From Solitalea lacus (lineage in GTDB: Bacteria; Bacteroidota; Bacteroidia; Sphingobacteriales; Sphingobacteriaceae), in NCBI RefSeq assembly GCF_022014595.1, contig NZ_CP091740.1:3150200-3214199 (forward strand): DNA of 64,000 nucleotides, written 5' to 3'. The notes under the pieces are model-generated. The model saw nothing but the letters and a program-made list of their open reading frames with translations. It searched no databases and was not told the DNA's origin. Both the position numbers and the translations under genes were made by a program. How positions within the stretch are numbered: the stretch's first letter is position 1; each line of letters starts with the position of its first letter. This document shows positions 1-64,000 of this stretch, piece after piece.

Positions 1-760
1 ACAATGAATAGCTGAAAGGGGGATTCATTAATTGCTGACAGGTAGCAATACAATCACTGTATTTACCACTAAACAATTCAATACGGGCTTTCAGGGCCAG
101 CGCTGCCCCCCTGGTAGCTCTTCCTTTATCACTGCCAGAGTAATTAACAGGCAAAACGGGGGCAATCAATTCCAGCTCTTTGATAATCGAATCGCGAATC
201 ACTTCTCTTTTCACCTGTTTTTGCATCCGGCTTTGCTCCGCTGTCATAGTGTGTGTTACAAAAGGTACATCACGATAAAACTGGGTAAGTATAAAATAAC
301 GGTAAGCACGCAGGAAACGTGCCTCCGCCTTCATACGATTTTTTAATGCGGGAGCAATAATGTTGTCGCCGGCTCTGTCTACATTCTCCAAAAACCAGTT
401 ACAGGTATTAATGGTTTGATAAGTATAGTTGTTGGGGCTATTGCTATTGCCGGAAGCAGTCAACATGCCATTGGCAAATGCTTCATAATTATTGGCAAAT
501 GGCCCTCCGCTAAACATACTTGAATAAGCAGCATTATCCGTATAACAATCGTTATACAAAATATTATCCGCGCTTTCCCAGTTTAAGTAGCAACCATTAA
601 TGGCTGCCGTTACATCTCTACTGGTGGTCCAGAATGTTTCATTGGTATAAACATCTTTAGGAGTTCTGTCAAGAAAATCCTTTGTACATGCTACCAGCAG
701 GCTGCTGCAAATAATTGCTATTACAGCTATCATAGCGTATTTATCTTGTTTAATAGTCAT
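1..760 (-). CDS. SusD-like outer-membrane lipoprotein (N-terminal part, runs off the window)
   Basis: Surface lipoprotein that captures substrate for the SusC-like channel encoded just upstream (gap about 49 nt, same strand). The ATG at 758-760 opens a frame that reads without stop to base 1, about 253 residues. The start is a lysine-containing leader and hydrophobic stretch ending in a lipobox (LLVAC at about residues 20-24). It then runs TKDFLDRTPKDVYTNETFW, followed by the SusD-type helical region with a WFLENVDRAGD and AEARFLRAYRYF segment typical of RagB/SusD TPR helices. The C-terminal half lies outside the window. Family assignment is secure from motif and position; the substrate is unknown. 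Confidence 0.93.
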   Translation of the reverse strand, partial: MTIKQDKYAMIAVIAIICSSLLVACTKDFLDRTPKDVYTNETFWTTSRDVTAAINGCYLNWESADNILYNDCYTDNAAYSSMFSGGPFANNYEAFANGMLTASGNSNSPNNYTYQTINTCNWFLENVDRAGDNIIAPALKNRMKAEARFLRAYRYFILTQFYRDVPFVTHTMTAEQSRMQKQVKREVIRDSIIKELELIAPVLPVNYSGSDKGRATRGAALALKARIELFSGKYSDCIATCQQLMNPPFSYSL

Positions 761-809
761 GATCGTAAAATTTAAAACATGAGAATAGTACTACTTCTTT
801 TTACAAAAT

Positions 810-3800
810 TTAGAAACCAACGCTGATGCCAAAACTGTGCAACGACGTAGCAGGATAACCATTCGAAGAAGCCTGCAACATTGTTGTTTCGGGATCAAGC
901 CAATTCCAAAAACCAGGGGCAATAACAAAAAGGTTGCTTCCAGTGTAGTACATACGCACGTTACCCAACCCTACACGTTTGCAGGCCGCAGCCGGCAGAT
1001 TGTATGAAAACGTAAGATTAGCCAATTTTATGTAATTTGCCTTACGCATCCAAAAATCCGAAACGGTGGCAGTGGGGTTATTCTGTGTGTAGTTATTCCA
1101 GGAGCGAGGAAATTTGCTACTAGGGTTATCTGTTGTCCATCTATCCCAGTAGTCGGTCACCACTTTATTGTCTGCATTGGACACTTGTCCAAGCGACTGA
1201 CCCATCAATACTTTTCTGCCAATATCACCACGGAACAACAGGCGTAGGCCAAAGTTTTTCCAGCCTCCCTCAAGAGCTAAACCATACTTCACAGGTGCTG
1301 TAGCTTGACCAAGATTTACACGGTCGTTTCCGTCAATTTTCCCATCTTTGTTAATATCCACATAGCGGATATCGCCGGGACCTACAGTGCTGTTTAAAAC
1401 AGGTGATCCGGTTACTTCCTGCTGGTTTTGATAAATACCGTCAGATACCAATCCCCAAATGGTGTACAAACTCTCTCCTTCTACTCTGTCATAAGCTGTG
1501 GAAAGATCAGTAGAACGCTCCTTAACACGATATGAAGTTATCTTATTGATGTTGTAAGCTGCGTTGGCACTCACGCTCCAAATAAAAGCTTTAATTTTAT
1601 CACTATACCTTAAATCCATTTCCAAGCCCTTGTTGTACATGCTGCCTGAGTTTTCAAATGGAGCTGATAATCCATAATTGGCAGGCACCCCCACCTGCTG
1701 CATTAACCCATTGGTTTGTTTATGGTAAGCATCAAATGCAAGGCTCAGCTTATCGCGAAACATGCGGGCATCCAAACCAAAATTAATCGTTCTGGTCTCT
1801 TCCCATCTCACATCAGGATTGTAACCTCCATTTGGATATACTGAAGTTTGCAATTGATTATTAAAAGAATAACTTCCCACTCCCAACTGTTGCAAGTAGG
1901 TATAATATCCGACTGAACTATTACCCAGAATACCCCAGGAAGCCCGTAGTTTCAGGAAACTAAGCGTTTTGTTCAGGCGTTCCGCATCTTTATAAAAATC
2001 GTGGCCGGAGATAATCCAGGCACCCGAAAAAGCGGGAAATATTTTATAGCGGTTATCCGGTGCAAAAGCGGTGGTTCCATCAGCCCTAAGGGTTGACTCC
2101 AAAATAAACAAGTCGTTGTAATTGTACTGCAAGCGGCCAAAAAAGGCTTGCTGTACAGCCTCCAACTCGCTTCCTCCAGGTGCCTTATTGCCCTGACCGG
2201 CAGCTATGCTGGGTGTTTGAATGGCTGTATTCAGAAAATTCTCCTTATACACATTTAAAAAATTAGCGTACGCATAGCTACGCATTCCACCCACCATTAC
2301 TCCTATTTCGTGGTTGCCAAATAGCTTAGTATAATCGACCACAACCTGAGAGGTAAGGTTATAAGATTTACCTATGGTCTCATCTAATTTGCTCAGATAA
2401 TTTGAGGTAAAGGGATTTTCTACCAAAGGTGAACCTTCAGCACCATTGGCATAAGAAACCAATTCACTCAAAAAATACTTTGAAGAAGTAGTAGAATAAT
2501 TATATCCTAAAGAGGGTTTTACGGATAAACCCTTCAAAGGTGTCCAGTTAACACCTAGGTTACCATTTACAGCAGAATTCGTATTTTTATAGGAAGAAGG
2601 TGTTTCCAGCCAAGCTTCAGGATTTACTGATCTTTTATTATTACTATAAGCACCGTTTGCCCATTTCTGCGGAAGCATTGGTGAAAATTGAGTAAGCAAT
2701 AACAAAATATTAGGGTCAGCTGTACCATTTGCAGCCCCTGCACCGGTGATTGGGCCCGTCGCAGGGCTATATGCAAAATTCACCCCTCCATTGAATGCAA
2801 ATTTTTCGCCTAACTTACTGACCATGTTAAACCTGGAGCTGTATCGTTGATTTTTGAGATTAGGAATATTACCATCTTGTTGCATATACTCTAAAGATAA
2901 TGCGTATTTTGATCGTTTATCGCCGCCATTAATACTCAAATTATGGCGTTGCTGCATACTCCCCGTTCTTAAATACTGGTCTTCCCAATTGGTATTGGGG
3001 TAATTTACAAGATCGGATCCATCTTTAAACTTTTGTATCTCCTCAGGGGTATATGGAGTAAGTCTACCACCGCCACCACCAATGATAACACCACCACCAC
3101 CACCTGGAGCTGATTCATTGGCTATTGTTTCATTTACCAAGGTGGCTTGTTGCCATGATGAGAGGTAGGTGGGTCTGCGGGTAAAATTCGTTAATCCTGC
3201 ATAATAATCGTAATTCACTTTTAAAGAGTTCAGTTCACCCTTCTTTGTAGTAACAAGTACAACTCCATTAGCAGCACGGATACCGTAAATGGCAGCTGAA
3301 GCGTCTTTTAGAACCGTTACTGATTCAATATCCTGAGGATTAACCAAGTTAATATCACCTTCAAAACCATCAATCAAAACAAGGGGCTGGTCGTTACCGA
3401 AACCAAAATTATTAGTCGATGGGGTAATAGCCGTAGCGGCATCGCCTGCGGCCCTTAGGTAATCAAGTCCTGTATTTTTGCCCCGGATTAACATCCTGTT
3501 CCCCCCTCCACCAGGCGTATAGTCCTGAGTAATATCGAAACCGGGTATCCGTCCATTCAATGCTTCATAAATATTGGTATAGGGCTGGTTTTCCATGTCT
3601 TTGGCGCTGATAGTACCCACTGCACTTGTGAGATTCTTTTTCTTTTCCGTCTTATAACCTACCACCACAACTTCGTTGCCCACAACTATTTTTTTAACCA
3701 TCTTAATGGTAACTGCTATTGATTTTGTTACTGTTAGTTCTTTCGTTTCATATCCTAAGAAAGTAAAGACCAGAACACGTGAAGAAGTATCAGGTACAGA

Positions 3801-4352
3801 TAAAGAAAAGTTCCCGAGCTGATCTGTAGTAGTTCCCAAACTCGACCCCTTAATGATTATCGTTGCCCCTGGCAGCGGGCCCTCGTCATCCCAAACCTTA
3901 CCGGTAATAACAATAGGCGAAGCCTTAAGCTTATTGCCGTTTGAAGGATCGGTATTTAACTTTAGAACAACCGTCTTCCCAATAACAGTGTATTGAAAGG
4001 GCTGATTTTTAAAACAAAGGGATAGTACCTCATCAATACCGACATTTTTTACATCCATATCCACCGGACGGGCATTTTTTATCATCTCTGAACTGTATAA
4101 AAATTCATACCCACTTTGCTTTTGGATCTCGTCCAATACTTTCTCAAGAGAAAGTTTTTTAGCAGAGATACTGATTACCTGCGATTGCACCTCAGCAGAT
4201 GCCGAAAGAAATATGACCAGCATAAAAATAGTCGTTAACTTCATAACAAGAAGCGTCTGCCTTCCAGGCAAGCAAGTTTTGGCTAACAGCCGCGTAATAC
4301 GGCAGCACGAAATAAACAGCATAGTTTTGATTGGTTTTAGATTATACAACAA
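810..4352 (-). CDS. SusC/RagA-type TonB-dependent receptor with STN domain
   Basis: TonB-dependent outer-membrane channel, 1180 residues, partner of the SusD-like lipoprotein. Order: leader with a hydrophobic core (about residues 37-58), a secretin/TonB short N-terminal (STN) domain (about 60-130) of the type that signals to FecR, a carboxypeptidase-regulatory-like beta-sandwich (about 150-225), the plug (about 240-370, with LIDGFEGDINLVNPQDIESV and KDASAAIYGIRAANGVVLVTT) and a long barrel ending in an aromatic residue (GISVGF). The STN domain fits with the upstream fecR gene. A glycine-rich loop lies near residues 417-432. The first ATG is kept because such receptors usually have a long leader before the hydrophobic core; ATGs at residues 11 and 37 are alternatives. 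Confidence 0.95.
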   Translation of the reverse strand: MLYNLKPIKTMLFISCCRITRLLAKTCLPGRQTLLVMKLTTIFMLVIFLSASAEVQSQVISISAKKLSLEKVLDEIQKQSGYEFLYSSEMIKNARPVDMDVKNVGIDEVLSLCFKNQPFQYTVIGKTVVLKLNTDPSNGNKLKASPIVITGKVWDDEGPLPGATIIIKGSSLGTTTDQLGNFSLSVPDTSSRVLVFTFLGYETKELTVTKSIAVTIKMVKKIVVGNEVVVVGYKTEKKKNLTSAVGTISAKDMENQPYTNIYEALNGRIPGFDITQDYTPGGGGNRMLIRGKNTGLDYLRAAGDAATAITPSTNNFGFGNDQPLVLIDGFEGDINLVNPQDIESVTVLKDASAAIYGIRAANGVVLVTTKKGELNSLKVNYDYYAGLTNFTRRPTYLSSWQQATLVNETIANESAPGGGGGVIIGGGGGRLTPYTPEEIQKFKDGSDLVNYPNTNWEDQYLRTGSMQQRHNLSINGGDKRSKYALSLEYMQQDGNIPNLKNQRYSSRFNMVSKLGEKFAFNGGVNFAYSPATGPITGAGAANGTADPNILLLLTQFSPMLPQKWANGAYSNNKRSVNPEAWLETPSSYKNTNSAVNGNLGVNWTPLKGLSVKPSLGYNYSTTSSKYFLSELVSYANGAEGSPLVENPFTSNYLSKLDETIGKSYNLTSQVVVDYTKLFGNHEIGVMVGGMRSYAYANFLNVYKENFLNTAIQTPSIAAGQGNKAPGGSELEAVQQAFFGRLQYNYNDLFILESTLRADGTTAFAPDNRYKIFPAFSGAWIISGHDFYKDAERLNKTLSFLKLRASWGILGNSSVGYYTYLQQLGVGSYSFNNQLQTSVYPNGGYNPDVRWEETRTINFGLDARMFRDKLSLAFDAYHKQTNGLMQQVGVPANYGLSAPFENSGSMYNKGLEMDLRYSDKIKAFIWSVSANAAYNINKITSYRVKERSTDLSTAYDRVEGESLYTIWGLVSDGIYQNQQEVTGSPVLNSTVGPGDIRYVDINKDGKIDGNDRVNLGQATAPVKYGLALEGGWKNFGLRLLFRGDIGRKVLMGQSLGQVSNADNKVVTDYWDRWTTDNPSSKFPRSWNNYTQNNPTATVSDFWMRKANYIKLANLTFSYNLPAAACKRVGLGNVRMYYTGSNLFVIAPGFWNWLDPETTMLQASSNGYPATSLHSFGISVGF

Positions 4353-4457
4353 GCATTCTTATCCATGATTTTATTTTAATTGGAAGCCCGGTGGAGTGAC
4401 TGCTCTTCCGACTTTTTTATGAACTTCCCTTCTTCTTTTGTTTTACATATTTAATTT

Positions 4458-5651
4458 TTAATTAGGCATTACAATTACTTTCCTACCTACAATAGAAAAC
4501 TTCACCAAATTTGTTGCTTCCAGCCGTTTCAACAATTCAGATATATTAACCTGTCTTGAAACCGATCCGCCAAAATTCACCTTCGACACATCGCCCCGAA
4601 ACTCTACTTCCACATCATACCATCGTGCTACCTGGCGCATCACCTCCTTTATATTGGTATCCTCAAAGCGGAACATCCCTTGCTTCCAGGCCATTTCTTT
4701 TTCAAGATTTACCTGTTTAAATACCTCGATATTATTGGCTACCCGTGCCTGTTGACCCGGTTTTAACACAACACCTTCTTTGTTACCCAAAGAGGTTTTT
4801 ACGGACCCTTCGAGCAGGGTTACTTTTATTACCGATTCATCATCATATGCGTTTACATTAAAGTGCGTACCCAATACAGCAACTTCCATGTTGGCCTTGC
4901 TAACTTTAAAAGGCATATTGGCGTTGTGCGCCACTTCAAAATAACCTTCACCCGATATTTGCACTTTCCTTTCCCTGCCGCTAAAAGCCACCGGATAACT
5001 GAGCGACGAGCCGGCGTTTAACCAAACTCTTGTTCCATCTGAAAGTGTAATATCCACAACACTACTCCCTCGTGGATTAGAAAGGGTATTGTACAGGTTA
5101 GAGGCGAGTGACCCATTGTTTGCTTTATAAACAATTTTTCCATCAGCCGTTTTCTCTACAGTAGCATTGCCGTCGCGGGCAATAGCACCGTTTGCTTTTT
5201 GATCGAGATAAACTTTTTGCCCGTTGGCCAATACAATCATTGCCCGGTTAGCAACAGGCGCAATAATATCTGCAGTAGCCACCTGCTGCGAAACTTGGGG
5301 TTCTGTTTGCCGGAATGACCAATATCCCAGTATACCTACTAAAAATACAACCGAAGCTGCCACACCAACCCATTTCCAGTTAAAGCCCCGTTTTATAGAC
5401 ACTACCGGCGTTTCGGGTTTTAAATCTTCCATCAGCGGTTGCATAATGGCATCCCAGTCAACATTCTCTTGTTTATTTTCGCTTTTTACCCTCTCCCAGA
5501 AGATATGCAGCGCATTTTCCACTGACTGGCTATTGGTACTGTTCTTTACCAGCAACAGCAATTGATCCAGCTCTTCCCTTGAGCAGGTGTTGCTGGTATA
5601 TTTTTCAACCAGGATATTTATTTGTCCGTTTAAATCGTTATTCACTTGCAT
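4458..5651 (-). CDS. FecR-family anti-sigma factor
   Basis: Inner-membrane anti-sigma/signal transducer, 397 residues. The cytoplasmic N-terminus (about 1-85) should bind an ECF sigma factor. There is one membrane segment (about 88-110, WKWVGVAASVVFLVGILGYW), then a periplasmic FecR domain (about 195-300, with LSDGTRVWLNAGSSLSYP and GEGYFEVAHN), and a C-terminal DUF4974-type domain (about 320-397) that resembles the STN fold. It sits 105 nt upstream of the susC gene on the same strand. The matching sigma gene is normally directly upstream, but here only a short relic of a sigma gene tail is found at 5686-5750; the intact sigma gene is 3.8 kb away. Confidence 0.95.
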   Translation of the reverse strand: MQVNNDLNGQINILVEKYTSNTCSREELDQLLLLVKNSTNSQSVENALHIFWERVKSENKQENVDWDAIMQPLMEDLKPETPVVSIKRGFNWKWVGVAASVVFLVGILGYWSFRQTEPQVSQQVATADIIAPVANRAMIVLANGQKVYLDQKANGAIARDGNATVEKTADGKIVYKANNGSLASNLYNTLSNPRGSSVVDITLSDGTRVWLNAGSSLSYPVAFSGRERKVQISGEGYFEVAHNANMPFKVSKANMEVAVLGTHFNVNAYDDESVIKVTLLEGSVKTSLGNKEGVVLKPGQQARVANNIEVFKQVNLEKEMAWKQGMFRFEDTNIKEVMRQVARWYDVEVEFRGDVSKVNFGGSVSRQVNISELLKRLEATNLVKFSIVGRKVIVMPN

Positions 5652-5685
5652 AGTTTATGACAATATCAATCTTGCCTTTTATATG

Positions 5686-5750
5686 GTGACGTATAAATAA
5701 AAGACTACTACTACCCAATGTTAACTTTTTTTAATTCTACATAAATATCT
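5686..5750 (-). pseudogene. Relic of an ECF sigma gene 3' end (copy D)
   Basis: Sixty-odd bases just upstream of fecR resemble the last codons and downstream spacer of the intact sigma gene at 9490-10095. On the minus strand it still encodes the ending E-L-K-K, then the shared GTTAACAT-GGGTAG and TTTATTTATACGT blocks. This is where a sigma gene would be expected before fecR. I infer it is what remains of the original neighbour, or a copy of it. Base-level similarity is read by eye. Confidence 0.55.
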
Positions 5751-5962
5751 GAAATAGGTTATGTACTGTTCAGTTGCTTTGCAGGTTATTTTTTTTAAAT
5801 AAATCACTTAATGTCAACTATTTGATTTATAAATAATAGAATTTCACCTGCTTGATCAGCCTGACATTTCGTCGAATAATTACAGCGAGTGCTGTGTTGT
5901 TTTTTTGCATGCAACCACTTCATTTTCAACTTATGGATTTTTAACCCAAAGGTTTTTGAGTA

Positions 5963-5988
5963 CCCCCCCGCAGCAAGCTGCGGGGGGG
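5963..5988. repeat. GC-rich perfect palindrome between fecR and the TlpA gene
   Basis: A 12-bp arm, seven C then GCAGC, is followed by AA and its exact complement GCTGCGGGGGGG. The core phrase AGCAAGCTGCGG occurs again about 40 bases downstream (6012-6024). Such a strong hairpin between fecR and the 3' end of the TlpA gene could end transcription from the right, although no T-run follows on the minus strand. It may instead be a member of a dispersed REP-like family. Confidence 0.5.
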
Positions 5989-6066
5989 GCGAAATAATTT
6001 AATCAAAAACTTAGCAAGCTGCGGCAAATACAACTCATAAAGATTCAGTTTAAGCGAATCAGAAAC

Positions 6067-7227
6067 TTATTTTATCAGCTCATTCAGTTTTTGTTCTAAA
6101 TCATCGCCTCGCAAATCTTTTGCGACAATCACTCCATTTTTGTCGAGTAACCAATTGCTGGGAATGCTCTCTACATTATACATTTTAGAAACATTACCCT
6201 CTTTATCCCATACATTGTACCAAACCATTTTATCATCCTTAATTGCTTTTAGCCATGCGGTCCTGCTGCTTTCTTTAGGCGATGTAATGCTCAGCACAGT
6301 GAAGCCTTTTTCCTTAAACCGGTTGTAAGCTTTGATAACATAAGGTGTTTCATCCCTACATGGATGACACCAACTGGCCCAAAAATCGACCAGCACATAT
6401 TTCCCTTTAAAGGATGCCAGACTAATTTTGTTCCCGGAGGTATCGGCAAGGGTAAACTCTGGGGCAGTTGCACCTATATCGGTAGTGGCTACAAAAGTTA
6501 AATAATGATTCATTTTTTCGCCGGAAGGCAGATTTTTTACTTCGGGTGTTAATGCATTAAAAGCATCCTGCACTGTCTTTAATCCTCCATCAATCCAATT
6601 AGTCCCGTTTGCGCATGTTTTTAATGCATCAAGCGACAAAGGCGAATTGTGATGTGTTTTTGCATATTTTAAAAGACCATTATTTACATGATTTGCAGTA
6701 TTACCATTTACTTCCCGCTTTATTCTTTCCAGTGCTGCAGTATCATTTATATTATTCATCTGCATCCGCATCTGCTCTGCATTACCTTTTGCATAACCGG
6801 CTCTAATATCACTATCAACCCGCTGTAAATACAGGTAATCTGCATGCCATTCAGCCCCCGAAACTTTGGTATTGTTTAATGTATCGGTAGAAACCACTTC
6901 AACCCTACCTGAAGAAATGTACACGTTATATTTGTTTCTATTACTGAAAGCTAAATAATTTTTAGCATGTTGCCTTCGTATTTCAAGAGGATAAATTGCC
7001 GCCAATTGTACAGCCTGCGGCTCATTGATACTGCCTGCAAACCCGTATTTTCCATCTACAACATCTGTGGTATCCTTCACCCTGCCTTCTGCACTTATAT
7101 AATTGATAGCTATTTTTTTAACATCAGGCATGTTAACCAATGTACCCTGTATCCGAAAAATTCTTGTTTGCGCTTTTACAGCACAGAAGGATAAACTAAA
7201 CAGAATAACATAAATAAATCGCTTCAT
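6067..7227 (-). CDS. TlpA-type thioredoxin-like protein with DUF4369-like N-terminus
   Basis: Exported thiol:disulfide protein, 386 residues. It has a Sec signal peptide ([20 protein letters not shown]), then a beta-rich DUF4369-like domain (about 22-125), a helical linker, and a C-terminal thioredoxin/AhpC-TSA fold (about 250-386) with [16 protein letters not shown], i.e. a WCxPC redox pair, and the cis-proline region [10 protein letters not shown]. Genes of this type commonly travel with SusCD loci. Here it lies between fecR and a decayed sigma gene fragment, so it seems displaced from an original operon. Its target is unknown. Confidence 0.93.
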
Positions 7228-7321
7228 AAATTACTTGGTTTTTAAATTTTCTAACATTTATTTAGGAGCACCTACAATCCAACTCTTCTCTTGAACAGAC
7301 GTTGCCAGTATTATAAATGAA

Positions 7322-7521
7322 TCGACGAATAAACGAATGCTTACTACTACCCGATGTTAATATTATTTCAATTCAAGTATCAATACAGAACTGGGAAAAA
7401 TGCCTAATTATTTAGCAATCTCTGAGCATTCCTTCTTCCCTAATCAAAAGTAAACCTGGATGATTCAATGGTATCCCGGAGTATTTTTTCGTATTCCTGT
7501 TGCATTAACCGGGATTCCGCC
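7322..7521 (-). pseudogene. Decayed ECF sigma gene 3' fragment (copy C)
   Basis: About 200 bases align by eye with the 3' half of the intact sigma gene at 9490-10095. Shared blocks include CTACCCGATGTTAA (sigma tail), GGCAATCTCTG-like (region 4 helix), CATTCCTTCTTCCCTA and the stretch from ATGGTATCCCGGAGT through to the GGGATTCCGCC block. About 80 bases are missing in the middle, so no sigma-like frame survives. It lies upstream of the TlpA gene on the same strand. Confidence 0.75.
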
Positions 7522-7957
7522 GATAAGCTGTCTTAGTTTATCAAACACCATTAGCAATCTTAGCATATGATAAACCCAGGTAGAATTTCTGATAAATCAT
7601 GCTTCTTTGTCGATCAGGGAGCTGATCGACATATTGCTTAAAAACCCGATTTACATCGTGGTAGTAGTATTAATAACATGCTCCGTTTCAGGAGACGGAG
7701 TGATTCCGAACTGGGCTGAATCTTCATCAAAAGGTAAGTTTTCTTCTCCGTCAAAAGATTCATTATGAGATATTTGTTAATTTATCCCGATTTTCCTATA
7801 AATAAAGAAACAGATCGTGGAACAAACATTCTATCAAATAATATTTTAGAAAAAGGAGCCATTGCTGGCCCCAATTTGATTTAGGTTATGAAGAAAGGTT
7901 CACTCACTTTAGCGATAAGAAATATCTATTCCTTTTTGGCTTTTGGAATTAGAGCTC
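7522..7957. other. Gene-poor stretch with a hairpin and one possible tiny ORF
   Basis: No recognisable gene. A perfect 9-bp hairpin (GTCGATCAG, loop GGAG, CTGATCGAC) sits at 7609-7630 and a 6-bp one at 7681-7700. An ATG at 7765 on the plus strand opens 39 codons (MRYLLIYPDFPINKETDRG...) to a TAG at 7884; I do not recognise it and it may be chance or a fragment. Confidence 0.35.
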
Positions 7958-8296
7958 TTACTCATCTTTTTCGTTTCTATTAGGAGTTTTATTCCCAATA
8001 TAGTAAACAACATGCGAAATACCTTCAGCCATTATATTCAATTCAGCAGAATCGATTGAATAAGAATTGGTACTGTTACCGTACCAGTAATGATGTTTCC
8101 CGCATATTGGTTTCCGGTACTCTTCAAATGAGGGGGTAAGTAAAAAAGCTACTTCTTTATCATATCTATCAAAACTGTCTAATTCCAGATCGATCAATTG
8201 TTCTTCTCGGATGGATTGATACCCCTCTTGTTTCAATTGACTTAATATTTCCGGAGAAAACATGATGAGCGTTTCTTTTCCTACAAATGTTTCCAT
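7958..8296 (-). CDS. Hypothetical protein, 112 residues
   Basis: Not recognised. It is a soluble, acidic small protein with no signal peptide or membrane segment. The middle (PICGKHHYWYGNSTNSYSID) is rich in His, Tyr and Asn, and the end is charged (NKTPNRNEKDE). A second in-frame start is at residue 12 (MFSPEIL). It lies alone between two sigma gene relics, on the same strand as its neighbours, with no clear operon partner. Its wording looks like real protein rather than chance, but it has no assignable role. Confidence 0.55.
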   Translation of the reverse strand: METFVGKETLIMFSPEILSQLKQEGYQSIREEQLIDLELDSFDRYDKEVAFLLTPSFEEYRKPICGKHHYWYGNSTNSYSIDSAELNIMAEGISHVVYYIGNKTPNRNEKDE

Positions 8297-8458
8297 TACT
8301 GTTACTACACGATTAAAGGGTTCTTTATTTGTCAGAAGTTACCTGAGCTGCAATTCATAAGTGCTAGGGCTAGTTTATACCAAAACACCTACCCTTCCTT
8401 CCATTCGATTCAGTTAGTTGCACCTTTCGTCAAGACTTGTGCTTTTTAGTATATTGGT

Positions 8459-8908
8459 TTAGGCTCTTAAATTTAGTAGCTTCCAATCATTTTCCTTGAA
8501 GTCTAGCTGCAACAATGCATGGTACTTTTCCTGTTCCCGGTTTATCAACTCCCTGTAAATTGAACGCCCTATCAGCAGATTAATGGCATCCGTTGCTGTC
8601 ACCCCTTTTCCTTTATTCAGGTAAAAAGTATTAGCAATGTCCACTTTGTTGGCTTGTCTTAATATCGCATCATACTTATTGAAAAAATACAGATCATATA
8701 TTTCTGATTTTTTAAAATGCAATTCAAAATCAACTTTTTTATTAAAATGAATTATTGTATCCTGCAGCCTAAATGAAGGCTCTTGGTTAGCAATCTTTTC
8801 TTCCAGCTGCGAATTGATTTTTGCATCAAAACCAAGGTAATTTAAACTACCTTTCAGGGATTCTAGGTTCATGAGATTCATAACGTATTTTTTAAGAAAG
8901 GTTTTCAT
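8459..8908 (-). CDS. Hypothetical protein, about 149 residues
   Basis: Not recognised. I prefer the start at 8908 (MKTFLKKYVMNLMNLESL) over the one 18 bases upstream, whose MFLFFN leader looks like untranslated AT-rich DNA. The protein has no signal peptide, and alternates charged and aliphatic residues with a predicted coil-like N-terminus and a DFELHFKKSEIYDLYFFNKYD segment. It may be a small cytoplasmic protein that came in with the insertion splitting the sigma/FecR locus. No domain assigned. Confidence 0.55.
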   Translation of the reverse strand: MKTFLKKYVMNLMNLESLKGSLNYLGFDAKINSQLEEKIANQEPSFRLQDTIIHFNKKVDFELHFKKSEIYDLYFFNKYDAILRQANKVDIANTFYLNKGKGVTATDAINLLIGRSIYRELINREQEKYHALLQLDFKENDWKLLNLRA

Positions 8909-9072
8909 ATTGAAAAATAAGAACACACTGTTTTAGCTTGTCAGAACTTTCAATTGACCCAAAAGGAGTTACTCACTATATTTCCATGCAAACCATTTGC
9001 AAACCATTTTTCCACTCGGGTGTATCAAGAATTTTGTGGTATTGCCATTACTTTGTAATGGTTTATATAGAA

Positions 9073-9455
9073 GTGACGTATAAATAAATGACTACTACTA
9101 ACCGATGTTAACTTTATTTCGATTCATACATCAATATAGTGCAGGGAGAACAGTGCCTAATTATTTGGCAATCTCTGAGTCATTCCTTTTTCTCTGCTCT
9201 TACAGTAAACCTGGAGGCTTTTAGGTAGTAATAAATCAATGGTATCGCAGATATTCCTGTTGCATTAACTTGGTTGCCGCCGTGTTCTGCCCGCAGGTTG
9301 GATATTATCCCATATAATATTGGTAAATTCACGGTTATTCGATGCCTTCTGAAGAAAATCGAAAGACTTGTTAATGGCAAGACGAAACAGGAAAGCATCT
9401 CATGTTGTCGATTTCAGTCAGAAGCTCCCGCCCCATCATATCTGCATAAACATAG
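9073..9455 (-). pseudogene. Decayed ECF sigma gene fragment (copy B), next to the intact copy
   Basis: About 380 bases closely match the intact gene that starts to its right. The shared stretch runs from the tail spacer (ACGTATAAATAAATG) through region 4 into region 2 (the block around 9299-9326 and GAAGCTCCCGCCCCAT). It has several small indels and one larger gap near 9145, so short frames on either strand are meaningless. It ends where the downstream spacer of the intact copy begins (9462), i.e. the two are in tandem. It shares the large gap with copy C. Confidence 0.85.
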
Positions 9456-9489
9456 AGGTAAACGTATAAATAAATGGCTCTACCCGATA

Positions 9490-10095
9490 TTAACCTTTTT
9501 TCAATTCAAGCATCAATATTGCAAACAAGACTGTACTGTTGAGATGTTTTAGCAAATGGCTTTTAATAAAGCGCTGAGCATCGACTATTTGATTGGCGAT
9601 AGTGCTGGGGGCAATACCTAATTCTTTGGCAATCTCTGCATGAGTCATTCCTTCTTCCCTACTCATAAGATAAACCTGGCGGCGTTTAGGTGGTAATAAA
9701 TCAATGGCATCCCGGAGTATTTTTTCGTATTCCTGTTGCATTAACCGGGATTCCGCCGTGGTGCTGCTCGCAAGTTGGATATTATCCCATATAATATTGG
9801 TGAGTTCACGATTATTGGATGCCTTCCGAAGAAAATCGATAGACTTGTTACAGGCAACGCGAAACAGGAAAGCGTCCATGTTTTCGATTTGAGTTAGAAG
9901 CTCCCGCCCCATCCATATCTTCATAAATACATCTATCACTAACTCCTCCGCTACTTCTTCTGATTTTACAATACCCAACATGTAATGATACAACCTACTA
10001 CGGTACGATTCGAACAAGGACTGAAAAGCCCGTTCATCTCCAGCAGCAATTTGTTGAAGCCGTTTGTCACGATTAATTTTTTCTGTTTTTTGCAA
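9490..10095 (-). CDS. ECF RNA polymerase sigma factor (sigma-70 family)
   Basis: Extracytoplasmic-function sigma factor, 201 residues. Region 2 lies at about 22-90 (FQSLFESYRSRLYHYMLGIV, VFMKIWMGRELL) and region 4 at about 130-185 with the helix-turn-helix HAEIAKELGIAPSTIANQIV. In Bacteroidota such factors are held by a FecR protein and switch on susCD genes, so this one is the likely partner of the FecR at 4458-5651, though 3.8 kb of other sequence separates them. The C-terminus ends in LELKKG with the TAA inside the shared tail block seen in all relic copies. ATG start at 10095; no competing start nearby. Confidence 0.95.
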   Translation of the reverse strand: MQKTEKINRDKRLQQIAAGDERAFQSLFESYRSRLYHYMLGIVKSEEVAEELVIDVFMKIWMGRELLTQIENMDAFLFRVACNKSIDFLRKASNNRELTNIIWDNIQLASSTTAESRLMQQEYEKILRDAIDLLPPKRRQVYLMSREEGMTHAEIAKELGIAPSTIANQIVDAQRFIKSHLLKHLNSTVLFAILMLELKKG

Positions 10096-10366
10096 AATGA
10101 TATAGTTATTAAACGATCAATAATTTTTACAACAAAAAAAGCACAAGCTAACTAATAACAACCTATTAGAGGAATTAAAAGTTATCAGAAAAAGTAAAAA
10201 AAACAACATGCCAAATATTAAAACAAATTTCGATAAATAGTTGGTGTAATATCAGATATTTTGAGTGATGATGTAAACGAAAAGGGGAATTATATCAGTG
10301 GAGGTGCAACACCTAAGTTTGTATGTTATGGAGATGATGACCACCCTGTTCCAGCTTAGAACTGCA
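10096..10366. other. Upstream region of the sigma gene; possible coding scrap
   Basis: AT-rich. It should hold the sigma gene promoter (minus strand), but I cannot pick a clear -7 box. On the plus strand a frame without start codon, about 10240-10360, reads SDDVNEKGNYISGGATPKF and on to a TAG. It looks protein-like but I do not recognise it; it could be the end of a lost gene. Confidence 0.3.
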
Positions 10367-10870
10367 CTAATCTTTCTCATCATTTATTATTGGAATGGAC
10401 AGTGAAAATTTATTCATTGTTGTCGAAAGCATTGCGTATCGTCGCTCACCATAAAAACAGCCGTACCCGATACAACTGTTTTTACAGCCGCCTTTACCTT
10501 TACGGTATCCACAAAACTCACCATATTTGAAAACTGCTTTACATCCACACCAAACGTTTTTTATAATGTTATTCAAGCTTTTCCGACTTCTTTAGTTGCA
10601 TCTGCTAAACTCACCAATGAATTCTTTGCAAATTTATTGTTGTAGGTAGGTAGGGAGCCGGTATGGTCTGTGAATAGATCGGCTTTATCGATGGTTGCTG
10701 TATTATGCAGTTCATAAGTAGGGGCGTTTACCTTCTTTAATTTTATAGTTCCATTTAACAGTTTTTGTTACCTGGGCATTTGAAACAAAACCGGCTAACA
10801 AATACAATTGTATTCCTTAAAAACATTAACAAATACAATTGTATTCCTAATCTCATTTTTGATGTTAAGT
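10367..10870 (-). pseudogene. Remnant of a DsbD-like N-terminal (thiol-reductase) domain gene
   Basis: On the minus strand, pieces in different frames read like the periplasmic N-terminal domain of DsbD-family proteins: a signal-like LAGFVSNAQ, then VTKTVKWNYKIKEG, APTYELHNTATIDKADLFT, and FGVDVKQFSNMVSFVDTVKV followed by VSGTAVFMVSDDTQCF. The last motif matches the family's usual G-x-V-x-F-M-V-C-D-D-x-x-C pattern. Stops (for example after CFRQQ) and frame changes near 10580 and 10720 show it is dead. The family was recognised by eye from these motifs. It sits between the sigma gene and the M61 peptidase. Confidence 0.55.
10796..10848. repeat. Two 22-bp direct repeats, each holding a 14-bp palindrome
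   Basis: TAACAAATACAATTGTATTC plus CT occurs at 10796-10817 and again at 10827-10848, 31 bases apart. Each copy contains AATACAATTGTATT, which is its own reverse complement. It falls at the signal-peptide part of the DsbD-like remnant, so it may be a slippage duplication within dead coding DNA; an operator is less likely. Confidence 0.6.
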
Positions 10871-10929
10871 AACTTTTTGATATACTTTGTGCATAAAATT
10901 GTAGTTCTCTACCTTCTTGGTCATCTTTT

Positions 10930-12777
10930 TTAACTGCAACCATTTTTCAGCCAGGCATTGCGAACGGCACGCTGCAAGGGGGTAATATCCTTATCATCCA
11001 TCAGGGTCATTTTATAGGTTTCCGTGATGCGTTCTTTTACTGAAACAGGGGCTGTTAATGTTTTTTGCTCCATCTCTCCGGCATCGTTCCTCCGTTTTAC
11101 CACAATGGTCAGCATATCACCTGCCTTCCAGGGTGCACGCTGGCGGTCGAGTATTTCACTGAAATCTTTACCGGTAACAGGCTGCCCATTCAGGCTTACA
11201 ATTTCATCCATCAATTTATAACCCAGTTTTTTGCCTACTTCATCCAAGTTGCTTACACCTACAACACTTGCTTTGTTTCCTGCCATCGTAGCAATACCGG
11301 GCTGCCCGATAGAATATATATACCTCTGCAAACGGGTATGGTAATCAACACCAGCCATTGCAAAAAATTCGGTGTATGGAATAGGAGTATTGCCTGCCAC
11401 ATATTTGTTTAAAAAATCCTTTACTTCAGGAAAACTAAGTGCGGCAATTTCATCAAACAGCCTATCGTCGTCAAAGTACTTATCCTGGCCAAACTTAATG
11501 CCGAGGTCGTGCTTTAACTGACCCAATCCATACTTGCCACTCGAAAGATGCAGCAAATAAATATCGAGACAGGCGCCAATTAAAGCGCCCTTTTCATACA
11601 CATTACCATACTGCTTTTTGTAGGTGGTAGCTACTTCTTTACTCATAATAGTAAAAGGCAGCGTATCAATATATTGACTCTGCGAGGTTGCTATCTTCTT
11701 CGAAAGTGTTTTAAAGAATTGCTGGTAATCAGTAAGGCCATACAACACCTGCAAGTGATGCGCATCGTACTCTGTGGTACCTTCGTACAGCCACAAATGC
11801 TTCGACAAAACGGGTTGCTGATAGTTGAATTCCTTAATTTCTTTTGAACTGATGGATAGCGGTGTGAGGATGTGAAAGAATTCATGAGCCGAAATGCTCA
11901 CAATCGTGTTCTTCATTTTAGCCTCTGTCATATTATCCATTGCATAAAAGGAAGAATTATTATGTTCTAAAGCGCCTTGCATTGGAGCTTTGTTCGAAAA
12001 ATTATATAGGAAGGCATATTTTTTTATGGGAAGCTTTCCACCAAGATAGTTTTGCGTAGCAGTAAGCAATTGCTTCATTTGGCTGGCCAGCATACCAGCA
12101 TATTTTTTACCATCCGGCTTGTACACCGAAACTAATACCTTTGTTTGGCCCAGGTTTATACTGGCGGTATCGGGCTTGCAATACATAATAGGTGAATCGT
12201 AGAGATCGTAAACACTTTTTACCTTAAACAAATCGGAACTGTCGCTGCTGTTAATAACCTCCAGTGCCGAAGAGCCGTAAAAACCCTGCGGTTTTACAAA
12301 CTCCAATTCACACGGCGCTTTCTCCATGTTTTCGAAATAACCGAAAAAGCCGGGGGCATTGATTGAAAAGTTTTTACCAGGTTGAATGCTCGTTCCGCCC
12401 ATTGGATATACACCTGCATCAAAGGGCTGGTGCCAGGTATCTTCCACCGTGTAGGAGACATTATCAAGCCTGGTGGCTTTGCCAATTTTCCAGCTGTTGC
12501 TAAGCTTTTCATGGGCTACAGGTAATTCCTTCCCCTTTTTATCATAGGCTTTCAGATTGGAGATAAAACGGCCAAAATTGCTGAGCATATAAGTACCCGG
12601 AATGATAGCAGGCATCAGGAAATTTACTTCCTTTTTGCTCATTTTTGGCGTACGCAATGTTACCTGTACGGTATTTTTGGATGCTTTTGTGAGGTCAACT
12701 TTGTAGTGGTACGGTTGCTGGGCAAATACCGGGGCTACCATGCTGACAAGAATAAACAGCGAAAAAATTTTCTTCAT
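10930..12777 (-). CDS. M61-family glycyl aminopeptidase-like protein with PDZ domain
   Basis: Secreted zinc metallopeptidase, about 615 residues from the chosen start. I take the ATG at 12775-12777, which begins a clear signal peptide (MKKIFSLFILVSMVAPVFAQ); the frame is open 20 codons further but that part is not leader-like. There is a beta-rich N-terminal region, then the catalytic HEFFH (in SISAHEFFHILTP), with the third zinc ligand expected in LWLYEGTTEYDAHH, and a C-terminal PDZ-like domain (about 490-590, GNKASVVGVSNLDEVGKKLGY). It ends in a short basic tail. M61/PDZ genes are often near SusCD/TlpA loci. The substrate is unknown. Confidence 0.92.
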   Translation of the reverse strand: MKKIFSLFILVSMVAPVFAQQPYHYKVDLTKASKNTVQVTLRTPKMSKKEVNFLMPAIIPGTYMLSNFGRFISNLKAYDKKGKELPVAHEKLSNSWKIGKATRLDNVSYTVEDTWHQPFDAGVYPMGGTSIQPGKNFSINAPGFFGYFENMEKAPCELEFVKPQGFYGSSALEVINSSDSSDLFKVKSVYDLYDSPIMYCKPDTASINLGQTKVLVSVYKPDGKKYAGMLASQMKQLLTATQNYLGGKLPIKKYAFLYNFSNKAPMQGALEHNNSSFYAMDNMTEAKMKNTIVSISAHEFFHILTPLSISSKEIKEFNYQQPVLSKHLWLYEGTTEYDAHHLQVLYGLTDYQQFFKTLSKKIATSQSQYIDTLPFTIMSKEVATTYKKQYGNVYEKGALIGACLDIYLLHLSSGKYGLGQLKHDLGIKFGQDKYFDDDRLFDEIAALSFPEVKDFLNKYVAGNTPIPYTEFFAMAGVDYHTRLQRYIYSIGQPGIATMAGNKASVVGVSNLDEVGKKLGYKLMDEIVSLNGQPVTGKDFSEILDRQRAPWKAGDMLTIVVKRRNDAGEMEQKTLTAPVSVKERITETYKMTLMDDKDITPLQRAVRNAWLKNGCS

Positions 12778-12837
12778 TACTTCTTTTAGATTTTGTTTTA
12801 TTTTCCATTTGCCGGTCAAGATCCAAAATGACTCCAA

Positions 12838-13490
12838 CTAAAAAACAGAATATCGACAATACTCATGCGCGGCTATTGAGAGAATGACGAAAAGCAGTTC
12901 AGGAACTACTACCCCGCAGAAACTTTTCTTAACAAAAGCGCCATAATCGAGCAATAAAAAACGTGCAGCAGTTAAAAGCTGAGAAACTTACCATTAATTA
13001 CATCGGTTTGCATGATTTTATTACAAACAGTCTGCCGGCCGAAGCCAGGATTTGACCGATATTAAAGAGATTAAAAAGAAAATGGATGAGAAAGCAGTGA
13101 AGAAAAAAAGGCTACGACCAAAGTTATAAGATTAATAAAACGTTAGAAAACTACTACCTACAACACGTTCCATCGCGGGTACAATAAGCCTCTGACCCAA
13201 TTTTTGCTTTGGGCATTAGCAGTAGAAACAGAAATTAAAAATGAACTAAGGAAAAGAGTAAATGGTAAATTTTTATGTGTTTTTTAATGGTTTAAGTTCA
13301 ATAATTCAACGTTATTAAATTAAAACAGCAACGAGTGTCTTCAAGAATAGTTTAGACAATATTGTAGCAATCTTTGCAGACTTGTATTCGTTTTTTTCAT
13401 AAGTACTCAAACTAAATTAAAGACAATTTAACCTTATATTAATACGGACACCTGATTTAAAAACCTAGGGTTAGTATGCCCCCAAAAAAC
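12838..13490. other. Long non-coding stretch
   Basis: About 650 bases with no convincing coding frame on either strand and no strong inverted repeat. The left part should carry the M61 gene promoter (minus strand). Purine-rich runs near 13070-13130 give chance frames only. It marks the edge between the peptidase locus and the accessory island. Confidence 0.4.
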
Positions 13491-13545
13491 ATTTAAAATC
13501 GCGACCATTACGTTATAATATCGTCGTAACTAAGCTTTATTGCTC

Positions 13546-13665
13546 AGTACCGCGACAGCAACAGTCGCGATACTGAGTATTGAGACATTTTATTGCTAAC
13601 CTTGTCGCGATACTGAGTATTGCGACATTTTATTACTAACTTTGTCGTGATACTTAAATCGCGAC
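13546..13665 (+). repeat. Array of 40-bp repeats with palindromic operators before the Fic-like gene
   Basis: Three units with 40-bp period start at 13564, 13604 and 13644. Each carries a 22-23 bp palindrome: arm GTCGCGATACT, one base, then AGTATTGCGAC (second unit; one mismatch). The first has AGTATTGAGAC; the third is GTCGTGATACT followed by TAAATCGCGAC and runs right up to the ATG at 13667. Extra half sites are at 13496-13505 and 13546-13556. The spacing and placement over the promoter and start suggest binding sites for a repressor, plausibly the winged-helix N-terminus of the protein encoded next. Confidence 0.85.
13637..13644 (+). promoter_or_regulatory. -7 box (TAACTTTG) for the Fic-like gene
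   Basis: TAACTTTG fits the Bacteroidota TAnnTTTG element and lies 22 bases before the ATG, between the second and third palindromes. A weaker copy, TAACCTTG, is in the previous repeat at 13597-13604. The upstream TTG at 13620-13622 is only 14 bases away, shorter than usual. A short or absent leader is implied, and the last palindrome would cover the transcription start. Confidence 0.5.
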
Positions 13666-13666
13666 A

Positions 13667-15040
13667 ATGAATACGAACGCAGAAATATTAACCGCAATGA
13701 TACTGCGTATCATTGCCCATTACCCGCATGGTGCTAGTGTAGAGGACATCAGACAAGATTTGGAACCAGAAACGCACTTAAGAAAGCTGCAGCGTTATCT
13801 GAAAGATATGTCAAATAACGCTATCATTACGACATCTGGCAAAGCTAGAGCTACACTATATCACTTGGCAGGATCTGGGCTAGAACCACTTAAAGAGGAG
13901 GGTTTAACCGCTAAATCAGAAAGTTTAATCCCACTTTCCGAAAGCGGTGAACAGGTGCGAGAAAGGGTTACAGCTCCCCTGCAAAAAAGAAAACCCGTCG
14001 GCTACCGACGCGAATTCATAGAGAGCTACCGGCCTAACATTGACTCTTATTTAACCCTAAAAGAGAAAATGAAATTGGCAGCCATTGGACAGGCCGCAGG
14101 TGATCAGCCGGCAGGAACGTACGCACGACAAATACTGAACCGTCTCCTCATAGATCTTTCCTGGAACTCCAGTAGGTTGGAAGGAAATACTTATAGTCTC
14201 CTGGATACTGAGCGCTTAATTGAACAAGGTGAGACTGATGAGACCAAGTCTGCCTTGGAAGCGCAAATGATCTTAAACCACAAGGATGCCATTGAGTTTA
14301 TGGTAGAAACAGCAACAGAGATCGGGTTCAATAGTTTCACCGTACGAAATGTACATGCTATGCTTGCCAACAACTTGTTAAGTGACCCGGAAGCACCAGG
14401 TAGGCTCCGCATTATTCCAGTAGGAATAACAGGTTCAGTTTTTACACCTTTGGCCATTCCTCAATTGATTAGTGAATTTTTTGAATTGATTTTAGCAAAA
14501 GCGTCGGAGATCAATAACCCATTCGAACAATCGTTTTTTATCATGGTGCATTTACCTTATTTGCAACCATTTGATGACGTCAATAAACGCGTGTCGCGCC
14601 TGTCTGCAAATATCCCCTTCATTAAGAGTAACTTTTCACCTCTGTCATTCACAGATGTGCCAGACGATATTTACACACAAGGCATGGTAGGTGTTTACGA
14701 ACTTAATGATATAAGCCTGCTTAAGGACGTATTCATGTGGGGTTATGAGCGCTCAGCAGCAAGGTATGCAGTCGTTCGTCAGTCATTGGGTGAACCAGAC
14801 CCCTTTCGTCTAAAGTACAGGAACCAGATCAGGGAAACGATCAACACCATTATCGCAGGAACCTTGAACTCGAAAATGGCAGCTGAACATATCAGGGTTA
14901 GGGCTACTGACTTTCCTGTAGAAGATCAAGCTCCTTTTATTGAAGCTGTAGAAACAGAATTATTAGCTTTACATGATGGTAACTTCGCCCGTTATCGGGT
15001 AAGTCCCAAAGAATTTAAACACTGGAGAGATAATTGGTAA
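13667..15040 (+). CDS. Fic-domain protein with N-terminal winged helix and altered catalytic motif
   Basis: 457 residues. The N-terminal 65 residues form a winged-helix-like DNA-binding segment (ASVEDIRQDLEPETHLRKLQ). A Fic domain follows (about 170-340). The inhibitory-helix motif is present (SSRLEGN, the (S/T)xxxE(G/N) type), N-terminal to the core. The core motif reads LQPFDDVNKRVSRL where AMPylating Fic proteins have HPFxDGNGRxxR: the catalytic His is Gln and the first Gly is Val, while N-K-R and the second Arg are kept. This suggests no ordinary AMP transfer, or a different activity. The gene sits behind a palindrome array, so self-repression through the winged helix is likely. No clear antitoxin partner is adjacent. 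Confidence 0.88.
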   Translation: MNTNAEILTAMILRIIAHYPHGASVEDIRQDLEPETHLRKLQRYLKDMSNNAIITTSGKARATLYHLAGSGLEPLKEEGLTAKSESLIPLSESGEQVRERVTAPLQKRKPVGYRREFIESYRPNIDSYLTLKEKMKLAAIGQAAGDQPAGTYARQILNRLLIDLSWNSSRLEGNTYSLLDTERLIEQGETDETKSALEAQMILNHKDAIEFMVETATEIGFNSFTVRNVHAMLANNLLSDPEAPGRLRIIPVGITGSVFTPLAIPQLISEFFELILAKASEINNPFEQSFFIMVHLPYLQPFDDVNKRVSRLSANIPFIKSNFSPLSFTDVPDDIYTQGMVGVYELNDISLLKDVFMWGYERSAARYAVVRQSLGEPDPFRLKYRNQIRETINTIIAGTLNSKMAAEHIRVRATDFPVEDQAPFIEAVETELLALHDGNFARYRVSPKEFKHWRDNW

Positions 15041-15112
15041 TTGGTTACCTTCAATATCCAAAAGGATTACACCTTGTTTTATTTTATATTTCATTTTATC
15101 ATTATTTAAGAT

Positions 15113-15584
15113 TTATAACTTAGGCCCTTTTCTCCATCTTTCCACCTTTTTAAGAGATTCTATATCTCCTAAATCTTTTTTTCTACCTGATACTTTTTTA
15201 TTTTGGATAAAATCAGACAGGCTTATAAAATTTATTTTTAAATCATCAACCACACCTTCTATCTTGCTATTATAAGCCTCCTCAAAGTGTACCCCTGAAA
15301 TAGCGTTTAGAATATCAATTCTCAATGGGGGATACCCCAGTTGGGTAACATAATTTTCTTTCAAAAAATCTTCTCTACTAAGACCTAAAGAGCCAAAACC
15401 AAAATCGGTCATTACATTTATCATTTTATCTGCATTTTCCGCTTGGTTTTATCCAAACATCTAAATCACCAGTATGTCTTGGCCTACCATGAAAAGCTAA
15501 AGCATGCGCGCCAACCACCATATATTCAACCTGATGCTTATTTAAGAGTGCAATAAAATCTTTAAAATCGTCTTCAAATATCAT
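15113..15584 (-). pseudogene. Frameshifted nucleotidyltransferase (MNT/AbiEii-like fold)
   Basis: From the ATG at 15582-15584 the minus strand reads MIFEDDFKDFIALLNKHQVE, then YMVVGAHALAFHGRPRHTGD-LDVWIKPSGKCR and a stop at 15426. This is the nucleotidyltransferase core (VVGAHA, then T-G-D-L-D). The rest continues in another frame: ENADKMINVMTDFGFGSLGL to the end at 15113. Removing one base near 15445 (CCAAGCGG to CCAGCGG) joins them into about 156 residues. The two pieces therefore come from one gene broken by a single-base change, either real or a read error. Its start overlaps the stop of the gene upstream (ATGA), so the two were translationally coupled. Confidence 0.75.
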
Positions 15585-15776
15585 AGATGTTTTCTATTAA
15601 TTACCTTTTCTATTTTTTGGGAAAAGAACCGTTTAACCATGTAAAATAGTTTCTTCGCAAACGAGTAACCTCCTGTAAACGATCTGAAACAGTTTTTTTT
15701 GCCAAAAAATAATATCTAATTCATCTTCATCTTCCATTCTTACTTGGCTTACAACCATAGCTATTTTTCTTTTCAT
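15581..15776 (-). pseudogene. Small partner gene of the nucleotidyltransferase, frameshifted
   Basis: The minus strand from the ATG at 15774-15776 reads MKRKIAMVVSQVRMEDEDEL-DIIFW. A shifted frame then continues AKKTVSDRLQEVTRLRRNYF-TWLNGSFPKK, and a third piece gives IEKVINRKHL with a TGA that overlaps the next ATG. About 66 residues in all. Breaks lie at the G/A-rich run near 15705 and the A-run near 15618. From memory, short proteins of this build precede such nucleotidyltransferases. Two lesions here plus one in its partner make decay more likely than sequencing noise, though homopolymer errors are possible. Confidence 0.6.
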
Positions 15777-15915
15777 CGTTTTGAGAGATTGATTCCGTTT
15801 CAAAACAGGTCGGAATCCGATTCTTATGATAATTAAAATTCATAATGGGTTGATCGAGCTTCTTGAATTGGCTCTCCAGTTATAACGAGTTGCAATCGTT
15901 CAAGGTTTATCTCAA

Positions 15916-16611
15916 ATGACATACTGCGGCTATTGTTCGTTTTTTTTAACTCTTGAGAGGGCGCTGTCTTGCTGTGATGAATGTTGCCAACCTATCATCT
16001 GTCCGGACTTGTTTTTCTTATTTTTATATAAGGAAAAACATATGTCTAAAGCCTCTGCTACAATAAGTTTCGAATTTGCTTCTACTGGATGCTTTTTTAC
16101 CTGTGGTGAAGAATTCAATGAAGTATGCAAATGGTCTAAATATCCAACACTGAGAGCTTTATTGAATCATCCAACTAAAAAAAAGTTTATTAAAGAGCTA
16201 AGAGATAATGACATTACTTGTTGTGAAAAATCTTTGTGTTTTTTTAGAGGGAGGACTGATAAGCCTGCTTCATCAAGAAATATGGGGCCAGCACCACGAA
16301 AGTATTGTGTTCCTGGAGGTCGATATAATAAAATATATCAATCAGTCCTATATCTAAGTAATTCGATATTCGGAGTAGAACAAGAGTTCGTAAAAAATAA
16401 GAAATTGCGTCCTGGTGATATGATATATATACAAGAATACAATATGCCTTTAGCTAACTTAAATATTGGAAATTTAAGTTTATGGTACCTAGAGACTCCT
16501 AACAGTTACGTAGGAGCTGTAATGACTCATTGTGAACTTTCGAAGGACAATGATAGAACTAGTGACTATCCTTACCCATCTTACCTTTTCAGCCAAACAA
16601 TTGCAGGCTAA
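15916..16611 (+). CDS. RES-domain protein, C-terminally shortened, Cys-rich N-terminus
   Basis: 231 residues. The N-terminus holds paired cysteines (CGYC, CCDECC, ITCCEK) that may bind zinc. The second half reads like a RES domain: FFRGR, MGPAP, GRYN (conserved Arg), LYLS (conserved Tyr), VEQEF (Glu), LRPGDMIYI, and SYLFSQTIAG. Known RES proteins such as MbcT and ParT act on NAD+ as toxins. Here the frame ends straight after the YLxxQxIA block, before the usual G-x-x-Y-x-S-S region, so it may be inactive. No antitoxin-like gene adjoins. The first ATG is used; a second candidate is Met43. Confidence 0.6.
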   Translation: MTYCGYCSFFLTLERALSCCDECCQPIICPDLFFLFLYKEKHMSKASATISFEFASTGCFFTCGEEFNEVCKWSKYPTLRALLNHPTKKKFIKELRDNDITCCEKSLCFFRGRTDKPASSRNMGPAPRKYCVPGGRYNKIYQSVLYLSNSIFGVEQEFVKNKKLRPGDMIYIQEYNMPLANLNIGNLSLWYLETPNSYVGAVMTHCELSKDNDRTSDYPYPSYLFSQTIAG

Positions 16612-17092
16612 TTACAAATCCCTCTTTACTCTTTTGATATTAATAGGAATTTGTTCTCCTTAAAGAAATCCGGGCAGTAATATCCTTGAAAACTCTTGTA
16701 GCCACCTAAAAGACAAACCGGTACAAGCCAAAGTACGCGTGTCGGCTTAAGCTTGAGCCATCACCCAGCTCCTGGGTCGAGACCGAAACATAGCGGCGAT
16801 TATCCTGTCGAAACTGAAAGTGTTTAGCAGAATTTGAACTCAATTGGGCAGACAGTGTCTGCCCAATTGAGATTGAAGAAAAGTCAGACTCCGTCTGACC
16901 TATTTCCAACCTCCTTGAACCTCAGGTAGCAATCAATGGCAAGATGCGGAAGTGACACGAAAAACCCAAAAACCTGCTGCTTAAACTTAAAACATAATAC
17001 ATACGAAATGAAGCGGAGTTAGGCTTAATAGCCAAATCGCATGCTTCACCTCCCATTCCTCCGGAACGCCCTACCTCCGTCTCTTCAATACT
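16612..17092. other. Non-coding stretch with two adjacent perfect hairpins
   Basis: No gene seen. At 16839-16871 there is a perfect 15-bp inverted repeat (CTCAATTGGGCAGAC, loop AGT, GTCTGCCCAATTGAG). At 16883-16899 a second has 7-bp arms (GTCAGAC, TCC, GTCTGAC). They lie between convergent genes and could end transcription from both sides, but neither is followed by a clear T-run. They may instead be small mobile or processed repeats. Confidence 0.6.
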
Positions 17093-17796
17093 TTATTGCT
17101 CATTCTCTAATTCCTTTTCCAATTCATCAATACTTGGTAGGCTGCCGGCTAACTCATTAGGTAAATAGCGGGTTAGCTCATACTCGGAAATTCCTAAAAA
17201 GAAGATCGATAAAAAATTCCCGGTCAGAAACGGTTAAAGGGTACTGACGTCCCACAAAAGCAAAGCCGCTGCCTAATTCCAGTAAAAACTTCTCTATATG
17301 TCCTACCAACCCGGCTTCCAGTTCCCGTTCATTAAACGTTTCGGTAAGTGTAAGGAAATCGAAATTATATGGGTCTTTTAATGTTTCTTGGGCTAAATCA
17401 GACTGCAGCGATGGCAAGGTTTGCTGAAAATTATGCGTCGCCTTTCCTTGCCTGCCCCACAAATTTTGTTTTATCTGCTTGGTTAAAGCCACTCTTCCCC
17501 AGCCATTTTTAAGACATTCCTCAGCGTACCAGTTTCGTACGTCCGCTTCCTTTACGGATTGAAGCAGTACAATATTATGGCTCCATGGCAATTTTGCAAC
17601 AGGCTGTTGCAAAATTGAATACTCAGGATAAGCTTTGGCAAATTGTACCATATATCCAAGGTTTCTTTCAGAAAAGCCCTTCATTTCCGACAGATCATTC
17701 CGAATATCACGAGCAATTCGGGGAATTACAGCATTGCCCCAGCCTTCTGTCTGCTGTCGTGAAAGGATCATCTTCCCTATATCATGATACATTAAT

Positions 17797-19189
17797 CCTG
17801 AATTATGCAATAGATTATTAAAGTAATCGATAAGTGTCTTTATATTAGTCACCCAAAGCGATTTACAACTTCACCCTGATGGTTAATTTGCCCATAGAGT
17901 ATTCAGACAAACCCGTAACCCCATTTGGCGGGATGAGTTTACTAAAGCGCATGCTTGATAAGACCCAGATTTATGAACAGCTTAATAAACTGGCACTGCC
18001 TGTTGCAGGCTCCAATCGGGGATATTTACCATCGGATATTGTTCGGTCCTTTTGGTTAGGTATTTGGACGGGGGCCAGTCGTTACATTCATTGCGACTGG
18101 GTAAGATACGATACGGTTCTTCAAGACATTTTCGGTCTGAAGCAGATGCCTTCTCAGAGCACCTATAGTCGATTTTTCAATAAATTCAATCAAGCCAAAA
18201 ATACAGAAGTATTCCCTGCCCTGCAGCAGTGGTTCATGGAGCAGCTGGAAATCAACACAATTACGGTTGATTTTGACAGTACCGTTATTACCCGGTATGG
18301 AGAACAGGAAGGCAGTGCCGTAGGTTATAATCCCAATAAAAAGGGCAGGAACTCCCATCATCCTCTGATGGCTTTTATCAGCCAAACCAGAATGGTGGCC
18401 AATGCCTGGTTGCGACCCGGAAATACCGCGGCCAGTTCTAATTGCGTAGCATTTATGCAGGAAACCTTTGATTGTTGTCTGCAGGGGAAGAAAGTGGGTT
18501 TGGTTCGTGGAGATAGTGGCTTCTATACCGAAGAAATCCTTGATTACCTTGAGCAAAAGCGGCTAAACTACGTGGTAGCCGTCAGAATGTATCCCAATAT
18601 AAAAAGCGAAGTACTCTGCCGGAGCGCATGGATTACCCTTAGCAAAGGAATAGAGTTGAGTGAAATGACTTTCAGCCATTCACAAGGTAAGCCAAGGCGG
18701 TATATTATTGTCAAAAAACGGGTAGAGGATCGGCCTAATTGCACAGGTAAACTTCTTTTTGAGGATATGCCAGGGTATCGGTTTAGTTGCTATGTGACCA
18801 ATTTGGATTTACCTCTTGACCAGGTATGGAACATTTATAATTCAAGGGCCGATTGCGAGAATCGGATTAAAGAGCTCAAACAAGATTTTGGTCTGGAAAA
18901 CTTCTGCATGCAAAACTTTTGGGCAACAGAAGCCTCCTTCCGGTTCATCATGGTAGCCTATAACCTGATTAGTCTTTTTAGACACTTTGCTTTAAATGAA
19001 CACAATAAAGCTACCCACCAAACACTAAAATCCTATTGCTTTGCATTAGGAGCCTGGACTGCAACTCATGCCAACAGAAAAGTGCTAAAAATCTCATTGC
19101 CCCTCAAAAAGCGGCAATGGATGGATGGATTATTTGCTAAAATTGACCTGCTGGATGGTAAGTTCTCCTATTCTAATGCATAATTCAGG
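17797..19189 (+). mobile_element. IS1380-family insertion sequence, complete, with target duplication
   Basis: 1393 bp. The left end is CCTGAATTATGCA (17797-17809) and the right end TGCATAATTCAGG (19177-19189), a perfect 13-bp inverted repeat that extends to 17 of 18 with one mismatch. TTAAT flanks both sides directly (17792-17796 and 19190-19194), a 5-bp target duplication. It carries one transposase whose TAA lies inside the right end. Intact ends, duplication and frame indicate a fairly recent insertion into the YhcG-like gene. Confidence 0.95.
17879..19183 (+). CDS. IS1380-family DDE transposase
   Basis: 434 residues, the only gene of the IS. DDE catalytic blocks are TVDFDSTVITRYG (first Asp), LVRGDSGFYTEE (second Asp) and RADCENRIKELKQDFG (Glu, with the Y-(2)-R-(3)-E-(6)-K-like pattern of the IS4-group). 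The GYNPNKKGRNSHHPLMAFI stretch is typical of IS1380. It starts about 80 bases inside the left end and is full length, so it is probably active. Confidence 0.95.
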   Translation: MVNLPIEYSDKPVTPFGGMSLLKRMLDKTQIYEQLNKLALPVAGSNRGYLPSDIVRSFWLGIWTGASRYIHCDWVRYDTVLQDIFGLKQMPSQSTYSRFFNKFNQAKNTEVFPALQQWFMEQLEINTITVDFDSTVITRYGEQEGSAVGYNPNKKGRNSHHPLMAFISQTRMVANAWLRPGNTAASSNCVAFMQETFDCCLQGKKVGLVRGDSGFYTEEILDYLEQKRLNYVVAVRMYPNIKSEVLCRSAWITLSKGIELSEMTFSHSQGKPRRYIIVKKRVEDRPNCTGKLLFEDMPGYRFSCYVTNLDLPLDQVWNIYNSRADCENRIKELKQDFGLENFCMQNFWATEASFRFIMVAYNLISLFRHFALNEHNKATHQTLKSYCFALGAWTATHANRKVLKISLPLKKRQWMDGLFAKIDLLDGKFSYSNA

Positions 19190-19281
19190 TTAATACCAAC
19201 TCGGCATTCACAGCTACGGCAGCTTTAACCTGAGCCTGACGTATCCGATTTTTTATATGGCCAATTATTCGTGCAATTCTA

Positions 19282-21498
19282 TTACTCTCTTAATTCGTTT
19301 TTGACTGTTTTACGATATTCCAAGGCAGCCTTAATTTCTCCGTAGGAGAAGTCATCACCCAAATCCTCTTTTAAAGCCCCTAATGATTTATCCCCTATCT
19401 TTAGGATGCATTGAAGAATTATTTCAAGTTTCGCTTCAGTGATCAACTCTTCAATTTTAATTTCTCCGCTTGAAATAAATGATGTTAAATGCCCTTCTAC
19501 CGTTCCTGTTGTCAAATTTCTTTCGACAGCAATTTCAGCAATTGCCTTACCCGACTTGAACATTTCAAGAGTTATTCTTCTAGTTTCACCTTTGAGAGAC
19601 TTTCCAACTTCATCAGAATTACCCTCAGCTGAAGCAGTTGATGTAGACAATTTGAGTTCGTTTAATAATTGCTCCGAATCAACCCCTTGCGCCAGACCTT
19701 GTGCAATTAGTTGCGCCGCTTTTACCAACTCCACTTTTCGAAACAAAAATTTACGTAATTGTTTCAATGTTGCTAAGTACTTGGTTACGCGTTTTTTCTT
19801 TCGGGTTTGATTGATATGCTCATCCAACTCATCAAGCACTTCATCCAAAGATTTACTGAAATACCCTACTGCCTTGTCAATACGATCAATCAAAGTTGCA
19901 TAACCGTCTGTTTGTGCCAAAGGCAACAGTTTATCGAGTTGTAAGATAAAGGTATTGGCAACCTTCTGCTGACTTAAGACTATTTTATACCACTTCTCTG
20001 CTAAATCTGCCGCTTCGGTTTTATCTGACACCAAGCCGCCATTCAAACTATAATAGTGCTGCTCAATATAGAAAACCAGTTTATTCCAATTAAAGGTTTG
20101 CAATAACAAGGTATTTACATATTGTTTGCGGTTAGCCTTCAATTCCTGCTCCAGCAAATGATCATTTAAGGCTTTGCTACAGAATTCAATCACACGATCA
20201 TCCGTAGAAATGGCCTGCTGGGTAATTTTTGATAACAGCACCAATCCTTGCAAATTGGTCAACCTACTTAATGCCACGTATACCTGACCTGCAGCAAAAG
20301 AAGCCCCAGCATCAACTATGGCTTTCTCAAATGTTAAACCCTGACTTTTATGAATGGTTACGGCCCAAGCCAATCGAACCGGATACTGTTTAAACTCACC
20401 TAGAACAATCTCGTCAATGGCTTCAGTATCTTTATTGAACTGATACTTCACATTATGCCAGGATTCTTTTTCAAGCTCAAGTTCATTTCCATCACTAAAA
20501 ACCACAGTAATTGTCTTAGCAGAAATTCCCTTAACGGTCGCAAGCCTACCATTGTAATAGCGCCGGTGTTCACCCGAATCATTTTTAATAAACATGATTT
20601 GGGCTTTTTCCTTTAACTCCAACACTTCATCGACAGGATAAGCCGATTCATTAAAATCTCCTGTAACATCCGCTTTAAACAAATGTCCTTTACTTGGTAA
20701 GGCTTCCAGTTCAGCCTTGTTTATTTGATCAGCTTTGACAGTATGAGTGGTTAAGGTAATATAATCTTCATGTTGTGGCTTTTTAAATTCAGGCTTATAA
20801 TATTGATGCAAGCATTCCAAATCAGCAGTTGTAACCGTGTTACTCCTTATATTATTAAGCAGATTAATAAAAACATCATCCTGCTGGCGATAAATTTTAG
20901 TCAATTCTAAATAAAGTGGCTCTGATTCTTGTATTACATTTGCGTCGAAAAAGAACGGGCTCTTGTAATAATTACGTAATACACTCCAATCATCGCTCTT
21001 TACAACAGGCGGAAGCTGAAACAGATCACCAATAAAAACCACCTGTACCCCTCCAAAAGGAACCGGATTTTGACGAACATACCTCAACAAGCTATCAACA
21101 GTATCCAGTAAATCCGCCCGAACCATACTCACTTCGTCGATCACCAGTAAATCCATTTCCTGAATCAGCTCCTTACGATCCTTACTCATCTTTAAGCCTT
21201 TCAGGTATGAATAAATAGTATTGAATCGACCTAAATCTTTGTTCCAATAAGGTTGATTAATGGGTAAAAATGGTTCGAATGGCAGCTGAAAAAATGAGTG
21301 AATAGTAACCCCTCCGGCATTAATAGCAGCAACACCTGTTGGAGCCACCACTACCATTTTCTTGGGTGTATGCTGATGAATGTACCTTAGGAAAGTGGTT
21401 TTTCCGGTACCGGCTTTTCCGGTTATAAACAAATGCCGGTTAGTCTGATTAACAAACTGAACGGCAAGCTTAAAAATGGTATTATCTGAATCGAACAT
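19282..21498 (-). CDS. PIF1/RecD2-like ATP-dependent helicase with C-terminal helix-turn-helix
   Basis: 738 residues, superfamily 1B helicase. Walker A is GKAGTGKT at residues 27-34, Walker B DLLVIDEVSMVR, motif III VQVVFIGDLFQLPP, and the C-terminal helicase motifs include AWAVTIHKSQGLTFEKAIVD and VYVALSRLTNLQGL. Residues after about 560 form a coiled, charged linker and then a RecQ-type helicase-associated HTH (ITLEMFKSGKAIAEIAVERN). It likely unwinds DNA in repair or replication. The stop codon abuts the broken 5' end of the YhcG-like gene on the same strand. Confidence 0.92.
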   Translation of the reverse strand: MFDSDNTIFKLAVQFVNQTNRHLFITGKAGTGKTTFLRYIHQHTPKKMVVVAPTGVAAINAGGVTIHSFFQLPFEPFLPINQPYWNKDLGRFNTIYSYLKGLKMSKDRKELIQEMDLLVIDEVSMVRADLLDTVDSLLRYVRQNPVPFGGVQVVFIGDLFQLPPVVKSDDWSVLRNYYKSPFFFDANVIQESEPLYLELTKIYRQQDDVFINLLNNIRSNTVTTADLECLHQYYKPEFKKPQHEDYITLTTHTVKADQINKAELEALPSKGHLFKADVTGDFNESAYPVDEVLELKEKAQIMFIKNDSGEHRRYYNGRLATVKGISAKTITVVFSDGNELELEKESWHNVKYQFNKDTEAIDEIVLGEFKQYPVRLAWAVTIHKSQGLTFEKAIVDAGASFAAGQVYVALSRLTNLQGLVLLSKITQQAISTDDRVIEFCSKALNDHLLEQELKANRKQYVNTLLLQTFNWNKLVFYIEQHYYSLNGGLVSDKTEAADLAEKWYKIVLSQQKVANTFILQLDKLLPLAQTDGYATLIDRIDKAVGYFSKSLDEVLDELDEHINQTRKKKRVTKYLATLKQLRKFLFRKVELVKAAQLIAQGLAQGVDSEQLLNELKLSTSTASAEGNSDEVGKSLKGETRRITLEMFKSGKAIAEIAVERNLTTGTVEGHLTSFISSGEIKIEELITEAKLEIILQCILKIGDKSLGALKEDLGDDFSYGEIKAALEYRKTVKNELRE

Positions 21499-21583
21499 AA
21501 ACTGCGAAAATAGACAAATGAAAGGTATTACAGTATTTGAATTGAAGAGTATGTTTATTTTAGCCTTCTGATAACTGATTTGT

Positions 21584-21982
21584 ATGATTAATAATATAAC
21601 AATACCAACAGACAGGCAAATTTGGGAAGGTGAGATCGCAACCTATTGGTTTGATGGTAATATTCTAGTTTCCTTATCAAAAAGTCCTAAACGAACTATA
21701 GAGAATATTTCAAACAATGTGGCGCTGGTAAAACAAATTACTGGCAATAAAAGAGCTCCACTATTGATTTACTTGTGCGACTCGCCGGTGCCAGATAAAC
21801 AAACTCGCAAGTTTTCCACTGAACAATTGCCAACAGTATATTCTGCAATGGCTATGGTATCTAAACCGGGCTTGGCCCGGTTGATTATGAATTTATTATT
21901 CAGCCTGAAACCACCTCCGATTCCAATGAAAAGTTTTACCAACGATCAGGAAGCTAAAGATTGGTTAATGCAATTTGTTTAA
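21584..21982 (+). CDS. STAS/SpoIIAA-like small protein (DUF7793-type)
   Basis: 132 residues, soluble, no signal peptide. The pattern is a short N-terminal beta region (WEGEIATYWFDGNILVSLSK), a helix, a strand (APLLIYLCDSPVPDKQTRKF) and a second helix with AMAMVSKPGLARLIMNLLFS, like the STAS-related fold proteins common in Bacteroidota. Function is unknown. It is monocistronic, divergent from the helicase (85-nt gap), and followed by a shared terminator. Confidence 0.7.
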   Translation: MINNITIPTDRQIWEGEIATYWFDGNILVSLSKSPKRTIENISNNVALVKQITGNKRAPLLIYLCDSPVPDKQTRKFSTEQLPTVYSAMAMVSKPGLARLIMNLLFSLKPPPIPMKSFTNDQEAKDWLMQFV

Positions 21983-22015
21983 GAAAAACTACAATAAGAG
22001 CTTCTTTAAATAAAA

Positions 22016-22049
22016 CAGGCCTATAGATTTTATCAAAACTATGGGCCTG
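22016..22049. terminator. Bidirectional hairpin terminator
   Basis: CAGGCCTATAG, a 12-base loop, then CTATGGGCCTG (one G-U pair) between the convergent genes ending at 21982 and 22073. The left flank has AAA runs and the right flank T/G-rich bases. Confidence 0.7.
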
Positions 22050-22072
22050 TGTTGTGTATTAGGAGTTTAATT

Positions 22073-22510
22073 TCACTTAACAGAAAACTTCTGTAAATAA
22101 GTATCGGATTCCTTAATAGATTGTTTGAACAGGCTATCAATTACATTGATCTTTCTTTTTTCCTCTTTGTAATAAGCCACTGCTTCTTCATTTGATTTTG
22201 AGCCAACTTCCGGATCAAAGCCATGCATCCAGTCAGACATACTATTGTCTGCTACCTCCAGCTGCTTAACGATCGCTGAAATATCTTGTCTTTCTTTCAA
22301 AGTATCTAAAGCCGGATTTGCCTTTTTTAAACTATCCAGTTTATTACCAAGATCATTCAGCAGTCTTTTATTCCTTAAAATTTTTTCATTATCAGCCATT
22401 ACCTCATCATGCACTTTCAACACATCTTTTAGCAGGACTTTATAATCCTCTTTTGGCTTACAACTTGTCATCAATGCTATTACAAGGGCCAGGTAAAATG
22501 CATTTTTCAT
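22073..22510 (-). CDS. Small lipoprotein of unknown function
   Basis: About 145 residues from the ATG at 22508-22510 (MKNAFYLALVIALMTSCKPK), a lipoprotein signal peptide with Cys at about 17; the frame also opens five codons earlier. The mature part is helical and charged (ADNEKILRNKRLLNDLGNKL), likely a coiled coil, with a DNSMSDWMHGFDPEVG segment. It resembles a widespread Bacteroidota viral A-type-inclusion-like lipoprotein group, but I assign no function. Confidence 0.8.
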   Translation of the reverse strand: MKNAFYLALVIALMTSCKPKEDYKVLLKDVLKVHDEVMADNEKILRNKRLLNDLGNKLDSLKKANPALDTLKERQDISAIVKQLEVADNSMSDWMHGFDPEVGSKSNEEAVAYYKEEKRKINVIDSLFKQSIKESDTYLQKFSVK

Positions 22511-22668
22511 AAAAATAGTTATCAATTAAATTTAATTATTAAATGAATAGGCAAATTTAACATAAATCTGTTCCCTTCTAAGTGGTGCAACATTAACTTC
22601 CATCAACACAATTCTTTTTCAAAACTAAACCAAGAACCTAACATATTCTATACATCAATATTGTTACT

Positions 22669-22710
22669 GAATATTATTCTACAAACAATTAAATTTACTG
22701 AATAATATTC
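22669..22710. promoter_or_regulatory. Inverted-repeat operator upstream of the Lrp-type regulator
   Basis: GAATATTATTC (22669-22679) and its exact reverse complement GAATAATATTC (22700-22710) are 31 bases apart, about three helical turns, each preceded by TACT. They end 9 bases before the ATG. This suggests self-regulation by the Lrp-type protein encoded next. Confidence 0.6.
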
Positions 22711-22719
22711 GAAATAACC

Positions 22720-23214
22720 ATGTTTGACCTGGATGACATTGACCTCAAAATCTTATCTATTAAGCAAGAGAATGCCTGCACTTCAAACGCTGACTTAGCA
22801 AAACAGTTGGGCATGGCTCCCTCTGCAATGCTTGAACGTGTTCGCAAACTTGAAAAGCGAGGAATCATTGTTTCTTACACCACTAAGATTAATCCGATAG
22901 CATTAAATCAACGATTGCTAGCTTTTATTTTCATAAAGACCAGTTCTGCACCAAATAATTGCCATCAGGACGCTAAGCTTAGTATGTTGCCGGGTATTCA
23001 AGAGGTACATCACATTGCCGGTGATGATTGTTATTTGATAAAAATACGAACAGAAGACTCTCAAGCTTTGGTAAAATGGATGCGTGAGGAACTGGGGCAA
23101 GTACAAGGCATTTTATCAACTCGTACCACCATTGTACTTGAAACACTAAAGGAAACTACACAACTAACAATACCACTTTCGAACAATGAAAACGCTCAAC
23201 AACACACTACGTGA
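22720..23214 (+). CDS. Lrp/AsnC-family transcriptional regulator
   Basis: 164 residues. N-terminal HTH (about 5-60: DDIDLKILSIKQENACTSNA, then LAKQLGMAPSAMLERVRKLE) and a C-terminal RAM-type ligand-binding domain (about 68-145: VHHIAGDDCYLIKIRT). It overlaps the exporter gene downstream by 29 bases, so the two are one transcript and the regulator probably senses an amino acid or related compound that the exporter removes. An operator-like inverted repeat lies directly upstream. Confidence 0.93.
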   Translation: MFDLDDIDLKILSIKQENACTSNADLAKQLGMAPSAMLERVRKLEKRGIIVSYTTKINPIALNQRLLAFIFIKTSSAPNNCHQDAKLSMLPGIQEVHHIAGDDCYLIKIRTEDSQALVKWMREELGQVQGILSTRTTIVLETLKETTQLTIPLSNNENAQQHTT

Positions 23215-24211
23215 ACCTTCTAAAATTGCTATTATTTTAGCATTTACTTCCATTTACCTCATTTGGGGCTCAACCTATTTAGGTATAATGGTAGCCATAC
23301 AAAGTATTCCTCCAATGATATTGGGAGGCCTTCGCTTCTTAATTGCAGGTGTTTTGTTACTAGGCTGGTGTTTGTACAATAAAGAAAAGCTACCTTCCAA
23401 AAGCACTATAATTAAAAGCAGTATATCTGGTTTATTACTCTTATTATGGGGTAATGGTGCTGTAATTTGGGCCGAACAATACATAGCCAGCAGCATTACA
23501 GCAATTATTGTAGCCGGTGCACCACTTTGGATGGCCCTACTTGATAAACGGGAATGGAAACATTCTTTTTCTAGCCTTGCTATTATTTCGGGCTTATTGA
23601 TCGGTTTCTCAGGAGTGGTGATTTTGGTAACCGCGGGTAAAGAAACAACACATTTCTCGCTTTCAGACTCCAAACAATTTCTTGGATTATTAGTATTACT
23701 TAGCGGTTCTATTGCTTGGGTCGGCGGTTCATTATTCACAAAATACTCGCCAACGGAAGGCTCTACCCTAATGAAAGTGAGTATACAAATGCTTGTTGCA
23801 TGTGTTGCCTTCTTCTTGGTTGCTGCAATTCGTGGTGAATATCAAACCTACCACTGGCAACAAACCACTACAAAATCATGGCTGGCCCTAGGTTATCTTA
23901 TCACCTTTGGCTCTTTGATAGGCTACTTGTCATATGTATGGCTACTATCAGTTCGCTCACCTGCACAAGTTGGCACCTATGCCTATGTGAACCCTTCAGT
24001 AGCTGTTTTATTGGGATGGTTAATGCTAAACGAACCCATTTCATTGCAACAGGCGCTTTCATTAGGCGTTATTTTAATTGGGGTAATGCTGGTAAACAAG
24101 GGGAATAGCAAAAAGGCAAAAGCCGCGGCTTTAACTCCTCCCAAAAGTTCGTTAAATGAACAACCTAAGCCCTTAGAAAAGACATTGGTTTTAGTTGATA
24201 AACAAGTATAA
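23186..24211 (+). CDS. EamA/DMT-family exporter
   Basis: 341 residues with ten predicted membrane segments in two EamA repeats (first about 12-140, starting LAFTSIYLIWGSTYLGI; second about 158-295, ending in LNEPISLQQALSLGVILIGV). This is the drug/metabolite exporter type typified by YedA/RhtA. The ATG lies inside the end of the lrp-like gene. A basic/proline tail of about 35 residues follows the last helix. It probably exports an amino acid or related metabolite; the substrate is unproven. Confidence 0.92.
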   Translation: MKTLNNTLREPSKIAIILAFTSIYLIWGSTYLGIMVAIQSIPPMILGGLRFLIAGVLLLGWCLYNKEKLPSKSTIIKSSISGLLLLLWGNGAVIWAEQYIASSITAIIVAGAPLWMALLDKREWKHSFSSLAIISGLLIGFSGVVILVTAGKETTHFSLSDSKQFLGLLVLLSGSIAWVGGSLFTKYSPTEGSTLMKVSIQMLVACVAFFLVAAIRGEYQTYHWQQTTTKSWLALGYLITFGSLIGYLSYVWLLSVRSPAQVGTYAYVNPSVAVLLGWLMLNEPISLQQALSLGVILIGVMLVNKGNSKKAKAAALTPPKSSLNEQPKPLEKTLVLVDKQV

Positions 24212-24220
24212 AAAAAAGAG

Positions 24221-24256
24221 AAGGCGCTGATTAATAGAATTCAGCGCCTTTTCTTA
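24221..24256. terminator. Bidirectional rho-independent terminator
   Basis: AAGGCGCTGA (24221-24230), a 10-base loop, TCAGCGCCTT (24241-24250), flanked by an A-run on the left and TTTTCTT on the right, between the EamA gene and the convergent M1 peptidase gene. Confidence 0.9.
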
Positions 24257-24269
24257 TGTTTTAGATCCT

Positions 24270-25867
24270 TTACTTATCAAGTTCCACTACCCACTGATTG
24301 TTTTGCCTGAATTTATCAGGCGTATAAATATCTACCAAAACTACCTTCGTAATTTTGGAACCAAATTTATCTTTTACCAGAAACTCTTTGTCGTTATTTG
24401 CCCAAACTTCGGCGCTATAATATTTTTGTACTTCTTTACCGTTTTCAAGAGTAATTGTCAGATAAATTGGAACTGGCAAACCTCCTTTATTTTCAATGGT
24501 TATAACAGATTCACCTTTTATATCTGCTACTTTCTTAATCGCTAAATCCGGATAAACCCAATCAAAAAACCATGCTTTCCAAAACCAGTTCAAGTTTTTA
24601 CCTGCAGCTGCGTTAAAACTGTAGAAAAAATCATAGGGAATCGGATGTTTTCCATTCCAATCATTCATATATTGATGCAAAGCTTTAAAAAACAGTTTAT
24701 CACCCAACATATCCTGTAAGATATGATAACACAAGGCTGATTTCCCATAGGAATTTGTAACATAAGCAAATCCATCATAGCTCTTGGTATTTACTATAAG
24801 CGGCATATCTTCATCGGTTCCAGAAATCCTTTCGTAACGAACACGACTGTAAATCCCGTCATCTTCTGGTTCTCCCATTATTGGAGACAATACTGACTCG
24901 CCAATAGTAGCCCAACCTTCGTCCATCCATGCATATTGTGTTTCGTTTATTCCCATATAAAATGGAAAATAAGTATGAAAAATCTCATGGGTGGTTAATT
25001 GAACTGCATCTTTTCTACTATGCGTAGGGTTGTCGTTTACCATCATAGGGTATTCCATTTGATCGGTTCCATCTATTATGGTGATTTGCGGGTATGGAAA
25101 CGGAACTTTAGGATACACATGACTCATCAGCTCAACTGATTTATTGGCTATCTCCTGCACCTCAAAATAATCACGATGAGTTTTATTATAGGCTGTATGA
25201 ACCATACTTCTTCGACCGGTAACGGAATCAACCAATACACTGCTTGCATCCCATAAATAATGATCACTTAAAGCAAAGGCAAAATCGGTTACGTTTAAGG
25301 CTTTAAATCTCCAGTTACCTGTAGGATTGGCTGCAAACACATTATTCTTTCTGTAGTCAGTTGAATCAATGATATGAATGTTATTGTGTGTAGATTTTGC
25401 TTGTTTTAATTTATCCAGAACAACACCACTCAAATTCTCGGCAGCATTTTGAAGTTCTCCAGTGGCCCATACCACATTATTTTGGGGCACATTAATCTCC
25501 ACTTCAAAATCACCGAAATCGTTATAAAACTCCTGCGTTCCTTTATAACTCCATGTATCCCATCCATTTATATCGTCATAAACCGCAATTCTCGGAAATG
25601 AATAAGCAATAAAAAAAGAACTTTCATCAACTGCTCCCGTACGGATTTGAGATCCGATATTTATGGGATAATTCCATTTTATAACAATTGTTTGCTCTGC
25701 TTTAGACAGAATTGCCTTTGCTGGAAAAACTATAAGATTGGTATTGCTTCGCACAACTTTCTTCGGGTCATTAAAATCAGCAATCTGTTCATTACCAATT
25801 ATCATTTTTTCAATCACCACACCATCATGTTCATCCTTAGGATCGATGAAAATAGGACAAACGATCC
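24270..25867 (-). CDS. M1-family aminopeptidase, 5' end missing
   Basis: Zinc aminopeptidase, about 530 residues preserved. It has a DQMEYPMM substrate motif (GxMEN equivalent), the zinc site HEIFH (in LTTHEIFHTYFPF) and the third ligand in YAWMDEGWATIGE, followed by the ARM-like C-terminus. Recognisable family sequence starts around DPKDEHDGVV. The frame is open further (to 26057), but those bases are the antisense of the AraC-type gene on the other strand and encode Ser-rich nonsense. So the signal peptide and the first part of the N-terminal domain (roughly 70-100 residues) are gone. Expression without its own start is doubtful; an internal ATG (MIIGNEQI) could serve. Confidence 0.82.
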
Positions 25868-26349
25868 ATTCTATTAAACTGGGTGAAGTTGAACTTGATG
25901 GCACTCCCTCAATCCATGAAATAGACAGAATTAAGTCTACCTTGCAAAATAATGGATTCGAGTTGCTGGAAGATAAACAAAGTAAGCTGATTGAGTTAAT
26001 TAAAAACCTGATTATTGAGTTGGTGCATGATAAAAATGGAATAAACCTCAATATCAATATTTCAGATTATCTTTCTTCTACCTTAAACACAGATTACAGC
26101 TACCTGAGTAACCTGTTTTCCTCTTACGAAGGAATTACCATTGAGAAGTATCTCATTTTACAACGAATTGAACGTGTGAAAGAATTATTATTTTATGATG
26201 AGTTCACCTTAAGCGAAATAGCCAATTTATTAGGTTATAGCAGTGTGGCTCACCTATCGGCGCAATTCAAAAAAACTATTGGCTTAACCCCTTCAGAATT
26301 TAAAAAACTTAAGAATCCGATGCGCAAAACGCTGGATAATGTGGGTTAG
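25868..26349 (+). CDS. AraC-type copper-linked regulator, N-terminus missing
   Basis: About 160 residues of a small AraC-family regulator. It begins with a ferredoxin-like/HMA-like half (SIKLGEVELDGTPSIHEIDR) and a C-terminal AraC HTH (about the last 90 residues: DYLSSTLNTDYSYLSNLFSS, LSEIANLLGYSSVAHLSAQF). Intact relatives, as I recall them, start with a short metal-binding segment carrying a VCxRC motif; here that part is replaced by the antisense of the M1 gene (the open frame goes back to 25738). It lies 100 bases upstream of copA on the same strand and was presumably its regulator. It may have lost metal sensing. Confidence 0.75.
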
Positions 26350-26412
26350 TTTTAGGTTCTTTTATAAAATCATATAACATTCTTCCATAATTCTGTAAAG
26401 TTTCAGGCTTCT

Positions 26413-26431
26413 ATACAAGGTACATTTGTAT
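26413..26431 (+). promoter_or_regulatory. copA promoter -7 box inside a palindrome
   Basis: ATACAAGGTACATTTGTAT carries TACATTTG (26421-26428), a perfect TAnnTTTG -7 element, and the arms ATACAA and TTGTAT. It ends 17 bases before the copA ATG. The same ATACATTTGTAT block occurs before the HYC_CC_PP gene at 29007-29018, so a shared metal-responsive site is possible. Confidence 0.6.
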
Positions 26432-26448
26432 AACAAACAAATCGACTT

Positions 26449-28695
26449 ATGCAGACTATAGAAACCATAGCACCTTTGAGAAAAGGGAATTTGATAAAAC
26501 AAACATTTCCAGTTGAGGGAATGAGTTGCGCGTCATGTGCTGTAAGCATAGAAAGTATGCTTTCACATGAAGCCGGAGTAGTAAGCGCAAGCGTAAACTT
26601 GGCCACCAATTCAGTAGCGATTGAGTTTGATTCTAAACAAACTTCTCCGGAACAGCTTAAAAAGACAGTTCAGTCCATTGGCTACGATCTGCTTATTACT
26701 GAAAACGCTAAGGAAGCACAAGCTGGGCTGCAAGAAGTAAAATACAGACAGCTAAAAACAAACTCACTTTGGGCTGGCATTTTAACGCTTCCCGTAGTTA
26801 TTATAGGCATGTTCTTTATGCACTGGCAACCGGGCAACTGGATTATGATGGTATTAACGGGCATTGTATTGTTTGTTTTTGGTAAGCAGTTCTTTGTAAA
26901 TGCCATTAAACAAGCAAAAAACAGGTCTGCCAACATGGATACATTAGTGGCATTAAGCAGTGGTATTGCTTTCTTATTTAGTTCCATTAACACCATTTTT
27001 CCGCATCTATTGCACAAAGCAGGAATGCATACCCTGATATATTTTGAATCGGCGGCGGTAGTGGTAACCTTTATTCTATTAGGCAGATTACTGGAAGAGC
27101 GCTCAAAATCAAAAACTTCTTCGGCTATAAAAAAACTAATGGGCCTTCAAGCAAAAACCGTAACTATTGAAGAAAACGGCATTGAGCGTGAATTAACAAT
27201 TGAAGAAGTCCATCCCAATCAGATCATTATTGTTAAACCCGGACAAAAAATTGCTGTTGACGGAACTGTAATTTCAGGTTCATCATATGTAAATGAAAGC
27301 ATGATAACCGGAGAGTCGGTTCCTGTTGAAAAAACCAAAGGCAGTAAGGTATTTGCCGGAACAATAAATCAACAAGGAGCATTTAAGTTCAGATCAGAAA
27401 AAATAGGACGTGAAACCTTATTGGGACAAATAATCAGGCATGTTGAGGAAACTATGGGCAGTAAAGCGCCTGTACAAAAACTGGTTGATAAAATTGCCGG
27501 CATTTTTGTTCCCATTGTGATATTAATTGCCCTGGCTTCATTTACAGCCTGGATGGTTTTGGGTGTTCATGATCCTTGGTATCATGCTATAACCGCATTT
27601 GTTGCAGTATTGGCGATTGCATGCCCTTGTGCATTAGGATTAGCCACTCCCACCGCTTTAATGGTAGGCGTAGGCAAAGGAGCCGAAAGCGGTATTTTAG
27701 TTAAAGATGCTGAAAGCTTAGAAGTCGCCCGAAAAGTCAATACTATAGTTCTCGATAAGACTGGCACTATTACTCGTGGTACTCCACAGGTAACCGATAT
27801 GGTTTGGCTTAACAAAAATGCAGAAAATCAGTATGCACCTTATGTTTTAGGTATTGAACAACGGTCAGAACACCCGTTAGCTCTGGCAGTTGTCAATTAT
27901 TTAAAGGAATCAAGCACCAATACTATTGAACCCGACGAGTTTATCAATATTACAGGCAGAGGAGTGAAAGCCATTTTTAATTCTACTAAAGTTTTGATTG
28001 GAAATAAACCTTTAATGGAGGAAAACAGCTTTTCATTTTCTGAAGAAATTAAACAACTAGCGCATCAATGGCAACGACAAGCCAAAACAGTAATTTACGT
28101 CGGAATAGATAACCTGGTTGTGGCAATAATTGCAATTGCCGACAGCATAAAAGAGGGCTCTAAGGAGGCTATCACTGAATTACAAAAATCAGGCATTGAA
28201 GTATACATACTTACCGGCGACAATGCTGAAACAGCACAAGCTGTTGCAAGGGAAACAGGAGTCAAACATGTTCATTCTGGACTACTACCTGCTGATAAAG
28301 CCTTGTTCATAAAACAGTTACAAGCTAAAGGAAAAATTGTAGCAATGGTGGGTGATGGAATTAATGATTCACCAGCCTTAGCTCAAGCAGATTTAAGTAT
28401 TGCCATGGGTAAAGGAGCTGATATTGCCATGGATGTAGCTAAAATGACATTAATTTCTTCAGACTTAAGACAAATTGTGAAGGCACTTCATCTTTCTGAC
28501 TTTACCGTGAGAACGATACGTCAAAATCTTTTCTGGGCATTTATTTACAATCTCATTGGTATTCCATTGGCTGCTGGATTGTTTTATCCAGTCTTTGGTT
28601 GGCAACTGGATCCAATGTTTGCAGGTGCGGCTATGGCTTTGAGTTCGGTTTCAGTAGTAACAAATAGTTTGCGCCTGCGCAGCAAGAAAATTTAA
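26449..28695 (+). CDS. copA: Copper-translocating P1B-type ATPase
   Basis: 748 residues. An N-terminal heavy-metal-associated domain (about 18-85, GMSCASC) is followed by eight membrane segments, the actuator TGES motif (MITGESVPVEK), the transport-site CPC (IACPCALGLATPT), the phosphorylation site DKTGTIT, an HP dipeptide (RSEHPLALAV) and the hinge MVGDGINDSPALAQ. The CPC plus the C-terminal helices fit Cu(I) export from the cytoplasm. It is first in a metal cluster, followed by an HMA chaperone 28 bases on. Gene symbol by family. Confidence 0.95.
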   Translation: MQTIETIAPLRKGNLIKQTFPVEGMSCASCAVSIESMLSHEAGVVSASVNLATNSVAIEFDSKQTSPEQLKKTVQSIGYDLLITENAKEAQAGLQEVKYRQLKTNSLWAGILTLPVVIIGMFFMHWQPGNWIMMVLTGIVLFVFGKQFFVNAIKQAKNRSANMDTLVALSSGIAFLFSSINTIFPHLLHKAGMHTLIYFESAAVVVTFILLGRLLEERSKSKTSSAIKKLMGLQAKTVTIEENGIERELTIEEVHPNQIIIVKPGQKIAVDGTVISGSSYVNESMITGESVPVEKTKGSKVFAGTINQQGAFKFRSEKIGRETLLGQIIRHVEETMGSKAPVQKLVDKIAGIFVPIVILIALASFTAWMVLGVHDPWYHAITAFVAVLAIACPCALGLATPTALMVGVGKGAESGILVKDAESLEVARKVNTIVLDKTGTITRGTPQVTDMVWLNKNAENQYAPYVLGIEQRSEHPLALAVVNYLKESSTNTIEPDEFINITGRGVKAIFNSTKVLIGNKPLMEENSFSFSEEIKQLAHQWQRQAKTVIYVGIDNLVVAIIAIADSIKEGSKEAITELQKSGIEVYILTGDNAETAQAVARETGVKHVHSGLLPADKALFIKQLQAKGKIVAMVGDGINDSPALAQADLSIAMGKGADIAMDVAKMTLISSDLRQIVKALHLSDFTVRTIRQNLFWAFIYNLIGIPLAAGLFYPVFGWQLDPMFAGAAMALSSVSVVTNSLRLRSKKI

Positions 28696-28723
28696 AAACA
28701 AATAACTCTAAAACATAAATAAC

Positions 28724-28933
28724 ATGGAAACATTAAAATTTAAAACAAATATCAAGTGTACAGGTTGTATCTCAACGGTAACTCCAGAGTTGAACGGACT
28801 AAAAGAAGTAAAACATTGGAAAGTTGACTTAAACAGTCCGGATAAAGTGCTTACTATTGAAGGTGAAAACCTTAATTCAGAATTAGTTGAGGGTGCCCTA
28901 AAAGCAGTTGGATATAAAGCTGAAGCAATTTAA
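28724..28933 (+). CDS. Small HMA-domain metal chaperone (CopZ-like)
   Basis: 69 residues, a single ferredoxin-like HMA domain with metal-binding Cys in NIKCTGCISTVTPELN (CxxC) and the usual ending VEGALKAVGYKAEAI. It would carry Cu(I) to CopA in the cytoplasm. It lies 28 bases after copA and is followed by a terminator. Confidence 0.92.
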   Translation: METLKFKTNIKCTGCISTVTPELNGLKEVKHWKVDLNSPDKVLTIEGENLNSELVEGALKAVGYKAEAI

Positions 28934-28950
28934 TATCACTTAAATAAAAG

Positions 28951-28983
28951 TACTTGTCGTGATAAAACATGACAAGTATTTTA
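28951..28983 (+). terminator. Rho-independent terminator after copA-HMA
   Basis: TACTTGTC (28951-28958), a 12-base loop, then GACAAGTA (28971-28978) followed by TTTT. Confidence 0.75.
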
Positions 28984-29006
28984 CAATTCTTTCTTAAAAG
29001 AAAATT

Positions 29007-29018
29007 ATACATTTGTAT
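29007..29018 (+). promoter_or_regulatory. Palindromic -7 region before the HYC_CC_PP gene
   Basis: ATACATTTGTAT contains TACATTTG (TAnnTTTG) and is a near-palindrome (ATACA, TT, TGTAT). It is two bases before the ATG, so the transcript would be almost leaderless or the motif acts as an operator. The same block lies upstream of copA. Confidence 0.45.
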
Positions 29019-29020
29019 CA

Positions 29021-29401
29021 ATGGCTAAACGTTTGCTTCTATTGTGTTTTACCTTTTTCTTCTTGTTGATGTATGCAGGGATACCGGTTTATGCGCATTA
29101 TTGTGGCAAAATGCTAACTTCTACTGATTTCCAATCAAAAAAATGCTGCTGCGGCAATTCAGAAAAACCTATGAAAGGTTGCTGCAAAGACGAAGCAAAG
29201 CTGATTAAGGTTGAAAACGATTTCCTTAAAAGTCAGCATAAGTATAAAGCTCCTGCATTAAGTGTACAATTTGCACTTTGTTATGTAGTTACCTCTTTAA
29301 CTGCTTTAGCTGATGTTGATCAGCAATCGGTTTATTTCAACTCTTCTCCGCCTGAACTTCCCGTAGAGCGGTTTATCTTACATCAAAATTTCAGGATTTA
29401 A
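29021..29401 (+). CDS. HYC_CC_PP-family exported protein
   Basis: 126 residues. Signal peptide (RLLLLCFTFFFLLMYAGIPVYA), then the family's three landmarks: HYCGK, a cysteine cluster (KKCCCGNSEKPMKGCCKDEA), and PP near the end (NSSPPELPVERF). These are found in Bacteroidota metal-resistance loci; cysteines and histidine suggest metal binding in the periplasm or outer membrane. The biochemical role is not known. It lies between copA and the Cus-type pump. Confidence 0.85.
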   Translation: MAKRLLLLCFTFFFLLMYAGIPVYAHYCGKMLTSTDFQSKKCCCGNSEKPMKGCCKDEAKLIKVENDFLKSQHKYKAPALSVQFALCYVVTSLTALADVDQQSVYFNSSPPELPVERFILHQNFRI

Positions 29402-29562
29402 TCTTTCAGCAGTTTCTATGTAATGTCAGGCATTCATGTCTGGTAATCGGTATATCTATTGCTATCTCAAGCTAAATCCAAGTTCTTAATTGAACGCCCA
29501 TTGATTTAACAATTGATAATTAATACCTTATCAATTTATTTTTAGAAGTATGAAATTAAAAT

Positions 29563-29598
29563 CCGTACGTAAATGCTTTGCATTTACCTTCAATACGG
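29563..29598 (+). other. Two-tier hairpin upstream of the Cus operon
   Basis: Inner 8-bp arms GTAAATGC/GCATTTAC with a TTT loop (29569-29587) and outer arms CCGTA (29563-29567)/TACGG (29594-29598). It lies in the 215-base gap before the small lipoprotein fragment and could be a leader structure or attenuator. Confidence 0.45.
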
Positions 29599-29616
29599 TA
29601 AAAAGAGCACTAAAAA

Positions 29617-29751
29617 ATGAAAAAATTAATATTCAGCCTATTTAACATTGGAACTTTCAGTCTTGGAGCCTGTAACAACGGTACAAACCAATCGCACAAA
29701 GGTCATGACATGTCGAAAATAACCAATGAATGCTCAGCTGCGGCAAATTAG
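29617..29751 (+). pseudogene. Truncated lipoprotein reading frame before CusA
   Basis: 44 codons: MKKLIFSLFNIGTFSLGACN, a lipoprotein signal, then GTNQSHKGHDMSKITNECSA and a stop. The His/Asp/Met motif (SHKGHDMS) resembles the N-terminus of His-rich, metal-binding lipoproteins such as the DUF3347 protein encoded at 36754-37314. The body of that protein is missing here, so it looks like a truncated duplicate, or just possibly a small peptide gene. Confidence 0.5.
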
Positions 29752-29785
29752 TTGAAGTGATTAAATAATCTCAAAACCCAAACTG

Positions 29786-31060
29786 ATGGTTCGTAAATTA
29801 ATTCAAATTGCTTTGCAAAACAGGTTGGTGGTACTGCTTATTGCAGGCTGCCTATTTGCCTGGGGCATTTTCTCATTAGAACAAAACCCCATAGATGCCA
29901 TCCCTGACTTAAGTGAAAACCAGGTAATTGTTTTTACTGAATGGATGGGCAGAAGTCCTCAGGTTATTGAAGACCAAATAACATATCCTTTAGTTAGTAA
30001 TCTGCAAGGTGTCCCCAAAATTAAGAACATCCGTGGTTCTTCCATGTTTGGGATGAGTTTTGTGTACGTGATTTTTGAAGATAATGTAGATATCTACTGG
30101 GCAAGAACCAGAGTATTGGAACGATTGAACTATGCACAGCGCTTGTTGCCGCAAGGAGTTACTCCAACACTCGGGCCAGATGGAACCGGCGTGGGCCATA
30201 TCCTTTGGTATCATTTGGATGCACCAAAAATGGATTTAGGCGAACAACGGGCCTTGCAGGATTGGTATATAAAATTCGCTTTGCAAACTGTGTCAGGAGT
30301 GGCTGAAATTGCCTCTTTTGGTGGTTTTGAAAAGCAGTATCAACTGGTTATTGATCCTGTAAAATTGCAGTTCTACAATGTTTCTTTGATGGACGTGATG
30401 AACAAGGTAAAAGCGAATAATAATGATGTGGGGGGAAGGAAATTTGAGATGAGCAATATGGCATACATCATTCGCAGTTTAGGTTACATTAAAAGCAAGG
30501 AGGATGTAGAAAATATTGCTGTAGGTAATTACAATGGCATTCCGGTGCGTGTAAAAGATGTGGGGAGTATTCAAATGGGAGGAGACCTTCGCCTCGGCAT
30601 TTTCGACCAAAACGGTGAAGGAGAAGTGGTTGGGGGTATTGTAGTAATGCGTTATAATGAAAACGCAGAGAAAGTAATTACTGCCGTAAAAGAGAAAATG
30701 AAAGAAGTGGAAAAGGGATTACCGGAAGGCGTGAAATTTAAAATTTCATATGACAGAAGTACCCTGATCGAAGAAGCGATTGAATCGGTTAAAGGTACGC
30801 TGATTGAAGAAATGATAGCAGTTTCCATTGTGGTCATTATTTTCCTATTTAATTGGCGAAGCGCAGTTGTCATCCTTATACAATTACCAATCTCTGTTGC
30901 CGTTGGTTTCATTTTGCTGCAAGCATTTGACATTTCCTCCAATATCATGTCACTCACAGGAATTGCCTTGGCCATCGGTGTGGTGGTAGATGATGGTATT
31001 GTGATGGTAGAAAATTCGTACCGGCATATTTCCGAAGCGCAGTTAAAAAATAAAGCCTGA
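29786..31060 (+). CDS. CusA/CzcA-type RND metal efflux pump, N-terminal part
   Basis: 424 residues covering the first transmembrane helix (NRLVVLLIAGCLFAWGIFSL), the large periplasmic porter region and helices to about TM4 (GIALAIGVVVDDGIVMVENS, with the Asp pair for proton relay). It then stops at 31060, in the cytoplasmic loop. The rest of the pump follows in another frame at 31080. One base fewer in the A-run near 31048 would fuse both into a protein of about 1080 residues, the normal size. It is therefore a pump split by a single-base change, by read error, or by a real split. Metal specificity is Cu/Ag or Zn/Co/Cd; neighbours favour copper. Confidence 0.85.
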   Translation: MVRKLIQIALQNRLVVLLIAGCLFAWGIFSLEQNPIDAIPDLSENQVIVFTEWMGRSPQVIEDQITYPLVSNLQGVPKIKNIRGSSMFGMSFVYVIFEDNVDIYWARTRVLERLNYAQRLLPQGVTPTLGPDGTGVGHILWYHLDAPKMDLGEQRALQDWYIKFALQTVSGVAEIASFGGFEKQYQLVIDPVKLQFYNVSLMDVMNKVKANNNDVGGRKFEMSNMAYIIRSLGYIKSKEDVENIAVGNYNGIPVRVKDVGSIQMGGDLRLGIFDQNGEGEVVGGIVVMRYNENAEKVITAVKEKMKEVEKGLPEGVKFKISYDRSTLIEEAIESVKGTLIEEMIAVSIVVIIFLFNWRSAVVILIQLPISVAVGFILLQAFDISSNIMSLTGIALAIGVVVDDGIVMVENSYRHISEAQLKNKA

Positions 31061-31079
31061 TAATCTCAAAATACTTTTC

Positions 31080-33002
31080 ATGAATTTGTTTAAACGAGAT
31101 AAAGATCCATTAACAATGGAGGAAAGACTTGATATCATAATAAAGTCCTCTAAACAGGTTGGACCAGGTGTGTTTTATTCAACCATTATTGTGATAACTT
31201 CTTTCCTTCCTGTTTTTTTACTTACAGGAATGGAAGGAAAGCTGTTTCATCCTTTGGCCTGGACCAAAACCTACATCTTATTAGTAGATGCATTTTTAGC
31301 CATAACGCTAACCCCTGTTCTGATTTCCTTTTTGTTAAAAGGAAGATTACAACCCGAAGATAAAAATCCCATAACTAAAGGCCTGGAAAAAATATATACT
31401 CCCATTTTGAAATGGTGCCTTGAATGGAGAAAAACTGTTATTGGCATTAATCTAGTGGCTTTAGCCGTTGGCGTGGTAATGCTCTTGCGATTGGGTTCAG
31501 AATTCATGCCCCCTTTGGATGAAGGCTCACTGCTATTTATGCCGGTAACATTGCCTGACGTCTCAAACTCGGAAGCTAAACGCCTCTTGCAGTTACAAGA
31601 TAAATTAATTAAGTCGGTGCCTGAAGTATCACACGTACTGGGCAAAGCCGGTAGAGCTAATACTGCTACCGACAACTCCCCTATCAGCATGATTGAGACA
31701 ATTATTTTGCTCAAACCTAAATCTGAGTGGCGAGAAGGACTTACCAAGAACGACATAATCAATGAGCTTAACTCTAAATTACAGATTCCGGGGGTTACCA
31801 ACGGCTGGACTCAACCCATTATCAATCGCATTAACATGCTTTCCACCGGTGTGCGCACTGATGTTGGCTTGAAAGTTTATGGCCAAAACCTCGACACGAT
31901 CAATTCTTTCACCCAAAGGATAAAGAAGGAAATGGAAGATATAGATGGCATAAAAGACCTGTATGTGGAACCCATTACCGGTGGAAAATACATTGATATA
32001 GTAATAAAACGGGAAGAAATTGGTCGTTATGGTTTAAGTGTTGACGATGTGAATGCCGTAGTAGAAAGCGCATTAGGAGGCATGAAGCTCACCACTACCA
32101 TTGAAGGTCGTCAACGGTTTTCGGTAAATGCGCGGTATGGACAAGACTTTAGAAACAACATCCAAGCCTTGAAGCGCCTTCAGGTACAAACGATGAACTT
32201 CGGCCCTATTCCCCTTGAAGCTGTTGCGGATGTAAAAATCTCTGAAGGCCCACCAATGATCAGCTCCGAAAATGCAATGCTTCGGGGCACGGTTCTATTC
32301 AACGTACGTGAACGCGATTTGGGCAGTACCGTCACAGAAGCTCAACGTAAATTGAACCAAATGATTACCAAGTTACCCAAAGGATATTTCCTGGAATGGA
32401 GTGGACAATGGGAAAATCAAATAAGAGCCAACAAAACATTGAAGCTAATTATGCCAGTCGTACTTGTTATCATTTTCATGGTGCTTTACTTCACCTATCA
32501 CTCATTTAAAGAATCGATTATTACCATGATCACTGTTCCCTTTGCATTGATTGGTGGCGTATTTATGGTGTATTTTTATGAGGTAAATTTATCAGTGGCA
32601 GTAGCCGTTGGATTTATTGCACTCTTTGGAATGGCCATCGAAACAGCCATGTTAATGACAATTTATCTAAATGAAGCCATGAATAAAATGGTTACTGACC
32701 ACGGTAATTCCAGAGCAACCATTAACCCTTCCCTTTTACGGAAATACGTGATTGAGGGTGCAGCTAAACGTTTGCGCCCCAAGTTGATGACGGTATCGGT
32801 ATCAATGTTTGGTTTGTTTCCAATATTATGGTCTACAGGCGTGGGTAGCGACGTAATGAGACCCATTACCATTCCCCTTATTGGCGGAACCATATCTTCT
32901 GTAATCTACGTGCTATTTGTAACTCCCATTGTGTTTGAAATGATGAAAGAGTTTGAACTCAAAAGAAAAGGTAAAATTGATTTGGTAGATGTTAAAGAAT
33001 AA
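31080..33002 (+). CDS. CusA/CzcA-type RND metal efflux pump, C-terminal part
   Basis: 640 residues. It begins with a loop segment (DPLTMEERLDIIIKSSKQVG) and TM5 onward, then the second porter domain (EVSHVLGKAGRANTATDNSP, GWTQPIINRINMLSTGVRTD) and helices up to TM12. The GWTQPIxNRxxMLxTGxR block is highly conserved in metal-RND pumps. The frame is open upstream to about 31045 without a stop, so it continues the preceding part after a +1 shift. The ATG at 31080 has no obvious ribosome-binding site. It overlaps the outer-membrane channel gene by 14 bases. Confidence 0.88.
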   Translation: MNLFKRDKDPLTMEERLDIIIKSSKQVGPGVFYSTIIVITSFLPVFLLTGMEGKLFHPLAWTKTYILLVDAFLAITLTPVLISFLLKGRLQPEDKNPITKGLEKIYTPILKWCLEWRKTVIGINLVALAVGVVMLLRLGSEFMPPLDEGSLLFMPVTLPDVSNSEAKRLLQLQDKLIKSVPEVSHVLGKAGRANTATDNSPISMIETIILLKPKSEWREGLTKNDIINELNSKLQIPGVTNGWTQPIINRINMLSTGVRTDVGLKVYGQNLDTINSFTQRIKKEMEDIDGIKDLYVEPITGGKYIDIVIKREEIGRYGLSVDDVNAVVESALGGMKLTTTIEGRQRFSVNARYGQDFRNNIQALKRLQVQTMNFGPIPLEAVADVKISEGPPMISSENAMLRGTVLFNVRERDLGSTVTEAQRKLNQMITKLPKGYFLEWSGQWENQIRANKTLKLIMPVVLVIIFMVLYFTYHSFKESIITMITVPFALIGGVFMVYFYEVNLSVAVAVGFIALFGMAIETAMLMTIYLNEAMNKMVTDHGNSRATINPSLLRKYVIEGAAKRLRPKLMTVSVSMFGLFPILWSTGVGSDVMRPITIPLIGGTISSVIYVLFVTPIVFEMMKEFELKRKGKIDLVDVKE

Positions 33003-34242
33003 AATCATAACAATAATATTGGCAGTTGTTGCTGTTGGTAGCAGCAAGGCCCAGACTTTAAAGCTGGAATCTATACTCGACAGTATCCGGCAATCGCATC
33101 CCTCTGTAAAAATGTACGATTATGAAATTCGTTCAATGGATGAGGCAGCGAAGGGGGCGAGAAGTTGGATGCCTCCAGAGGTGAATACAGGCTTTTTTAT
33201 GGCTCCATACAACCCGGAAATGTGGAAAAAAAACGACATGGGCGAATCGGGCATGGGGCAATACATGATTGGCGCTCAACAGATGTTTCCTAATAAAAGT
33301 AAACAAAATGCAGATGCCGCCTATATGGAAACAATGTCGAGTGTAGAAAAAGAAAAGAAAAATGCTACACTAAACGAGTTGTTTGCCCAGGCAAGAAAGA
33401 ATTATTACGAATGGATAGTGCTGAAGAAAAAACAGAAAGTGATTGATCAAAATGAAGCATTGCTCGATTTTATGATCAAGAATGCGGAGCTGCGCTATAA
33501 GTATGGATTAGAAAAAATCAGTGCTTATTATAAAGCGAAGGCCGCTTTAGGTAACCTGAAAAATATGCGTCTGATGAATGAGAATGACATCAGACAAAAA
33601 CGAATTATGCTGAATTCTTTGATGAGCCGTAAAGCAATGGATGATTTTGATATTGATACCACCTATCAATTGAAAGATTATACAACAATAGTATTCGACA
33701 GCAGCTTTTTCTATCGTAATCGCAGTGATTTAAAAGCAATTGACAGGGATATTCAGCTTACTTACCTGAAACAAAACACTGAAAAGCTAAGCTTGAAACC
33801 TCAATTTGGTATTCGCTACGATCATATGTTTGGTTTTGGTGGTTCGCCTATGCAATTCACACTAATGGGCATGATGAAAATTCCAATGGCCTGGTCAGCT
33901 AAAATGAACAAAGCTAATATTGAAAGTCTGAAGTGGAAAGCGAATGCCCTGCAATCACAAAAACTGATGATGTTGAATGAATATAGCGGGATGGCCTATG
34001 GCATGCGAAACGAAATCGAACTGAAGAAAAAGCAGCTCAAGTTGTATGAGGACAATATAATTCCTGCATTGCGCAATAACTATAAAACCATGCAATTAGG
34101 CTATGAACAAAATACAGAAGAATTGTTCATGCTTTATGATGCCTGGGAAACACTGAATATGACACAACTGGAATATCTGGAGCAACTGAATCAACTACTG
34201 CAGATGCAGGTTCAACTAGAACGTATTATGGAAACGAGGTAA
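32989..34242 (+). CDS. TolC-family outer-membrane channel of the metal pump (CusC-like)
   Basis: 417 residues, signal peptide (KIITIILAVVAVGSSKAQ), long helices and beta hairpins of the OEP fold. The first strand half has an unusual Met-rich sequence (APYNPEMWKKNDMGESGMGQ and MFGFGGSPMQFTLMGMMKIP), which fits metal export. It overlaps the CusA C-terminal part by 14 bases and is followed 5 bases later by the CusB-like gene, so it belongs to the tripartite operon. Confidence 0.9.
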   Translation: MLKNKIITIILAVVAVGSSKAQTLKLESILDSIRQSHPSVKMYDYEIRSMDEAAKGARSWMPPEVNTGFFMAPYNPEMWKKNDMGESGMGQYMIGAQQMFPNKSKQNADAAYMETMSSVEKEKKNATLNELFAQARKNYYEWIVLKKKQKVIDQNEALLDFMIKNAELRYKYGLEKISAYYKAKAALGNLKNMRLMNENDIRQKRIMLNSLMSRKAMDDFDIDTTYQLKDYTTIVFDSSFFYRNRSDLKAIDRDIQLTYLKQNTEKLSLKPQFGIRYDHMFGFGGSPMQFTLMGMMKIPMAWSAKMNKANIESLKWKANALQSQKLMMLNEYSGMAYGMRNEIELKKKQLKLYEDNIIPALRNNYKTMQLGYEQNTEELFMLYDAWETLNMTQLEYLEQLNQLLQMQVQLERIMETR

Positions 34243-34247
34243 CAATT

Positions 34248-35516
34248 ATGAAAACTATAATTCAATATACAATCCTCTTTGCGGCATTTATTGTTTTCAT
34301 TTCTTCGTGTAAGAACAATACAACCCGAGAACATTCTGAACATCAAGCAAGTAAGGAAGAAGCAATCTATACCTGTTCAATGCACCCCGAAATCTTACGG
34401 AATGAACCTGGTGACTGCCCTGTTTGTGGCATGCAATTGATAAAGAAAGAAACTACAGGCAGACAAACGGTAAACGATGTCAAACTTGAATCATTACTTA
34501 AACCAACCAATGAGTTTGTGGTTTCTACCATCCCTAAAATCACTATAGAGAAAAGGGAGCGGGAAATTGAAATCGAATCCATTGGCAAAATTGATTACAA
34601 CACCAATGAAGTAGGCACTATATCAGCAAAAATTAGCGGGCGAATAGAAAAAATGTATGTTCACTATCGCTATCAAAAAGTGTATAAAGGACAGAAAATT
34701 TTCGACATCTATAGCCCTGAATTGCTTACTGCTCAGCAAAATCTGCTTTTCCTGTTAAAAAACGATGCAAACAACATTTCGCTCATCAATGCAGCCAAAG
34801 AAAAACTCTTCTTGTTAGGCATGAGCCGCCAGCAATTGCAACAGCTTATGCAAACTCAAAAATCTTCATTTGTAATTAGTGTATATAGCAATTACAGTGG
34901 TCATATCCACGAAGCTGCTGCAACAAGAAGTATCGGCATGAACCCAACCGCTCCTGAAGGCATGAAAGATGTGTCATTAATCACGAGTGAATTACCGCTT
35001 AAAGAAGGCATGTATGTAACCAAAGGGCAAAACATTTTTACTGTATTCAATCCTGCAAAGGCATGGGCCCTGTTATCCATTTATGCCGAGCAGCAGGGGC
35101 TCGTTCAAGTAGATAATCCCGTTCGAGTAATTCCTGAAACCGCTCCTGATAAAAGTTTCCGAGCAACCATTGATTTCATTGAACCTTTTTATCGAAAAGA
35201 CAGCAAAACATTAACTGCAAGGGTAAATTTCAACAACGAATCACTGCAAATTCCCGTTGGCAGTCAGGTAAAAGCAGTCATTTTCGGCAATACTAAAGAG
35301 GCATACTGGCTTCCCAAAAATGCTGTAGTTTCACTCGGCTTAGACAAAGTTGCTTTTTTAAAGGAAAACGGTGGTTTTCGCGCACATAAAATCATTACGG
35401 GTATTACGCATGACAACCACATTCAGGTAATTAGCGGTTTATCCCCTCAGGATTCGGTGGCAATAAATGCCCAATATCTTATGGATAGTGAAAGTTTTAT
35501 AAAAGTAAATGAGTAG
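34248..35516 (+). CDS. CusB-like periplasmic adaptor with heavy-metal-binding domain (first copy)
   Basis: 422 residues, lipoprotein signal (FAAFIVFISSCKNN). It has a short heavy-metal-binding domain (about 40-68: YTCSMHPEILRNEPGDCPVC, then GM), then the barrel-sandwich/lipoyl region, helical hairpin and beta-barrel of RND adaptors (DLLTAQQN-like hairpin; KAWALLSIYAEQQGLVQVDN). It links CusA to the outer channel. The second adaptor starts three bases after its stop. Confidence 0.9.
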   Translation: MKTIIQYTILFAAFIVFISSCKNNTTREHSEHQASKEEAIYTCSMHPEILRNEPGDCPVCGMQLIKKETTGRQTVNDVKLESLLKPTNEFVVSTIPKITIEKREREIEIESIGKIDYNTNEVGTISAKISGRIEKMYVHYRYQKVYKGQKIFDIYSPELLTAQQNLLFLLKNDANNISLINAAKEKLFLLGMSRQQLQQLMQTQKSSFVISVYSNYSGHIHEAAATRSIGMNPTAPEGMKDVSLITSELPLKEGMYVTKGQNIFTVFNPAKAWALLSIYAEQQGLVQVDNPVRVIPETAPDKSFRATIDFIEPFYRKDSKTLTARVNFNNESLQIPVGSQVKAVIFGNTKEAYWLPKNAVVSLGLDKVAFLKENGGFRAHKIITGITHDNHIQVISGLSPQDSVAINAQYLMDSESFIKVNE

Positions 35517-35518
35517 TT

Positions 35519-36721
35519 ATGAGGCATATTTTAAAAATAATTATTGCACTATTATTGGTATCATGTAATAGTAAGAAGGATGAAAAAGCAAAAGAACAGG
35601 ATATGTATTACACTTGTTCAATGGACCCACAGGTCATTGAGCACAAGCCTGGAAAATGCCCTATCTGTAAAATGGATTTAACACCTGTTAAGAAAAGTGA
35701 AGGTGAAAAATCGGATGAGATAAAATTGAGCGAACAGCAAATTCAGTTGGGCAATATTAAATACGATACCCTTTTTAAGGGTACCATCGATGACAAGCTG
35801 GTGCTTACCGCAACGCTCAACTTTGATCAGGTCAATACAACTTCGGTTAGCTCGAGAGTAATGGGTAGAATCGAGAGACTATATTTTAAAAATCTCGGTG
35901 ATTATGTAAAGAAAGGGAGTCCGCTTTTTGACCTGTACAGTGAAGAACTTAGCAATGCACAGCAGGAATACATCCTGGCAATAGAACGAAAGAAAATTTT
36001 GGACAATACCGTTATTGACTTTAATCAGCTCATACAAAGCGCTAAGCACAAATTACAATTATGGGGTATGAACGAAGCACAGATAAATGAATTAGTCAAA
36101 AGTAAAAAAGCCCCCCCTGTCACAACTTTCTACAGCAAAGCTAGCGGCATTATTACCGAGTTTGCGGTAAAGGAAGGAGATTATATCAATGAAGGAGGGA
36201 CCGTATTTAAACTGGCAGATATTTCAACCCTTTGGGCAGAAGCTCAGGTGTACACCTATCAATTATCGGAGATTGCTAGGGCCAGTGAAGCCATTGTGCA
36301 AATACCGGATTTAAATAACAAAGAAATTCGTGGCAGAATAGAATTTATAAATCCTGAAATCAATCCGGATACGAGAATTAATCTTATTAGAGTTTCCATT
36401 CCCAATACCGAAAACCAGTTAAAACCAGGAATGCCGGCCTACGTTTTACTAAAAAGCCAGCTACGAAAATCATTAACATTGCCTATTGATGCGGTAATTA
36501 GAGATGGTAAAGGTGCTACTGTATGGGTAAAAACCGGTAATAATACCTTTAAAAGTAAAATGGTAGAAACAGGTTTAGAAACGGGAGACAGGATAGAGAT
36601 TAAATCGGGGTTGAAAGCCGGAGATGTGATAGTGATAACTGGCGCATATCTACTGCACAGCGAATATATTTTCAAAAAAGGAATCAACCCGATGGAAGGC
36701 CATGATATGAATAAAATGTAA
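35519..36721 (+). CDS. CusB-like periplasmic adaptor with heavy-metal-binding domain (second copy)
   Basis: 400 residues, lipoprotein signal (IIIALLLVSCNSKK). Heavy-metal-binding segment YTCSMDPQVIEHKPGKCPIC-KMDL (about 30-56), then the adaptor core (VMGRIERLYFKNLGDYVKKG; ISTLWAEAQVYTYQLSEIAR). It is distinct in sequence from the previous copy, so an old duplication. Two adaptors per pump may form a mixed ring, or one may serve another partner. Confidence 0.9.
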   Translation: MRHILKIIIALLLVSCNSKKDEKAKEQDMYYTCSMDPQVIEHKPGKCPICKMDLTPVKKSEGEKSDEIKLSEQQIQLGNIKYDTLFKGTIDDKLVLTATLNFDQVNTTSVSSRVMGRIERLYFKNLGDYVKKGSPLFDLYSEELSNAQQEYILAIERKKILDNTVIDFNQLIQSAKHKLQLWGMNEAQINELVKSKKAPPVTTFYSKASGIITEFAVKEGDYINEGGTVFKLADISTLWAEAQVYTYQLSEIARASEAIVQIPDLNNKEIRGRIEFINPEINPDTRINLIRVSIPNTENQLKPGMPAYVLLKSQLRKSLTLPIDAVIRDGKGATVWVKTGNNTFKSKMVETGLETGDRIEIKSGLKAGDVIVITGAYLLHSEYIFKKGINPMEGHDMNKM

Positions 36722-36753
36722 TTTTAACAACTTGAAATAAGTAAACGATAAAT

Positions 36754-37314
36754 ATGAAAATCAAAATCTATATCGCCATGACTCTTGTAGCAGGAGTATT
36801 GGCCGCTTGTAATCAACAAACCAAAAAAGAAGAAAGTCATGAAGGTCACCAACACGCTAATCATGAAGGACACGACCATGATACAACCGCGCAAAATACT
36901 TCGCCTGCCGGACCAAGTTTTAACAGTGACGAACTAACCAATGTTTATGCACACTATACCCACCTGAAAAATAATTTAGTGGCTTCAAACGAGGCAGAAT
37001 CCAAAACAGCAGCTACAGCACTTAAAACTGCTACTGATGCCTTAAAAGATGCCGATCTGGTAAAAGCAGCATCAGTTACTGCATCAGCTAATGATTTAGA
37101 AGGAATCCGAGCATCGCTTAATGATTTGAGCAAGCAGCTTGAGCGTGTCATTAAAAGGGAAGGTTTAAAAAATGGAGAGGTTTACGTGGAGTTTTGTCCT
37201 ATGGCGAATAATGACAAAGGAGGTTTTTGGTTATCAAACAGCAAGGAAATTCAAAATCCTTACTACGGTGAGCAGATGATGAAATGCGGCCGTATTGAAG
37301 AAACATTGAAATAA
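36754..37314 (+). CDS. DUF3347-type lipoprotein, His-rich N-terminus
   Basis: 186 residues. Lipoprotein signal (MTLVAGVLAACNQQ), a His-rich stretch (SHEGHQHANHEGHDHD) and a DUF3347 helical domain (about 70-186: HYTHLKNNLVASNEAESKTA), ending with EFCPMANNDKGGFWLSNSKE and a conserved Cys (MMKCGRIEE). It is thought to bind Cu or Ag in the periplasm with the Cus pump. Last gene of the operon, before a terminator. Confidence 0.9.
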   Translation: MKIKIYIAMTLVAGVLAACNQQTKKEESHEGHQHANHEGHDHDTTAQNTSPAGPSFNSDELTNVYAHYTHLKNNLVASNEAESKTAATALKTATDALKDADLVKAASVTASANDLEGIRASLNDLSKQLERVIKREGLKNGEVYVEFCPMANNDKGGFWLSNSKEIQNPYYGEQMMKCGRIEETLK

Positions 37315-37328
37315 AAGTTTTTATAAAT

Positions 37329-37360
37329 GAAAGGCTGTTCCATTGGACAGCCTTTCATTT
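37329..37360 (+). terminator. Rho-independent terminator of the Cus operon
   Basis: GAAAGGCTGT (37329-37338), 8-base loop, ACAGCCTTTC (37347-37356), followed by ATTT. Confidence 0.85.
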
Positions 37361-37443
37361 ATTTATGAATTAATCATTTGTTTAAATCTTTTGATTAATT
37401 CAAAAAATCTGTGAACATTTGTATCATCCAGCTCTTAAATGTA

Positions 37444-38079
37444 ATGGGCAAACAAATACAGAAACCAGACCATTCAACGGAAGAAAAAATTAAAGCCGCA
37501 GCTCAAAAGCTGTTTACCCAAAAAGGTTATGCTGCCACCAAAACCCGCGATATTGCTACAGAAGCGGACATCAACCTGGCTCTGCTTAATTATTACTTCC
37601 GTAGTAAGGCAGCATTATTTGAGCTCATCATGGCCGATCATTTTCAACAATTTATTCAGGGTGCTGTTGCTGTTCTAAATCAAGAACAAACGTCATTTAA
37701 AGAGAAAATTGAACGCCTGATTAATTATTACATCGACATGCTGATTCGGCAGCCTGATATGCCATTATTTGTATTAAGTGAATTGAGAAACGGCCCGGAA
37801 AATTTGATCCTGAAAATGGGTATAAAAACACATATCAAAGAATCATTATTTCTGAAACAATTTAACCAAGCTAAACAGAATGGTGAAATTGCCAACATTC
37901 ATCACTTACACCTTTTATCTAATATGCTTGGATTAACTATCTTTCCTTTTATAGTGAATCCAATTATAAAAGACATAAACGATATTGATCAGCAAGAGTT
38001 TAATGCTTTTATGCTTGAAAGAAAGAAACTTATCCCACTGTGGATAGAAGCCATTTTAAAACCGCAAACTCAACAATAA
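37444..38079 (+). CDS. TetR-family regulator of the downstream exporter
   Basis: About 211 residues from the ATG at 37444 (MGKQIQKPDHSTEEKIKAAA); the frame is open 11 codons earlier. TetR HTH at about 15-60 (TRDIATEADINLALLNYYFR). The C-terminal half is a helical ligand-binding and dimerisation domain. It overlaps or adjoins the HlyD-type gene (38103), as in CecR/YbhG-type operons, so it probably represses the efflux operon until a hydrophobic compound binds. Confidence 0.9.
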   Translation: MGKQIQKPDHSTEEKIKAAAQKLFTQKGYAATKTRDIATEADINLALLNYYFRSKAALFELIMADHFQQFIQGAVAVLNQEQTSFKEKIERLINYYIDMLIRQPDMPLFVLSELRNGPENLILKMGIKTHIKESLFLKQFNQAKQNGEIANIHHLHLLSNMLGLTIFPFIVNPIIKDINDIDQQEFNAFMLERKKLIPLWIEAILKPQTQQ

Positions 38080-38102
38080 CCGGAAGTAATTCATCAACAT
38101 AC

Positions 38103-39038
38103 ATGAAAATCTCATCAATACTTGGATTTAGTTTAATAATACTGACATCATGCAACAGGGGTTCAAACGATTTTGATGCGTCCGGATCTTTTGAAGCAGT
38201 TGAAACCATTATTTCTGCTGAAGCAAGCGGAACCATCAAACAATTAAACCTTGAGGAAGGAAGTCAGCTGCAAGCCGGTCAAACCATTGGATATATTGAC
38301 AGCACTCAGCTTTATTTAAAGAAAAGGCAATTAGAAAGTCAGGCCAGGGCTGTTAATGCCAAATTGCCGGATATAGTTACACAAACCGCCGCCTACAAAC
38401 AGCAATTGGCTGTAACCGAAAGTCAGTTAAAAACGCAGTATCGGGAGCGCCAGCGCATTCAAAATTTGGTAAACGCCGAGGCGGTTCCTACCAAGCAGCT
38501 TGATGACGTCAATGCCCAAATTGATGTATTGGAAAAACAACTGAAAGTAATACGTGAGCAAGACGCCGCACAACATTCAATGCTTTCTACACAAACCAAG
38601 GGATTAAAGGGAGATGTAAATCCCATTTTAATTCAAATTGAGCAAGTAAATGATCAATTGGCAAAAAGCAAGATTATAAACCCCTTAACAGGTACCGTTT
38701 TGGTAAAATATGCCGAAGTAAACGAAATGGCTTCGCCCGGCAAGGCTCTTTATAAAATTGCAGACTTAACCTACCTTAATTTAAGGGCTTATATTACTGG
38801 GGATCAACTTTCTAAAGTTAAGTTAAACCAGAAAGTTAAAGTATTAACTGATGATGGTCCGGATAAATACAAAGAACACGAAGGGGTAATTATTTGGGTA
38901 AATGACAAAGCTGAGTTCACCCCAAAAACTATCCAAACCAAAGAAGAGCGCGCCAACTTGGTGTATGCAATAAAAATCCATGTAAAAAATGATGGAGCCT
39001 TAAAGATTGGAATGTACGGAGAGGTAAAATTTCAATAA
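38103..39038 (+). CDS. HlyD/YbhG-type membrane-fusion lipoprotein
   Basis: About 311 residues from the ATG at 38103, which gives a lipoprotein signal (MKISSILGFSLIILTSCNRG); an earlier in-frame start would lie in the tetR-like gene. It has a biotinyl/lipoyl-like half (GTIKQLNLEEGSQLQAGQTI), a long coiled-coil hairpin (about 60-200) and the second half domain (INPLTGTVLVKYAEVNEMAS). It is the periplasmic part of the ABC-2 exporter below. Confidence 0.92.
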   Translation: MKISSILGFSLIILTSCNRGSNDFDASGSFEAVETIISAEASGTIKQLNLEEGSQLQAGQTIGYIDSTQLYLKKRQLESQARAVNAKLPDIVTQTAAYKQQLAVTESQLKTQYRERQRIQNLVNAEAVPTKQLDDVNAQIDVLEKQLKVIREQDAAQHSMLSTQTKGLKGDVNPILIQIEQVNDQLAKSKIINPLTGTVLVKYAEVNEMASPGKALYKIADLTYLNLRAYITGDQLSKVKLNQKVKVLTDDGPDKYKEHEGVIIWVNDKAEFTPKTIQTKEERANLVYAIKIHVKNDGALKIGMYGEVKFQ

Positions 39039-39050
39039 TTCAATTAAACT

Positions 39051-39983
39051 ATGGTAACCCTTCAATGTTTAACCAAAACTTATAACAAAGGCAGCGTGTT
39101 AGCCGTTGACGGGGTTTCTTTTACCGTTAACCCAGGTGAACTTTTCGGGTTAATTGGGCCGGATGGGGCCGGGAAAACCAGCATTTTCAGAATGCTTACC
39201 ACTCTGCTTTTACCCGATAGTGGCTCAGCCACGGTGGATGGCTTTGAGATTGTCAAAGACTACAAATCCATCCGGAATAGAGTTGGTTATATGCCTGGAC
39301 GGTTTTCACTTTACCAAGATTTGAGTGTAGAGGAAAACCTAAACTTCTTTGCTACTATTTTTGGAACGACCATTGAAGAAAACTATGAACTAATTAAGGA
39401 TATCTACATTCAGCTTGAACCATTTAAAACCCGAAGAGCAGGCAAATTATCCGGCGGGATGAAGCAAAAATTAGCTTTATGCTGTGCTTTGATACATAAA
39501 CCTACTTTGCTTTTCTTAGATGAACCCACAACAGGTGTTGATGCTGTTTCTCGCAAGGAGTTTTGGGAAATGTTAAAACGTTTAAAAACGCAAGGCATTA
39601 CCATATTGGTTTCAACGCCGTATATGGATGAAGCTAATCTGTGCGATAGAATTGCCTTGATCCAATCCGGAAAAATTCTTTCAATAGACACTCCCCAAAA
39701 TATTGTAAAAGCGTATAAAGGAAACCTGTTTGCAATAAAATCTGATTCTATGTTTCATTTATTAACTCACCTGAGAAACTATGACCATACAGAAGCCTGC
39801 TTCGCTTTTGGAGAGTATATTCATATTTCATTTAAAGATGGAATAATTGATCCTAAACCTGCAGTTCTTGATTATTTAAGAAATTATGGTCATACGGAAA
39901 TTGATATAAAACTTATAAAACCGACTATTGAAGACTGTTTTATAAAACTAATGACCGGCTCCGTCGCTATGACAAAGGAATAA
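39051..39983 (+). CDS. ABC-2 exporter ATPase, first of two (YbhF-like, N-half type)
   Basis: 310 residues. Walker A GPDGAGKT, signature LSGGMKQK, Walker B LLFLDEPTTGVD. The H-loop reads ILVSTPYMDEA, where most ATPases have a His before YMDEA; here it is Pro. It has about 80 extra C-terminal residues. With the next gene it forms the equivalent of fused YbhF/RbbA-type ATPases. The signature is intact but the switch His is lost, complementary to its neighbour. Confidence 0.92.
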   Translation: MVTLQCLTKTYNKGSVLAVDGVSFTVNPGELFGLIGPDGAGKTSIFRMLTTLLLPDSGSATVDGFEIVKDYKSIRNRVGYMPGRFSLYQDLSVEENLNFFATIFGTTIEENYELIKDIYIQLEPFKTRRAGKLSGGMKQKLALCCALIHKPTLLFLDEPTTGVDAVSRKEFWEMLKRLKTQGITILVSTPYMDEANLCDRIALIQSGKILSIDTPQNIVKAYKGNLFAIKSDSMFHLLTHLRNYDHTEACFAFGEYIHISFKDGIIDPKPAVLDYLRNYGHTEIDIKLIKPTIEDCFIKLMTGSVAMTKE

Positions 39984-40007
39984 TCTTAACTCCAATAAAC
40001 TCCCAAT

Positions 40008-40745
40008 ATGCAACCCGTTATCAAGGCCAATAAGTTGAGTAAACGTTTCGGAGATTTCACTGCGGTGAATGAGATTTCGTTTGAAGTAACACCAGGAGAA
40101 ATTTTCGGATTCTTAGGAGCTAATGGTGCCGGAAAAACCACTGCTATGCGTATGCTTTGCGGGCTATCAATACCAACTTCGGGAGAGGCCAATGTTGCGG
40201 GCTTTGACGTTTACAAGCAAACTGAAAAAATTAAACAAAGCATCGGATATATGAGTCAGAAGTTCTCATTATATGAAGATCTTACCGTAATGGAAAATAT
40301 TCGTTTCTATGGTGGTATTTATGGTTTATCCGACCAAAACTTGAAAGACAAAAGCGAATCGTTGATTAATCGGTTGGGCTTACAAAATGAAACTCAAAAA
40401 CTAGTGGGATCATTACCATTGGGCTGGAAACAAAAGCTCTCATTTTCAGTTGCAGTGCTTCATCAACCTAAAATAGTCTTTCTTGACGAACCAACAGGTG
40501 GAGTTGATCCAGTAACTCGCCGTCAGTTTTGGGATTTGATTTATGAAGTAGCCGATCAGGGCATAACCGTTTTCGTAACCACACATTATATGGACGAAGC
40601 CGAATACTGCAACCGCGTTTCAATAATGGTGGATGGCCGAATCGAAGCTTTAGATACACCGATTGGTTTAAAGGAAAGTTTTTCAGCACAATCAATGGAC
40701 GAAGTGTTTTACGAATTGGCCAGAGGTGCGAAACGAAATGAATAA
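40008..40745 (+). CDS. ABC-2 exporter ATPase, second of two (YbhF-like, C-half type)
   Basis: 245 residues. Walker A GANGAGKT, Walker B IVFLDEPTGGVD, H-loop with the normal His (VFVTTHYMDEAEYC). The signature is degenerate: VGSLPLGWKQKLSF in place of LSGGxxQ. It therefore can supply a good Walker A/B and His side but a poor signature, the mirror image of the previous ATPase. Its C-terminal region overlaps the start of the permease gene by 8 bases. Confidence 0.92.
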   Translation: MQPVIKANKLSKRFGDFTAVNEISFEVTPGEIFGFLGANGAGKTTAMRMLCGLSIPTSGEANVAGFDVYKQTEKIKQSIGYMSQKFSLYEDLTVMENIRFYGGIYGLSDQNLKDKSESLINRLGLQNETQKLVGSLPLGWKQKLSFSVAVLHQPKIVFLDEPTGGVDPVTRRQFWDLIYEVADQGITVFVTTHYMDEAEYCNRVSIMVDGRIEALDTPIGLKESFSAQSMDEVFYELARGAKRNE

Positions 40746-41880
40746 AACAGGCAATTCTTCTAACATTAAAGGTATGAAACAGTTCTTCAGCTTTGTAAAA
40801 AAAGAATTTTACCATATTTGGCGAGATAGACGGACAATGTTTATCCTATTGGGAATGCCGATTGTCCAAATCGTCATCTTTGGTTTTGCTTTAACAAATG
40901 AAGTCAAAAACTCAAAAATTGCTGTATTAGACAATGCTAAAGATGAAACCAGCATTAGTTTAATTGACGAAATTAATGCGAGCAAGTATTTTGAAGTAGC
41001 TAAAAACCTTCATTCATACCATGATATTGAAAAAGCATTTCAATCAGGCACAATTAAAATGGCAGTTGTATTCCCTGATAGGTTCAGCGAAGATCTTCAT
41101 CATTTAAATCATGCTCAAATTCAATTGATAGCTGATGCGTCCGACCCTAACTTGGCAAATATTCTTACGAATTATGCATCTTCTATCATCCGCGATTATC
41201 AAAAAAAATTAAATCCTAACATTCATACCCCGTTTACCATTACCACTGAAATGCGCATGCTTTACAACCCTCAGCTAAAGGGTGCCTACAATTTTGTTCC
41301 CGGAGTAATGGCAATGGTACTTTTATTGGTTTGTACTATGATGACAGCTATAACCATTGTAAAAGAAAAGGAAACGGGAACCATGGAAATTATGCTTGTT
41401 TCGCCAATGAAGCCACTTATGGTAATTGTGGCAAAAGCCATCCCCTATCTCTTGCTGTCCATCATAAATATTATCAGCATTTTATGCTTAAGTGTATTTG
41501 TATTGGAGGTACCCATTAACGGAAGCATTGTTTTACTTGTTGCTGAAAGCATTCTATTTATACTGGTTTGTTTATCATTAGGATTATTAATTTCAAGCGC
41601 AGCCGATTCGCAGCAAACCGCGATGTTCATTTCTTTAGTAGCATTGTTCTTACCAACGGTAATGCTAAGTGGCTTTATGTTTCCGGTTGAAAACATGCCG
41701 GTTCCACTTCGTATAGTGTCAAACATAGTTCCTGCAAAATGGTACTACAGCATAGTAAAATCGGTTATGATTAAGGGCTTAGGGATTACTGCAATTTGGA
41801 AAGAAACGCTAATTCTTCTGGGTATGATGTTCTTTTTGATAACCTTAGCCATCAAAAAATTTAAAGTACGACTGGCATGA
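40738..41880 (+). CDS. ABC-2 type permease (YbhS/YhhJ-like), first of two
   Basis: About 380 residues from the ATG at 40738; GTG at 40726 is possible. ABC2_membrane fold: one N-terminal helix, a large periplasmic domain (about 45-190), then five more helices (YNFVPGVMAMVLLLVCTMMT, IVKEKETGTMEIMLVSPMKP and MLSGFMFPVENMPVPLRIVS are family landmarks). Start overlaps the ATPase gene and the stop overlaps the next permease (ATGA), so it is tightly coupled. Confidence 0.92.
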   Translation: MNKTGNSSNIKGMKQFFSFVKKEFYHIWRDRRTMFILLGMPIVQIVIFGFALTNEVKNSKIAVLDNAKDETSISLIDEINASKYFEVAKNLHSYHDIEKAFQSGTIKMAVVFPDRFSEDLHHLNHAQIQLIADASDPNLANILTNYASSIIRDYQKKLNPNIHTPFTITTEMRMLYNPQLKGAYNFVPGVMAMVLLLVCTMMTAITIVKEKETGTMEIMLVSPMKPLMVIVAKAIPYLLLSIINIISILCLSVFVLEVPINGSIVLLVAESILFILVCLSLGLLISSAADSQQTAMFISLVALFLPTVMLSGFMFPVENMPVPLRIVSNIVPAKWYYSIVKSVMIKGLGITAIWKETLILLGMMFFLITLAIKKFKVRLA

Positions 41881-42995
41881 GAACACTGAAGTTTTTACTT
41901 GAAAAAGAATTTAGGCAGATATTCCGAGATCCGTCCATTATCCGCATTATTTTTATCATGCCTGTAATTCAGTTGATGATATTGCCGTGGGCTGCTGATT
42001 ATGAAATAAAAGATATCAAACTAAGTGTTATTGACTTCGATCATTCTCCTTATTCACAAAAGTTGGTCAATAAAATCACTTCCTCCGGCTATTTTAAATT
42101 GATGGATTATTCTAAATCTTATCAATCGGCGCTAAACCAGGTTGAAAATGATCAAGCCGATTTGCTTTTGGAGATACCGGAGTCATTTGAAAAAAATCTA
42201 GTCAAAGAGAACGAATCCAAGGTTTTCATGGCCTTAAATGCCATTAACGGAGTAAAAGCTAATCTGGGAGGCTCTTACCTTAACAGTATTATAAGGGATT
42301 TCAATAACGAAATAAGACTGGAATGGGTACAACCCAAACGACTCAACGAACAGCCTACTATAGAGATAACATCCTCCAACTGGTTTAACCCGTTGTTGAA
42401 TTACAAGTACTTCATGGTTCCGGGTATATTGGTTATACTCCTCACCATGATTGGCTCTAATTTAACTGCTATTAATATTGTGCGTGAAAAAGAAATAGGC
42501 ACTATTGAGCAAATCAACGTTACGCCAATTAAAAAACATCATTTCTTATTAGGGAAATTGATTCCATTTTGGCTTTTAGGCATGCTTGTTCTCACATTAG
42601 GGCTGGGCATCTCCTGGTTGGTTTACGGAATCATTCCTTTGGGCAGCTATTTTACCATCTACATTTTTGCTGCAGTTTACCTTTTGTGCGTTTTAGGCTT
42701 AGGATTACTGATATCTACTTATGCTGGTACACAACAACAAGCCATGCTTATTTCTTTCTTCCTGATGATGGTTTTTATCCTTTTAGGAGGTTTGTACACT
42801 TCAATTGACTCTATGCCTCATTGGGCTCAAGTGATAACAAAATTCAATCCTGTAGCTTATTTTATCGACGTAATGCGAATGGTCGTTTTAAAAGGAAGTA
42901 GTATTAGAGATATCAGTTATCATTTTGGCATAATGATTCTATTTGCTTTGTTTTTTAATAGTTGGGCTATTTGGAACTATAGAAAAACATCATAG
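41877..42995 (+). CDS. ABC-2 type permease (YbhR-like), second of two
   Basis: 372 residues, same fold as the previous one (YKYFMVPGILVILLTMIGSN, EKEIGTIEQINVTPIKKHHF, LLGGLYTSIDSMPHWAQVIT). It forms a heterodimeric channel with it. Last gene of the exporter operon. From known YbhFSR/YhiI-like systems a role in export of cationic drugs or similar compounds is likely; the substrate is unproven. Confidence 0.92.
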   Translation: MRTLKFLLEKEFRQIFRDPSIIRIIFIMPVIQLMILPWAADYEIKDIKLSVIDFDHSPYSQKLVNKITSSGYFKLMDYSKSYQSALNQVENDQADLLLEIPESFEKNLVKENESKVFMALNAINGVKANLGGSYLNSIIRDFNNEIRLEWVQPKRLNEQPTIEITSSNWFNPLLNYKYFMVPGILVILLTMIGSNLTAINIVREKEIGTIEQINVTPIKKHHFLLGKLIPFWLLGMLVLTLGLGISWLVYGIIPLGSYFTIYIFAAVYLLCVLGLGLLISTYAGTQQQAMLISFFLMMVFILLGGLYTSIDSMPHWAQVITKFNPVAYFIDVMRMVVLKGSSIRDISYHFGIMILFALFFNSWAIWNYRKTS

Positions 42996-43044
42996 CTATT
43001 CATCCAAAGCAAAAATCTTTTTAAGCTTCAAGAAGGTTCTTGCT

Positions 43045-43293
43045 TTAAGTAGTACCATCCTTGTTCTTTTTTCCATTCATATAATAACTCAATGCCCCTG
43101 AAGGACATCGCTTAACCTGATCAATAATCTTCTGTGTATCAGCTCCTAAAATAGAAATCCATGGACGGCGTCTAGGATCAAATACCTGAGGCAATCCCTT
43201 AAAGCAAATACCTGAATGAATGCATTTTGCATTTTGCCATACTACGGTTACTTCTCCATTGGTATATTCTTTTTTTAAATTCTGCTTCTCCAT
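43045..43293 (-). CDS. YjdI-type divergent (4Fe-4S) ferredoxin-like protein
   Basis: 82 residues, Fer4_19 type. Cysteines occur in AKCIHSGICFKGLPQVFDP and KRCPSGALSYY, fitting a single cluster. It is usually paired with an OsmC-family or GNAT gene, as here (the OsmC gene is one base upstream on the same strand). Exact electron partner unknown. Confidence 0.88.
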   Translation of the reverse strand: MEKQNLKKEYTNGEVTVVWQNAKCIHSGICFKGLPQVFDPRRRPWISILGADTQKIIDQVKRCPSGALSYYMNGKKNKDGTT

Positions 43294-43294
43294 A

Positions 43295-43720
43295 TTAATA
43301 TTTTATTGAGGTATTAATATTGATTGGGTGTGTTAACAAATTATGAATCGGGCATGAATTGGCAATTGCTATCAAATGCTGAAGCTTGTCATAATCCACT
43401 TGCTTGCTTACCGAAACAAACCGTACAATATTAGTGGTTAAGTTACCATGATCGTTATTGTGCTCCAAACAAACCTGAACGTTTATTTCACCAACATCCC
43501 AGCTTTTATGCTGCACATACATTCTCAGGGTAATTGCTGTACATGTTGCCAAACTGCTCATTAAAAATTCTGCAGGGGCAGGACCCTGGTCTTTGCCTCC
43601 AACTTGCTCAGGCTCATCAGCAACTAATAAATGATTATTAATTTGAAGCATGGTTTTATAATTATCGTTACCAATAATAGCCGTAACCGTTTTTAACGCT
43701 TTGGCGATATTTTTCTCCAT
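43295..43720 (-). CDS. OsmC/Ohr-family peroxidase-like protein
   Basis: 141 residues. Two redox Cys are present: in SSLATCTAITLRMY and in ANSCPIHNLL, as needed for thiol-dependent hydroperoxide reduction. The N-terminal strand (GNDNYKTMLQINNHLLVADE) and GGKDQGPAPAEFLMSSLATC fit OsmC. It forms a two-gene unit with the ferredoxin-like gene. Confidence 0.92.
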   Translation of the reverse strand: MEKNIAKALKTVTAIIGNDNYKTMLQINNHLLVADEPEQVGGKDQGPAPAEFLMSSLATCTAITLRMYVQHKSWDVGEINVQVCLEHNNDHGNLTTNIVRFVSVSKQVDYDKLQHLIAIANSCPIHNLLTHPININTSIKY

Positions 43721-43777
43721 ATTTGTTAAGCCTCTATTATAAATTTAAGAGTTCTTCGTTATTTTTTTGTTAGCTTT

Positions 43778-44002
43778 TTGCTAACCCATCTAAAAAACGT
43801 ACGAAAAGTTATCTTTGATAGCAACCTGCTTAAAATCAAAACTGAAAAACTAAATATTCATTCACAGAAAGCTATTAAAAGTATTGGCGCGGTTTATGAT
43901 GAACATTTCGTCAAGAGATGTTCCTGGTCAGGAAGGGTTAGAAATACGGTTAATTTTAGAATTATCAATTCACACTGGCCGCAAATTAAAACATATCACT
44001 AA
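43778..44002 (+). pseudogene. C-terminal remnant of a GNAT acetyltransferase
   Basis: The frame ends in KTEKLNIHSQKAIKSIGAVY-DEHFVKRCSW then GRVRNTVNFRIINSHWPQIK. This is the end of an N-acetyltransferase (N-x-x-S-Q-K-A-I-x-x-I-G-A motif, then R-D-S-V-x-F-like and S-x-W-P). The acetyl-CoA binding core is missing; only about 60 residues remain. It lies directly before the amidotransferase gene. Confidence 0.6.
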
Positions 44003-44018
44003 TTAATGCTTTATCACT

Positions 44019-44720
44019 ATGAGGATTCACTATTTTCAGCACGTACCATTTGAAGGACTTGGTTTTATTGAAACCTGGATTAATGAAAAAGGATTTCAGC
44101 TTTCACATACCAAGTTTTTTGAGAACGAATTAATGCCTGATCTGAACGAAATTGATTGGCTAATTGTAATGGGTGGCCCAATGGGGGTTTATGACGAGGA
44201 ACAATATCCATGGTTAAAAGCTGAAAAAGAATTTATCCTACAAGCAATTAAAGCCGATAAAATTGTTCTAGGTATATGCCTCGGTGCGCAATTAATTGCT
44301 GAATCTCTGGGCGCTAAAGTTTACCCGAATAAGTTTAAGGAAATTGGATGGTTTCCGGTTGAGGTGTTTGAAGCCACACATAAATTCAATTTCCCCCAAA
44401 ATAGAATCACTGTTTTTCATTGGCATGGTGACACCTTTGATATGCCGGAAGGAGCAACATTAGCTGCAAGTTCACGTGCTTGTATTAATCAGGCTTTTCG
44501 TTTTAAGAAAAATGTTGTTGGTCTTCAGTTCCATTTAGAGACAACCAGTGAGTCACTTTATGCAATGATTGAAAACTGTGGAGACGAACTGATTTCAAAC
44601 GCATTTATTCAATCTGCAGCCCAAATAATAAATAATACTGACAACTATTTGGAACATAATCACAATGCAATGCGCTTAATTTTAAAATACCTTGAAGAAG
44701 TAAAGACTGTGGAGGTTTGA
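44019..44720 (+). CDS. Class I glutamine amidotransferase-like protein
   Basis: 233 residues. Nucleophile elbow GICLGAQLIAESLG (catalytic Cys), and the His/Glu dyad in VGLQFHLETT; the oxyanion area VMGGPMGVYDEEQ. This is the stand-alone GMP-synthase-like type (YfeJ/GAT1 group). Its acceptor enzyme is not identifiable. No close operon partners. Confidence 0.9.
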   Translation: MRIHYFQHVPFEGLGFIETWINEKGFQLSHTKFFENELMPDLNEIDWLIVMGGPMGVYDEEQYPWLKAEKEFILQAIKADKIVLGICLGAQLIAESLGAKVYPNKFKEIGWFPVEVFEATHKFNFPQNRITVFHWHGDTFDMPEGATLAASSRACINQAFRFKKNVVGLQFHLETTSESLYAMIENCGDELISNAFIQSAAQIINNTDNYLEHNHNAMRLILKYLEEVKTVEV

Positions 44721-44792
44721 CTAAATTACTGATAACCACCACACTTTTCAATCTTAAATAGTCAGCAATTTAGCAATGTTTCATTCCGGCTA

Positions 44793-46241
44793 TCAATTAC
44801 ATTCAGTCTGCATTTCTCCTACAAGTCTACCTAGTACTCCCAATGCATTTTCAATTTCAGGAGTAAACTGATTACAGTAGCCAATCCGAATAAAGTGCTG
44901 ATGCCGCTTTTGCGCAGAAAAAATTGAACCCGGGAGAATCGCAATTCCATGAGCTAAAGCTTTGCCTTGCAGGATTGTGGTATCTATTTCAGAAGGCAAC
45001 TCAATCCACATTACGTGGCCTCCTTGCGGATCCGTTACTTTTGTCCCCTCTGGAAAATATCTAAATATAGCTTCCCTGTATTTTCGCATTTGAATATGGT
45101 AGGACAATCTCAAGGTTTTCAAATGATTATCATAGCGGCCATTTTCCAAAAAGTGAGCTACAGCCTGCTGCATCAATGTAGGAGCAGAAATGCTCGTCAT
45201 AAATTTTAAGCGTTCCACTTTTTCTTTATAAAGTCCAGGAGCTGTCCACCCTACCCTTAAACCGGGTGCAATGGTTTTAGAAAATGAAGAGCATAACAGC
45301 ACCAAGCCCTTTTTATCAAATGTTTTAGCAGTTTTAGGTCGGCTCTTGCCAAAATAAATATCCCCCAAAATATCGTCTTCAATTAATGGAATTTCCCGTT
45401 CCGCCAACAAATCAACCAAACGTTTTTTCTCAGCATCGGGCATACAACTACCTAATGGATTGTTGAAATTGAGTGTAAATAAACAAGCTGCCACTTCCGT
45501 TTTATCAAGTGCCTTTTCCAGTTCATCTACATCAATTCCTTTATCAGGATAAGTCGCAATTTCAAGCACTTTCATCCCCAAGCTTTCTATTGTTTGTAAA
45601 ACGCCATAATACGTAGGAGATTCAATAGCAATGGTGTCACCCTGTTTAGCAACTGCACGCAAACAAATGTTAATGGCTTCCATACATCCATTGGTCACAA
45701 TTATTTCATTGGATGAAAGGCTACCTCCCCAATGCATGGATAAACGTGCAATTTGCCGCAGCAGGTTTTCATCTCCGGGAGGAAATGAATACTGAAAAGA
45801 ATTACCCTTATTTTGCCTTAAAACTGCTTGTATGGATTTGTTTAGTTTGGCTACCGGCAATAAATCAACAGAAGGACCAGCTATAGACAAATCAACAATT
45901 GAATCTTTTTCAAAAGGCTTAATAAAGTCTGAAACAAGGCTATCTACCCTAACATTTATTGGCAGCTTCCAGGTAGAAGTAGCAGAAGGTTCGGCATTAC
46001 GCTTAGGTGATTTCTTTACATAATAACCTGAGCGAGGTCTCGCTTCTATCATCCCCTTTTTCTCTAATAAATAATAAGCTTGAAAAACTGTGGACATACT
46101 GACCTTCTGTTCAGCGCTAAGCATTCGTACCGAAGGCATCTTATCACCAGCCTTGAGTACTTCCTGCTCGATAAGTCGTTGTATATTAAAAGCAATTTGT
46201 TCATACAAACTTACTTTTTCAATAAATATCTCTTGTTCCAT
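44793..46241 (-). CDS. MocR-type regulator (GntR HTH fused to PLP aminotransferase fold)
   Basis: About 482 residues from the ATG at 46239-46241 (MEQEIFIEKVSLYEQIAFNI); an upstream in-frame Met is possible. GntR winged helix at about 10-75 (LIEQEVLKAGDKMPSVRMLS), linker, and a fold-type I aminotransferase domain (about 100-480) with the PLP lysine in SSFSKTIAPGLRVGW and NFNNPLGSC. It is divergent from an EamA exporter (96-base gap), which it probably controls. Confidence 0.93.
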   Translation of the reverse strand: MEQEIFIEKVSLYEQIAFNIQRLIEQEVLKAGDKMPSVRMLSAEQKVSMSTVFQAYYLLEKKGMIEARPRSGYYVKKSPKRNAEPSATSTWKLPINVRVDSLVSDFIKPFEKDSIVDLSIAGPSVDLLPVAKLNKSIQAVLRQNKGNSFQYSFPPGDENLLRQIARLSMHWGGSLSSNEIIVTNGCMEAINICLRAVAKQGDTIAIESPTYYGVLQTIESLGMKVLEIATYPDKGIDVDELEKALDKTEVAACLFTLNFNNPLGSCMPDAEKKRLVDLLAEREIPLIEDDILGDIYFGKSRPKTAKTFDKKGLVLLCSSFSKTIAPGLRVGWTAPGLYKEKVERLKFMTSISAPTLMQQAVAHFLENGRYDNHLKTLRLSYHIQMRKYREAIFRYFPEGTKVTDPQGGHVMWIELPSEIDTTILQGKALAHGIAILPGSIFSAQKRHQHFIRIGYCNQFTPEIENALGVLGRLVGEMQTECN

Positions 46242-46336
46242 AAACAAAACTGATATGGTCAAATTTAACAAAACTGAATCTGTTTTTATGTGGGTTTTTT
46301 ATTGAATTTTGTGTAGAACAAGTTAAAAAATTAGAA

Positions 46337-47257
46337 ATGGCTAACACGCAGACCAAAGCATATATAGCACTAGCTATTATTTGTGTTACTTGGGGAACCA
46401 CATTTTTGGCAACCAGAGTTGGGATACAGTCAATCCCTCCTATTCTATTTGCGGCTGTAAGACAATTATTGGCAGCAACATTTTTCTTCTCAGTGTTTTT
46501 TATCCGCAAAGGAAACTTGCCTAAATGGAGTGAATTACGAATGCAAGTATTAGCAGGTTTACTAATGATAACATTTGGCAACGGAGTAGTAGCCTGGGGT
46601 GTAAAACATGTTAGTAGTGGTTTAGCCACCATTATTTGCTCCATGATGCCTATTTGGGTAATATTGATTAATCTGATTGGTAACAGCGGTGAAAAACTGA
46701 ATTGGAAGATTGGTATTGGTACTTTAATGGGGTTTACTGGGTTGGCCCTTATTTTTAGCGATAATCTTGCCGATTTTCAAAACAGGGAATACTTGTTTGG
46801 AATAATTGTAATTGTTTTTGCCAGTATTTCCTGGACATTAGGAACTATGATTGCGAAGAGGAACTACTCCGAAGAAGTTAGTCCGTTTCTTGCCTCCGGC
46901 ATTCAAACACTTTCCGGCGGGTTGATGCTATTTGTTTTTAGCCCCTTTGTTGACGATTACACCTATTTAAAATTCGATCAAAATGGACTTTGGGCACTAG
47001 CTTACTTGGTGATATTGGGCTCAATAATATCCTATACATGCTATAGTTATGCACTTTCAAAACTACCAACTTCAATTGTGGCAATGTATGCTTACATAAA
47101 TCCGATAATTGCTGTAATAATGGGTTGGCTGATTTTAAATGAAAAGTTAAACAACATTATTGGCATCTCTGCTGTCATTATTTTAGCAGGACTCTACCTT
47201 GTAAACCAAGGATTTAAAGCACAAAAAACAGATCAGGCTGCATTGGCGGTAGAATAA
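46337..47257 (+). CDS. EamA/DMT-family exporter
   Basis: 306 residues, ten membrane segments in two EamA repeats (AIICVTWGTTFLATRVGIQS; MYAYINPIIAVIMGWLILNE). Similar in type to the protein encoded at 23186-24211 but clearly divergent. It is paired with a MocR-type regulator on the opposite strand, a common arrangement for amine or amino-acid exporters. Substrate unknown. Confidence 0.92.
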   Translation: MANTQTKAYIALAIICVTWGTTFLATRVGIQSIPPILFAAVRQLLAATFFFSVFFIRKGNLPKWSELRMQVLAGLLMITFGNGVVAWGVKHVSSGLATIICSMMPIWVILINLIGNSGEKLNWKIGIGTLMGFTGLALIFSDNLADFQNREYLFGIIVIVFASISWTLGTMIAKRNYSEEVSPFLASGIQTLSGGLMLFVFSPFVDDYTYLKFDQNGLWALAYLVILGSIISYTCYSYALSKLPTSIVAMYAYINPIIAVIMGWLILNEKLNNIIGISAVIILAGLYLVNQGFKAQKTDQAALAVE

Positions 47258-47299
47258 AAGATATTAGCAATAATTATTACCTACTAATAATTTGACTTT

Positions 47300-47767
47300 A
47301 TGGAAACGCTCACAGTAAACATTGTTGATTTTAACTCAACTCACTACAAGGCATTTGAAGCATTGAACAGTGCTTGGATTGAAAAATATTTCTACCTAGA
47401 ACCTATTGATAAAGAAGTTTTAACCAAACCTGATCAATATATTTTTGCTCATGGCGGCACAATAATCATGGCTGAGGTTGATGGAATACCAGTTGGAACA
47501 GTAGCATTAAAACGTGTAAACCAACAGTGTTTTGAGATGACCAAAATGGCTGTTGATGAAAATTATCAAGGTTTAAAAATTGGCTGGAAACTTGGTAAAG
47601 CCATTCTTGCTAAAGCAAAAGAGATGGGTGCTACCAAAGTGATTCTTTATTCCAACAGAATACTCGTCCCCGCAATCACTATGTACCATAAACTGGGTTT
47701 TATCGAAGTTCCGTTGGAAGATAGTGGATATGCCCGTTCAGATATTAAAATGGAAATTGATGTTTAA
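47300..47767 (+). CDS. GNAT-family N-acetyltransferase
   Basis: 155 residues. The core is GTVALKRVNQQCFEMTKMAV, then VDENYQGLKIGWKLGKAILA (acetyl-CoA binding V-x-x-x-Q-x-x-x-x-G-x-x-L) and LYSNRILVPAITMYHKLGF. Substrate unknown. It lies 42 bases after the exporter and could be co-transcribed. Confidence 0.9.
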   Translation: METLTVNIVDFNSTHYKAFEALNSAWIEKYFYLEPIDKEVLTKPDQYIFAHGGTIIMAEVDGIPVGTVALKRVNQQCFEMTKMAVDENYQGLKIGWKLGKAILAKAKEMGATKVILYSNRILVPAITMYHKLGFIEVPLEDSGYARSDIKMEIDV

Positions 47768-47777
47768 CGATTTATAA

Positions 47778-48185
47778 ATGATAACCTATCAACAAGAGAC
47801 CAATCTAACGACTGAGGAGTTTAGCACAGTGCTTGTTAACTCTACATTGGGTGAACGAAGACCCATTGACCAGCCCGATCGCTTGAAAAAGATGCTAGAG
47901 TTTGGCAATTTAATTATTACTGCACGGGACGAAGGAAAGTTGATTGGCATTTCGCGTTCATTAACCGACTTTGCCTATTGTACCTATCTATCTGATTTAG
48001 CGGTAGACATTCTATATCAAAAACAAGGCATTGGTAAAGAGTTAATAAGACAAACCAAATTAGCGGCTCCTTTAGCCAAACTGATTTTATTGGCCGCTCC
48101 GACTGCTATACATTACTATCCCAAAATTGGGATGACAAAGTATGAACATTGTTTTTACATAAATGATGCAAAAGAGTTAACATAG
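47778..48185 (+). CDS. GNAT-family N-acetyltransferase
   Basis: 135 residues, compact GNAT (LIGISRSLTDFAYCTYLSDL, then VDILYQKQGIGKELIRQTK; ends IHYYPKIGMTKYEH). Ten bases after the preceding GNAT gene, so in the same transcript; they are not closely alike, so not a recent duplicate. Its stop adjoins the stop of a convergent GNAT gene. Confidence 0.9.
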   Translation: MITYQQETNLTTEEFSTVLVNSTLGERRPIDQPDRLKKMLEFGNLIITARDEGKLIGISRSLTDFAYCTYLSDLAVDILYQKQGIGKELIRQTKLAAPLAKLILLAAPTAIHYYPKIGMTKYEHCFYINDAKELT

Positions 48186-48698
48186 TTATTTTGATAAGGC
48201 CAAATCTTTTATCTCAGCAGAATACAACTGTAAAGACTCATTTTCGACAGAAATAACTTTTTCAAATTTAAGTCCTAATCGCTCTATAAGCTTAATCGAA
48301 TTAAGATTACCTTTTAATGTGGTAGCAAGAATTCGAGTATGTAATGGATTAGAAATCACATCCCTTAAAACTAATGTAGCAGCTTCAAATGCATAACCAT
48401 TCTTGGCATATTGAGGCAGAAAAGCAAATCCAATATCGGAATGATCAAGGTAATCCCGTTTTATTAATGTTACAACCCCAATTGGCAAACAAGTCTCCTT
48501 TAGACTAACAACCCAATAATTAATATTCGGACTATTAATTATTTTCTGAATATAATTTATGGCATCCTTCAAGCTTTTGATGTTTTTATCTCCAATAAAT
48601 CGGATCCAGCCGGGTGTATTGACCAATTCAAAAGTAAAAGCATCATCTGTTAAACTAAGCTCTTTAATTACCAATCGATCTGAGGTATATGTGCGCAT
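48186..48698 (-). CDS. RimJ/RimL-type GNAT acetyltransferase
   Basis: 170 residues. It starts with the RimJ-like TYTSDRLVIKELSLTDDAF and contains PIGVVTLIKRDYLDHSDIGF, then AFLPQYAKNGYAFEAATLVL and TTLKGNLNSIKLIERLGLKF, all typical of this GNAT group acting on protein N-termini or antibiotics. Convergent with the previous gene; both stop codons touch. Confidence 0.92.
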   Translation of the reverse strand: MRTYTSDRLVIKELSLTDDAFTFELVNTPGWIRFIGDKNIKSLKDAINYIQKIINSPNINYWVVSLKETCLPIGVVTLIKRDYLDHSDIGFAFLPQYAKNGYAFEAATLVLRDVISNPLHTRILATTLKGNLNSIKLIERLGLKFEKVISVENESLQLYSAEIKDLALSK

Positions 48699-48777
48699 AA
48701 TTTGGGATAATGTTATTTCATATGCAATCTAGAAAAAATCTGAAACATAGGAATCGTTAAATGATAACCCATTAAAA

Positions 48778-50304
48778 TCACACAACATCGCAATACATAT
48801 TACTATACACTCTACCTTTTGCTAAAACTAACTGCTTATCAATGCATTTTGGCAAGTCAGTTTCATAATGCGAAACATAAATCAATGTCTTTCCTAGGTT
48901 TTTACAAATATCATCCACGATAGAAACAAATCTGTGAGTTTGATATTTGTCGAGACCCTGACATGGTTCGTCCAGAATCAACAATGGCGGATTTTTCACT
49001 AATGAGCGGATTAATAACAACAATCTTTGCTCACCCAATGAAGCCTTGTAAAACGGTTTATGTATTAAATGTTTCAACTCCATTGCCTCTATCCAATTAT
49101 ACGCAAGTTGCTGCTGTCGGTAGCTTACTTCAACAGAAGAGCCCATCTGATCATTAAAACCTGAGCAAACCGTTTCATAACAAGTAGTGCTCTCTTGCGA
49201 GAAGCCACTCAGGGTATAATCATTTACACTGCTGGTAATTGCTTCCACATAGGAACTTGTACGTTGAAAAAAATTATGCATTTCAGGAGAAACGTAGCCA
49301 ATTTTCCGCTTAATATCCCAAACGCTTTCTCCTGTACCACGCTTATTATCAAACAAATAAATGGTATTTAAATAAGCTTGAGGATTATCCCCTGTTATAA
49401 GACTAAGTAAAGTTGATTTTCCAGAACCATTATGACCTGTTAAAGCCCAATGTTCTCCTCGGTTCACCGTCCATGAAATGTCATCCAAAATCATCTTTCC
49501 GTCAAACTCAATTGACACGTTTTCCATATGAATGGCGCATTCAAATGAATTATTACAAATAGGTGTGTACTGTTCAATACCGTTCCATTCAATTGCTTTC
49601 AGATTGTTTAAATCCGGTTGATACATATCAAATGGAAAATTCCCGGGATTAAACGTTTGAACAATTCCGCCATCTTCTAATATCCAAATATGGTCGATAC
49701 ATTCAGGAATTTCTTCAACAGAGCTAATAATAACCAGAGTAACACCTTGATTTTTAAGAGTAAAAATTACCTGATGCAACACCTTGCGGGTCTCAGTATC
49801 TAAACCCACAAATGGCTGATCAAGAACTAACAAGCTTGGCTTTAACAATAATGCTTGTGCCAACTGAACCCGTTTCCCTTCTCCATTTGAAAGCTCAATA
49901 ACCGGTTGCTCTAATTTCTCCTCAAGCTTTAGCAATTTTATGATAGTCGCAGCTGTATCCTCTGTTGCACCCTGCAAGTCCAGTATTTTTTGAACAGTTG
50001 GAAATTCGTAGCTATAATTACGATCGTATCGCTGCCCAAAATAGGTTCTGGAGTGAAAGGAAAATCGAAAATCGTGTTGCTGATGCACAAATACCCTTGG
50101 CATGCTGTTCTCATTTATCTGAAAGGCACCCTCATTTATAGGATAGTGACCGGCAATTACCTTCCCTAGGCTGGTTTTGCCGCTTCCAGATTTGCCAGTA
50201 ATAACAATACATTCGCCCCTACTTACAGTAAATGAGCAGTTTTTTAACACCGGGTCGCGTTGCAATGACAAAGAAATGTTTCGAGCTTCTATTAATGTAA
50301 TCAT
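48778..50304 (-). CDS. Double ABC ATPase, ModF-like
   Basis: 508 residues, two full nucleotide-binding domains in one chain without membrane segments. Domain 1: Walker A TGKSGSGKTS, signature ELSNGEGKR, Walker B LLVLDQPFVGLD (Gln in place of the usual Glu). Domain 2: Walker A TGHNGSGKST, signature ASLGEQRLL, Walker B PLLILDEPCQGLDK and the H-loop VSHYETD. Arrangement fits E. coli ModF/PhrA. The role is unclear; molybdate linkage is by family only, and no modABC lies nearby. Confidence 0.85.
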   Translation of the reverse strand: MITLIEARNISLSLQRDPVLKNCSFTVSRGECIVITGKSGSGKTSLGKVIAGHYPINEGAFQINENSMPRVFVHQQHDFRFSFHSRTYFGQRYDRNYSYEFPTVQKILDLQGATEDTAATIIKLLKLEEKLEQPVIELSNGEGKRVQLAQALLLKPSLLVLDQPFVGLDTETRKVLHQVIFTLKNQGVTLVIISSVEEIPECIDHIWILEDGGIVQTFNPGNFPFDMYQPDLNNLKAIEWNGIEQYTPICNNSFECAIHMENVSIEFDGKMILDDISWTVNRGEHWALTGHNGSGKSTLLSLITGDNPQAYLNTIYLFDNKRGTGESVWDIKRKIGYVSPEMHNFFQRTSSYVEAITSSVNDYTLSGFSQESTTCYETVCSGFNDQMGSSVEVSYRQQQLAYNWIEAMELKHLIHKPFYKASLGEQRLLLLIRSLVKNPPLLILDEPCQGLDKYQTHRFVSIVDDICKNLGKTLIYVSHYETDLPKCIDKQLVLAKGRVYSNMYCDVV

Positions 50305-50456
50305 AGTATTTCCAGTTCAAGACTTCAAAAGTAATGGCTTTTGACAAATTCAAATCGGCGAACAGGCTATTCTTACGATGCCTAACAAGCTCTTTACAGT
50401 GATTTGCTTAAATTTCTGATTTTTGATCCTTATTTTCGAAGTCTAAACCCCAAAGA

Positions 50457-51083
50457 ATGATTAATATACAAGCTGTAAAGCATCAATATAACGGTTCAGC
50501 AGCTCTTCAATTTAAGAACTGGACTATTAACCAGGGCGAACACTGGCTGATGCTTGGCGGATCAGGAACAGGAAAAACCACCTTATTACACATTATAAGC
50601 GGGCTGTTACAGCCAACTGAAGGGACTGTGAATATTGAAGGAACCAACCTCTACAACTTAAAGGGGGCTGCCCTCGATCATTTTAGAGGAAGAAATATTG
50701 GAATCATCTTTCAACAACCTCATTTAATCAAAAATCTATCCGTACTAAACAATATTATGGTTGCCCAATACTTTGCAGGTTTAAAACAGGATAAACAACG
50801 TGCACTGGAAGTATTGAAATCATTGGGGCTGGGAGATAAAGGTAAAGCACTGCCAGCAGAACTAAGTCAGGGACAAATGCAACGGGTTGCGATTGCCCGT
50901 GCAGTGGTTAATCATCCTAAAATTGTAATTGCAGATGAGCCCACTTCTAGTTTAGACGATGCCAATACAGAAGCTGTATTAAAATTGTTAGAAGAACAGG
51001 CCGACAGGAACGGTGCCACATTGGTTATTGCGACCCACGACGAACGTGTAAAACAACGTTTTGCAAAACAATATGTACTTTAA
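50457..51083 (+). CDS. LolD/MacB-type ABC ATPase of the His-rich permease system
   Basis: 208 residues. Walker A GGSGTGKTT, signature LSQGQMQRVA, Walker B KIVIADEPTSSLD, H-loop VIATHDERVK. This is the LolD/FtsE/MacB class, which drives type VII ABC mechanotransmission. The cognate permease starts 60 bases downstream and three DUF3299-like genes follow. In composition the locus resembles, as I recall it, the zinc-regulated zrg operon of Vibrio (an ABC ATPase, FtsX-like permease, His-rich protein and DUF3299). Confidence 0.9.
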   Translation: MINIQAVKHQYNGSAALQFKNWTINQGEHWLMLGGSGTGKTTLLHIISGLLQPTEGTVNIEGTNLYNLKGAALDHFRGRNIGIIFQQPHLIKNLSVLNNIMVAQYFAGLKQDKQRALEVLKSLGLGDKGKALPAELSQGQMQRVAIARAVVNHPKIVIADEPTSSLDDANTEAVLKLLEEQADRNGATLVIATHDERVKQRFAKQYVL

Positions 51084-51143
51084 GCAATGACAGTAGTTTC
51101 AACTAGCATTTTAAAATTTTAAATCCTCATCTGAACATACTAA

Positions 51144-52460
51144 ATGAACTTAATAAAACTAAGTTGGTATAACTTAAAGGCTAATATCCTTTCTACATTA
51201 CTCAATGTATTGCTACTTTCTTTCGGTGTAGGGATTATTGCCTTACTGATGCTTGTTTCTGATCAAATTGGCAAAAAACTTGAGAATAATGCCAAGGGAG
51301 TAGATGTTGTGGTGGGGGCCAAAGGTAGTCCTCTACAACTTATACTTTCAAGTATTTATCATATTGATTTTCCTACAGGCAACATCAAACTATCCCAGGC
51401 GCAAAACATCATGCGTAATCCTGCTGTAAAAATGGCGGTTCCTGTTGGCTTGGGTGATAGTTATGAACAGTTTCGAATTGTGGGAACCAATGCAAAATTT
51501 GCAGAGCTATATGAATTGAGTTTGGCCAGTGGAAAACCTTTCGACGGCTTATATGAAGTAAATATTGGAGCAATCGTAGCCAAAGTAAAAGGACTTAAAA
51601 TTGGCGACACGTTTCATGGTTCGCACGGCTTAAGTGAAGGAGGAGAAGAACATCATGAGCATAATTATAAAGTTGTAGGAATTTACAATCAGACAGGCTC
51701 GGTAGTCGACAACCTTGTGCTGACCTCCATGGAGAGCATTTGGGGCATGCATGGTGAAGCTGCACATACTAGTCATCTTCAAGGCGAAATTGGAGCAACA
51801 GATCAACATGCACAAGACTTAGATGAGTCTCATTTGGTGCATGACCAATTCCATGGTGAAGCCCCTTTGGATAAAACGCCGCATACTCATGCCGAGATTG
51901 AAAATGAACCTGAAGATAATCGTGAAATTACTGCTTTGCTAATCAAATACCGATCGCCGGTAAGCATAGTTACCTTTCCTCGTTTTGTAAATGCCGAAAC
52001 CAATATGCAGGCTGCCTCTCCCGCCCAAGAAAGTGCACGCTTATTTTCGCTGATTGGTGTAGGGATTAAGGCGATACAATGGTTTGCAGGATTGATTATT
52101 ATTATTTCCATTTTCAGCGTATTTATCAGTTTGTATAATTCACTTAAAGACCGCAAGTATGATTTAGCTATAATCCGTACTATGGGCGCCCCACGCAGTA
52201 AAGTATTTATGCTGATTATAACAGAAGGACTATTATTGGCAATTATTGCAACAGTAATCGGCTTATTATGGTCGCATGGGGCTTTGGAAATTATTGGAAG
52301 CTATCAGGAGGCTGAACAAACCAAACTAACCGGAAAAGCGTTTGTAAAAGACGAATGGAAGCTAATCATAGGCGGACTCATAGTTGGTATTATTGCAGCC
52401 ATTATCCCTGCAATTCAAGCCTACAGAACGGACATATCAAAAACTTTAGCAGAGAAATAG
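51144..52460 (+). CDS. MacB/FtsX-like ABC permease with His-rich extracytoplasmic domain
   Basis: 438 residues, four membrane helices: N-terminal (about 13-38), then after a long external domain, three C-terminal (about 308-332, 355-385, 405-428; IISIFSVFISLYNSLKDRKY, LAIIRTMGAPRSKVF). The external domain has about 16 histidines in some 95 residues (about 168-262: FHGSHGLSEGGEEHHEHN, MHGEAAHTSHLQGE, HLVHDQFHGEAP, HTHAEIE). Such a stretch should bind Zn2+ or another transition metal. Known relatives in Vibrio have the histidines on a separate protein, so this looks like a merged version; that is inference. Confidence 0.88.
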   Translation: MNLIKLSWYNLKANILSTLLNVLLLSFGVGIIALLMLVSDQIGKKLENNAKGVDVVVGAKGSPLQLILSSIYHIDFPTGNIKLSQAQNIMRNPAVKMAVPVGLGDSYEQFRIVGTNAKFAELYELSLASGKPFDGLYEVNIGAIVAKVKGLKIGDTFHGSHGLSEGGEEHHEHNYKVVGIYNQTGSVVDNLVLTSMESIWGMHGEAAHTSHLQGEIGATDQHAQDLDESHLVHDQFHGEAPLDKTPHTHAEIENEPEDNREITALLIKYRSPVSIVTFPRFVNAETNMQAASPAQESARLFSLIGVGIKAIQWFAGLIIIISIFSVFISLYNSLKDRKYDLAIIRTMGAPRSKVFMLIITEGLLLAIIATVIGLLWSHGALEIIGSYQEAEQTKLTGKAFVKDEWKLIIGGLIVGIIAAIIPAIQAYRTDISKTLAEK

Positions 52461-52467
52461 TAAAGAA

Positions 52468-52935
52468 ATGAACAACCAAAATAAATTCAAATATTTAATC
52501 ATAATACTGTCGCTTTTTGCAACGTTAACTTCAAAAGCTCAAAAAGCAGATGCGCCTCCTGAACACTTGGCAATTAAATCCGCCAATTGGGATATTATTA
52601 ATGACCTGAGTTATAAAATGGATAAGTCTGGAGATTTTGCGCCGATTTTCAGTGATAGATTAAAAGCAATCAATGGTAAAACTATTGATCTAAAAGGATA
52701 CATAGTTCCGTTTAAAATGGGAGCAAAGCACAAGAATTTCGCAATTTCAGTATTACCAATTAGTCAATGTTACTTTTGCGGACAAGGAAATATTCCTCCA
52801 ATGGTTGAGGTTATTATGACAGAAGCCATCCCTTATTCGGATAAGGCAATTACCGTAAAAGGCAAGATAAAGCTTAATACAAATGATACCAACCATATGG
52901 AAATTATATTGGATCAAGCGGAACAAGTGAATTAG
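52468..52935 (+). CDS. DUF3299-like exported protein, copy 1 of 3
   Basis: 155 residues, signal peptide (FKYLIIILSLFATLTSKAQ). The conserved core is DLKGYIVPFKMGAKHKNFAI, ISVLPISQCYFCGQGNIPPM and VEVIM, then an OB-like end (TVKGKIKLNTNDTNHMEIIL). The CxxCG motif could bind a metal or do redox work. It starts 7 bases after the permease gene, so it is part of the same operon. Confidence 0.85.
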   Translation: MNNQNKFKYLIIILSLFATLTSKAQKADAPPEHLAIKSANWDIINDLSYKMDKSGDFAPIFSDRLKAINGKTIDLKGYIVPFKMGAKHKNFAISVLPISQCYFCGQGNIPPMVEVIMTEAIPYSDKAITVKGKIKLNTNDTNHMEIILDQAEQVN

Positions 52936-52947
52936 TGACGTTAAATA

Positions 52948-53547
52948 ATGAAGAAACAGAAACTAGTAACCCATCTAACCAATAACTGGAATGCTTTATT
53001 GTACATAATAGGCATTCTGGCACTTATTTTATTGTTTTCGCAGTTGCGCTTTACTGGTGAACATCAATCAAAGGAAAATACTGAAAACTCTTCAAAATTA
53101 ACAAACATCACTCCTGGTATTCCAGTTCCAAATGACACAACTCCTCCTCCCAATCATGAGTTAAAGCACATCATGATTAAAACAGAGGTGTGGGCTAAAC
53201 TTGCTCATCTAACCTACAGAAAAGAACTTATTAACGGTGAACAATGGACGTTCCCTATTTTTGGCCCTGAGATTAAAGCCATGGAAGGTGAAACAATTAC
53301 ACTTAAAGGTTATTTAATTCCTTTAGAACAAGGTAAAATTCAACAACATTTTATGATTTCTGTTTTACCGCTTAATCAATGCTATTTTTGTGGAAAATCT
53401 AAGGGAGTACCTGAAATGGTTGAAGTGCATATGAATGTACCTATCGATTTTACCGATAAAGTAATAGCTATCAAAGGAATTCTTCAATTAAATGAGCGTG
53501 ATGAGGAACACTTTGCCTTGATGCTAATGGGTGCTGAAATGGAATAA
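52948..53547 (+). CDS. DUF3299-like protein, copy 2 of 3, membrane-anchored
   Basis: 199 residues. It has an N-terminal hydrophobic anchor (LLYIIGILALILLFSQLRF), probably not cleaved, a Pro/Thr-rich linker (PNDTTPPPNHE), and the same core as its neighbours (TLKGYLIPLEQGKIQQHFMI, ISVLPLNQCYFCGKSKGVPE, MVEVHM). It is the longest of the three and starts 12 bases after copy 1. Confidence 0.85.
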   Translation: MKKQKLVTHLTNNWNALLYIIGILALILLFSQLRFTGEHQSKENTENSSKLTNITPGIPVPNDTTPPPNHELKHIMIKTEVWAKLAHLTYRKELINGEQWTFPIFGPEIKAMEGETITLKGYLIPLEQGKIQQHFMISVLPLNQCYFCGKSKGVPEMVEVHMNVPIDFTDKVIAIKGILQLNERDEEHFALMLMGAEME

Positions 53548-53603
53548 ATACCTGACAGAATCTCTTCACAAACCAACCCAAATTTAATTTAACCCAAAGC
53601 AAA

Positions 53604-54044
53604 ATGAAAAAACTGATCTATACTACAATTTTTATTCTGGCAACAATAACTGCAAAGGGACAGCATGTTTCCGATCTAATCAAATCTCCGGTATGGGATA
53701 TTATAGGAACATTAAAAATTAATACCGTAAATTCAGAAAAACAGGTTGCGGTATTTTCTCCCCAACTTAAGGCTATGGAAAATAAAAGAGTTGCATTACA
53801 GGGATATATGATTCCCATCGAAGAAAGCTTAAAACATAAACGTTTTTTACTTTCTACTTTACCAGTTAATCAATGTTATTACTGTGGAAAAAACGGAGTT
53901 CCTATTATGATTGAAGTTGAAATGGCCGAAGCAATCGAATTTACCTACAAACCGGTAATGATTTCAGGCACATTTAAGCTGATTTATGGCAATGCAGCCG
54001 AAAACGTTCCAATTTCTCTTGAAAAAGCCGTACAGGTTAACTAG
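53604..54044 (+). CDS. DUF3299-like exported protein, copy 3 of 3
   Basis: 146 residues, signal peptide (LIYTTIFILATITAKGQ). Core: ALQGYMIPIEESLKHKRFLL, LSTLPVNQCYYCGKNGVPIM, IEVEM, and a final SGTFKLIYGN strand. It is less like the other two, with shorter spacing between the cysteines and the P. A gap of 56 bases separates it from copy 2. The three copies together suggest division of labour in metal binding. Confidence 0.85.
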   Translation: MKKLIYTTIFILATITAKGQHVSDLIKSPVWDIIGTLKINTVNSEKQVAVFSPQLKAMENKRVALQGYMIPIEESLKHKRFLLSTLPVNQCYYCGKNGVPIMIEVEMAEAIEFTYKPVMISGTFKLIYGNAAENVPISLEKAVQVN

Positions 54045-54056
54045 TAAAACAAAATT

Positions 54057-54926
54057 TTACCATTTTACTGGTGGTGTTTTGGAGGTAATCATAATACCAA
54101 TAATCCTGGTGGGTAAAGGCAAACGATCTAAATTCATTTTACGGTACCACCGTTTAGGAATATCTGATGTATCCATCACAAAGTCGATTCCTTCTCTGTT
54201 GCGAACAATCAAATTCTCCTCTTCCCAACGAGAATCAAGAAAGCCATAAGCAAGCACCAGATCATCTAAAGTCATCCCGACGCTAATGTTACGGTCGGTT
54301 TTGAAATAAGGGCTTTTGGCTACAATTTGACGGATTATGCAAATCGAATCACCATCGCATTCAGGATTTATCAATAAAAACTGACTTACTTTGTCGGTTG
54401 CAGTAACCTGATACTGTTCATATTTATCTTTAGCATCGTAAACATATACCCTATAAACTCGTTCTTTAGGAAATATTTTTTTGATCGTATCGATAGCCAT
54501 TCCCAGCCTGAGCACTCCGATGGAATTGGTTTTAATTAAATCGGGAGCAACCTTAACCTTAGTGTTTGCATTTTTGGCTGTTGTGGCAGCTGTTTTAGAC
54601 TTCGGATCTGCTGGCTTAGTGGTTGTTTTACCTTTAGCGGTTCCAGTAGTGGTTGATTTTGCAGGTAAAACTTTGGTTTGAGCAATAGCAAGCGAGTCAC
54701 CAATAACCTGATTTGATAAAAGAGTGGTATCCTTTTCAGCTTTTTTGACCGCTTTCTTAACAGAATCCGGTACAACTGTTTTCTTTATGGTTGATTTAGT
54801 AACTGTTGATTTTTTAGTCACAGGGGTTTTAGGGTTTGTTTTTTGCTGTGCACCCACCTCTCCTATATTCAAAAAAAACATGAATATAAATGTTGCTACT
54901 ACTAAAAAGTCCCCTTTCACTTTCAT
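54057..54926 (-). CDS. Exported protein with Thr/Lys/Pro-rich linker, function unknown
   Basis: About 289 residues from the ATG at 54924-54926 (MKVKGDFLVVATFIFMFFLN), a signal peptide; the frame is open 15 codons further. Next comes a low-complexity linker (KTPVTKKSTVTKSTIKKTVV, then SKTAATTAKNANTKVKVAPD; about 30-150) and a compact C-terminal domain (about 155-289: GVLRLGMAIDTIKKIFPKER, SVGMTLDDLVLAYGFLDSRW). The two G-M-(A/T) repeats suggest a duplicated small fold. Convergent with DUF3299 copy 3; the stops are 12 bases apart. No function assigned. Confidence 0.75.
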   Translation of the reverse strand: MKVKGDFLVVATFIFMFFLNIGEVGAQQKTNPKTPVTKKSTVTKSTIKKTVVPDSVKKAVKKAEKDTTLLSNQVIGDSLAIAQTKVLPAKSTTTGTAKGKTTTKPADPKSKTAATTAKNANTKVKVAPDLIKTNSIGVLRLGMAIDTIKKIFPKERVYRVYVYDAKDKYEQYQVTATDKVSQFLLINPECDGDSICIIRQIVAKSPYFKTDRNISVGMTLDDLVLAYGFLDSRWEEENLIVRNREGIDFVMDTSDIPKRWYRKMNLDRLPLPTRIIGIMITSKTPPVKW

Positions 54927-54979
54927 ATCTCCACGGTATTCAAATAACATTCTTCTAAAACTCCTGTTCAATTATTAAA

Positions 54980-55423
54980 TTAATTTGCACGTGTCCACAC
55001 GTCGGTTCTACCAATTAGAGAAACTCCGATATATCCACGAACATTCATGCTATTTTTATCATTTAACGTTATTTTGCATGAATAAGTTTTACCACTTTTA
55101 GGATCATAAATGGTACCATCTGCCCATTTATCATCTCCCGAATCATACTTAAAACTCTTCAATATCTCCAATCCGTGAATATTGCGGCTTTTTAAAGCTG
55201 CTTCCGGATTTTTATCATCCTTCTTATCTTGACCCTTATTGTCTTTAGGGTTTTTAAGCCAAATAATTTTGCCCCAGTACTCAGTACCTTTTTTCAGAAT
55301 TTGGATCTTAGCATCTTTATCTTTGTTTAACCAAACTCCTAGAATAGCATCGGCTCCACTTTGAGCAAAACCTGCTAACGAAAAAAAGCAGGCAATCAAT
55401 GTTAGTGCAAACAGTTTCTTCAT
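54980..55423 (-). CDS. DUF2147-family exported protein
   Basis: 147 residues, signal peptide (LFALTLIACFFSLAGFAQ), then the DUF2147 beta-rich domain (ILGVWLNKDKDAKIQILKKG, GKIIWLKNPKDNKGQDKKDD, DPKSGKTYSCKITLNDKNSM, GYIGVSLIGRTDVWTRAN). Widespread Bacteroidota/Proteobacteria family with no firm function; the beta barrel resembles lipid-binding folds. Confidence 0.9.
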   Translation of the reverse strand: MKKLFALTLIACFFSLAGFAQSGADAILGVWLNKDKDAKIQILKKGTEYWGKIIWLKNPKDNKGQDKKDDKNPEAALKSRNIHGLEILKSFKYDSGDDKWADGTIYDPKSGKTYSCKITLNDKNSMNVRGYIGVSLIGRTDVWTRAN

Positions 55424-55506
55424 AAAATTAAAGAATGATTATTTAATGCAAAACTAAAATAAAACGTGAGTGTTATGTAATTTTGACAATAAAACCTATT
55501 ACTTAT

Positions 55507-56064
55507 ATGGAAACCCTATTAATTGTTTTAACCCTATTTGTTGGTGCATGCAATAACAAAGCGATAAGCAACCAAGCAAATACCCAACCAAAATTGAGCT
55601 TTTACGATTTAAAATTTACTTCTATTGACGGACAAACCATCGATTTTAAACAATATAAAGGCAAAAAATTGCTTATTGTCAATACCGCTTCTGAATGTGG
55701 ATATACTCCTCAATACAGTGATCTTGAAAAATTAAACGATGAATATGGCAATAAGATTGTGGTACTGGGCTTTCCGGCTAACAATTTTGGAGGACAAGAG
55801 CCTGGTTCCAACACTGAAATAAAAGGTTTTTGTCAGAAAAACTATGGCGTAAGCTTTCAGTTATTTGAGAAATCATCTGTAAAAGGTGCCGATAAAAATA
55901 TTGTTTACCAATGGCTAACAGATAAAGCTAAAAATGGTTGGAATGAACAAGAACCTACTTGGAACTTTTGTAAATACCTAATCAACGAAAAGGGGGAATT
56001 GGTAAAATTTTTCCCATCAAAGGTAAAACCAACCGACCAGGAAATTATTTCTCTACTGCAATAA
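55507..56064 (+). CDS. Glutathione-peroxidase-family lipoprotein
   Basis: About 185 residues from the ATG at 55507, which gives a lipoprotein signal (LLIVLTLFVGACNNKA); an upstream TTG is unlikely. Peroxidatic Cys in NTASECGYTPQYSDLEKL, catalytic Gln in GFPANNFGGQEPG, Trp/Asn in WNFCKYLI. The redox partner is probably thioredoxin, as in most bacterial members. It removes peroxides in the periplasm. Confidence 0.93.
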   Translation: METLLIVLTLFVGACNNKAISNQANTQPKLSFYDLKFTSIDGQTIDFKQYKGKKLLIVNTASECGYTPQYSDLEKLNDEYGNKIVVLGFPANNFGGQEPGSNTEIKGFCQKNYGVSFQLFEKSSVKGADKNIVYQWLTDKAKNGWNEQEPTWNFCKYLINEKGELVKFFPSKVKPTDQEIISLLQ

Positions 56065-56084
56065 TCATTCACGACATAAGATGA

Positions 56085-56120
56085 CAAAGGCCTTTCCCAT
56101 TATAGAAAAGGCCTTTGGTT
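56085..56120. terminator. Bidirectional terminator between gpx-type gene and rpoN
   Basis: CAAAGGCCTTT (56085-56095) and AAAGGCCTTTG (56107-56117), 11-bp perfect arms, lying between convergent stop codons. Confidence 0.85.
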
Positions 56121-56132
56121 TGTTATATAAGT

Positions 56133-57605
56133 CTATAACTCCTTTCGTAAACGTGCAACCGGAATATTCATCTGTTCACGGTATTTAGCTACTGTACGAC
56201 GGGCAATATTATACCCTTTATCCTTAAGAATTTCGGCAAGCTTTTCATCTGCCAGAGGACGATGTTTATCTTCATTCCCAATACAGTCTTCCAAAATTTT
56301 CTTAACTTCTCGGTTCGAAACCTCTTCTCCGCTTTCTGTTTGAATAGCTTCTGAGAAGAACGACTTTAACAAGAACGTACCAAATTCGGTTTGCACATAT
56401 TTACTATTTGCCACACGAGAAACAGTTGATATATCCATCCCAATCTGATCAGCAATATCTTTAAGAATCATTGGCTTCAATTTGCGTTCATCCCCCTCCA
56501 AAAAGTAATCGTACTGATAATGCATAATGGCATTCATAGTCTTTATAAGCGTTTGCTGACGTTGCTTAATCGCATCTATAAACCATTTTGCCGAATCAAG
56601 TTTTTGCTTTACAAATTGAACCGCCTCTTTTAGCTTTTTATCCTTATTAGTTTGCTTATCATAAGTTTGAAACATCTCCTTGTAATCACGGCTCACCCTC
56701 AATTCAGGAGCATTACGGGAATTTAATGTTAAAATTAGCACCCCATCATTATTAACAATGTGAAAATCAGGGATAATTTGCAGCTGCTTAGAATTGGCAT
56801 CAGCACTAGAATCACCAGGCTTAGGGTTTAGCTTTAAGATTTCACTTACTGCCGATTTGAGCTCAGCAGATGAAATATTTAGTGAGCGTTCCAATTTTTC
56901 GTAGTGCTTCTTAGTAAATTCCTCAAGATAGTTTTCAACTATCTCGATAGCCAATTGCACTATTCTATTTTCCTGATCCTTTTTGCGAAGTTGTATCAAC
57001 AAACATTCCTGAAGATCTCTGGCACCTATACCCGGAGGATCAAAACTTTGAATGATTTTGAGCATTGATTCAACCTCTTCTACTGTAGCATCAACATTTT
57101 GAGAAAAGGCTAAATCATCCATTAAAGACAATATTGGCCGACGCAGGTAACCATCATCATCCAAACTACCAATTAGTTGTTGGGCAATTAAAAAATGACG
57201 GTCATCCAAATCAACTAAACTTAATTGAAATTGGAGCATTTCAAAAAAGGTATTGCTTTCTGCGTACGGGAGCTCTTTCTTGTCATCTTCCTCTTCTCCG
57301 TCATAAGCCATAGAAGTTGCGTAATCCTTCTCTTCATCATCCTGAATATAGTCATCTATGCTAAATTCTTCTGAAACATCGCTATCTGATTCGTTAAAAT
57401 CATCGCTATCTTCATCAAAACTATATTCATCTTTTTCTTCATTATTAGCCATCAGACTAACATCTTCTAAAGCAGGATTCTCTTCCAACTCTTCCTTAAT
57501 TCGTGCATCCAGCATTACAGTAGGTATCTGCAACAGCTTAATGAACTGAAGCTGCTGAGGGGATAACTTTTGTAATAGCTTTTGCTGTAGGTTCTGTTTT
57601 AGCAT
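56133..57605 (-). CDS. rpoN: RNA polymerase sigma-54 factor
   Basis: 490 residues. Region I is Gln-rich (LKQNLQQKLLQKLSPQQLQF), region II is strongly acidic (about 50-110), followed by the core-binding domain and, near the C-terminus, the HTH and RpoN box (ARRTVAKYREQMNIP). Both ends are complete. It directs transcription that needs enhancer-binding activators. In Bacteroidota targets are not well mapped. Confidence 0.95.
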   Translation of the reverse strand: MLKQNLQQKLLQKLSPQQLQFIKLLQIPTVMLDARIKEELEENPALEDVSLMANNEEKDEYSFDEDSDDFNESDSDVSEEFSIDDYIQDDEEKDYATSMAYDGEEEDDKKELPYAESNTFFEMLQFQLSLVDLDDRHFLIAQQLIGSLDDDGYLRRPILSLMDDLAFSQNVDATVEEVESMLKIIQSFDPPGIGARDLQECLLIQLRKKDQENRIVQLAIEIVENYLEEFTKKHYEKLERSLNISSAELKSAVSEILKLNPKPGDSSADANSKQLQIIPDFHIVNNDGVLILTLNSRNAPELRVSRDYKEMFQTYDKQTNKDKKLKEAVQFVKQKLDSAKWFIDAIKQRQQTLIKTMNAIMHYQYDYFLEGDERKLKPMILKDIADQIGMDISTVSRVANSKYVQTEFGTFLLKSFFSEAIQTESGEEVSNREVKKILEDCIGNEDKHRPLADEKLAEILKDKGYNIARRTVAKYREQMNIPVARLRKEL

Positions 57606-57990
57606 GGTGTTGGCTTTGCTTGTACAAACAAATGTAAACTGAAAAACGGAAAATCATACAAATTTTCCTCAATCATCACTGTTCAAAATATAAAACAATT
57701 ATTTAATTAAAAAAAAACAGTGCATTATTATTATTAGGACGATATTAAATTGAAATTATTATCAATCCACGGGCAGATAGTAATCAAAAAACTCACTTAC
57801 AACAACTTACAAACAACAGCAATAAATCTCAAAAACAACAATAAACAATAATTAATAACTTTGATTTATTATAAAATTATAAACATTTTTTTTCATTTTT
57901 CAATCGATTTGATTAAGTTCTTGCTTTTGTGTCTTAATACAAATAAATTGAAGAAAAAAATTTAACGGATATTAAATATTCTTAACAACT
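57606..57990. other. AT-rich intergenic region between rpoN and mscL
   Basis: No gene seen. It must hold both promoters of these divergent genes. TAACTTTG at 57856-57863 fits the TAnnTTTG -7 element on the plus strand and would give mscL a leader of about 120 bases; no good -33 box precedes it. Confidence 0.45.
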
Positions 57991-58401
57991 ATGGGCTTTA
58001 TTAAAGAGTTTAAAGAATTTGCCATGAAAGGCAACGTGATTGATTTGGCAGTCGGAGTGGTAATTGGCGGAGCTTTTGGTAAAATTGTCACCTCACTTGT
58101 TGATGATATCATTATGCCTCCAATAGGCTACTTAATTGGCGGTTTTGATTTTAAAGGAATCAAAGTCGTTTTAAAGGATGCTATACTTGATGCAGCCGGA
58201 AATGTTTCTTCTCCAGAGGTGGCAATTAACATCGGTAATTTCATTCAGGTATTTATCCAATTTATGATTATTGCCTTTGCAATTTTCTTAGCCGTTAAAG
58301 CCATAAATACCTTACGCAAAAAAGAGGAAGCCGCTCCTGCTGCACCTACTCCAACGGAAACTTTATTAACAGAAATAAGAGACGTATTAAAAAGCAAATA
58401 A
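57991..58401 (+). CDS. mscL: Large-conductance mechanosensitive channel
   Basis: 136 residues. N-terminal amphipathic helix ([20 protein letters not shown]), TM1 ([20 protein letters not shown]), TM2 ([20 protein letters not shown]), C-terminal cytoplasmic helix with [20 protein letters not shown]. It opens under membrane tension to release osmolytes. Monocistronic with a terminator after it. Confidence 0.95.
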
Positions 58402-58410
58402 TAAATAATA

Positions 58411-58440
58411 AAAGTGCCGGTATTACAATCGGCATTTTTA
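58411..58440 (+). terminator. Rho-independent terminator after mscL
   Basis: AAAGTGCCG (58411-58419), loop, CGGCATTTT (58430-58438) with one G-U pair, ending in a T-run. Confidence 0.75.
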
Positions 58441-58546
58441 TTACCAATAATATTACAGACAGAAACCAACTTCAAGCATCTATATTTTTACATTGATCAG
58501 CATCGCTCAAATTTGAGTACCATTTTTTTCTTTTATTTTTGCCGGC

Positions 58547-59479
58547 ATGAGAAAACCGGTTATTCTTTTAACTATTGTTTTACTTTCCTGCTTAAAATCA
58601 TTTGCACAAGAAACCGATAGCATTAGTAAATGGAAATTCGGAGGAACCAATACCTTTCAATTTAGTCAGGCCAGTTTTAATAATTGGGCAGCCGGTGGAC
58701 AAAATGCACTCACTTTTATCACAACATTTAAAGGTTCCGCCCATCGAAAGTCAGTCAAAGATGACTGGGAAACGTTGTTTGACTCTGCATTCGGAACTCA
58801 GCGTATAGAAGATAAAGATTACCGAAAAACAGAAGACCGTTTTGAGCTTAACTCCAAATATGGAATAAAAGCTTCGGATAGGCTTTATACTACTTTCTTA
58901 ATGTCATTGCGTAGCCAATTTATTGTAGGTTACAGATATTCTGAAAATGCTCCTCAAAAGAAAGTTTCTAATTTTCTAGCACCAGGGTATTTAACAGCCT
59001 CATTTGGTTTGGATTACAAGCCATACAAAGGCCTTTCATTGTTTATTTCTCCTTTTGCTTCACGAAGTACTTTTGTATTCGACCAGGAATTAGCCGATCA
59101 GGGTGCATTTGGCGTCAGAAAAGCGACGTATGACTCTACAGGGGCATTAATTAGACATGGAGCAAATGCCTTACAACAAGTGGGTTTGAGTTCGAGCTTC
59201 AGGTTTGGAGGCAAATTAATAGAAAATGTCAACCTAACTACCAAGCTCGATTTATTCACTACCTATGATGATTTAAACAAGATTGATGCCTATTGGGAGG
59301 CTTTATTCGAATGCAAAATTAATCGCTTCTTAACTTGTAATCTTTCAACTGGTTTAATTTACGATCAAAAAGTATTGATAAAAAAATTGGAATACGTTAA
59401 CGGGGTGCTTACAGAAGTTAGTCGACCGCGTGTACAATTTAAAGAAATTATCAGTTTAGGGTTGAAATTTAATTATTAA
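58547..59479 (+). CDS. DUF3078-family outer-membrane-like protein
   Basis: 310 residues, signal peptide (KPVILLTIVLLSCLKSFAQ), then a DUF3078 pattern (FQFSQASFNNWAAGGQNALT; YFLAPGYLTASFGLDYKP-like strands; a final aromatic in LGLKFNY), expected to be a small beta barrel. TATTTTTG at 58534-58541 with TTTG 18 bases upstream fits a promoter but would leave almost no leader before the ATG at 58547. Confidence 0.88.
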   Translation: MRKPVILLTIVLLSCLKSFAQETDSISKWKFGGTNTFQFSQASFNNWAAGGQNALTFITTFKGSAHRKSVKDDWETLFDSAFGTQRIEDKDYRKTEDRFELNSKYGIKASDRLYTTFLMSLRSQFIVGYRYSENAPQKKVSNFLAPGYLTASFGLDYKPYKGLSLFISPFASRSTFVFDQELADQGAFGVRKATYDSTGALIRHGANALQQVGLSSSFRFGGKLIENVNLTTKLDLFTTYDDLNKIDAYWEALFECKINRFLTCNLSTGLIYDQKVLIKKLEYVNGVLTEVSRPRVQFKEIISLGLKFNY

Positions 59480-59539
59480 AAAACTCAAACCCTCATTGAT
59501 TTACAAATGCTGCTGTAACGCTAACTTCTTAAACCGTTT

Positions 59540-60439
59540 TTAAAACGTTCTTTTCACTTTAGGGTCTGTCAAGATCACATAATCAGCCAAATTCTGCAAC
59601 TTAGAAAAATCAGGGGTATCAAACAAATCATAAGCAAAACAGCTTATGGTAGCCACTTTCAGTCCTGCTTTTTTTAATCTGTAACAAGTACCTAAAAATT
59701 CATCACTATGAAAACGACCATTTAGATTCAAAACTTTATAATCACTGTTTTTTTTCAAGAAAGACACAATTGTTTCTACCATGGAAGCATCCCACAAATT
59801 TTGAGACTGATAAATTTGTACCCCGGGCATCGAATGACTGCCCATGGTTTTTAAAAACTTATCATAATAAGCCCCTTGTAAAGTATCAATCGGCAAGGTA
59901 GGCAACCATTGTTTGGCCTGTTCGCTCAAATCATTAAGAGAACTTAAACCCAATCGAGAAACCCTGTTCACATATCGTGAAGGTGCATTAGCAGCTAAAA
60001 CTAAGAGCTTATTTTCTTTAGCAAACTCAATTAAAGGTTTGTAATCAGTGTAATTTTTCCATGATCTGGCATCGGTCTTAAAATTTTTCTCTGTAATCAA
60101 TCCGGCCAAGTATTCATTTAGTATCAATTGAACATCACGTTCAAACATTTCCATTGACAATGCTACTTTATTACCATATTTAGCATATAATCCTTTGAAC
60201 AAGCTTGCTTGCACAGCATGCCCTACCGAGTCATTATGTTCCTCTCCGAACAGGATCACTTGTCCAGTAGAAGTAGTACGTATCAACTCATCAAGACTAA
60301 TCAATGACTTGGTCTTAGTAGAGTAAATTTTAAATTGACGGGAAGAATCTTGAGCAGCTGCTTTTAACATTAATAATTGAACACAAAAACAAACAATGCC
60401 TACTTTTATTAACAATAAAGATCTTTTAATTGCAAACAT
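59540..60439 (-). CDS. ChaN-like (DUF399) exported protein
   Basis: About 299 residues from the ATG at 60437-60439 (MFAIKRSLLLIKVGIVCFCV, signal peptide). The ChaN pattern includes VILFGEEHNDSVGHAVQASL, ALSMEMFERDVQLILNEYL and LNGRFHSDEFLGTCYRLKKA. Related Campylobacter ChaN binds haem; here metal or haem handling is likely but unproven. Divergent from rpmH. Confidence 0.88.
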   Translation of the reverse strand: MFAIKRSLLLIKVGIVCFCVQLLMLKAAAQDSSRQFKIYSTKTKSLISLDELIRTTSTGQVILFGEEHNDSVGHAVQASLFKGLYAKYGNKVALSMEMFERDVQLILNEYLAGLITEKNFKTDARSWKNYTDYKPLIEFAKENKLLVLAANAPSRYVNRVSRLGLSSLNDLSEQAKQWLPTLPIDTLQGAYYDKFLKTMGSHSMPGVQIYQSQNLWDASMVETIVSFLKKNSDYKVLNLNGRFHSDEFLGTCYRLKKAGLKVATISCFAYDLFDTPDFSKLQNLADYVILTDPKVKRTF

Positions 60440-60590
60440 GGTTCTGAGCATTGAAACTATTTTGATTACTAGCTAATTAAAGACCAATCTAACATTAAAT
60501 TTGACAAATACTTAAAAACCGAACAACAAACTAGCTTAAAGACTATTAAGTTTGCCTCAGTAATTTCGAAAATGAATGTTACAATTTCAT

Positions 60591-60621
60591 TTTGATTTGA
60601 GAAAAAACAAGTCTATATTTG
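60591..60621 (+). promoter_or_regulatory. rpmH promoter
   Basis: TTTG at 60591-60594, exactly 19 bases, then TATATTTG at 60614-60621. This matches the Bacteroidota housekeeping sigma pattern TTTG-N19-TAnnTTTG, 44 bases before the rpmH ATG. Confidence 0.75.
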
Positions 60622-60665
60622 CAGCCCTGTTAAAATAGTTTATAATCAGCTAAGAATATAACGAG

Positions 60666-60824
60666 ATGAAAAGAACATACCAACCATCGAAACGTAAAAG
60701 ACGTAACAAACATGGCTTCCGCGAGAGAATGGCTAGCGCTAACGGCCGTCGCGTGTTAGCTTCTCGTCGTGCAAAAGGAAGAAAAAGACTTACTGTATCT
60801 GACGAAAAAAGACATAAAGCATAA
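60666..60824 (+). CDS. rpmH: 50S ribosomal protein L34
   Basis: 52 residues: [20 protein letters not shown], then [20 protein letters not shown] and [12 protein letters not shown]. Full-length and highly conserved. First gene of the rpmH-rnpA-yidD unit. Confidence 0.98.
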
Positions 60825-60913
60825 TTGATATAGGCCTTCAGGCCCAAGTGGGGCCGGTTTATACACTCGGATTTGCCATTTTAGTCCGCAAAAAACCCGG
60901 TTTCAAACTATCA

Positions 60914-61318
60914 ATGAATACTTTTAAAAAAGAAGAACGATTATGTAGCAAAACGCAAATTGCGGAATTACTACAAAATGGTTCTTCTTTCTTATTATAC
61001 CCATTCCGTATTGTTTGGCTGCCACTCCTCCCTACTGCTCCAGCCAATTTTCCCGCACAATTATTAATCAGTGTACCTAAAAAACGGTTTAAACGAGCTA
61101 ACAAACGTAATAAGGTAAAGCGATTAATCAGAGAAGCCTATCGTTTAAATAAAGAAGAGTTCTTATATAAAACCTTAAGAGTGCAAAAGATCAACGTTAT
61201 TTTCATGTGCAGTTATGTTGGCAACGATATTTTTACCTATGTAGAGTTAGAAAAAAAACTTAAATTACTACTCATACGTTTAAGTAAAGAAGTGGTTAAG
61301 AACGTTCAAAAAAATTAA
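60914..61318 (+). CDS. rnpA: Ribonuclease P protein component
   Basis: 134 residues from the ATG at 60914 ([20 protein letters not shown]), the usual start for this family; the frame is open 22 codons earlier but that part is not conserved in type. The RNA-binding motif is [20 protein letters not shown]. It processes tRNA 5' ends with the RNase P RNA. Overlaps yidD by one base (TAATG). Confidence 0.95.
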
Positions 61319-61542
61319 TGTTAAACACTATTTTTAATCATTTTTTTATTGCCTTAATCAAGGTTTATCAATATGCAATTTCACCATTATTGGGCCAAAA
61401 TTGTCGATTTACACCTACGTGCTCTCAATATGGGGTTGAAGCGATCCGCAAACACGGGCCTTGGAAAGGAGGCTGGTTAACCGTAAAACGTATATCAAAA
61501 TGTCATCCTTGGGGAGGACATGGACATGATCCGGTACCTTAA
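61318..61542 (+). CDS. yidD: Membrane protein insertion efficiency factor YidD
   Basis: 74 residues. Conserved [31 protein letters not shown] and [20 protein letters not shown], then DPVP. An amphipathic N-terminal helix binds the membrane. It overlaps rnpA as usual, helping YidC-dependent insertion. Confidence 0.97.
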
Positions 61543-61627
61543 TTTTAAATTTATTTGCGTATAATTAGCTTTAGCTAAGGAATACTTTTTGAGACTTAAG
61601 CTGTAGATTGATTCATCTTTTCCAATT

Positions 61628-63283
61628 ATGTTTAAACGCTACAAAAAAACGCTCTTAACCATCGCCATTGCAGCAAGTTCGCTGGGCACGATGGCCTTTG
61701 TTGATGATTTCTTTGAAATATCAAAGAACCTCGACATTTTCTCTGCACTCTACCGAGAAGTGAATGCCAACTATGTTGATGAGATTGAACCCGCCAAATT
61801 AATGCGTACGGGAATTGATGCAATGCTCAAGTCATTAGATCCTTATACGAACTTTTACTCCGAATCTGAGATTGAGGATGTAAAATTTATGACTACAGGT
61901 CAGTATGGAGGTATTGGAGCTACCATTATGCAGCGCAAAGGTGATATTATCATTAATGAACCCTATGAAGGCTCACCTGCTCAAACAGCTGGCTTACGTG
62001 CCGGAGATATAATTTTGGCTGTAGATGGCAAATCGGTAAAAGGTAAATCCAGTGGAGACATTACCACTTTTCTAAAGGGACAACCTAATACCATAGTTAA
62101 CTTAACTTTAATGAGGCCTGGTGAAAAGGCTGAGTTCCAGAAAGCACTTACTCGCCAGGAAATTAAAATAAAGAACGTGCCTTACTCAAGCATGCTTAAT
62201 GAGCATATTGGCTATATTAAGCTTACAGGGTTTACCCAAAATGCCGGCAATGAGGTAAAAGATGCCTTAACTGAGTTAAAGAAAAATGTAAATATAAAGG
62301 CTGTAATTCTTGACCTGAGAGGCAATCCGGGCGGTTTATTAAACGAAGCTGTAAATGTTACCAATGTTTTTGTTGACCGGGGTCAACTTATTGTAACCAC
62401 TAAAGGAAAAGTTAGCGATAATAATCGCTCATATAAAACTGTTAACACTCCAGTTGACCTGACTATTCCAGTAGCTGTGCTCACCAATAGCCAGTCTGCT
62501 TCGGCTTCAGAAATCGTTTCTGGTGCTATTCAAGACCTGGACAGAGGCGTTGTTGTTGGTCAAAGAACCTTTGGAAAGGGACTGGTTCAAAACACCCGTC
62601 CACTGGCATTTAACACCCAAATGAAGATTACTGTAGCAAAGTATTATATTCCAAGCGGACGATGTATCCAAGCTTTAGATTATACCCACAGAAACCCTGA
62701 TGGTAGCGTCGGTAAAATTCCGGATTCATTAATTAAGGAATTCAAGACTGCAAATGGACGTAAAGTATATGATGGAGGAGGCGTAAGCCCTGACTTTGCA
62801 ACTGAACAGAATTCATTAAGCAGCATTGCTCAAAGCTTATTGGCTAAAGGTCTTATTTTCGACTATGCCACCCTTTATAGAAATAAAAATGCTACAATAA
62901 GTCCGGCTAAAGACTTCAAGTTTTCAGATAATGATTTCAGTGACTTTGTGAAGTTTTTATCAGATAAAGATTATGACTATGTGACTGCAAGTGAAAAAAC
63001 GCTTGAAGATTATAAAAACGCAGCAGTTAAAGAAAAATACTTTGATGCCATCAAACCTGATTATGAAAAGCTTAAAAGCTCATTAAAGCATGATAAGCAA
63101 TCAGATTTAATGAAATTTAAAGATGAAATAACTGCTTTACTTGAAAACGAAATTGCCGTTAGGTATTATTATCAAAAAGGGAAAGTGGAATCAGTTTTAA
63201 AACGCGATAAGGATGTTAAAAAGGCTATTGAAGTTTTGAGTAATACCAGTCAATACAACTCAGCCTTGGCAGTTAAAAACTAA
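61628..63283 (+). CDS. S41-family C-terminal processing peptidase (CtpA/Tsp-like) with PDZ
   Basis: 551 residues, N-terminal membrane/signal segment (LLTIAIAASSLGTMAFV), PDZ domain (about 95-170: GIGATIMQRKGDIIINEPYE, AGLRAGDIILAVDG), protease core with catalytic Ser in NSQSASASEIVSGAIQD and Lys in FGKGLVQN, then a C-terminal helical extension of about 170 residues. It trims periplasmic proteins. Followed by a strong terminator. Confidence 0.95.
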   Translation: MFKRYKKTLLTIAIAASSLGTMAFVDDFFEISKNLDIFSALYREVNANYVDEIEPAKLMRTGIDAMLKSLDPYTNFYSESEIEDVKFMTTGQYGGIGATIMQRKGDIIINEPYEGSPAQTAGLRAGDIILAVDGKSVKGKSSGDITTFLKGQPNTIVNLTLMRPGEKAEFQKALTRQEIKIKNVPYSSMLNEHIGYIKLTGFTQNAGNEVKDALTELKKNVNIKAVILDLRGNPGGLLNEAVNVTNVFVDRGQLIVTTKGKVSDNNRSYKTVNTPVDLTIPVAVLTNSQSASASEIVSGAIQDLDRGVVVGQRTFGKGLVQNTRPLAFNTQMKITVAKYYIPSGRCIQALDYTHRNPDGSVGKIPDSLIKEFKTANGRKVYDGGGVSPDFATEQNSLSSIAQSLLAKGLIFDYATLYRNKNATISPAKDFKFSDNDFSDFVKFLSDKDYDYVTASEKTLEDYKNAAVKEKYFDAIKPDYEKLKSSLKHDKQSDLMKFKDEITALLENEIAVRYYYQKGKVESVLKRDKDVKKAIEVLSNTSQYNSALAVKN

Positions 63284-63306
63284 AAGATTAAAAATAGTAT
63301 TTTTGG

Positions 63307-63336
63307 AGGCGAAAGCATTATTGCTTTCGCCTTTTT
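63307..63336 (+). terminator. Rho-independent terminator after the S41 gene
   Basis: AGGCGAAAGCA (63307-63317), loop TTAT, TGCTTTCGCCT (63322-63332), then TTTT. Eleven-bp perfect stem. Confidence 0.92.
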
Positions 63337-63345
63337 ACATTAATA

Positions 63346-64000
63346 ATGGCTTTAATTTTAAGTATAGAAACTGCTACGGCATGTTGTTCGGTAGCATTAT
63401 CAAATAAGAACGAACTAATTGGATTTAAAGAAGAAAGCAGTCCGAATATTCACGCCAGCTCTTTAACCGTTTTTATTGAAAATATATTATCAACTGCAGG
63501 TCTTTCCGCATCCGACCTTGATGCTGTTGCAGTAAGCATGGGCCCTGGGTCTTATACAGGCCTGCGCATTGGCATCTCAACCGCCAAGGGTTTATGCTAT
63601 GCACTAAATAAACCTTTAATTGCAGTAAACACCTTAAAGGCAATGGCAAAAGGATTTAAAGACGATAACCTCGCTATTGATGGCAGTGCTTTATTATGCC
63701 CAATGATTGATGCCAGAAGAATGGAGGTTTTCACTGCTATTTATGATCAGGATTTGAATGAAGTTTTACAAACCAATGCATCAATAATTAATGAAAGCTC
63801 ATTTGCTGATGTACTTACTAACCATAAAGTAATGTTTTTTGGCAACGGCGCTGAAAAATGTAAAAACACATTGCAATCTACGAATGCAGTTTTTGTAAAC
63901 GAATCATATAATTCAGCCCGATACATTGCTCCGTTGGCTTATGAAAAATACCTACAGCAAAGTTTTGAAAATGTGGCTTACTTTGAGCCGTTCTACTTAA
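63346..64000 (+). CDS. tsaB: tRNA threonylcarbamoyladenosine synthesis protein TsaB (3' end outside)
   Basis: The ATG at 63346 opens a frame to the end of the window, about 218 residues. It contains ILSIETATACCSVALSNKNE, then HASSLTVFIENILSTAGLSA, MGPGSYTGLRIGISTAKGLC and DARRMEVFTAIYDQ, the TsaB landmarks (ASKHA fold). It ends VAYFEPFYL just before the edge, so only a few residues are missing. Works with TsaD and TsaE in t6A37 formation. Confidence 0.95.
   Translation, partial: MALILSIETATACCSVALSNKNELIGFKEESSPNIHASSLTVFIENILSTAGLSASDLDAVAVSMGPGSYTGLRIGISTAKGLCYALNKPLIAVNTLKAMAKGFKDDNLAIDGSALLCPMIDARRMEVFTAIYDQDLNEVLQTNASIINESSFADVLTNHKVMFFGNGAEKCKNTLQSTNAVFVNESYNSARYIAPLAYEKYLQQSFENVAYFEPFYL

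Follow-up and report, generated by a model that had tools for sequence, protein, structure and literature searches.

A candidate Zrg-type ABC system lacking a detectable ZrgA in Solitalea lacus and other Bacteroidota

Five consecutive genes of Solitalea lacus, encoding an ABC ATPase, a histidine-rich FtsX-like permease and three small CxxC proteins, raise the question of what such a machine handles and how it relates to the ZrgABCDE system of Vibrio. The role of MacB-type ABC machines in zinc starvation is an unsolved problem, with acquisition favoured in Vibrio and export proposed in Pseudomonas, according to excerpts of the relevant papers. A branch that lacks ZrgA, keeps permease histidines across phyla and includes a CxxC DUF3299 protein offers a possible metal path and residues to mutate. 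Our literature search found nothing joining DUF3299 with Bacteroidetes, or FtsX with zinc and Bacteroidota; DUF3299 itself does appear in the published literature.

Here, the cassette was analyzed in a window of 64,000 nucleotides (contig NZ_CP091740.1, positions 3,150,200 to 3,214,199), to which the following coordinates refer.

50382..50398, + strand: upstream block CTAACAAGCTCTTTACA, before the ATPase gene (alignment of Solitalea upstream regions)
50457..51083, + strand: ABC ATPase gene, 208 aa ORF, ZrgC-like and of MacB-LolD type, motifs intact
51144..52460, + strand: FtsX/MacB-type permease gene (ZrgB-like) with a His-rich periplasmic part, 438 aa ORF (FtsX, MacB_PCD and profile-profile matches)
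51624..51752, + strand: permease codons from His161 to His203, with His170 between (alignment of 55 permeases)
51753..51926, + strand: variable His-rich permease loop, residues 204-261, 8 His here
52468..52935, + strand: D1 gene, DUF3299-like CxxC protein, 155 aa ORF, signal-peptide-like start
52948..53547, + strand: D2 gene, DUF3299-like CxxC protein, 199 aa ORF, N-terminal hydrophobic (membrane-anchor) stretch
53604..54044, + strand: D3 gene, DUF3299-like CxxC protein, 146 aa ORF, signal-peptide-like start, OB-type fold model closest to PA4066

Homology of the cassette to Zrg-type operons

The five ORFs share the + strand with gaps of 7 to 60 bases, and their order is identical in all four Solitalea genomes, confirming the original prediction of a single gene run of an ATPase, a His-rich FtsX-like permease and three DUF3299-like proteins at 50457-54044. 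The ATPase retains the Walker A, LSQGQ, Walker B and H-loop motifs and matches ABC_tran with 124.9 bits, and adjoins the permease as in Zrg systems. An ATPase gene lies directly 5' of the permease in 42 of 51 Bacteroidota permease loci and is absent there in 9 (L104 of G230, where no permease ORF was recognized, was dropped from this survey, and L047, at the same place as L089, and L050 also stand outside it although both carry a permease).

The permease scores 54.0 bits against FtsX (cut-off 25.5) and 35.4 against MacB_PCD (cut-off 27). It matches Phaeobacter plasmids carrying a ZrgA-bearing operon in tblastn (E 3e-27) and the permeases of Phaeobacter, Paracoccus and Deinococcus in a profile-profile comparison (E 9.8e-61, over 398 columns); judged by these alignments, it is a ZrgB-type permease and a homologue of its counterpart in canonical Zrg operons. 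Two hypothetical proteins flanking the Deinococcus and Paracoccus permeases had no family in a Pfam search.

D1, D2 and D3 share the motif LPxxQCY(F/Y)CG...P-x-M-(V/I)-E-V in an alignment, as originally predicted. Read from the sequence, the N-termini of D1 and D3 are signal-peptide-like and that of D2 is hydrophobic. All three score below the DUF3299 cut-off (PF11736, 22 bits; D3 20.5, D1 13.8, D2 13.0), so that "DUF3299-like" is the correct label and the profile search of the own genome returned nothing at E 0.001; a MerC-fused DUF3299 relative reaches 27.3 bits. Nevertheless, D proteins match canonical DUF3299 in a profile-profile comparison (E 3.3e-13), and the closest PDB structure to the D3 model (pLDDT 82) is PA4066 (4hsp; Z 8.3, 98 residues, rmsd 2.9; Foldseek E 4e-3), the other fold matches being OB folds of unrelated function (Z up to 7.3). 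By profile, and for D3 also by fold, D1-D3 are divergent DUF3299/ZrgE proteins. The description of DUF3299 as triplicated with one membrane-anchored copy holds as to three paralogues and the hydrophobic D2 N-terminus, but the triplication is not a recent event, D1 and D3 having diverged before the genus Solitalea, nor is it unique, since another family (locus L050) likewise has three D genes after its permease.

The suggested link to the Vibrio zrg genes was borne out: the permease and the CxxC proteins both have homologues in ZrgA-bearing operons, and in other Bacteroidota metal genes lie near the permease. Sequences were compared with the operons of a Phaeobacter plasmid (L124) and Aeromonas caviae (L123), and Vibrio ZrgABCDE was likened from papers. 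Like the cassette, these systems combine an ATPase and a MacB-type permease having a large periplasmic domain with a following DUF3299 gene, and the conserved permease histidines are common to the cassette and the L123 and L124 operons. The Phaeobacter operon runs Fur-family regulator, DUF2796, ATPase, permease and DUF3299, its DUF2796 protein scoring 164.5 bits against PF10986 ZrgA, over the cut-off, and 180.3 of 185 against NCBIfam ZrgA, just under it. In contrast to ZrgABCDE, the Solitalea genome has no match to ZrgA (DUF2796, PF10986), carries three copies of the DUF3299-like protein, each with CxxC, and yielded no Zur site or Zur-like regulator. The PA4063-PA4066 operon of Pseudomonas aeruginosa, by its description in parts of PMC11481552 and PMC8561739, has the same three core parts; its first gene, PA4063, is of the ZrgA type absent in Solitalea, and PA4066 lacks CxxC at the homologous alignment place where the D proteins here have it. 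For the ZepA zinc system (PMC10957091), the outline and a term search gave no link to the cassette.

Histidine and cysteine positions

The permease has 16 His in total. About 16 had been placed in its external domain; 15 do lie between TM1 and TM2 (residues 40-307), whereas the 16th, His378, is in the C-terminal membrane part. These 15 His in 268 residues compare with 3.4 expected from the surrounding ORFs (binomial p 2e-6, tested after the His had been noticed). His161 and His203 are present in all 55 aligned permeases, from three phyla, and His170 in 52 of them, the remaining three carrying His one residue later. The permease fold model was unusable (pLDDT 34.5, 3 sequences).

The loop that follows is variable. 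Counted without His203, it has 8 His here and 0 to 27 (median 5) in 51 Bacteroidota permeases, and a His-rich loop is therefore not a constant feature; the permeases of the two ZrgA-bearing operons (Phaeobacter and Aeromonas) have 0 and 1. No ZrgA exceeded the PF10986 cut-off in any of the 50 Bacteroidota permease genomes, where the search gave one sub-threshold 20-residue match (in G063) and found its positive control in L124 (E 2.6e-49). The idea that His sits on a separate protein in Vibrio and is built into the permease here survives in the missing ZrgA and in the comparison of 8 His with 0 and 1, but not as a constant trait of Bacteroidota. Among the D proteins, 49 of 57 have CxxC; Cys-x-His, Cys-x-x-His or Cys-Cys stands at the Cys position in other members.

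Neighboring genes and upstream sequences in Bacteroidota

The permease was found in 50 of 296 Bacteroidota genomes. The follow-up set (n = 50) comprised 41 of these and 9 nearer relatives; the nine permease genomes left out (G079, G134, G165, G175, G177, G185, G288, G323 and G339) mostly had weaker or split matches. A D gene lies within 2.5 kb 3' of the permease in 37 of the 51 loci; among the 14 without one, a MerC-D fusion lies upstream in one and another is at a contig end. In 9 genomes of the follow-up set, a MerC gene lies no more than 10 kb from the permease (27 MerC genes, 0.13 expected), and in 6 a CobW (COG0523) gene does so (56 genes, 0.27 expected), whereas Fur-family genes gave a weak signal (3 genomes vs 0.48 expected, the second Fur of G340, with E above 1e-5, not being counted). 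These tests were made after the neighbors had been seen, in related genomes, with neighbor clusters named by eye and some checked with Pfam. One MerC-DUF3299 fusion gene adjoins a cassette. The neighborhood survey that had been suggested thus places the permease near MerC and COG0523 genes in other Bacteroidota far above chance. Titles and abstract openings of the papers found on MerC with Zur and zinc mention no such link, and a term search of a COG0523 paper (PMC2770081) returned no mention of Bacteroid-.

Second-Fur (Zur-like) and MerC genes, and in some cases the cassette, are accompanied by a recurrent palindrome, TGCAAC-N3-GTTGCA. Of 23 regions upstream of second-Fur/MerC genes, 9 carry an exact TGCAA-N5-TTGCA; the palindrome was derived from these same 23 regions, some of which share one intergenic region. 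Within 2.5 kb upstream of permeases its density is raised (12 sites per 123 kb vs 31 per 773 kb, p 0.011), with six of the 12 sites inside called ORFs. Upstream of ATPase genes, it occurs with one mismatch in 4 of 42 cases (0.4 expected) and with two in 9 of 42 (5.8 expected; up to 11 in shuffles that keep base composition only); upstream of long CobW genes, it occurs in 0 of 11 at up to one mismatch. The survey thereby offers a candidate operator for the second Fur of Bacteroidota, together with the MerC link. Genome-wide, at one mismatch, the own genome has 11 sites vs 4 in the reversed control, but G003 (6/6), G027 (4/4) and G030 (10/10), among ten genomes tested, show no excess, and so no regulon was drawn. 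MerC and CobW proximity, together with the palindrome, support a zinc (or zinc/cobalt) role for the family.

The Zur-type site envisaged upstream of 50457 did not appear in a scan with the relatives' palindrome, the best match there having 3 mismatches; the whole window has 6 matches vs 3.1 expected, near chance (14 of 100 shuffles were as high). A single Fur-family gene is present in the own genome, which has no second Fur, no MerC and no ZnuB-type PF00950 match, and the searches for a palindrome-type box and a second Fur accordingly gave no indication of Zur repression through an upstream box. MerC is absent in 3 of 4 Solitalea genomes. For this genome, CobW was rejected as a partner, since its single copy lies about 37 kb away and is of the short type (323 aa). 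The block CTAACAAGCTCTTTACA is found at the same place, with 0 to 2 differences, in all four Solitalea genomes and might be a promoter or operator. With up to 3 mismatches on both strands, it has 19, 18, 30 and 21 matches in G000, G001, G002 and G003, against 11, 10, 25 and 13 in reversed controls, a modest excess for a regulon motif, and every one of these genomes has its best match at the cassette.

A proposed mechanism and its alternatives

The cassette most likely encodes a machine that handles metal in the periplasm and is driven by ATP. The gene set, the Zrg homology, the lack of a detectable ZrgA, the conserved His and Cys positions and the metal-gene neighborhoods in other Bacteroidota are direct observations; the metal, the direction, the spatial clustering of the three His and every transfer step are inferred. 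On balance, we think that the five genes probably constitute a Bacteroidota Zrg-type (MacB superfamily) ABC system without ZrgA that works as follows. The ATPase would drive motion of the permease periplasmic domain (mechanotransmission), a MacB-type permease presumably not being built as a classical metal channel. His161, His170 and His203, with the adjoining flexible His-rich loop, would capture periplasmic zinc (or cobalt), a job that falls to ZrgA in other systems. With CxxC in place of the Cys-x(1,2)-His of other members, the DUF3299 OB-fold proteins would receive the metal or pass it on, D2 from an anchored position in the inner membrane next to the permease, D1 and D3 as soluble carriers.

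More tentatively, and with doubt prevailing, the family could form a ZrgA-free zinc pathway of Bacteroidota, in several lineages under a Zur that binds TGCAAC-N3-GTTGCA and together with MerC-family proteins and COG0523 GTPases. Its ABC motor would carry the metal site (three His and the loop) and mechanically load Cys-bearing OB-fold metallochaperones, one of them anchored; Solitalea would keep this pathway without a second Fur, MerC (in 3 of 4 genomes) or ZnuB, maybe as a main metal-acquisition route. In favor of the main reading, the zrg genes of V. parahaemolyticus rise 76- to 206-fold under zinc limitation and Zur represses zrgA, according to parts of PMC9817125. Several observations count against the main reading: in the own genome, the missing second Fur, MerC, ZrgA, PF00950 protein and palindrome before 50457, and the distant, short CobW; among the permease loci, those that lack a D gene or an upstream ATPase gene, and the weak Fur-family signal; in V. 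cholerae, single zrgE knock-outs without growth effect and a His-rich ZrgA loop that is not essential (PMC9820375, in part); and for PA4066, a report of no evident zinc binding (PMC11481552, in part).

By analogy with Pseudomonas, the ATPase and permease might instead be an exporter that clears a metal, or a complex of metal and ligand, out of the periplasm, with the His and Cys residues as sensors or traps for excess metal. We consider this unlikely. The MacB-type permease domain would fit, as would the cobalt accumulation of PA4065 mutants and the proposal of PA4063-PA4066 as a pyochelin-cobalt exporter (both from parts of PMC11481552), but the Vibrio genetics, as excerpted from PMC9820375, point to zinc acquisition, and a scan of 9 proteins from the cassette and its surroundings showed nothing MacA- or TolC-like. 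MacAB-TolC has its ATPase fused to the permease and a MacA gene adjoining, whereas the Solitalea genes are separate.

NosDFY-NosL and CcmABE join an ABC motor to a periplasmic chaperone in metal or haem delivery, possibly with ATP-driven release; they belong to other protein families and can serve as a working analogy only. A NosL paper suggests, in the part consulted, a sulfur role for NosDFY. Along such lines, the CxxC OB proteins could relay copper, haem or disulfides to some periplasmic enzyme and be freed by the ABC part with ATP, a reading of metal-center or thiol-redox maturation that we hold to be quite improbable. It would suit the prevalence of CxxC, the OB-type fold with one membrane-anchored copy, the glutathione-peroxidase-like gene near the cassette at 55483, the CxNCH protein (cytochrome c-like by eye; cluster 20) in 4 loci of one family, and the recurrent flavoprotein in 4 loci (L040, L044, L088 and L093), of pyridine nucleotide-disulphide oxidoreductase (thioredoxin-reductase) type as named after a similar protein in L138. 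However, the Cys-x-His, Cys-x-x-His and Cys-Cys variants are more easily read as changing metal ligands than as a disulfide, MerC and CobW are near the permease far above chance, the flavoprotein adjoins CobW or second-Fur/MerC genes to which it may belong, and the cytochrome-like gene travels with conserved gene order.

An LolDE- or FtsEX-like machine for lipoprotein or cell-envelope sorting, its metal features incidental, was already disfavored and is very improbable. LolCDE, FtsEX and MacAB, of the MacB superfamily, resemble the cassette in their ATPase and permease architecture; among solved structures, the permease sequence comes closest to LolF/LolE (E 1.6e-5 and 2.3e-3), and for the ATPase FtsE and LolD head the NCBIfam matches. 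These scores nevertheless stay far below the family cut-offs (permease vs LolCE 56.2 of 362.45 bits; ATPase vs FtsE 187 of 265 and vs LolD 176.9 of 307.75, and under that of MacB as well), and no lipoprotein-sorting, cell-division or MacA partner is among the 9 scanned proteins. Only residues 283-375 of the permease match LolF significantly, and LolF lacks His at the positions equal to 161 and 170, in an N-terminal part that aligns weakly (0.2 bits), whereas the match to the Zrg permease profile spans 398 columns.

The cassette and its relation to Zrg systems

The five-gene set of the original prediction, comprising an ABC ATPase, an FtsX/MacB-type permease, and three DUF3299-like proteins (D1, D2, and D3), was recovered in full on one strand, with spacing of 7 to 60 bases.

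48778-50304, divergent: dual ATPase flanking the cassette
50457-51083, + strand: ABC ATPase
51144-52460, + strand: permease
Also flanking the cassette: DUF2147 protein; glutathione-peroxidase-like protein

The ATPase motifs are intact in the window sequence, the permease combines FtsX and MacB_PCD domains, and its periplasmic part contains 15 His per 268 residues, vs. 3.4 expected. Identity to D3 is 40% for D1 and 35% for D2, and QCY(F/Y)CG is common to all three. The identical gene order was found in the genome of origin, in the nearest named genomes, Solitalea agri and S. longa (permease identity 79%), and in another Solitalea genome, G002; downstream genes are shared by the four, and upstream genes differ in part. 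A 17-base block (50382-50398) occupies a matching position upstream of the cassette in all four despite these differences between neighbors.

In PMC9817125, PMC9820375, PMC11481552, and PMC8561739, the DUF3299 protein of Vibrio zrgABCDE is ZrgE, and PA4063-PA4066 is the Pseudomonas counterpart. The Phaeobacter operon runs Fur-family regulator, DUF2796 protein (ZrgA), ATPase, permease, DUF3299 protein. In that of Aeromonas caviae, ZrgA (PF10986, 195.7 bits) is followed by the ATPase, the permease, and a protein carrying GACIHVPPPP. In profile comparison, the permeases matched at E 9.8e-61 across 398 columns and the D proteins at E 3.3e-13. The structure nearest to the D3 model (pLDDT 82) is PA4066 (Z 8.3, 98 residues, rmsd 2.9), a match weighed only together with the sequence evidence because unrelated structures follow at Z 7.3 and lower. 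Homology of the cassette with the Zrg core is very probable. With the window permease as a tblastn query, 92 plasmid records matched, the Phaeobacter operon being among them, and none over 80% of the query.

Permease histidines and D protein cysteines

ZrgA was above the cut-off in none of 50 permease-holding Bacteroidota genomes (41 of the 50 in the permease survey, nine survey genomes being dropped, plus nine nearer relatives); one genome yielded a 20-residue PF10986 match under the cut-off, and the Phaeobacter control scored E 2.6e-49. Among 55 aligned permeases (51 from Bacteroidota, two from Alphaproteobacteria, one each from a Gammaproteobacterium and Deinococcus), His161 and His203 are invariant and His170 is kept in 52, the other three having His one residue later. 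The variable loop starts immediately past His203 and holds eight His in the window, 0 to 27 (median 5) in the 51 Bacteroidota permeases, and 0 and 1 in the two ZrgA-bearing operons, so that permeases without ZrgA have richer loops on average, with exceptions and against just two ZrgA-bearing permeases. The Paracoccus permease, beside an unnamed protein, has seven, and that of Deinococcus none. In plasmids of Deinococcus radiodurans (L125:605-5098) and Paracoccus aminovorans (L126:835-5068), an alkaline phosphatase gene and an unnamed protein of ~150 aa, which has no Pfam match, precede the permease and ATPase relatives; neither DUF3299 nor DUF2796 is among the genes listed, and these loci may represent a separate branch that uses a binding protein of its own.

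CxxC is present in 49 of 57 D proteins (one gene, L047/L089, being counted twice). It is replaced by C-[FY]-F-H-M-P in L088 and L101, by C-[FM]-H-V-P-P-P, as in the canonical family, in L121 and L122, and by C-C-[FY]-S in L113, L114, L115, and L119. The second Cys accordingly occupies, or adjoins, the position of His in other members, which may reflect a changing ligand set. In the tree, D1, D2, and D3 of the four Solitalea species each form one clade (support 99/98, 100/99, and 97/92), and two genes of another genome, G015, group with D3 (100/99), so the D3/D1 split predates the genus. In L050, a locus from another family, three D genes likewise come after the permease.

Neighbors and a candidate operator

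The permease occurs in 50 of 296 Bacteroidota genomes sampled (E 1e-20 or better), and the D profile matched in 16 of 60 nearer relatives. The ATPase lies directly upstream of the permease in 42 of 51 loci, and a D gene lies ≤2.5 kb downstream in 37; L117 instead has an upstream MerC-DUF3299 fusion. This single gene (L117:5603-6493, both domains above Pfam cut-offs) adjoins the permease and ATPase; two CobW genes follow downstream.

When neighboring ORFs of 62 loci were clustered, CobW/COG0523 ranked next behind the three core families (eight loci, six with the permease and two with a D gene alone), and second Fur (Zur-like) and MerC each reached three loci; relatedness between genomes accounts for many of the clusters with 3 to 5 loci. 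At ≤10 kb from the permease across the 50 genomes, MerC was found in nine vs. 0.13 expected (27 genes, 23 genomes), CobW in six vs. 0.27 (56 genes, 32 genomes), and Fur-family genes in three vs. 0.48 (101 genes, 50 genomes). Lone DUF3299-like genes without a permease lie ~2 kb or less from CobW/COG0523 (L037:9551-10096, L040:7688-8224). A flavoprotein of thioredoxin-reductase (pyridine nucleotide-disulphide oxidoreductase) type, checked against Pfam in L138, recurs in four loci, near CobW or second-Fur/MerC genes, and also lies near the second-Fur/MerC pair of L138:

L040:5185-6144
L044:8213-9139
L088:2719-3684
L093:12155-13063
L138:3055-3960

A Fur-family gene lies ≤1.5 kb from MerC in 7 of 27 cases, two of them with GTP cyclohydrolase I adjoining MerC. 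Upstream of second-Fur and MerC genes, a dyad search identified TGCAA-N5-TTGCA in 9 of 23 regions, each from a different genome; five shuffles gave any dyad in at most two. One of the nine is G002, which alone among the Solitalea genomes carries a second Fur (L148). The palindrome precedes the second Fur in L137:1303-2823, L138:732-2244, L139, L140, L142, L143, and L148; this Fur mostly adjoins MerC and, in L137 and L138, GTP cyclohydrolase I, a candidate Zur regulon containing MerC. Upstream of the ATPase, the palindrome occurs at ≤1 mismatch in 4 of 42 regions vs. 0.4 expected, and at two mismatches in 9 vs. 5.8. In the 2.5 kb upstream of permeases it is 2.4 times as dense (p 0.011) as in the rest of the same loci, and half of these upstream occurrences fall inside called ORFs. 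Zinc control is therefore likely in some lineages; the window itself contains no such palindrome.

Probable metal handling

The family-level evidence favors zinc (or zinc/cobalt) handling. The genes flanking the cassette (dual ATPase, DUF2147, glutathione-peroxidase-like) gave no clear metal hint, and second Fur, MerC, ZrgA, and a ZnuB-type permease were not detected in the genome of origin. The cassette is kept intact there, as would suit a role that is constitutive or under some other control. Overall, metal handling seems somewhat more likely than not, and the specific chaperone-loading mechanism less likely than not. ZnuB-type (PF00950) ABC importers were found in none of the four Solitalea genomes and in 21 of the 50 permease genomes.
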